Shown piece after piece: positions 1 to 32,797 of a DNA stretch of 32,797 bases (positions are counted from its first letter, which is position 1; each line of letters starts with the position of its first letter). Under the pieces are notes generated by a model, which saw only the letters and a list, made by a program, of their open reading frames with translations, was not told the origin of the DNA and ran no database searches. Made by a program: the position numbers and the translations under genes. Origin of the DNA: Blastocatellia bacterium (GTDB lineage: Bacteria; Acidobacteriota; Blastocatellia; UBA7656); assembly GCA_023265195.1 (NCBI GenBank), contig JAHFUG010000018.1, positions 1-32,797 on the forward strand, read 5' to 3'.

Positions 1-622
1 CGTAGATCAGCGTGGTCATGTAGATAAAGAACAGCAGCACGAAGCCGAGCACGAAGGTCTGTCCGCCCTCGCTGCTTTCACCCTGCTCGGTAACCCTGTT
101 CTTTTTCATGCTGACTGCTTTGGTGTACACGCCGGCTTTATCCGCATCTATGCCGGCTCTAACCAGCCTGCGCTCGACTATGGCGGAGCTGAGGGCGCGG
201 CCCAGAGCCTCGATAGAGAAGTCGCTGACGTTCCGAGCGGAGTATTCGGGCTCCTGGCTGTCAAGCACGCCCGGCGGCAAAGTTATGTAGGCAAGGTCCG
301 AGTCCTTTAGCGCGCGCCGCTCCCATTCCTTACGCACCGCGGCGAGATCGGCGCCAGCGGGGATAGCCTCGCGCGTTAAGGCGTATCCCGTGTCGGCTAT
401 GCGATTCGACGTCCCCTTCTTGATCGCGTCAAAGAGCATTGGGTCGCCGCTTTGATCCAGGACGACCACGCGCCGTTCACCACCCGAGCGCCCGGCCAGC
501 AGCATGGGCCCCACGGTGAAGGCGAGCATCAAGACAGGCATCAGCAGGGTGCTTACGAGAAACGCGCGTGTGTGAACGCGCTGCGTGTACTCGCGCCGGA
601 TTATCACCAGTATCTTATTCAT
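1..622 (-). CDS. ABC-2 type (NatB-like) transporter permease, C-terminus truncated by window edge
   Basis: Own translation of the minus strand from ATG at 622: MNKILVIIRREYTQRVHTRAFLVSTLLMPVLMLAFTVGPML...; open to the left edge. Its start overlaps the stop of the ATPase gene (ATGA, 619-622). Not in the ORF track because it runs off the edge. Confidence 0.75.
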   Translation of the reverse strand, partial: MNKILVIIRREYTQRVHTRAFLVSTLLMPVLMLAFTVGPMLLAGRSGGERRVVVLDQSGDPMLFDAIKKGTSNRIADTGYALTREAIPAGADLAAVRKEWERRALKDSDLAYITLPPGVLDSQEPEYSARNVSDFSIEALGRALSSAIVERRLVRAGIDADKAGVYTKAVSMKKNRVTEQGESSEGGQTFVLGFVLLFFIYMTTLIY

Positions 623-1518
623 GCTTTTTTGGTCACGCTCTCAATGAAGATCTCATTCAGCGAAGGTTCGACGAACTCGAACCTGTTGACGCGGCCGCCG
701 GCCGCCACGGCTCTTCTCAAGATGTCCTGGCCATCGGCTCCGTTGGCGAGCACGATCTCGGTATGATTAGCGAACCGGTTTATGCGTTTGACGAGTTCGC
801 CGCTCAAGAATGAGTCGTCTCCGTCGTAGTCAAGCAGAACCGTATTCCGTCCGAAGCCCCGCTTTACCTCCCGGAGATTTCCACCCAGCACTTTCGTCGA
901 ATGGTTGATTAGACAAATATCGTCGCACATCTGTTCGACCTGTTCCATTTGATGCGTCGAGAAGATCACTGTCTTGCCTTGCGCCTTCATATCGAGAATG
1001 ACTTTCTTGAGCGTGCCCGTGCTAACGGGATCGAGTCCTGAGAACGGCTCGTCCAGGATCAGAAGATCGGGATCGTGAAGAATCGACCCGATGAACTGCG
1101 CTTTCTGCTGCATACCCTTGGAGAGTTCGGAACACTTCTTATTCTTCCAATCCGACAGCTCGAGCTTCTCCAGCCAGCCGTCGATTCGCCTAGCCGCTTC
1201 GTTCGCTTCGACTCCGCGGAGCCTCGCGAAGAAGAGAAGCTGATCTCCGACCTTCATCTTCTTATAAAGCCCGCGCTCTTCGGGCAGGTAGCCTATCCGT
1301 TGTTGAATCTCCTGTGAAACGCGCTGGCCCAGCACCTTTATCTCGCCCTCGTCGGGCGCAAAGATGTCCACGATCATTCGGATCGTCGTCGTCTTGCCCG
1401 CTCCGTTAGGACCCAACAGCCCGAAAATCGATCCTTGCCGAACCTCGAATGAGAGATCCCTGACCGCAACGAATTCGTCGAAGCGCTTTGTGACACTGGT
1501 CAATTGAACGACGTTCAT
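619..1518 (-). CDS. ABC transporter ATP-binding protein (NatA-like)
   Basis: Walker [10 protein letters not shown], signature LSKGMQQKAQ, Walker B LLILDEPFSGLDP; C-terminal extension typical of Nat-type ATPases. Confidence 0.93.
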   Translation of the reverse strand: MNVVQLTSVTKRFDEFVAVRDLSFEVRQGSIFGLLGPNGAGKTTTIRMIVDIFAPDEGEIKVLGQRVSQEIQQRIGYLPEERGLYKKMKVGDQLLFFARLRGVEANEAARRIDGWLEKLELSDWKNKKCSELSKGMQQKAQFIGSILHDPDLLILDEPFSGLDPVSTGTLKKVILDMKAQGKTVIFSTHQMEQVEQMCDDICLINHSTKVLGGNLREVKRGFGRNTVLLDYDGDDSFLSGELVKRINRFANHTEIVLANGADGQDILRRAVAAGGRVNRFEFVEPSLNEIFIESVTKKA

Positions 1519-1554
1519 CTATGTCTCCGATTTATGTCTTTCGGACCAGGCAGG

Positions 1555-2046
1555 CTAACGATGCTCTTGGTCCAGTAGTGAAGGATCGAAGTTACGCGTA
1601 GTTTGCTCGGTCACGCTTCCCATCACTCTCTGAGGTGGAGCGATTTGTGGCTGACTGTAGCCGGTGGCGTTGGAGGCCCGCGGGAACCGGTCCGCGGACC
1701 GTTTTTCCTTTCCGGTTCCCGCATCTGAAATCAGGCGTGAAAGCAACCGAAGCAGCATCATGACTATGCCAAATACCGTGGCGGAGCCCAGCGTTATCAT
1801 CGGCACGAGGAGTCCTTTCCCCGCGTTAGTGCTTGCCGCCAGTCCGGCTACAATGCCGAACACGATGCCGAGTCCACCCAACCCTACCGCTATCGTAGCC
1901 AGCGCAAGCGCCCAGACCGCGCTGGTCAATCTCGGTTGATGCGTCATGCCTACACCAACGTCGGCTGTGTTGTAGAGGTTGGCTCCGCACCTCTTGCAGA
2001 ATCTGATCCCAACCGTTGCTTCAGCGCCGCAGTTTGAGCAGTACAT
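1555..2046 (-). CDS. Zinc-ribbon domain membrane protein
   Basis: N-terminal MYCSNCGAEATVGIRFCKRCGANL (CxxC...CxxC) followed by two hydrophobic segments; GGAGGG upstream of ATG. Confidence 0.8.
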   Translation of the reverse strand: MYCSNCGAEATVGIRFCKRCGANLYNTADVGVGMTHQPRLTSAVWALALATIAVGLGGLGIVFGIVAGLAASTNAGKGLLVPMITLGSATVFGIVMMLLRLLSRLISDAGTGKEKRSADRFPRASNATGYSQPQIAPPQRVMGSVTEQTTRNFDPSLLDQEHR

Positions 2047-2187
2047 TGTTCCCTCCTCGCCATCCCTCCATCGGCCCGCCGAGGATGAAGGCTAGCGGTT
2101 CCTGTGTTTCTCACGCGTAGTTCAACGCTGCATCGCGATTCGGCGCCTCGGGATTGGCAGTACATGTCATCTCCCGCCTTGAGTACG

Positions 2188-2655
2188 CTACTCGACTGGC
2201 TGCTTATAGCGCGGCTCATGAAAAGTCCGCGTCGTGTTCTCGGTGACGCTGCCGGCCGGAATCGAGGGCGCGATCATCTGAGGCCGGTCGAATTCACTCG
2301 TCGCAATTGGTTTTTGAAACGCGGGAGGCGTCCAGCTTCTAGGATGTATGCCGGCCAGCCTGGTCAACAGTCTGATCAACAGCCAGGTGACGCCTAATAT
2401 CAAGAATGATCCCATCACCGCCGTAATCCCGACGATGTCCGAAGCCGCTCTTAACGCCGTCATAGCGATCAAGCCGCTGAAGAGAGCGCCTACGCTGAAA
2501 ATACCGAACGCGGCTATCGCCCAGATCATGCTTGCAAGCTTTGGAGGAGGTTCGGCCATACCCATTTGACCTTGAGATGGGCTCAAGCTAATCCCGCATC
2601 TTTTGCAGTAGTTCAAACCCTGAGTTGCAGGCGCCCCGCAAAAATGACAATACAT
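2188..2655 (-). CDS. Zinc-ribbon domain membrane protein (paralogue of preceding gene)
   Basis: MYCHFCGAPATQGLNYCKRCGISL plus two hydrophobic segments and a similar C-terminal GSVTE.TTR.F motif. Start placed at the internal Met (2655) by paralogy rather than 2697. Confidence 0.8.
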   Translation of the reverse strand: MYCHFCGAPATQGLNYCKRCGISLSPSQGQMGMAEPPPKLASMIWAIAAFGIFSVGALFSGLIAMTALRAASDIVGITAVMGSFLILGVTWLLIRLLTRLAGIHPRSWTPPAFQKPIATSEFDRPQMIAPSIPAGSVTENTTRTFHEPRYKQPVE

Positions 2656-3181
2656 TGAATTCCCCCAGAAGCCTAACGGTACTGTCCGCCCGATCAATCC
2701 TGCCCGTAGGAAGGCGCTTGTATGTTCCTGATTAATCCAGTGTAAGTACGTTACGAAAACTAGATTGGTTCAGGTTCAGCGTCTAATCGCATCGTAGCCA
2801 CGCTTCCACGAGCAGCAACCGCTCGCGCCTCGATTATGATATGGCTGCAGCTTGAGCTCCAAACGAGTGAGCCTGGAAATTGCGCGGATAAATAAAAAGC
2901 GCGACCGTCGGCTTCAGTATTTACAAAAGCCAGATGCGCCGAGCAAGAGAGCGCTGAGCTTGCCCACGAGCGGCATAGACACACCTGCACTATGCTCTCA
3001 AGAAATTTGCGGCCCTCCTCGGCTTAGCCTGGGGCCTAGGCGCGGCACCGGGCTGTAGTAGATTGCCGCGTCTCTTGACGTTTGGTGATGCTCGGCCGAA
3101 ATGAGTCATCAGCCGAATCGCTGCTTACGAGCGCAATAGAACTGTGATACGTTGATTCGGATACAATCGGACGGAGGCCGG

Positions 3182-4672
3182 ATGGAACTTAGGGAACTCT
3201 CGATAAGCCTTCTTCGTGAACGCATCGCCGCCGGTGAAATCAGAGCCGCTGAGATTTGCCGCGCCGCGCTCGACCGGATTGAGCTGCTTGCGGAGCTTAA
3301 TGCGTTTCTTACCGTGACCGCCGACTCGGCGCTCGAACGAGCGGAACGTCTGGACATTGTTGCGCGGAAAGGCGATCCTCTCCCACCCCTTGCCGGAGCG
3401 ATTCTAGCCATCAAGGACGTCATACTCGTCGAGAACGTGCGCGCCACCGCCGGCTCCCGAATCTTGTACAATTACATTCCGCCTTACACCGCAACAGCCG
3501 TCAAACGCCTCGAATCCGCCGGGGCGATAGTCATTGGAAAGACAAACTGCGACGAGTTCGCTATGGGCTCCTCGAATGAGAATTCCGCTTATGGCGCGGT
3601 AAGAAACCCGTGGAACACCGAGCATGTGCCGGGAGGTTCGTCGGGCGGGTCGGCGGTTGCCGTTGCATCGGGAATGGCGATGGCCGCTCTCGGCTCCGAC
3701 ACGGGAGGTTCGATTCGTCAACCCGCCAGCTTTTGCGGCGTGGTGGGATTGAAGCCGACATACTCGCGCGTGTCACGATATGGACTTATAGCTTACGGGT
3801 CATCGCTCGATCACATCGGACCAATCGCGAACTCCGTGGAAGACGCGGCTCAGATATTAAAGGTCATGGCGGGACATGACCCGTACGATTCGACGTCAAG
3901 CAGGGCGCCGGTTGACGATTACGTAGCTTTGCTGGACGGCGGCGTGCGCGGACTTCGGATCGGCGTTCCTCCGGAGTACTTCGGGGAAGGGCTCGACTCA
4001 GAAGTAAGAAAAGGAATCGAAGCCGCCGTTAAGATATTCGAAGAACTTGGGGCCGAGATTGTCAGCGTCAGTTTGCCTCATACGAAATACGCCGTGCCGG
4101 TCTACTACTTGATCGCTACGGCGGAGGCGAGTTCGAATCTAGCCCGTTTTGATGGGGTGCGATATGGATTTCGCGCCGAGACCGCGTCAAGCCTCAAAGA
4201 GATGTATAGCCGCACGCGCGATCGAGGTTTCGGCGCTGAAGTGAAGCGGAGAATAATGCTCGGAACCTACGCTTTGTCGGCCGGGTACTATGATCAGTAC
4301 TACGGGAAAGCGCAAAGGGTGCGCTCCCTAATCGAGCGGGACTTCCGCGATGCTTTCAATTCTTGCGACGTAATCGCCACGCCGGCGGCGCCGTCAACGG
4401 CGTTTCGCATTGGTGAAAAGGTCGATGACCCTCTCGAGATGTACCTGCAAGATATTTACACCGTCACGCTGAATTTAACCGGGTTGCCGGGCGTTGTTCT
4501 GCCTTGCGGCCTGTCCTCCAGCGGGTTGCCTATCGGAATACAACTGATCGGTTCTCGCTTCGACGAGGCGCGTCTTCTTAGAGCGGCGAGCAGCCTCGAA
4601 AGAGTCATAAGAGGGAGTTATCAACCCCAGGCGTTGAGAATACCTCGTGTGAATACGCCCGCCACTGCGTGA
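3182..4672 (+). CDS. gatA: Asp-tRNA(Asn)/Glu-tRNA(Gln) amidotransferase subunit A
   Basis: Amidase signature: [89 protein letters not shown] 4 nt upstream of ATG 3182 favours this start over 3152. Confidence 0.93.
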
Positions 4673-4832
4673 GCGAGGCGCTGACGGGCCTTTCCCGTGA
4701 TGCCCCGTCATGCCCGCGTGGCCGGCCCGCGAGAATCAATTCGACACTGCCTTAACCGCGTGATAAGAATTCTAAGGACGTTTGCATCGTTCTTCGCAAG
4801 GAGTATCCCCCTATCAGGAGTAGCCGCTTAAA

Positions 4833-7316
4833 ATGATTCGAGTGAGGTTCTTGCCGGCGGGAAAGCTGGCGGCGTTGTTGTTGTTCCTTTCAATAACCGC
4901 CGCGCTGGTTGGCTATCTAACCTTTAGAGGCAGACGCGCCGCGCAAAGGACCGACCGGCCGAAGCTGCAGGATAAACTCGTTGCCGTGCTCAGCGACACG
5001 AGATACGCGCACGAGGTCGGCGGCAAGATTCGCTTCATCCTCACGTCGGGAACGGACAGGACATACCAGGACGGATCGCACGAACTTGAACAGGTCAGAC
5101 TTGAATCGCACGGCGTGAACGGGAATAGAAACGATCTGGTCGTCGCCGACAAGGCTCGCGTCAGCGACACAACCGATCTCAACAAGCTGGACGCCGAGTT
5201 CACTTCGAACGTCGTCGTGCAGACGTCGGACGGGCTCACGATCAAGACAAGCTATCTCCACTACAGTCAGACCGAGAACAAGGTTGACACCAAGGAACCG
5301 CTCGAATTCGAGCGCAAGACGATGTCCGGCCGCGCTATTGGAATGATCGTCGATGTGAATGACGAAAGGGTGCGCCTGCTCAAGGACGTCGATGTAACCA
5401 TCAAACCGAAATCGGCCGCGGACGCAAAGCCGTCTTCGCCTGCAACCCCGGCGGCTCACTCGAACGTGCAAACGCAGCCTGAAGAAACGCCTGAAGAGCG
5501 GGCGGCGCGAAAAGAGCAAAAGCGCGCACGCAAGCTGGCTCGCAGGCGGGCCGAGGAAGCGGCTTCTCAAGCCGGCGCCCGGGCCGCCACCGCGGGTTCG
5601 CGCAAGGCCGGAGCCGCGGCGAGTCGAAGAGCGGTTAAGAAGAACGCGAGTGGAAATCCCAAGGAACCGGTTCACATCCGCGCGGCTGAGGCACTGCTCG
5701 AAAAAAAGGAGCGCCGGGTTACTTTTGCCGGAGCGGTGGTGGTCACAAAGGCCGCTGAAGAAATGCGAGCGGATAAGATGACGGGCTTTCTTGACGCGGC
5801 CGATCGCTTCGAACGAATCGAAGCCCGAGGAAAGTCCGCTCTCAAGCAGACCGGCAAGTCGGAGGTTACCTGCGACGACATGGACTTCTTTTTCGGCGAG
5901 GACCATAGTCTCATCCGCGCGGAGGGACGAGGCAATGTTTATTCGCGTTCCCTGGGCGATGAGCCGCTTAGGGAAGCTCGCTCCGACGCGGTTGAGGTTA
6001 CCTTCATCGACGGCCCCGACGGCGCTGCCGCGGATACGATGACTGCAACCGGGAACTCCAATTTGCACATTCAGGCTCCAAAACCACGTTCTGAAAGTGA
6101 CAACCCGGCCTCTCGCCATCTCTCGGCGAACGTGATCACGATGCAGTTCCAGCCGGGCGGCAAGCTCATTAAGACGGCTCACGCGTCGGGAGACGCCGTG
6201 ATCACGGTCGTTCCAACGCGAGCGGAGAGGAAGGCGGACAAGAAAACCATCCACGCTCCAAGAATGACCGCTGAGTTCTTCGATGAAGAGAATCGAGTGA
6301 GACACTTTGAAGCTACGGGCGGCGTCAAGACGGAGGTCGAGGCGACGGTGGCGGGCGCGCACGAGCCTCGGATCACGACGAGCAAGCGGCTAACGGCTGA
6401 CTTCGCCGTTGATTCTCAGGACATCGACCGCATCGTTCAAGATGGTGACTTCAAATATGCGGAGGGCGACCGCAACGGCATTGCGGATAGCGCGGTGTAT
6501 GACGGAAGAACCGAGGTTCTCAGCTTTCGTGGCAAGCGGCCGATGGCTTGGGACACGAAGGGCAGAACGCAGGCGGACGAGATCGATTATGACCGGCAAA
6601 AGGACGAGCTTCACGCCCGCGGCGACGTGCGCACGACCTATTACAGCCCGGAGACGGCGGGCGGCTCGACGCCGTTCAAGAAAACCAAATCGCCGGTTTT
6701 CATAACCGCCGACCGCGCGGACGCCAGGAGTGAAGACAACATAGCGATTTACACGGGCAACGCCCGCGGCTGGCAGGACGACAACTTCGTGCGCGGCGAT
6801 CGGATCGAGCTTTACGACGATGAAAAGAAGATGGTGGCCGTCGGCCACGTCGAGAGCGCGCTTTACACCGTCGAGCGCGAGACGTCGCCGGGCAAGCGCG
6901 AGATCGTGCCGGGCTTCGCCACGGCGGATCGAATGACCTACTCGGACGCCACGCGGCTGGTTCATTACGACGGGCGCGTGAAGGCCAGACAAGGCGTGGA
7001 TCACATAGAGGCCGAGGTTGTGGACGCTTACCTCAAAGAAGGAACAAATGAAGTCGATCACATCATTGCGGAGCGTGGGGTTGTAATGACGCAGCCCGGA
7101 CGCCGCGGCGTCGGCGACAGGATGACGTACGCCGCCAGCGACGGCCGCGCGGTTCTGATTGGCAAGAGCGCCAAAATCGACGACGAAGAGAAGGGTTCTA
7201 CAATGGGGTCAGAATTGACTTTCTATAGCCGCGATGATAAGGTTTCGGTCGAAAATAAACAGACCGCTGGACGCGTTCGATCAACGCATCGTTTGACAAA
7301 GGGCAAAGGGAAGTAA
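4833..7316 (+). CDS. LPS-export LptC/OstA-like multidomain protein (827 aa)
   Basis: Single N-terminal TM then LptC-like beta repeats, an A/R/K-rich linker, then OstA-like repeats (HIRAAEALLEKKERRVTFAGAVVV; DRMTYSDATRLVHYDGRVKARQGVDHIEAEVVDAYL). Directly upstream of lptB. Confidence 0.8.
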   Translation: MIRVRFLPAGKLAALLLFLSITAALVGYLTFRGRRAAQRTDRPKLQDKLVAVLSDTRYAHEVGGKIRFILTSGTDRTYQDGSHELEQVRLESHGVNGNRNDLVVADKARVSDTTDLNKLDAEFTSNVVVQTSDGLTIKTSYLHYSQTENKVDTKEPLEFERKTMSGRAIGMIVDVNDERVRLLKDVDVTIKPKSAADAKPSSPATPAAHSNVQTQPEETPEERAARKEQKRARKLARRRAEEAASQAGARAATAGSRKAGAAASRRAVKKNASGNPKEPVHIRAAEALLEKKERRVTFAGAVVVTKAAEEMRADKMTGFLDAADRFERIEARGKSALKQTGKSEVTCDDMDFFFGEDHSLIRAEGRGNVYSRSLGDEPLREARSDAVEVTFIDGPDGAAADTMTATGNSNLHIQAPKPRSESDNPASRHLSANVITMQFQPGGKLIKTAHASGDAVITVVPTRAERKADKKTIHAPRMTAEFFDEENRVRHFEATGGVKTEVEATVAGAHEPRITTSKRLTADFAVDSQDIDRIVQDGDFKYAEGDRNGIADSAVYDGRTEVLSFRGKRPMAWDTKGRTQADEIDYDRQKDELHARGDVRTTYYSPETAGGSTPFKKTKSPVFITADRADARSEDNIAIYTGNARGWQDDNFVRGDRIELYDDEKKMVAVGHVESALYTVERETSPGKREIVPGFATADRMTYSDATRLVHYDGRVKARQGVDHIEAEVVDAYLKEGTNEVDHIIAERGVVMTQPGRRGVGDRMTYAASDGRAVLIGKSAKIDDEEKGSTMGSELTFYSRDDKVSVENKQTAGRVRSTHRLTKGKGK

Positions 7317-7319
7317 CAG

Positions 7320-8150
7320 GTGCAAGAGATCGTGGACGAAGTATCTGTGATCGAATCTGCTCCCGAGAGTGCTGAACAAACCGAACCCCATATCAGAGAG
7401 AAAATCAGCACGAATATTCAGGCGGAGATAAGCCTGCTTGGCGCGGAAGGACTGAAAAAATCTTACCGCAAGCGGCTTGTCGTTAATGACGTTTCGATAG
7501 TCATACGCCAGGGTGAGATTGTAGGTTTGCTTGGGCCAAACGGCGCGGGCAAGACGACTATCTTTTACATGATAGTGGGTCTTGAAAAACCCGACGGTGG
7601 CAGAGTCTTTCTCGATGAAAAAGATATTTCGCGGCTTCCTATGTACCTTCGGGCGCGGAACGGCATTAGCTATTTGCCTCAGGAGGCGTCCGTCTTTCGC
7701 AAGCTCACGGTCGAAGAGAATATTCTGGCCATCCTGGAAACTCTTACGCTCAAGAGACGCGAACGCGAACGCAGGCTGGAACTGCTGCTGGATGAACTGG
7801 ACATATCATACGTGAGGCGCACGAAGGCGTATCAATTGTCGGGTGGGGAACGGAGGCGGACCGAAATAGCCAGGTGCCTGGCGATCGAGCCTCGATTTAT
7901 TCTTCTCGACGAACCGTTCGCCGGCATCGATCCAATAGCGGTGATTGACATTCAGCGGATAGTGCGGAGGCTCAGCGCCAGAGGCATTGGCGTCTTGATC
8001 ACCGATCACAACGTCCGCGAAACGCTGGCCATAACCGACAGAGCATATATAATAAACGACGGCCAGATAATACGCTCCGGCACCCCAGCCGCGTTGACGC
8101 GCGATGAAGAAGTAAAACGTGTTTATCTGGGCGAGAATTTCAGAATGTGA
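7320..8150 (+). CDS. lptB: LPS export ABC transporter ATP-binding protein LptB
   Basis: [82 protein letters not shown]: LptB-specific pattern. GTG start at 7320; about 40-aa N-terminal extension of uncertain start. Confidence 0.93.
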
Positions 8151-8200
8151 GAAGTGGGGAGCCGGCGCGCCGCCAGTCCCTGGGCCTTATTGATTAGATT

Positions 8201-9760
8201 ATGTCCGTTAAGCCTTATCTTACTACTAGTCTCTCTCAACGGCTGGTGCTCACGCCGCAGATGCGGCAACGCATAGAGCTGCTGGCGATGACCAAGCTCG
8301 AACTCACCGATCTGATTACGACCGAAATGTCGGCTAATCCCGTGCTGGAGGAATCTAGCGGCCCGGACGCAGCCGAAGAATCGTCGGTGATGAACGATGA
8401 AATCACCGCCATTGACGCGACCACCGCGGACTATATCAGACCCAACGGCGAGGCCCCGGTTTCGGAGGCGCCGGTTGACGGAGCTGCTTCAATCCCGCAA
8501 GACAACGCGAGCGCCGCGGCCGCCGAAACCGCCCCGATTGAAGGCGAGTCAGAGCCGGAGCGCGAACGCGACCCTTTCGAAGAAATCGACTTCGGGTCCA
8601 CATTCGAAGATTACCTGGATCCCGGATACAAGACCCACGAATACGAGTCTCGCGATGAAGTCTCGTTCGAGAACATGCTCACCCGGCGGCAATCGCTGTG
8701 CGATCAATTGGTTTGGCAGCTTCACTTGACGGAAGTATCCGATCAGGTGCGCGAAGCCGGCGAAGCCATCATAGGCAATCTGGACGAGAACACCGGTTTT
8801 CTTGACGCTACCGTCGAGGAAATCGCCGCTATGGGCCCATGGCCGCTCGAAGTCGTCGAAGAAGCGCTCAGCGTAGTTCAGTTGTTGGACCCCGTGGGCG
8901 TCGCGGCGCGTGACGTTCGAGAATCGCTCTTGATTCAACTTCAATACTATGGGTTTGGCGGCCGGCTAGCCGCCCAAATGGTGCGCGATCACTTCGAGCA
9001 TCTCCAAACACATAAGCTTCCCGAGCTTGCCAGGACTCTCAACGTGGCGGTGGAACAGTTGCTCGAGGAGATGGAGATCATCAAGAAGATGGATCCGAAG
9101 CCGGGCCGCAAATTTTCCGCCGAAGACGCCCAGCCCATAGTCCCCGAAGTGACGATAGAGAAAGTGGACGACGACTATGTGCTACGTTTCGAGGATGACG
9201 GCATGCCTCAACTGCGGATCAACAGAACATACCGGCAGATGATGGAGTCCAAGGAATCGTCGAAAGAGACTCGCGACTACATAAAGGAGCGGTTTCGCTC
9301 GGCGGTCGATCTTCTCAAGAACATCGAACACCGCCGCCAGACCATTTACAGAGTGTGCCAGTCAATCGTCGAACGGCAGCGCGACTTCCTCGATCACGGC
9401 GTAGAGCAGCTAAAGCCCATGATGTTGAAAGACATCGCCGAGGACATCGGAATGCACTTGAGCACGGTCTCCCGCGTCGTCAACCGCAAGTACGTTAATA
9501 CGCCGCAAGGGGTTTACGAACTGCGGCGGTTTTTCACCGAGGGGATGAAGTCGGACAGCGGGGAAGACGTCTCTACCAGAGTGCTGAAATTGAAGATCAA
9601 GAAGATGATTGAAGCCGAAGACGCCCATCGCCCAATAACGGACGACGAGATAGCAAAACGTCTTGCGAGGGATGGAGTGAAATTGAGCCGCCGAACCGTA
9701 GCGAAATATCGCGAGCAGATGCGCATACCCGGTTCGAGGGAGCGCCGCGCCATCGTGTGA
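8201..9760 (+). CDS. rpoN: RNA polymerase sigma-54 factor
   Basis: Region [64 protein letters not shown]; RpoN box [15 protein letters not shown]. Confidence 0.97.
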
Positions 9761-9856
9761 GTACGTGCCGGCAGGTCCCGCGAGACCGATAGCACAAGCG
9801 CGATCCACCAGCCGTGGCTGCACCGGCCTAAGTTTCATAACTTCAAGGAGGCACTG

Positions 9857-10390
9857 ATGGAATTTGAGTTCACTGGCCGTCACATACGGATAACGCCGAC
9901 TATCGAACGGCTGGTGCGAAAAGAGATGGGCAAACTCGACCGCATCCTGGACTCGGCGCCGATGCGGGCGCACATCATTCTCTCATCGGAAAAGCACCGA
10001 AAGTGCGCCGAGATCGTGGTCTATTGGCGTGACAGTGTTTTTACCGGGATCGCCGAGAACAACGACCTCAATCACTCCATTACTACCGCCGCGTCCAAAG
10101 TAGAGAAGCAGGTCCTGCGCCTCAAGGAAAAATTCGGCTCGAAGAAACGGCGGCGCACCTCCACACGGGCGGTGACTCCGGCCGCGGATGGATCTTCAGA
10201 GGCCGCTCCGTCAACGCCTCGCATAATCCAAGCGCGGCGGTACAGGGTCAAGCCGATGACTCCGGAGGAGGCGGCGTCAATCGTTGCCGAATCGAGTGAT
10301 CAGTTCATAGTGTTTCGCGACGCTGAAACCAATAAAATCGGAGTCCTGTATAAGAGAACGGACGGCAACTTTGGTTTCATCGAACCGTAG
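9857..10390 (+). CDS. hpf: Long-form ribosome hibernation promoting factor
   Basis: N-terminal MEFEFTGRHIRITPTIERLVRKEMGKLDRI; C-terminal RYRVKPMTPEEAASIVAESSDQFIVFRDAETNKIGVLYKRTDGNFGFIEP; follows rpoN; AAGGAGG upstream. Confidence 0.94.
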   Translation: MEFEFTGRHIRITPTIERLVRKEMGKLDRILDSAPMRAHIILSSEKHRKCAEIVVYWRDSVFTGIAENNDLNHSITTAASKVEKQVLRLKEKFGSKKRRRTSTRAVTPAADGSSEAAPSTPRIIQARRYRVKPMTPEEAASIVAESSDQFIVFRDAETNKIGVLYKRTDGNFGFIEP

Positions 10391-10392
10391 AA

Positions 10393-10539
10393 CAGTGGTC
10401 AGTGGTCAGTGGTCAGTGGTCAGTGGCCAGTGGCCAGAGAGCAGGGATCAGTGGCCGGAAGGGGTCAGTGGTCAGCCGGAAATCAGTGGCCGGAAGTCAG
10501 TCGCCAGGGATCGGTGGCCAGAGAGCAGGGATCAGTGGC
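10393..10539 (+). repeat. Degenerate heptanucleotide tandem array (CAGTGGT/CAGTGGC and variants)
   Basis: Read directly: 4x CAGTGGT, 2x CAGTGGC, CAGAGAG, CAGGGAT, CAGTGGC ... CAGTCGC CAGGGAT CGGTGGC CAGAGAG CAGGGAT CAGTGGC. Confidence 0.95.
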
Positions 10540-10693
10540 TGATCCGCTCGGGTTCAAAGGGGCTCAGGCGCTGTGATGAATTGCCAGAGTCGTAAGATTT
10601 ACTGTCCGAATAAACTACCAAAGGAGACCAGTCCTTGCATTATCGTAGGTTCGTGAGGCTCCGACTAGCCACTGTCTTTACTTCCGGGCGCTG

Positions 10694-10721
10694 GCCACTG
10701 CCCACTGGCCACTGACCACTG
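10694..10721 (-). repeat. Inverted-orientation copies of the same heptamer (GCCACTG CCCACTG GCCACTG ACCACTG)
   Basis: Four contiguous heptamers, reverse complement of the 10393-10539 unit, ending 4 nt before the rapZ ATG. Confidence 0.95.
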
Positions 10722-10725
10722 TCTT

Positions 10726-11601
10726 ATGCCTGTTTCAATCGCGATAATTACGGGCGTGTCCGGTTCGGGGATGTCGTCGGCTTTGAAGGTCTTCGAAGAC
10801 CTCGGCTACTTCGCCGTTGATAATCTTCCAGTCCAGTTGATTCCTACTTTCGTCAAGCTCTTCGAACAATCGGGGAAAAAGGACCGCACTGCCTTTGTCG
10901 TGGACGCCCGATCCCGCGAATCTCTCGCCAGTTTCCCGAAAATACACAACGAACTCGTCAGGGAGGGCGCCCTCGTCACCGTGTTGTTCCTCGACGCCGA
11001 TGACCCGGTGCTGCTGCGGCGTTACAGCGAAACCCGCCGGCCTCATCCCTTACCCGACCAGGACGTGCTTGCCGCGATCAGTCAAGAGCGGAATCTGCTG
11101 TCACGCATACGGGAGCTCGCCGACGTAGTCATCGACACCACGGATCACACCGTGCACTCGCTGCGCGACGTGATCAAAGACCGCTTCGCCGAACGGGGCT
11201 CGGCGCAAGGAATCAAGGTGACTTTAATTTCGTTCGGATTTCGCCAGGGTCTGCCCCGCGAGGCCGATATGTTGTTTGACGTCAGGTTTCTTCCAAATCC
11301 ACACTTCGTTCCGGAGCTTCGTAGATTGACCGGTCTCGATAAGAAAGTGATTGCATTCCTGGAAACGCAAGAAGGCGTAGTGGAGGCGATCCGGCGCTTT
11401 TCGGAATTGCTCGAATACCTGCTGCCGAAATTCGAAGCGGAAGGCAAGAGCTACCTCACGATCGGAGTCGGCTGCACCGGAGGCCGTCACCGATCCGTGA
11501 TGGTCACGCAGGCGCTTCGTGATAAGCTCGAGGCCGTCGGCGTCAACACGGTTGTTCATCACAGGGACATAGCCAGGGACGCGGAGCGATACACAAGTTG
11601 A
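10726..11601 (+). CDS. rapZ: RNase adapter protein RapZ (P-loop Lys replaced by Met)
   Basis: ITGVSGSGMSSALKVFEDLGYFAVDNLP; C-terminal domain SFGFRQGLPREADMLFDVRFLPNPHFVPELRRLTGLD ... GVGCTGGRHRSV. Confidence 0.94.
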   Translation: MPVSIAIITGVSGSGMSSALKVFEDLGYFAVDNLPVQLIPTFVKLFEQSGKKDRTAFVVDARSRESLASFPKIHNELVREGALVTVLFLDADDPVLLRRYSETRRPHPLPDQDVLAAISQERNLLSRIRELADVVIDTTDHTVHSLRDVIKDRFAERGSAQGIKVTLISFGFRQGLPREADMLFDVRFLPNPHFVPELRRLTGLDKKVIAFLETQEGVVEAIRRFSELLEYLLPKFEAEGKSYLTIGVGCTGGRHRSVMVTQALRDKLEAVGVNTVVHHRDIARDAERYTS

Positions 11602-11605
11602 GCCT

Positions 11606-12013
11606 ATGATCGGAGCAGTCATAGTAACTCACGGGCAGTTGGCGACCGAGTTGGTGTCGGCCGCTGAGATGATCGTGGGCGAGATTAGCCATATTACGTC
11701 GGTTTCAATCGGATGGCACGACGACGTCGATGTGGCGCACGAGCACATAGCGCGGGCGATCCAGCGCGTGGACGGCGGAGCCGGCGTCATCATCCTGACC
11801 GATATGTTCGGGGGCACTCCTACTAACATCGCGGCTACGTTTCTCGATAAGGCAAAAGTAGAGGTTGTAACCGGAGTTAATCTGCCGATGGTGATCAAGC
11901 TGGCGTCTCAGGATCAAGGCGAGATTCTCTCGGTGCTGGCGGAGAGAGTTCGCGATCAGGGCCGGCAGCAGATATATCTGGCGAGCGAGATACTCGCTCC
12001 AAAGAAGCAATGA
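11606..12013 (+). CDS. PTS system mannose-family EIIA component
   Basis: MIGAVIVTHGQLATELVSAAEMIVG (active-site His), VIILTDMFGGTPTNIAATF, VVTGVNLPMVIKL. Confidence 0.92.
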   Translation: MIGAVIVTHGQLATELVSAAEMIVGEISHITSVSIGWHDDVDVAHEHIARAIQRVDGGAGVIILTDMFGGTPTNIAATFLDKAKVEVVTGVNLPMVIKLASQDQGEILSVLAERVRDQGRQQIYLASEILAPKKQ

Positions 12014-13062
12014 CTCGCCAGACGCCGTCTTTCGTCTCAAACAGGCCAACGATGCTTGCCCAACCCCGCACAACCCCAGACCACGAGCCTCTGCTACAGG
12101 TTTCGGATTTGCGCGTCTATTTCGCCAACGCCGCGGGCGGCTCCGCCCGCGCCGTTGACGGCGTCAGCTTTGAGATTTACTCGAAAGAGACGCTTGGCCT
12201 CGTCGGCGAAAGCGGCTGCGGGAAGTCGGTCACGGTATTCTCGATTCTCAAGCTTCTGCAGTCGCCGCCGGCCCGTTATGCCGGAGGTGAAGTGCGCTTT
12301 CGCGGCGTGAACTTGCTGAACTTGAGTGAGCAAGAGCTGCGATCCGTCCGCGGCCGGCTGATCTCCATGGTGTTCCAGGAGCCTGCCTCGTCGCTTAACC
12401 CGATAATGACAATCGGCCGGCAGATTACCGAAGCTATACTCGAACACCAAAAGATGTCGAAGCTCGACGCTAAGCGCACCGCCATTAGCATGTTAGGACG
12501 AGCGGGAATAGGCTCGCCCGAGCAGCGATTCGACGCCTATCCTCACCAGTTGTCCGGGGGAATGAAACAGCGCGCAATGATCGCTATGGCGCTTGTGTGC
12601 CGGCCGCTGCTGTTGATCGCCGACGAGCCTACAACCGCGCTCGACGTCACGATACAGGCCCAGATACTGGATCTGCTCCGTGAACTCCAGGACGAATTCG
12701 AAATGTCGGTCTTGCTGATCACGCACGATCTGGGCGTGGTGGCCGAAACTTGCGATCGAGTGGCAATAATGTACGCAGGCAAAATAGTCGAATACGCTTC
12801 GGTAACCGGCTTGTTCGAGCGCGCCTCGCATCCGTATACGCTTGGGCTGTTCAGGTCGCTTCCCACGCTTGGCGCGAGACGAGTCTCGCTGCCAATGATT
12901 CCCGGGATACCGCCCGACCCGCTGGACTATCCATCGGGTTGCCGTTTTAGAACCCGGTGCGATATGGCTGAAGAGCGATGCAAAGAGGAGCCGCCCTTGC
13001 GAGAGATAGCGCCGGGTCATCTGGCGGCGTGCCATTTTTCCGATAGAATTACTCGTCAATAA
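12010..13062 (+). CDS. Dipeptide/oligopeptide ABC transporter ATP-binding protein (DppD/OppD-like)
   Basis: [50 protein letters not shown]-terminal [21 protein letters not shown] overlap with the EIIA stop; internal ATG at 12052 is an alternative start. Confidence 0.93.
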
Positions 13063-14087
13063 TGAACCCTCTCCTGATTGTCGAAGATCTCGTAAAGCAC
13101 TATCCCATCCGCAAAGGGGTCGTGCCGAAAACGATCGGCTTTGTGCGCGCGGTCGATGGGGTGTCGCTTTCGATTGCCCGAGGCCAGACCCTGGGCCTCG
13201 TGGGCGAGTCGGGCTGCGGCAAGACGACGCTCGGAAGGGCCATACTGAGGTTAGTGGAACCTACATCCGGCAGAGTCATATTCGACGGGCGCGATCTCTC
13301 GAGCATGGACTCAAGCGAGATGCGGCGGCTTCGCCGCGAAATGCAGATCGTCTTTCAGGACCCTTTCGGCTCGCTCAATCCACGGATGACTATAGGCGCA
13401 ATGATCGAAGAGCCGATATTGGTGCACGGCGTCGAGTTCGAGGAGCCGTCTTCGACTCGGCCGGTCAGGTCACGCTCCGAACGGCGGCGCAAAGCTCGCG
13501 CGCGAGCCGCCGAGCTGCTTGATATGGTGGGACTGCCTCGAGACGCGGCTTCTCGATACCCGCACGAATTCTCGGGCGGCCAGCGGCAGCGCGTAGGCAT
13601 TGCTCGAGCTCTGGCGCTGCGCCCGAGTTTTGTGGTTTGTGACGAAGCAGTCTCCTCGCTCGATGTCTCCATTCAGGCGCAGATACTCAATCTGCTTTCG
13701 GATCTGCAACGCGCGCTCGGGCTGACCTACTTGTTTATCGCCCACGACCTGGCCGTGGTGAAACATATTTCAAGCCGCGTCGCGGTGATGTATCTCGGCG
13801 AAATCGTCGAGGAGGCCGGCACGGAGGAGCTTTTCGCCCGGCCCGCCCATCCTTACACGCAGGCGCTTCTCGCTTCTATTCCAGTTCCCATTCCCCATCA
13901 TAAGAAGACTAGCCCCCGTTTGTCGGGAGACCTGCCCTCGGCGTCGAACCCGCCTTCAGGATGCCGGTTCCATACAAGGTGCTCCATCGCTATCGACGAG
14001 TGTAGGAAAGAAACCCTCTCGCTCATCGAGATCGGTCCAGGACACCGCGCCGCTTGTATGAGGACAGACGTCTCAATGAACCGTTGA
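13062..14087 (+). CDS. Dipeptide/oligopeptide ABC transporter ATP-binding protein (DppF/OppF-like)
   Basis: [61 protein letters not shown]-terminal [22 protein letters not shown] overlap with upstream gene. Confidence 0.93.
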
Positions 14088-14280
14088 TGCGGACGCGAAT
14101 GAGTCATCGCAACATAAATCTTAGACTCGCAATCCAGCGGCACGATTGACCAGCCGGGATTCACGGAGGAGCCGCTCATCGGTGTTGCGAGAAAGGCCGG
14201 AAGGGCCGGTCATCGTTGACTTTTGGCAGGCCGATAAACAAGAATGACCCGTCACCAGTAATGTGAATGGAGTAGTCAGA

Positions 14281-14922
14281 ATGATGAGGAACTTGCTCAT
14301 TGGTGCGGTGTTACTGAACTCTCTCGCCGCCGGCTCCGCATCCCAACAAACAACGGGCGCTCTTAAAGGGAAGATCGAAGACGAGAAGGGCAAGCCGATA
14401 GCCCGAGCGGAAGTCAGGGTGAGAAGCGTCCGCTCGGGATCGATCAAGGAAACAAAGACCGACGAGGCCGGCAACTATGCATTTGAACTCGAGCCCGATG
14501 AATACGTCATCGCGTTCGACGCCGAGGGTTATCAGGGCGGAACGATGACGAACATGCAGCAGGTTGAGTCTGGCCGCGAGACTCGCGTCAAAACGATCAA
14601 GTTGTCTCACGCAAAGAGGTCGTCCCTTGTTCGAGGGGGCGTCTTCGACACGGGCGGCGTGTCGCTGGCGGGCGCGCGCGTGAAGCTGGTGCGCATCCCT
14701 ACCGCCGAGGAAGAAAAAGAACATAAGCACATTTCCTCATTCTCAATGGAGCGAGTCTCAAACGCCAGGGGCGAAATCGCGTTTCGATTGCCTCCGGCTC
14801 GCGCCCGCTATCGTCTGACGGCGACCCTTGACGGCTACAAACCTGACACCAAGATCGTCGACGTGAACGAAAGCGAAAGCGCGCCCGTCGCGTTGTCGCT
14901 CGAGCCTCTGAAGAGGAGATAG
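14281..14922 (+). CDS. Secreted carboxypeptidase-regulatory-like (CarboxypepD_reg) domain protein
   Basis: Signal peptide MMRNLLIGAVLLNSLAAGSAS; two repeats of GKIEDEKGKPIARAEVRVRSV...YAFELEPDEYVIAFDAEGY type. Start at 14263 also possible. Confidence 0.75.
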   Translation: MMRNLLIGAVLLNSLAAGSASQQTTGALKGKIEDEKGKPIARAEVRVRSVRSGSIKETKTDEAGNYAFELEPDEYVIAFDAEGYQGGTMTNMQQVESGRETRVKTIKLSHAKRSSLVRGGVFDTGGVSLAGARVKLVRIPTAEEEKEHKHISSFSMERVSNARGEIAFRLPPARARYRLTATLDGYKPDTKIVDVNESESAPVALSLEPLKRR

Positions 14923-14948
14923 CGAATCAACCTGAGGCCCAGTTAGTT

Positions 14949-15242
14949 GTGCCGGAACAGGCGAAAGAGAAGAAGACCGACTTCTTGACTGCAAGGCAGC
15001 TCGCCGAGGTTCTGCAAATAAGCGAGTCCAGCGTGCACAGACTCCGGCGGGCGGGGAAGATTCCCGCGGTCACGCTGACCCCAAGACTGATCAGATACAA
15101 CTTGCGCGACGTAAAGGGGGCCCTCCGCCCGCGCGCTGCCTCGGCGAAACAGGACGCCGAATCGCACGGTCATGTCGAACCTGATCCTCAGCTCTCGTTT
15201 GAGGAATTCGATTCGACGTTTGCCGATCCCGCCAAAAGCTAG
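14949..15242 (+). CDS. Excisionase/MerR-type helix-turn-helix DNA-binding protein
   Basis: FLTARQLAEVLQISESSVHRLRRAGKIPAVTLTPRLIRYNLRDVKGAL; GTG start. Confidence 0.78.
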   Translation: MPEQAKEKKTDFLTARQLAEVLQISESSVHRLRRAGKIPAVTLTPRLIRYNLRDVKGALRPRAASAKQDAESHGHVEPDPQLSFEEFDSTFADPAKS

Positions 15243-16237
15243 GATATACACTCGATTATGTCTCGGTGAATCAGTTCCGCGATCGAGTTGCGAGACGAGG
15301 CGCCCCGCGAAATGAATTCTCGCCCGGATTCAGCCCTAAAGACGGCGAGCTTTGACGAACCGGAGATGGAAAAGAAGGGAGAGTCCGGCTGAATGAGTTT
15401 CGGAGCGACGCTCACGCGAACTCGGCCTTGCCAGATTCGGGCTCGCCCTACAAGACGCACGGCCAAGCCGCGCGCGCGCGCGGTTTGAACCAGAGATTCC
15501 GTTTCACCGCCGATTCCAATGCGAGATATCTCTTCGAGCCGAGTCTTCGCGCGCATGGACGTCTTCGCGAGAATCAACGTCTTGCAGGCGGTGTCCCATC
15601 CTTCGACGTCGAGCGAGGGGTCCGGTTCGGCTATTCCCGCTTCCTGTGCGGCCGCCAGCGCATCCTCGAATGAAATCGATCTTTCACGCATTTCATCGAG
15701 CACGTAGTTGGTAGTTCCATTCAACACGCCTCGAATCTCGACCACACCTTCACCAGTTATCTCATCGGGCGGAACCACTCCAGTCGTCCCGCTGAATCGC
15801 AGCATCGACCCTCCCTGGCGCGCGGCCTCCATGAGTAGATCAAATCCGTGAACCAGCGGGCCCTTATCAACGGTGACCACGCTGATCCCATTCTCCAGCG
15901 CGGTGCGTATCAGATCGAGACCCGGCTGTCCGTTCTTAATGTTGGTTGGAAGCGATTCCACCAGTACCGCAACGCCACGGGAGCGAAGAAGCTTAACGAA
16001 CTCGCCGGGCTCCTGAACATCTCTCCCCCGAGCAAACTCCCGGATGCCGAGGCCTGATTCCTTGAATTGTGATATTCGCGCAAGCTCATCCGCCGTTTCA
16101 ACGAAAAGGCCGCCGCTCGAATCCGCAACCGCGTTGACTCGCAATCGCGTTCCTGGATCTGCCGCATTGCGCAAATAATTAATAAAGGCGCGTCCTACAT
16201 TGCCCAATCCGAAGAGTGCTAGTCCGACTTCTTGCAT
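15239..16237 (-). CDS. hom: Homoserine dehydrogenase (short form, no ACT domain)
   Basis: GLALFGLGNVGRAFINYL; SVVTVDKGPLVHGFDLLMEAA; GVLNGTTNYVLDEMRERSISFEDALAAAQEAGIAEPDPSLDVEGWDTACK. Confidence 0.9.
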   Translation of the reverse strand: MQEVGLALFGLGNVGRAFINYLRNAADPGTRLRVNAVADSSGGLFVETADELARISQFKESGLGIREFARGRDVQEPGEFVKLLRSRGVAVLVESLPTNIKNGQPGLDLIRTALENGISVVTVDKGPLVHGFDLLMEAARQGGSMLRFSGTTGVVPPDEITGEGVVEIRGVLNGTTNYVLDEMRERSISFEDALAAAQEAGIAEPDPSLDVEGWDTACKTLILAKTSMRAKTRLEEISRIGIGGETESLVQTARARGLAVRLVGRARIWQGRVRVSVAPKLIQPDSPFFSISGSSKLAVFRAESGREFISRGASSRNSIAELIHRDIIECIS

Positions 16238-16301
16238 AATTGAGTTTCAGACTGGCGGTTGCAAGCGCCCGCACGATGCGTTGTTCCAAAACCGCGAGTA
16301 G

Positions 16302-17288
16302 CTAGCTCACCGCTTCAGCCGGCAACAGGGCTTTGATGTCGCGCACAACTTTCGCGACGTCCTTCTGATCTCCAAGCGCCATCATGAAGAACTTGTAGCC
16401 GTTGTGAAAGCAAACCAGCCCGTTGCCGAAAAGCCATATGCTGGAAAGCATGGGATTACCCCCAAGCACCAGACTTAGGGGAAAGCCGGTGACGGCGGCC
16501 CCGGTGAACGCCTCATAAACGAGGCCCGCTCCCGCCGCAATACTGAACGCTCCAAGCAAAGGCGCGCCCACATACCGGGCTACGTCCCGCTCGAATCGGG
16601 CGCGGTTGCGCGCGGCTTCCTCGAGACTGCCATCGATCATGAGTTCTTCTTGACGCTTTAGGTGAGCTTCGTATTTCTCGGACAGCTTCCTGAGTCCGTA
16701 TGGGATGACGGCGGAATGGAACAGCCAATGCCCAGCGCCGCCCGCGCCGAGAAGGGTGACGTCAAGCGAAGAGAGGGACGAGCCCGCGCGGACGCCTGCT
16801 ACGAATGCGAGCGAGACCACCGCCGCCTTGCCCGGATTCTGTTTGACCCAGGCCCGGGCGCTTCCAACCGCGCTCACGACCGACCCCGGCAGCCGAACTG
16901 CCGATGCGCCGGTTCGGGCGGCTCCGCTCGCGGTTTCGTAATAACGTTTCGCATCGCCAAGCAGGTCGCCGGTCCTGGCTTTCACGTCATCGACTACTTC
17001 CTCCGCCTTGCCGGTTATTCCCGATTCGCGAATGCTCTCCTTAGCCGCGCCGGCGGTTCGTCTGGCTGCTTCTTTCACGGCGTCGCTGACCCCGTGTTCG
17101 CGGTCGATTCGCGAGACCTCCTGGCGGGCCGATTCGATGGTGGTTTGAGCGGCTTGGGCTCCCTTGCGTAACGCATCTTGAGCCGTGCGAGAACCCTCTT
17201 TGAGCTTTGACCTTATTCGGTACTTCTCGTCGAGATCTTGCGCCGCTTGTTCCGCGCGGCGCCTCAATTCATCAAGTTTGCTTGGCAT
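16302..17288 (-). CDS. Hypothetical protein: LEA/apolipoprotein-like amphipathic helical N-terminus plus C-terminal membrane domain
   Basis: Ala/Lys/Glu-rich heptad-like N-terminus (SRTAQDALRKGAQAAQTTIESARQEVSRID) followed by hydrophobic segments. Start at MPSKLDEL (17288) preferred over 17333. Confidence 0.65.
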   Translation of the reverse strand: MPSKLDELRRRAEQAAQDLDEKYRIRSKLKEGSRTAQDALRKGAQAAQTTIESARQEVSRIDREHGVSDAVKEAARRTAGAAKESIRESGITGKAEEVVDDVKARTGDLLGDAKRYYETASGAARTGASAVRLPGSVVSAVGSARAWVKQNPGKAAVVSLAFVAGVRAGSSLSSLDVTLLGAGGAGHWLFHSAVIPYGLRKLSEKYEAHLKRQEELMIDGSLEEAARNRARFERDVARYVGAPLLGAFSIAAGAGLVYEAFTGAAVTGFPLSLVLGGNPMLSSIWLFGNGLVCFHNGYKFFMMALGDQKDVAKVVRDIKALLPAEAVS

Positions 17289-17423
17289 TGTCTTGCTCCT
17301 GTTCCAAAGGACGCTAGCCCCGCGCCTTGCCAATCCTACGCTGACAATTGGGGGGCCGCCACTCAGTACCCATACGGCCCTGGCGCGGGCGTGGTTCCTT
17401 ACCGAACCGAGCGCAAATCTTTG

Positions 17424-17453
17424 TTGAATAGTTGACGGCGCGCGTGGTATATT
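17424..17453 (+). promoter_or_regulatory. Candidate sigma-70-type promoter for the CHRD gene
   Basis: TTGAAT, 18-bp spacer, TATATT; would give a leader of about 235 nt. Confidence 0.35.
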
Positions 17454-17693
17454 GCGGTGCTTTAGTGATGATTTGGCCGATTTTGGTTATAAATTAGTCA
17501 TTTTCGCTTCATTCTCGGTAGTTCATTAGAAGGCTTTTTCTAGGGTATAGCAGGGTTTTGGGCTTGCCAGCGAAGACTTTGGGAGCCTCGCATCATGGGG
17601 TTGATCTTGAGTAGCTCCGCCGCTGCCAGCCCTCCGTCACCAAAGGAATGCACCGTCGCCACAGGCGACTATGAACGCGTATAAGGAGGCTCA

Positions 17694-18515
17694 ATGAAGA
17701 GGTACATTGTATCGGCTCTAGTGATCGCCGTGGCTATGGCGTCAGTGATAGGAATGATGATGAGGCCGGCCCGCGCCGCAACCCTCGTGTTCACGGCTCA
17801 GTTGCTTGCGGGCAATGAGGTGGCTCCAGTCGCTGTCTCGCCCTCCGAATCAGGTTGCAACGGCACCGCGATCGTCACCCTCGACACAACCGCAAACACC
17901 GCTACGTTCGTTGTCACGGGCGGGGGCTTGCCAAACGGCGATGAGCTCATTCTGGCGCACATTCACCAGGGTGGTTCGACCGTGAACGGCGGAGTCGTTG
18001 TTGATTCCGGACTCACGCCTTCAACTCCCATCGTAGTCAGCGGGGGCGGTTTCTCATTCACCCGCACCGGTCTCACGGTTAGCCCGGCGACGGCGACCGC
18101 CATCGTGGCCAACCCTGCAGGCTTCTACTTCAATATTCACTCGATTCTAAGCACCAACGGATGTGCTCGCGGACAGCTTGTGGCCCAGGCGGGTCCCGGC
18201 GCCTTGCCGGCCCCGACACTGTCGCAGTGGGGAGCGATATTGATGACTTTGCTCATCATCGCCGCCTGCACCTTCTTCATGGTTGGACGAGCGAAGATGG
18301 CGACAGCCGTTGGCGGGGCCGCTGGTATTACCATCGGCGCGGGCAAAGCCATCGATTGGCAGTTGCTCGCCAAGGTCACGATGTATGTCGAGACGCTGAC
18401 TCTGCTGGTGCTGTTTGCGCTAAGGGCGAACGCGGTTGATTTCGCCGGCGCTCTTACATCCGCGCTTGCGGTGGCGTTTATCATCCATTTGCTGATTCGC
18501 AATTCACGCCGCTGA
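17694..18515 (+). CDS. CHRD-domain protein with internal IPTL-type exosortase signal and extra C-terminal membrane tail
   Basis: Signal peptide; CHRD-type motifs HIHQGG...GFYFNIHS...GCARGQLV; APTLSQWGAILMTLLIIAACTFFMVGR at aa 173-199 (about 18213-18290); then about 74 more residues with hydrophobic segments. AAGGAGG upstream of ATG. Confidence 0.85.
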   Translation: MKRYIVSALVIAVAMASVIGMMMRPARAATLVFTAQLLAGNEVAPVAVSPSESGCNGTAIVTLDTTANTATFVVTGGGLPNGDELILAHIHQGGSTVNGGVVVDSGLTPSTPIVVSGGGFSFTRTGLTVSPATATAIVANPAGFYFNIHSILSTNGCARGQLVAQAGPGALPAPTLSQWGAILMTLLIIAACTFFMVGRAKMATAVGGAAGITIGAGKAIDWQLLAKVTMYVETLTLLVLFALRANAVDFAGALTSALAVAFIIHLLIRNSRR

Positions 18516-18564
18516 CGGCGCGAGTCGTCGAATAAGTTCGAGAAAGCGAAGACTGGATAGAATT

Positions 18565-18611
18565 GAAAGCAGAACACGGCGGCCGTCAAGATGGCGCAGT
18601 GTTCTGCTTTC
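18565..18611 (+). terminator. Perfect 13-bp inverted repeat between CHRD gene and exosortase gene (terminator/attenuator-like, no strong T-tract)
   Basis: GAAAGCAGAACAC (18565-18577), 21-nt loop, GTGTTCTGCTTTC (18599-18611). Confidence 0.6.
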
Positions 18612-18635
18612 GTCACTATTAGAGTTCTCATACAA

Positions 18636-19193
18636 ATGCAGGCGGCCCATTCCTTAAAGACATTCTTCAGCGCGAACCAGAAGGCGTTGCGCTTCCTGCT
18701 GCTCTTTGGGGTCATATTTGGCGCACTCTATTTCTTGTTCGGACTAGCTCCCGGCGTCCGGTTCGGCATAATAAAGCCCTACACCAGGTTTCTCGCGAAG
18801 GGCGTCGTGGCCATAATTAACCTCTTCGGCGCGGGGGCATGGGCGGATGGGACCGTGGTGACGTCCGATCGCTTCTCGATCAACATCGCAATGGGCTGCG
18901 ACGGTGTTGAAGCGTCCAGCCTGCTGGCGGCCGGCGTTCTTGCTTTTCCAACAACGTGGCGCGCGAAAGCGATTGGGCTAGGCGTTGGAATGCCTTTGAT
19001 TCATGTCATCAACATATTGAGACTGGTGGGACTTTACTACGCCGGTTTATTTCTTCCGTCGGTGGTCGAAGGAATTCACGTTTACGTAGCTCAAACCATC
19101 GTCATCCTGCTCTCGATGGCAATATTGGTGTTTTGGCTTGAACGAGTAGCTACGAGGCGCCCCCATGCTTTGAACCCGTCATCTTCCGATTAG
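18636..19193 (+). CDS. Exosortase/archaeosortase family protein (exosortase H-like by context)
   Basis: Multi-TM; catalytic-type motifs MGCDGVEASSLLAAGVLAF (Cys), HVINILRLVGLYYAG (Arg), EGIHVYVAQTIVILL (His). Start moved to ATG 18636 because the ATG at 18591 lies in the hairpin loop. Confidence 0.87.
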   Translation: MQAAHSLKTFFSANQKALRFLLLFGVIFGALYFLFGLAPGVRFGIIKPYTRFLAKGVVAIINLFGAGAWADGTVVTSDRFSINIAMGCDGVEASSLLAAGVLAFPTTWRAKAIGLGVGMPLIHVINILRLVGLYYAGLFLPSVVEGIHVYVAQTIVILLSMAILVFWLERVATRRPHALNPSSSD

Positions 19194-19305
19194 ATGACGC
19201 CGCCGGTAGTTGGACTTTCACAGCCCGCCAAATTGAATCCGCAAGCCGTATATTGAGTTCTTAACCTCGTTTGACCCCCATTACCCCCGGTGTTAACTTG
19301 AACGC

Positions 19306-19758
19306 ATGAGCGATGCTCATAGTGATGAAGAGGTCGCAGCTGGAGGAGTGATCCTGACACCTGAGAGCAGTCCAACCGAGCCGGAGTCGTCGTTCAAGGT
19401 GCTTGTTATCCATCGTCCAAAATACGACGATTGGTCTTTTCCGAAGGGCAAGCTCAACAGAGGGGAATCGATCGATCACGCCGCGCTGAGGGAAGTGAGC
19501 GAGGAAACAGGACTGCATTGCCGCATAGTTCGTCCCCTTACGGTCTGCAGGTACAGCTATCAAAGCCATCAAACCGGCGTTCAGCAAAAGGCGGTTCATT
19601 ATTTCGTTATGGAGCCTGTAAACCTGACGGTCAGTGTCGACGGTGTTGAAGTGGACCGGGCGGAGTGGCTGTCGCTGGCCGGCGCCAAGGACCGCCTTAC
19701 CTACAAAATGGATCGCGAAACGCTTGATGCTCTTGTGGTGAAGAAGGCGTTCCTGTGA
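19306..19758 (+). CDS. NUDIX hydrolase
   Basis: Nudix box GKLNRGESIDHAALREVSEETGL. Confidence 0.93.
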   Translation: MSDAHSDEEVAAGGVILTPESSPTEPESSFKVLVIHRPKYDDWSFPKGKLNRGESIDHAALREVSEETGLHCRIVRPLTVCRYSYQSHQTGVQQKAVHYFVMEPVNLTVSVDGVEVDRAEWLSLAGAKDRLTYKMDRETLDALVVKKAFL

Positions 19759-19856
19759 CCATTACGCGCGTCAATAGGCAACTGTGAGCCCGGACAATTC
19801 CGGGCCCATCATAGCGATTCGCTACAGGTTCGGTAAGAAACTCGGGAGAAAAATAC

Positions 19857-20660
19857 ATGGCTGACGCAAGGCCGTTGATAACACTTACCACCGATTTCGG
19901 GGAAGCCGATTACTTCGTGGCCGCGATGAAGGGCGCGATTTACTCGATCAATCCTTCTGTAGAACTGGTGGACATCACGCACCAGATACCGCCCTATGAC
20001 GTTTATTCGGCTGCATTCACCCTCATGTGTTGTTACAGGGACTTTCCCGGGGGAACGATTCACCTTGTCGTCGTAGACCCCGGTGTGGGCTCCGCCCGAA
20101 GACCCATCGTCGCAATGACCAATAGCCATTCGTTCGTTGGGCCTGACAACGGAGTTTTCAGCTACATCTATGGACTCGAACAAGTCAATAGAGTCGTACA
20201 CGTCACCGCCAGCCATTATTTTCGCTCTCCGGTCTCAAACACATTCCAAGGCAGGGACGTCTTCGCGCCCGTCGCGGCCTACCTGGCGAAGGGCGTCGAA
20301 TGGCGGATGATGGGGGATGAGATTGACGATCCAATAAAGTTCAACATTCCGGCTCCTACTATTTCCGCCGGTAGTATTCGCGGCCAGGCTATTCACGTCG
20401 ATCGTTTCGGCAACATCATCACCAATATCACGACGGCCGAGTTGACGGAAGAACTAATGCTGGCGAATCCTCGCGTCAAAATTGGCGCGCATCCTCTCGC
20501 GCGTGTTCTAACCCATTTCGCGGAGGCTCAGGACGGCGAGTTGTTCGCCTACGTAGGAAGTGCGGGCCTATTAGAGTTAGCCCTCCCTAAACGTTCGGCC
20601 GCGAGGACATTGGAAGTCCGCCGCGGTATGGTGGTTGAAGTCGTCTTTCAGGGTAATTGA
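19857..20660 (+). CDS. S-adenosyl-L-methionine hydrolase (adenosine-forming), DUF62 family
   Basis: ITLTTDFGEADYFVAAMKGAIYSINPSVELVDITHQIPPYDV; VVVDPGVGSARRPIV; SFVGPDNGVFSYI; HVDRFGNIITNI. Confidence 0.93.
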   Translation: MADARPLITLTTDFGEADYFVAAMKGAIYSINPSVELVDITHQIPPYDVYSAAFTLMCCYRDFPGGTIHLVVVDPGVGSARRPIVAMTNSHSFVGPDNGVFSYIYGLEQVNRVVHVTASHYFRSPVSNTFQGRDVFAPVAAYLAKGVEWRMMGDEIDDPIKFNIPAPTISAGSIRGQAIHVDRFGNIITNITTAELTEELMLANPRVKIGAHPLARVLTHFAEAQDGELFAYVGSAGLLELALPKRSAARTLEVRRGMVVEVVFQGN

Positions 20661-20716
20661 ATGTGTGCTCTATTCGGCCGCGCCCGGAGTACTTGGCGAC
20701 TGAGCACAGCCGGTTC

Positions 20717-22474
20717 TCATCGGTTCATTCCGGCGTGGGACGACTGCGTTGGCTGATTTCTCTCTCCGCCAAGAAGACCGATCAGAGAAAAGCTCCCCAC
20801 GGGCGAACGGCTTTCCGTGTAAACGCCGGCTTCACGAAATTCGGTAAAGCTCACCGCCTTCGGCAACCGCCCTAGTGCGGATATCAGCAGTTCCTCCTCG
20901 AGCATCTCGTCCGATCCGTCGCTGACGCGGGTCAGCCTCGCTATGGCCAGCATCATTTCACCAGCTTCCCTCACGGTAGTCTTAGTCCTCACAATGCAAG
21001 CGCCGGCCGGGACCGCCGCGTGCGAGATCGATTCATCCGCGCTCGATTGCATGTTGATAATCCTCGATAGCTGGTTCTTGCTGCACAGCACCAGCCGATT
21101 GTCCTGGAAGAACGCGGAGCGGCCATCAGGGTTCGACGAAACAATAGCCTCGACTCCGTCTGAAACCTGCGTCGAAACCCGTGCGCCTGACGCCGTTAGA
21201 TACCTGTTCAGCAAAGGCCGCAGCCGAGCGCGATCATTCACGTCTATCACCATAGCGGTCGGCTCGTCGGCGCTGAACTGAACGACAGTCACCTCGTCAC
21301 CCACCGCGTCAGCAATTGAATCGCCTGGTTCAAGACCCAGTCCGCGGTGAAAAGCCTTAACGAACTCTCTCATAGCGAGGCCCGCGACAAGGTCCATTCT
21401 AGGCGACAATCTTTTCAGCAAACGATCCGGTAGATCTCCGACGCCCTTAACCCTGAGACGGGTGACGTACTGAGAACCTTCGGGGGCGCGCGGCCCGGCC
21501 CCCGCCCGAGAATTCGGGCCGGGTTGCATTGCTTCAGCGAGATCGCCGCCAATCTCCGGCTTCAACGCGGTAAGATAGCGTTCCGTCACGCCGCTCGATG
21601 TGAATTCAGCGCCATAAAGAAAGCCCGTCACGGCTTGCTTTGAGAGATGTTGCGAGAGGTCCGCCGCGAGCGCTATGCGTTCCGGATCAGTAGTAAACCG
21701 GCTCGCGGCCTCCGCAAGCCCGAGCGGCAACAGTTTGTCGACTCCCGCCGCGGTTATGAAACCGAAGACGGCGGCCGATCGATCGACCGCCGCCTTATTA
21801 TCCGCAAGCACGGAGTCGGCGGCGAGGCTGGGCGATCGCCCATTGATCGTATCCAAACACGATTTCAACGAATCAGCGTCATTCGCCAAGAGAATCAGGC
21901 CGCCGGAAGCCGCCGCAACCAGTCTGCGGCGCGTACCTTGAGATTCATAAACTAGTAACTCGTCGCCCGAATAGATCTGGGACGATTCCGACATCGAATC
22001 TCCAAAAATCCTGCGCGCAAGAATCGGCGCTCTTTCATGAACCAACCTCGACACAACCCCGGGCTTCGAGAGTGTCTCGGCGATCAAACAAAAACGCGGC
22101 CTTAGATTGATGTTGAATCGCTCGCCGGTGGAATTACTCTCGGCGTCGAGACCTGTAATGGCGGCGGCGTATTGACTGCGCGCGAACACAACGGCTTCCT
22201 CCGGGCCGAGGCCGGTTCTTCCAATGAGGTCCGCTACAAGTCCCATCTGGCCAAGCTGGCTGGATACGCCCAGCAACGGCGCAATTTCTCTCCAAGCCAG
22301 GGTCCCGGTCAAGCCGCTCATAACATCTCCCAGGCTATCGACCTCGACAAACCCGAGAGCGCTGGCCGGAATGTAACGCTCCATTGGAACACGCGGATAA
22401 CGCCGGAGCGCGAAGTAGGCTCCCGCAGCCAAACATGGAACCAGTATTAACACTGCCAGACGCTTCCTCGTCAT
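20717..22474 (-). CDS. DUF3352-like exported protein
   Basis: N-terminal TM anchor then RYIPASALGFVEVDSLGDVMSGLTGT and long alpha/beta region of DUF3352 style. Confidence 0.65.
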   Translation of the reverse strand: MTRKRLAVLILVPCLAAGAYFALRRYPRVPMERYIPASALGFVEVDSLGDVMSGLTGTLAWREIAPLLGVSSQLGQMGLVADLIGRTGLGPEEAVVFARSQYAAAITGLDAESNSTGERFNINLRPRFCLIAETLSKPGVVSRLVHERAPILARRIFGDSMSESSQIYSGDELLVYESQGTRRRLVAAASGGLILLANDADSLKSCLDTINGRSPSLAADSVLADNKAAVDRSAAVFGFITAAGVDKLLPLGLAEAASRFTTDPERIALAADLSQHLSKQAVTGFLYGAEFTSSGVTERYLTALKPEIGGDLAEAMQPGPNSRAGAGPRAPEGSQYVTRLRVKGVGDLPDRLLKRLSPRMDLVAGLAMREFVKAFHRGLGLEPGDSIADAVGDEVTVVQFSADEPTAMVIDVNDRARLRPLLNRYLTASGARVSTQVSDGVEAIVSSNPDGRSAFFQDNRLVLCSKNQLSRIINMQSSADESISHAAVPAGACIVRTKTTVREAGEMMLAIARLTRVSDGSDEMLEEELLISALGRLPKAVSFTEFREAGVYTESRSPVGSFSLIGLLGGERNQPTQSSHAGMNR

Positions 22475-22584
22475 TACCGCCCTTTCCGTTGTTCCCCTGT
22501 TCTAATCGTTTCGTTCACTCCAAGGATTCCCAGGCCAATTTGTTTGGCGTACGATTCCTCCGAATTCTAAAATGAATCCGCTTA

Positions 22585-22693
22585 ATTCGAGTGGTCCGCG
22601 CATACGAATGATCTCGCTGGAAATCCTATCACAGAGCGGCGGCATTTGGGCTGCGATTGTCTTTTGCCGGGAAAGACCACTCGAATGTGATAG
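22585..22693. repeat. Two overlapping inverted repeats in the divergent intergenic region
   Basis: ATTCGAGTGGTC (22585-22596) with GACCACTCGAAT (22675-22686); CTATCACA (22626-22633) with TGTGATAG (22686-22693). Confidence 0.8.
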
Positions 22694-22919
22694 TCGCTCA
22701 AAGACGTCATAAACGGCGGCGGGAGGGCCGGCGGCGGCGAGACCTCCGCGGCCACCGTAAGGGCAATCATCCGAATTCTTGTTTTTCTTACATGGATTCT
22801 TTGCGGTTTTTAGTAGATCCTGATCTTTGCGAGAAAGCCTCCATTCCTCGACGTTGTACCTTATACATTAAATCAGAGCCGTGTTTGACACCCGAAATGC
22901 TGCATGATAGCGTGAGCCG

Positions 22920-23900
22920 GTGCCGTCCAAACTTAAGGCTAAGATCCGAGACTGGGTAGAATTTGTTCCCGCCTGGGCGCTACTTAAGCTGATTGGTCTA
23001 TTGCCAAGGCCGATGGCGTTAGGCGCCGGCCGCTTGATCTGCCGAATCGTGTATCTCGCTCATGCACGACTCAGGCGCACCGCGCATAGGAACTTGCGTC
23101 TCGCGATGCCCGATCTTTTCGACGTCGAGCGAAACGCTATTATCAAAGGAGCGTTCGAGAACCTCGGCAGGTTGCTCGCTGAGTTTTCCCAGTTTCCGAA
23201 GATGACGAAGTCCAACATTGACGAAATCGTGATCTATGACGGCTTTGACAACTACCGCCGCGCCGCGGATCGGGGGCAGGGTGTCCTGTTTCTAACCGGA
23301 CATTTCGGCGTGTGGGAACTCTGCGCGTTTGCCCAGGGAGCCTACGGTTTTCCGCTAAGCTTCCTGGTTCGGCCCATTGACAATCCGCTCGTGGACGCGC
23401 TAATCAAGAAGTACCGAGAGCTATCGGGAAACCAGACGATAGACAAGAACGAATCAGTCAAACAGGTCTTCACCAGTCTCAAACGCGGGAGAGCCGTCGG
23501 TTTTCTGATAGACGCCAACACCCTGGAGGACGAAGGCGTTTTCTGTGACTTCTTCGGAATCCCCGCGTGCTCGACCACTGGCCTCGCCACGTTCGCCCTT
23601 AGAACCAACGCGCCGGTCGTTCCCGGGTTCATCTATTGGGACGAGAGAATTGGCAAGCATCGGCTAGCCTTCGAGCCGGAAGTGAGCCTAATCAGGACTG
23701 GGGACTTCAAGGAAGACGTTCGTTCAAACACGAGGCTCTTCACGTCCATCATAGAGAACCAGGTAAGACGTCGTCCCGAGCAGTGGCTTTGGGTGCATAA
23801 ACGATGGCGAACGCGCCCGCAAGGCGAACGCGACCTCTACGACACATCGCGCCGGACGAATCCGAGCCCAACAACGGTAAAGACGGTTCTCAAGGCGTAA
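22920..23900 (+). CDS. Lysophospholipid acyltransferase family protein (LpxL/HtrB-like)
   Basis: FLTGHFGVWELCAFA (HX4E), VGFLIDANTLEDEGVFCDFFGIPACSTTGLATFALRTNAPVVPGFIYWDE, EQWLWVHKRWRTRP. GTG start. Confidence 0.88.
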   Translation: MPSKLKAKIRDWVEFVPAWALLKLIGLLPRPMALGAGRLICRIVYLAHARLRRTAHRNLRLAMPDLFDVERNAIIKGAFENLGRLLAEFSQFPKMTKSNIDEIVIYDGFDNYRRAADRGQGVLFLTGHFGVWELCAFAQGAYGFPLSFLVRPIDNPLVDALIKKYRELSGNQTIDKNESVKQVFTSLKRGRAVGFLIDANTLEDEGVFCDFFGIPACSTTGLATFALRTNAPVVPGFIYWDERIGKHRLAFEPEVSLIRTGDFKEDVRSNTRLFTSIIENQVRRRPEQWLWVHKRWRTRPQGERDLYDTSRRTNPSPTTVKTVLKA

Positions 23901-23960
23901 CGCTCTCAGCCATCCCTCGCTGAAGTCCTTTCTCAGCTCGGACGATCTTGGATGACCGAA

Positions 23961-23994
23961 ACACAAAAGAAAAAGGGGATGGTCTCCCATCCCC
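23961..23994 (-). terminator. Rho-independent terminator of the KKGGA micro-gene
   Basis: On the minus strand: GGGGATGG-GAGA-CCATCCCC followed by TTTTTCTTTTGTGT; perfect 8-bp stem, 4-nt loop. Confidence 0.85.
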
Positions 23995-24036
23995 GCGTTC
24001 TCACACAGAGAACCCCCGTTTTGCGTGGCGGCGAAG

Positions 24037-24135
24037 TTATCTCTTCTTGGCGCCGCCCTTCTTGGCGCCGCCCTTCTTGGCGCCGCCCTTCTTGGCGCCG
24101 CCTTTCTTAGCGCCACCCTTCTTTGCAGTTGCCAT
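24037..24135 (-). CDS. 32-aa lysine-rich pentapeptide-repeat protein MATA(KKGGA)5KKR
   Basis: Own translation: ATG GCA ACT GCA then five KKGGA units, AAG AAG AGA TAA. Preceded by AGGAAAGGAG and a consensus promoter, followed by a terminator. Below the ORF-track size cutoff. Confidence 0.85.
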   Translation of the reverse strand: MATAKKGGAKKGGAKKGGAKKGGAKKGGAKKR

Positions 24136-24171
24136 AGCGTATGTTTCTCCTTTCCTTTAGATTTTGTCTCA

Positions 24172-24206
24172 TACACAAGATGCTGTGCTGCTTTTGCTCT
24201 TGTGTA
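24172..24206 (-). promoter_or_regulatory. 5'-leader stem-loop of the KKGGA gene
   Basis: TACACAAGA (24172-24180), 17-nt spacer, TCTTGTGTA (24198-24206), perfect 9-bp arms. Confidence 0.65.
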
Positions 24207-24222
24207 CTAGTGTAAATGACAC

Positions 24223-24237
24223 ACAACATATTGTTGT
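24223..24237. promoter_or_regulatory. Operator-like 15-bp palindrome at the -10/+1 region
   Basis: ACAACA-TAT-TGTTGT, perfect dyad touching the -10 element. Confidence 0.6.
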
Positions 24238-24265
24238 ATATAGATACATGTTGCATGCTTGTCAA
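24237..24265 (-). promoter_or_regulatory. Consensus-like sigma-70 promoter of the KKGGA gene
   Basis: Minus strand TTGACA, 17-bp spacer AGCATGCAACATGTATC, TATATA. Confidence 0.8.
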
Positions 24266-24600
24266 CGATTTTTTTCGAGAAACCGCGCACCATTGCATTG
24301 AATAAAGGCGAACACCTTGAAACTGGCTCCAGTGGCGTCCTTCATGGCGTTCATCGAAACCGCCGCGGACGCCGGACGGACGCCGCCCGCGGACGCATGC
24401 GCCGCGCCGCCGGCGTTCGGCGATTGTTTTAGCGAACCGTGAAACTGGCTTCTGAGGCCACCTCTGTGGCGTCTGTCTGACAACCGGCTTCAGGAGCCTA
24501 TTTGGCGGCGACGCCCTGAAACAGGCTAGGGCGGTGAGTTTCGCGGTCTGTGAGGGCCGCGTGATTGACTGATCAATTCCGCCCCTATAATATCCAGCCC

Positions 24601-25518
24601 ATGCCAATGCGACCGATAGACCTGCACACGCACACCACTCATTCGGACGGCAGCGTTAGTCCGGCGGAGTTGGTGACGCTGGCGGCCGCAAGCGGAGCCC
24701 GCGCAATCGCCATCACCGATCACGACACCGTGTCCGGCCTCGCGGAAGGCGGACAAGCCGCGGCTAAGGCCCGTGTGGAATTCGTCAACGGCGTGGAGAT
24801 CAGCGCCGAGTTCAGTCCCGGCACGATGCACATACTCGGGTACTTCATCGACGACGAGGCGGAGGGTCTGTTGTCCAAGCTTCACGAGCTGAAGCAAGCG
24901 CGGGAACGGAGAAACCCCGAGATCGCCCGAAAACTGCGGCAGCTCGGCTTCGATTTGTCTTACGATGAAGTGGCGGCGCTCGCCGGCAACGAAGTGGTGG
25001 GTAGACCGCATTTCGCCCGCGTGCTCGTAGCGAAAGGGTACGCCTCGAGCATTCAAGACGCCTTCAACCGGTTTCTCGCGAAGGGCGCACCGGCCTACGA
25101 AGAGAAGCTAAGGCTTAACCCTGGCGACGCGATCTCACTGATCCACGGAGCCGCCGGCGTTGCGGTGCTCGCGCATCCTTATCAGTTGAAACTGGGATCA
25201 ATGGAAGAAACGGAAGAACTCCTGGGTCAGTTGCGCGAATGTGGCCTCGATGGAGTCGAAGCAATTTACAGCCGCCACACGCCTGAACAAAGGCGCCTAT
25301 ACGCTGCAATGGCCGAGCGGCTTGGGCTTGCGGCCACCGGCGGCAGCGACTTTCATGGAAGCTATAAGCCTGATATCGCGATCGTGACGGGCACGGGGGA
25401 TCTTAACGTGCCCTATTCAATCCTGGAGAATCTCCGCCGGCTCGCGGCGCAACGGCGAGAGGCCGCCGGAACTGGGAGACTCACACCTTCGCCCAACGGG
25501 AGAAGCGCGCGGGAATGA
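24601..25518 (+). CDS. PHP-domain metal-dependent phosphoesterase (TrpH/YciV-like)
   Basis: [63 protein letters not shown]. Start chosen at 24601 before RPIDLHTH. Confidence 0.9.
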
Positions 25519-26405
25519 TGCGGGACGATTGGAACATCGAGGACCTGGTTGCGCGGATCACGGACGAGATTCTGTCTCGTCTCGGCAATGGCTCGGGTGC
25601 GGCTGCTTGCGCGCTCGAACATGACGCGTGTTTCGTTCAGTGCCCGGACAGCATGAAGTCCATTCTCTCGGATGGCGGCGTCAGGCTCGGGCTCAGCGGA
25701 GCGGAGAGCGAGGCAGGACGCCAAATGGCGGGATATATCGATCACACCTTGCTGAAGCCTGAAGCAACGCGTGATGAGATTCTCAAGCTCTGCCATGAAG
25801 GCGCTGGTTACGGCTTCGCGTCGGTTTGCATCAACCCATTCTGGGTTCGCGAGGCAGCCTGCGCTCTAAGAGGGAGCGGGGTGGCCGTTTGTACGGTAAT
25901 AGGTTTTCCTCTTGGCGCAAATGCGCCGGATGTAAAAGCATTCGAAGCACGCCGGGCCGTCTTCGACGGAGCCAGGGAATTGGATATGGTCATAAACATC
26001 GGGGCGCTCAAGTCGCGCGACGATCAATTAGTGCTGCGCGATATCTCGGGAGTGGCGGCAGTGGCCCGGGAAAGTGGCGCGCTGTCGAAAGTCATTATAG
26101 AAACCGCGCTGCTCACCGATGACGAAAAAGAGAAGGCTTGCCGTCTCGCCAAAGAGGCGGGCGCGGACTTCGTGAAAACATCCACGGGATTCAGCAAAGG
26201 CGGAGCAACCGTCGCCGACATCGCTCTGATGCGCCGCGCGGTCGGCGGAGCAATGGGCGTAAAAGCCTCGGGGGGTGTCAAGGACTATAAAGCGGCCCAG
26301 GAGATGATCGGCGCGGGAGCGACAAGAATTGGAGCAAGCGTGGGAGTCAAAATAATCCAGGAGGCGGCGGGACTGGGAACGGTGACAAACCGAGTCTCAG
26401 CATAA
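25515..26405 (+). CDS. deoC: Deoxyribose-phosphate aldolase with about 70-aa N-terminal extension
   Basis: [79 protein letters not shown] (Schiff-base Lys), [14 protein letters not shown] overlap with the PHP gene. Confidence 0.93.
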
Positions 26406-26423
26406 CAGCTCGGCGGCGCTCAA

Positions 26424-27470
26424 ATGATCAATTCAATTCTCTATCGCAACGCGTTATTCACCGCGCTCATGATGTTCTTAGCCGGCGCTTCATCGCCGCC
26501 GCAATTGAAGCCTCAAGCTGGAGGAGTGAGAGCGCAACTCCGTGGGGTGAGCGCGGTCAGCGCCAAAGTAGCGTGGGCCAGCGGCGGCAACGGAACCTAC
26601 CTTCGAACTACCGACGGCGGACAAACTTGGCTCAATGGGACCGTTCCGGACGCTTCCTCGCTCGACTTCAGAGACGTAGAAGCCATTGACGCCGACACTG
26701 CATACTTGCTAGCCACCGCCGGCAAGATATACAAAACGGTTGACGGCGGACGTCATTGGTCCTTGCAGTACGACAACACTTCAGCGGGCGTGTTCCTGGA
26801 CTCGCTGGCGTTCTGGGACCCAAAGAATGGAGTCGCGCTTGGAGATCCAATAAACGATAGCTTTCTGCTTTTGACTACTAGCGATGGCGGCGCCACCTGG
26901 AATCAGATTCCGTCGAAGAACATCCCGCCCGCTATCAAGGGCGAAGCTGCTTTCGCCGCGAGCGGAACCTGCATAGCCGTCGAAGGAAAGAACAACGTCT
27001 GGTTTGTAACCGGCGGAAAAGCGGCTCGCGTGTTCAGGTCAGGCGATCGCGGTCAAACTTGGAAGGTGTCGAACACTCGTATCGTCAGCGGCGAGGACTC
27101 GACCGGCATATTCTCTATCGCTTTCAAGGACGCCAAGAACGGTATTGTGATCGGGGGCGACTACAAGCGGCCGGATGTGGTCACGGACAACGCCGCTCGC
27201 TCAACCGACGGAGGCGTCACCTGGACTCTCGTCGAACGCTCTCGGCCGAACGGATATCGGTCATGCGTAGCGTTCGTGCGCGACACTTCAACTTTGATCG
27301 CCGTGGGAGAGAAGACGTGCGACTACTCCACGGACGGCGGCGCGAGTTGGACGAGTTTCGGCAACGAAGGCTATCACAGCATCAGCATCGCTTCGTCAGG
27401 CAGCGGGTGGGCCGTCGGGGCGAACGGCAAGATCGCCGCCCTCCACATCGGGGAATCTACAAGACGCTGA
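26424..27470 (+). CDS. Secreted Ycf48-like/BNR-repeat beta-propeller protein
   Basis: Signal peptide and repeated DGG.TW motifs: YLRTTDGGQTWLNG, YKTVDGGRHWSL, TTSDGGATWNQI, FRSGDRGQTWKV, STDGGVTWTLV, STDGGASWTSF. Confidence 0.85.
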   Translation: MINSILYRNALFTALMMFLAGASSPPQLKPQAGGVRAQLRGVSAVSAKVAWASGGNGTYLRTTDGGQTWLNGTVPDASSLDFRDVEAIDADTAYLLATAGKIYKTVDGGRHWSLQYDNTSAGVFLDSLAFWDPKNGVALGDPINDSFLLLTTSDGGATWNQIPSKNIPPAIKGEAAFAASGTCIAVEGKNNVWFVTGGKAARVFRSGDRGQTWKVSNTRIVSGEDSTGIFSIAFKDAKNGIVIGGDYKRPDVVTDNAARSTDGGVTWTLVERSRPNGYRSCVAFVRDTSTLIAVGEKTCDYSTDGGASWTSFGNEGYHSISIASSGSGWAVGANGKIAALHIGESTRR

Positions 27471-27509
27471 GCCTCCTACGACATTTTTCACCTTGGCCGA
27501 GTTTCGCGC

Positions 27510-27805
27510 GCACGGATGACGTTCGCCTTTGCACGGAAGGTCCACGCACGCGCCGGTCGAAGTTTTACTCCGCACTGGCGGGTTCAACCTCGCACTGACC
27601 AGGTTTTGCACGGTTCCGAGTCATCTCAACACCTCGGACAGCCATCCTTTCCGGTGCTGGAGCCGAATTTCGCACGCACGAAGCGACTTCACCAAGCCAG
27701 CAGTCGATTTCTCGCCGCACTGACTGATTGATTGCTCGCACGGGCTCGTTGTTGTTACGCACGGACTCACAGTGATCCGCATGGACGCGTTGTTGTTACG
27801 CACGG
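27510..27805. repeat. Degenerate GTGCG/CGCAC array, dominant spacing 20-21 bp
   Basis: GCAC(G/T)G-like cores at about 27510, 27531, 27546, 27572, 27592, 27608, 27672, 27717, 27738, 27759, 27779 (GCATGG) and 27800. Confidence 0.65.
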
Positions 27806-27810
27806 AGTCA

Positions 27811-27985
27811 ACTCCGCTAGGAGTTGCATGTTTATAGAAACAGATAGCACGGCTGGCGCGCCCCAGCGGGGCGCAATGTCGGTCATTCGCCGGCATCATG
27901 CTAATGGTAACCGGCGCATCGCACCCCATTGAAGCGCGGCTCTGCCAGCGACCGATATCAATAAACATTGCACTCCTAACGGACT
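27811..27985. mobile_element. MITE-like/intergenic element with imperfect terminal inverted repeats
   Basis: Left ACTCCGCTAGGAGTTGCATGTTTATAGAAACAGAT against right arm reverse complement AGTCCGTTAGGAGTGCAATGTTTATTGATATCGGT (about 25/35 ungapped matches); internal perfect hairpin GCGCCCC-AGC-GGGGCGC (27858-27874). Confidence 0.6.
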
Positions 27986-28206
27986 GTCAACGTGTCTAAC
28001 CCCGGCGAGCCCGACCGAACAAGATTCCATTACAGGAGTCGCTTCCCCCTGTCCGCTGTCGCCTTCCCTGTCCCCTTTTCCCTTCCCATTACCGTTTTCT
28101 TTTCGCCCGAGATGGAATATCCTTATGTGACCCGACGCGACCCTCCACTCGGGAACAATGCCCCGAAATCATAACGATTGAGAAGTACGCTCAATAGACC
28201 TCCGTC

Positions 28207-30285
28207 GTGATCAACACAGATCTGAACCAATCTACAATGACTGACACCGAAAACAACCAGACCGGCCGGCCGGCGACGCCTTTCTGGATGGGTCCGCTCG
28301 CCATCACGGTGATGGGCGTTCTGGCCTACGCGAACAGCTTTCAAGGTCCCTTTATCTTTGACGACGTGTTGATGATAGTGCGCAACGAAGGCATACGTCG
28401 GCTTTGGCCGCCGTGGCGTTCAATGCTTGCGCCCTTCATGGTCTCGAGACCGTTGGTTCAATTGTCGCTTGCCGTCAACTATGCGATCAGCGGAATGAAT
28501 CCCTGGAGCTATCATGTTCTCAATTTGCTGATTCACATCCTCGCCGCGCTGGCGCTGTTTGGCGTCGTACGGCGCACTCTGTCGAGCGCAACGTTGCGAG
28601 ACCGTTTCGGGCGCCGTTCGTTCGCTCTGGCTCTCGGCGTTTCTCTAATTTGGATGGTTCACCCGCTGCAGACCGGGTCAGTCACATATGTTATTCAAAG
28701 ATGCGAATCGCTGATGGGCTTCTTTTATTTTGCGACTCTCTATTGCGCGATCAGGAGCTTCGATTCCCGCAAGAAAGGATTATGGTTCGCGGCGGCCGCG
28801 GCGGCCTGCGCCGGAGGCATTCTGTCGAAGCAGATCATGGCGACTGGTCCGATCGTCGTACTACTGTACGACTTCATGTTCGAGTCAGGCTCATTCAAGG
28901 CGGCATGGGAGCGTCGAAAGCAACTCTACATTGGGCTGGCGGCGTCGTGGGTTCTGTTGGGAGCTACGCTCTTAGCCTCTCCGTTGAACCAGACGGCCGG
29001 GTTCGAAGTGAAGAATATCTCTTCGTTCGACTATCTGAAGTCAGAGTTTGGCGTAATCGTGCATTACCTCCGGCTGACTATCTGGCCGGACGGCCTGGTG
29101 CTCGATTATCTTTGGCCCAAGGCGGAAAGCGCAGGCCAGATTATTCCCTTCGCCATTCCCATACTGGCCTTGGCGGCGGGGACAATCTGGGCGATCATAA
29201 ATCGGCGAGCCATCGGATTTCTGGGAGCCTGGTTCTTCATTATTTTGTCGATGACGTCGAGCATAATGCCGTTTTCCGATCTCGCCTTCGAGCACCGGAT
29301 GTATCTGCCGCTGGCCGCGCCGGTGGCGTTGTTCGTGATTGGCGGATACGCTCTAGGACCACGCTTGTTCAAGCGGATGTCGCTTGCGGCCGCGCAGCAA
29401 GAGCAGCTTGCAAAGTCGGTTGGCGCCGCGCTGTTAGTAATAGTAGTGGCGCTGTTAGCGACTCAAACTATTCGCCGGAACATGCAATACCAGAGCGATC
29501 TTGTCATGTGGGTCGACGTGGTTAAGAAGCGGCCGGAGAATTCGCGCGGCCATAACACGCTTGGCGAAATCCTGGCGTTGCGCGGCCTGATCGGAGAAGC
29601 CGCCGAGGAGTTCAGACTGGCTTGCAAGTACAATCCGGACTACGTGGAGGCGCATGCCAACCTGGGCTCCGCCTTGTGGCTAATTGGAAACATTGAAGAG
29701 AGCAAGATAGAACTCAACGAGGGAGTGCGGCTCGGCCCGAGGAACGCCTTGGCGCATTACAACCTGGCGATGGCGTTGTCTTCGGAGGGAAAACTCGATG
29801 AAGGGCTCACGCACCTTACGGCGGCCGTAGAATACGACCCGGCCAACATCCTTTATTACGTTAGGCGCGGCGTGTTGCTCGAGCAGAAAGGGAGGTTCGC
29901 CGAGGCGGCCAATGACTTTGTAACCGCGCTCGGGCAGGCGCCTGACTCGTGGGTGGCTCTGAGCCATCTGGCGGTTTCGCTCGCTCTGCAGGATGATCCG
30001 AGCTTGCGCAATACGCGGGAAGCCGAACGCCTGGCTAAGCAGGCCGTCGCGATTTCGAAAGAGACGGAACCGGCGCCGCTTGACGCGTTGGCGGTAGCTT
30101 ATGCCGAGTCGGGGCGATTTCCGGAAGCAGTTCAATTGGAGCAGAGGGCACTCGAACTGGCGTCCGCTTTAAGATACAAGGATTTCATTACGGTGATCGA
30201 AGCTCGCTCTCAGGAATATCGGGCAGGGCGAGTCTGGAGACCACCGGCTTCAGGTCAGACTCCCTCTACGCTCGTTTCGCGTTAG
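28207..30285 (+). CDS. TMTC-like polytopic membrane protein with C-terminal TPR repeats
   Basis: ANSFQGPFIFDDVLMIVRNEGI, SYHVLNLLIHILAALALFGVV, many TM segments, then TPRs (NTLGEILALRGLIGEAAEEFRLACKYNPDYVEAHANLGSALWLIGN). GTG 28207 or ATG 28237 start. Confidence 0.82.
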   Translation: MINTDLNQSTMTDTENNQTGRPATPFWMGPLAITVMGVLAYANSFQGPFIFDDVLMIVRNEGIRRLWPPWRSMLAPFMVSRPLVQLSLAVNYAISGMNPWSYHVLNLLIHILAALALFGVVRRTLSSATLRDRFGRRSFALALGVSLIWMVHPLQTGSVTYVIQRCESLMGFFYFATLYCAIRSFDSRKKGLWFAAAAAACAGGILSKQIMATGPIVVLLYDFMFESGSFKAAWERRKQLYIGLAASWVLLGATLLASPLNQTAGFEVKNISSFDYLKSEFGVIVHYLRLTIWPDGLVLDYLWPKAESAGQIIPFAIPILALAAGTIWAIINRRAIGFLGAWFFIILSMTSSIMPFSDLAFEHRMYLPLAAPVALFVIGGYALGPRLFKRMSLAAAQQEQLAKSVGAALLVIVVALLATQTIRRNMQYQSDLVMWVDVVKKRPENSRGHNTLGEILALRGLIGEAAEEFRLACKYNPDYVEAHANLGSALWLIGNIEESKIELNEGVRLGPRNALAHYNLAMALSSEGKLDEGLTHLTAAVEYDPANILYYVRRGVLLEQKGRFAEAANDFVTALGQAPDSWVALSHLAVSLALQDDPSLRNTREAERLAKQAVAISKETEPAPLDALAVAYAESGRFPEAVQLEQRALELASALRYKDFITVIEARSQEYRAGRVWRPPASGQTPSTLVSR

Positions 30286-30342
30286 GCGTTGGAAATCCTC
30301 CGAGCAGGCCAACGTCGAAAAATAAGTTTCCGGGTTCCGAGG

Positions 30343-30440
30343 GAACTTCACCGCCGAGGCGCAGAGACCGCGGAGAGAGCCGCACAGAGTCAGCCTGCTC
30401 GGCGCTTTCTCCGCGCACTCTGCGTCTCCGCGGTGAGTTC
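30343..30440. mobile_element. Short fold-back repeat element
   Basis: GAACTTCACCGCCGAGGCGCAGAGACCGCGGAGAGAG against right arm reverse complement GAACTCACCGCGGAGACGCAGAGTGCGCGGAGAAAG (one gap, few mismatches). Confidence 0.75.
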
Positions 30441-30567
30441 CACCGTTCAATCTGGTGGGACCTGCGTTCGGCTGACGTATGAAATCAAAAACGGGAAGCA
30501 ACTTCTTTACAGATCCGAAGATCTGCCGCAAGGAGTTTTTAGCGAGCCCTTCGTTTTGACGGAGACC

Positions 30568-32613
30568 ATGATCAAAGAGTCCTTGCCGGCGGATAGCGAA
30601 CCGCGTCCCAGGCGAGTGTTGGCCGCCGCGACGGCGGTTGCGGCCGTGGGCGTGACCGCGTACCTTAACAGCTTTCGCTGTCATTTCATCTTTGACGACT
30701 TCCAGTTCATCGGCAACCGTGAGACCCAGTCGTTGTGGCCGCCGTGGCCGGCGATGTTTTCGCTCCGGCACGTTTCGCGGCCGTTGATTGGCCTGTCGCT
30801 GGCGATCAATCACTCCATCAGCGGATACGACGTCTGGAGCTATCATGCATTGAACTTGTGCATTCACATCCTGGCGGCGCTCGCGCTGTTCGGCGTGGTA
30901 AGAAGGACGCTGCTCACGCCGGCGCTTCGAGAGCGGTTCGGGGAGCGTTCGACTGAATTAGCCGCGGCTGTTGCCTTGATTTGGGTAGCTCACCCGCTCC
31001 AAACGCAGGCGGTCACGTACATAATTCAGCGTTGCGAGTCGCTGATGGGCCTCTTCTACCTGTTGACTCTCTATTGCGCGATTCGAAGCTTCGATTCTTC
31101 GCGAAAGAGATTCTGGATCGCCGCGGCCGTAGTTGCGTGCGGCGCGGGCATGCTGTCCAAAGAGGTGATGATAACCGCTCCCCTGGCGGTATTGCTCTAC
31201 GACGGTTTGTTCTTATCGGGCTCGCTCACTGGAGCGTTGCGCAAGCGTTCGGTCCTATACGCAGGTCTCGTCGGCGCCTGGAGCCTGCTGGCGGCTACGC
31301 ATTTGGCCGCGCCCGTCAATGAGACCGCGGGCTTCGCGGTGACGTCGATTTCGCCCTGGCGCTACCTTGTATCTGAGTTCGGAGTGATCACCCACTACTT
31401 GCGGCTTGCACTGTGGCCGAACAATCTGGTGTTGGACTATGGGTGGCCCGTTGCAACGACTGCAAGTGGCGTTTTACCTTACGCCGTTTTTGTGGGCGCG
31501 CTGGCGGCGGGTGCGATCTGGGCGTTTCTACGCCGAAAGCCGGTGGGGTTCATCGGAGTATGGTTCTTTCTGATCCTCTCGGTTACTTCCAGTTTCATTC
31601 CATTCAAGGACCTGGCGTTCGAGCATCGGATGTACCTTCCCCTTGCGGCCGTGGTGACGATGGCGGTGCTGGGTAGTTACGTTGTGGGCGCGTCGATTCT
31701 TCGCCGCTTCATCTTAGAAGAACAGCAGCGGCTGCAAACAGGCCGGGCGATCGCGTTGGTGATCGTAACGTTGGTTGTCGCATCGGCGGTGTTTCTGACA
31801 CTGAGGCGGAACATCGATTATCAAGACTCTTTCGCTATTTGGAACGACGTGATCCGCAAGCGGCCAGAGAATTCGCGCGCCTATTCGAACCTGGGGAGGG
31901 TTTACATAGCGCGGCGCAACTATGAAGGAGCCCTCATCTGCTTCGCCAAGGCTTGCGAGTACGATGAGCGATCCTGGGTCGCGCAAAGCAATCTGGGTGA
32001 GGTGCTGGTTAGCCTGGGAAAGACCGAAGAGGGTAAGGGTCATTTGCTCGAAGCGTTGCGTCTTCGGCCGAGTTTCGAATTCGCCCACTATAACCTCGGC
32101 AGGGTTCTAGCCGCCGAGGGACAATTCGAAGAAGCCATCGCTCACTTCTCGCAAGCACTGGAAACCGACCCTAATCATGCGCAGGCGTATTGCGCTCGTG
32201 GTCTCGCTCAATCGAAAAAGGGAAACGCGCAGGCGGCGATCAGCGACTACTACAGCGCTGCGCGCATTGATCCGAACTGGTTCGAGCCACTGACCCATTT
32301 GGCTGTTGCGTTGGCCCTGCAGGACGATCCGCGTCTGCGAAATATCGAAGAAGCGTCGCGGCTTGCCGAGCAGGCGGTTGCGATAACAAAGGAACAGGAA
32401 CCGGCCGCGCTTGACGCATTGGCGATCGCTTACGCCGAGTCGGGCCGTTTCCCGGAGGCCGCTCAACTGGAGCAGAAAGCATTCGATCTGGCTGTAAAAG
32501 CAAAGAGCCGGGAACTGCTTGCAGTAGTCGAGAGCCGATTGCGGCAGTATAGAACCGGCCGCGTCTGGAGACCACCGACTTCCGATCTGAGTACAAAGAC
32601 GGCGCCTCGGTAA
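30568..32613 (+). CDS. TMTC-like polytopic membrane protein with C-terminal TPR repeats (tandem paralogue)
   Basis: Strong similarity over full length to 28207-30285 (LNSFRCHFIFDDFQFIGN; SYHALNLCIHILAALALFGVVRRTL; TPRs; ends TGRVWRPPTS vs AGRVWRPPAS). Start at ATG 30568 because the longer ORF (30289) runs through the fold-back element. Confidence 0.82.
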   Translation: MIKESLPADSEPRPRRVLAAATAVAAVGVTAYLNSFRCHFIFDDFQFIGNRETQSLWPPWPAMFSLRHVSRPLIGLSLAINHSISGYDVWSYHALNLCIHILAALALFGVVRRTLLTPALRERFGERSTELAAAVALIWVAHPLQTQAVTYIIQRCESLMGLFYLLTLYCAIRSFDSSRKRFWIAAAVVACGAGMLSKEVMITAPLAVLLYDGLFLSGSLTGALRKRSVLYAGLVGAWSLLAATHLAAPVNETAGFAVTSISPWRYLVSEFGVITHYLRLALWPNNLVLDYGWPVATTASGVLPYAVFVGALAAGAIWAFLRRKPVGFIGVWFFLILSVTSSFIPFKDLAFEHRMYLPLAAVVTMAVLGSYVVGASILRRFILEEQQRLQTGRAIALVIVTLVVASAVFLTLRRNIDYQDSFAIWNDVIRKRPENSRAYSNLGRVYIARRNYEGALICFAKACEYDERSWVAQSNLGEVLVSLGKTEEGKGHLLEALRLRPSFEFAHYNLGRVLAAEGQFEEAIAHFSQALETDPNHAQAYCARGLAQSKKGNAQAAISDYYSAARIDPNWFEPLTHLAVALALQDDPRLRNIEEASRLAEQAVAITKEQEPAALDALAIAYAESGRFPEAAQLEQKAFDLAVKAKSRELLAVVESRLRQYRTGRVWRPPTSDLSTKTAPR

Positions 32614-32716
32614 CTGCGATCTTGATGTGATGAGTCTGATGTCACGCGGCTGAACGCGGGTGGGGTAGAAGAGATAGGCCGGAACAAAAATCGAGCAGTT
32701 CAAAAACTCTCAGGTC

Positions 32717-32797
32717 GGGAAGGGCGGTTTACCCCCGCTCCTCTGGTTGCGGCCAGTTTGAGATAATCGCGGAGAGCGGGGGTTAACCGCCCTTCCC
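32717..32797. repeat. Near-perfect 24-bp inverted repeat element at right window edge
   Basis: GGGAAGGGCGGTTTACCCCCGCTC (32717-32740) and GAGCGGGGGTTAACCGCCCTTCCC (32774-32797), 23/24 complementary. Confidence 0.9.

Follow-up and report, generated by a model that had tools for sequence, protein, structure and literature searches.

The question raised by this locus is whether a 32-residue reading frame composed almost entirely of lysine, glycine and alanine codons is a gene, and what its product, MATAKKGGA(KKGGA)4KKR, would then do. The frame lies on the minus strand of the window, a 32,797-nucleotide stretch of a Blastocatellia genome, within a unit that has a promoter, a leader hairpin, a ribosome site and a terminator of its own, and all the elements listed in a preliminary description were found in place on that strand. 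The -35 element TTGACA (24260..24265), which opens every aligned leader, is followed by a 17-nt spacer and a -10-like element, TATATA (24237..24242), conserved as TATAxx in 74/75 copies. The promoter as first described stands in its TTGACA, its 17-nt spacing and its conserved TATA, but TATATA lacks the final T of the consensus, which is why a generic promoter scan of the window did not list it. The 15-bp palindrome ACAACAATATGTTGT, read in the window sequence at 24223-24237, encloses a 10-bp dyad core, CAA-N4-TTG (24224..24233), that straddles the predicted start at ~24229. Downstream lie a covarying 9-bp leader stem-loop (24172..24206) with arms TACACAAGA (24206-24198) and TCTTGTGTA (24180-24172), a Shine-Dalgarno stretch, AGGAAAGGAG (24147..24156), conserved in relatives as AAAGGAG, and the 32-aa micro-ORF MATAKKGGAKKGGAKKGGAKKGGAKKGGAKKR (24037..24135; codons 24135-24040, stop 24039-24037), which has orthologues and exhibits synonymous bias. 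The stop is followed by a 3'UTR hairpin, GTTCTC-TGTGT-GAGAAC (23997..24013), predicted in the fold and near-identical in the 7 copies of the window's family, and by an intrinsic terminator, GGGGATGG-GAGA-CCATCCCC with a T-rich tail (23965..23994; stem 23994-23975), which recurs in relatives as a stem-loop and then a T run. Independent repeat detection recovered the 15-bp tandem DNA repeat at 24043-24123 (5.4 copies, 93% match), and the window transcript fold has a z of -6.4 against shuffles, much of which is supplied by the repeat itself. The window's own genome contains one copy of the micro-gene.

A protein-level search of 58 relatives recovered the micro-gene, together with its flanks, in six genomes. 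At the DNA level the closest copy, from the same genus, differs by five synonymous changes and specifies the same 32 residues; the other copies keep MATAKK and KKR, with GGA replaced by AAA, PAA or ST, or with repeats lost. A covariance model spanning the promoter through ATGGCAACTGCA (R1) matched 67/162 class genomes, almost always once per genome, and this recurrence of the whole unit shows that it is not a product of chance. The ORFs beneath the R1 matches were all read and are typically 22-60 aa long and of the form MATKK...KKR, for example MATKKKAAKKATKKKAAKKSAKKR. Relatives of the peptide mostly span 12 to ~90 residues, and the longest versions, of up to ~167 aa, occur in one family, probably Chloracidobacterium. 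As had been predicted, promoter, hairpin, ribosome site and terminator are kept in related genomes while repeat number and spacer residues vary, and the opposite case, a broken frame behind retained hairpins, did not emerge as a pattern: the K-rich frame is intact in nearly all complete copies. Copies that depart from this lie on contigs that are truncated or contain Ns, or belong to one family whose frame is probably irregular (L092, L093, L095). In that family the frame appears broken or displaced towards its end, and K-rich codons continue past the stop; assembly error, frameshift and decay are the candidate causes.

The retrained model (R2) gave no match in ~350 sampled Acidobacteriota genomes outside the class. 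Presence beyond Acidobacteriota was assessed by the exact Blastocatellia leader pattern only, and this leader-stem pattern returned 49 matches in GTDB r220 (84,980 species), of which 42 are acidobacterial, Pyrinomonas methylaliphatogenes K22 among them, and 7 are unrelated chance matches. An ORF start could be read in the stretch examined, and is K-rich, for 41 of the 42. A phylum-wide protein search at E <= 1e-4 was affected by composition correction, which hid even known copies. Within Pyrinomonadaceae, genus g11 yielded no unit match although its genomes are nearly complete, and the unit is therefore not indispensable in every lineage. A genome of this genus (G103), which lacks the micro-gene leader, encodes at L154 a 267-aa H1-like protein with the start MATKKTTSK, a possible functional replacement of the micro-gene. 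Second, weaker leader copies at L079 (G150) and L098 (G016) precede a different repetitive basic peptide, such as MATRKLPKLTKIPPKLPKLTKIPPK, and these peptides appear to be a K/P/L-rich paralogous family that has a similar promoter; a paralogue with a diverged start, MVLKSSTGGGKKKTTKKSTKKAGTKKSAKKR, sits behind a similar leader at L097 (G005).

Across 67 ORFs, the peptide consists of K (39%), A (26.5%), G (14%), S (6%), T (6%) and P (3%), which together account for ~95% of residues; an acidic residue is present in 1/67 and a KKR end in 41/67. Ten independent sister pairs from the class exhibit 54 synonymous and 30 nonsynonymous changes against 18.4 synonymous expected (p = 9e-17, from a test that ignores transition bias and base-composition bias), and most of the nonsynonymous ones exchange A, G, S, T or P for one another. 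Indels between relatives keep the frame, and the Shine-Dalgarno sequence and start are conserved. Given the strong synonymous bias, the frame is translated, and the substitution patterns show that purifying selection maintains a chain rich in lysine and almost without acidic residues.

A loose pattern of Shine-Dalgarno, MAT and Lys-Lys matched in 66/392 genomes of the phylum, the matches including some long unrelated proteins (ribosomal protein S11, RecA) and many K-rich ORFs of 12-24 aa that belong to other families. A second clade is formed by 28 units, all from a large family in another class (probably Acidobacteriaceae), which have in common the promoter TTGACA, 16-18 nt, TATAC, a 5'-end hairpin, CTGCAA/TTGCAG, and GGGAGAA ahead of the ATG. 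This hairpin differs from the Blastocatellia leader and covaries in its own right (three pairs, seven cells). A model of the second-clade leader alone, with no ORF (R3), matched in 103/120 family genomes, once per genome except in one genome, and 37 of 40 further R3 matches taken across the score range, weak ones included, encode a K-rich peptide of 12-26 aa, the shortest exemplified by the 12 residues of MATKKKAKKKKH. The preliminary description had anticipated that gene callers would miss the window's micro-gene, and for versions of 12-26 aa this is likely. The second clade exhibits 127 synonymous and 54 nonsynonymous changes where 35.7 synonymous are expected, and so the synonymous excess and kept frame that mark protein-coding sequence are found in both clades. 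Common ancestry of the micro-genes of the two clades is tentatively favoured over convergence because the MATKK start, the single copy and a similar architecture are common to both, the homology being judged on very short, low-complexity chains.

Among known families, the window protein aligns with the profiles of HC2 (PF07382; 16.2 bits, E 0.012, gathering cut-off 40 bits), the Burkholderia-type histone H1-like family (NF038053; 13.8 bits, and 11.9-12.1 for longer relatives, cut-off 80 bits) and the Rv3852 family (NF050153; 16.2 bits, E 0.011, cut-off 100 bits), all far under the cut-offs and driven by composition. With Mycobacterium Rv3852 the peptide shares a Lys/Ala-rich basic stretch, but the match is confined to that stretch. 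The C-terminal tail of eukaryotic linker histone H1 is K/A/P/G-rich, disordered and nearly without acidic residues. The peptide resembles this tail in its K/A/P/G-rich composition and near absence of acidic residues; unlike linker histone H1, it has no globular domain and is the product of a bacterial micro-gene, and no homology is claimed. Chlamydia Hc2 (HctB) and Bordetella BpH1 are similarly low-complexity, basic proteins with Lys-rich pentamers in variable repeat number (PMC2848022). The pentamers of Hc2 comprise two basic and three mainly Ala residues and vary in number (PMC2848022), and the window's family possesses the same pattern as KKGGA or KKAAA, also with a variable repeat number. 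This pentamer and the sub-threshold profile matches suggest a polycation of the histone-H1-tail type. Unlike Hc2 (165-237 aa), the peptide is mostly 12-90 aa long, and unlike both Hc2 and BpH1 the micro-gene falls below the family cut-offs, lies behind conserved structured leaders and belongs to Acidobacteriota. By analogy, the peptide probably works like an H1 tail, which is a statement about mode of action and not about membership of the H1-like proteins. A search of the available literature for the peptide motif or for the gene in Acidobacteria returned nothing relevant and no earlier description, and the micro-gene is apparently undescribed.

On balance, the locus is rather likely to be a stand-alone, strongly promoted micro-gene for a histone-tail-like nucleic-acid-binding polycation. 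A strong housekeeping-type promoter would drive a transcript shielded by its 5' structure (the leader stem-loop and a 5'-3' panhandle), and efficient translation would let the peptide accumulate. The product would be a disordered polycation with lysine doublets every 4-5 residues, like an excised H1 or Hc2 tail, that would bind DNA and/or RNA electrostatically, neutralise phosphate charge and compact the nucleoid or structured RNA. Selection would act only on charge, spacing and the lack of acidic residues, and consequently spacer residues would drift (GG, AA, PA, ST) while the lysines stay; the start-site dyad would serve as a repressor or autoregulatory site. A nucleic-acid counter-ion is proposed because the positive charge is dense and even, acidic residues are absent and the chain is too short and simple to fold, and because the pentamer region of Hc2 and BpH1 is the best precedent. 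The likeness to a histone tail, also suggested in the preliminary description, is plausible by analogy, and we infer abundance, mRNA protection, binding, a nucleoid role and a regulator acting at the dyad. Conservation of the promoter and leader would be consistent with an abundant, regulated product. As a counterpoint, all H1-like proteins whose DNA binding has been measured are much larger than a 12-aa peptide. An alternative is a cytoplasmic polycation that acts elsewhere, as a ribosome or RNA chaperone, a polyamine-like stress buffer or a condensate former instead of a nucleoid protein. It would draw on the same composition evidence as DNA binding, and of the two chlamydial proteins Hc1 and Hc2, Hc2 is the better binder of RNA (PMC2848022); neither a domain nor a partner gene points to ribosomes, however, and this reading is considered unlikely.

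The spacing between -35 and -10 is 17 nt in 72/75 copies, and the CAA-N4-TTG core lies just downstream of the -10 in 68/75. The 15-bp palindrome first described at the start is present in the window but limited to the window's family, and the element found class-wide is the 10-bp core. The inner pair of this core is A/T in 56 copies and T/A in 5, the pattern expected of a symmetric protein site, and the start-site dyad is the likeliest place for a repressor or for autoregulation to act. In 68 leader sequences, aligned by fitting to the model, 93.6% of stem cells are paired, double changes occur at 4/9 pairs and 0/500 shuffles reach the score; a six-sequence MAFFT alignment already contains two double changes in the stem. 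The Pyrinomonadaceae transcript opens with UGUGCGCC, which can base-pair with GGCGCACA, a motif conserved in the 3'UTR beyond the ORF, and RNAalifold recovers this helix without being prompted. Its variable position is paired in 38/39 sequences, in C-G, U-A and U-G forms, but the double changes derive from ~two lineages, and the complementarity may therefore reflect a pair of inverted protein sites instead of an RNA helix. The 5'-3' pairing is absent from the window's family, and general 5'-end/3'UTR duplex energies were not significant against shuffles, the specific Pyrinomonadaceae helix alone having survived. Rfam gave no match in the window, and otherwise only a chance-level PrrB_RsmZ alignment (13.9 bits vs a gathering score of 44). 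The ompA leader of Escherichia coli is a 5' stem-loop upstream of the ribosome site that stabilises its mRNA; the leader stem-loop described here likewise lies near the 5' end and upstream of the ribosome site, but it is unrelated in sequence and structure.

A structured regulatory or dual-function RNA with the peptide as a secondary product would account for the covariation with which the leader stem and 3'UTR motifs are conserved, and across the class the leader is easier to recognise than the peptide. Such an RNA would not be expected to have a strong synonymous bias in two clades, a conserved Shine-Dalgarno and start with frame-keeping indels, or the same type of peptide behind unrelated leaders in another class, and so the RNA is improbable as the main product.

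Neighbouring genes stay the same within a family but change from one family to another, indicating that the micro-gene is inherited as an independent unit. Identities of the neighbours rest on reading their sequences and, for two genes of the window, additionally on NCBIfam. In Pyrinomonadaceae, pilus-type genes lie upstream of the unit and TrmL-like and TypA-like genes downstream; in the window's family, genes for a PHP phosphoesterase and an LpxL-like acyltransferase adjoin it on the opposite strand and are not co-directional; and the next gene after the unit is a mannose-6-phosphate-isomerase-like cupin gene in several members of three families. These comparisons across genomes show the unit to be stand-alone, monocistronic, usually single-copy and ancient. 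A phage origin was rejected, PHROGs matches being at chance level only. Poly-lysine can slow ribosomes, and the very high lysine content would suit a leader peptide that senses lysine or translation and, by attenuation or stalling, controls the gene downstream. The unit has its own terminator, however, the next genes vary by family, and the lysine codons are spread along the ORF without clustering. An attenuator role, which would place a terminator or antiterminator immediately before a conserved regulated gene, was rejected on synteny, and control of a downstream gene is very improbable. A repeat expansion artefact or chance ORF, which the near-perfect 15-bp repeat of the window copy might suggest, is refuted by the comparative data, namely by non-repetitive orthologues that keep the flanks and the frame, and by the synonymous bias.

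Other features were observed in the window. A protein encoded at 17694-19193 (+) ends in a sorting-type tail, PTLSQWG...LL, which by eye is IPTL-CTERM-like, with exosortase H (TIGR04177, 107 bits vs cut-off 86) directly downstream, and the two are likely an exosortase/substrate pair. Two large, clearly related membrane proteins encoded side by side (692 and 774 aa; 28207-32613, +), each with TPR repeats at its C-terminus, are apparently a tandem duplication, and tandem 7-bp repeats (CAGTGGT at 10393-10505; CTGGCCA at 10691-10721) lie between HPF-like and RapZ-like genes.

In its broadest form, the polycation proposal is held more tentatively, at somewhat less than an even chance: Acidobacteriota, a large phylum of soil bacteria, would carry a near-universal, essentially unannotated micro-gene for an oligo-lysine counter-ion, as short as MATKKKAKKKKH, that would act on the nucleoid or RNA as a minimal 'histone tail without a histone' and be kept at a high level by lineage-specific structured leaders that would have been replaced or remodelled around an unchanging type of peptide. 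Most members of a large family have one copy of the gene per genome, and it is widespread in a second class of the phylum; it seemingly escaped notice because neither gene callers nor homology searches can cope with so short and repetitive a product. The covariance models R1-R3 are ready for annotating it. No literature on nucleoid proteins in Acidobacteriota was found, the topic being hardly studied in the phylum. With the micro-gene, nature provides a clean test of whether lysine-rich tails that lack any folded domain organise nucleic acids in bacteria; if its product is abundant, the micro-gene would also bear on the nucleoid biology of Acidobacteriota.
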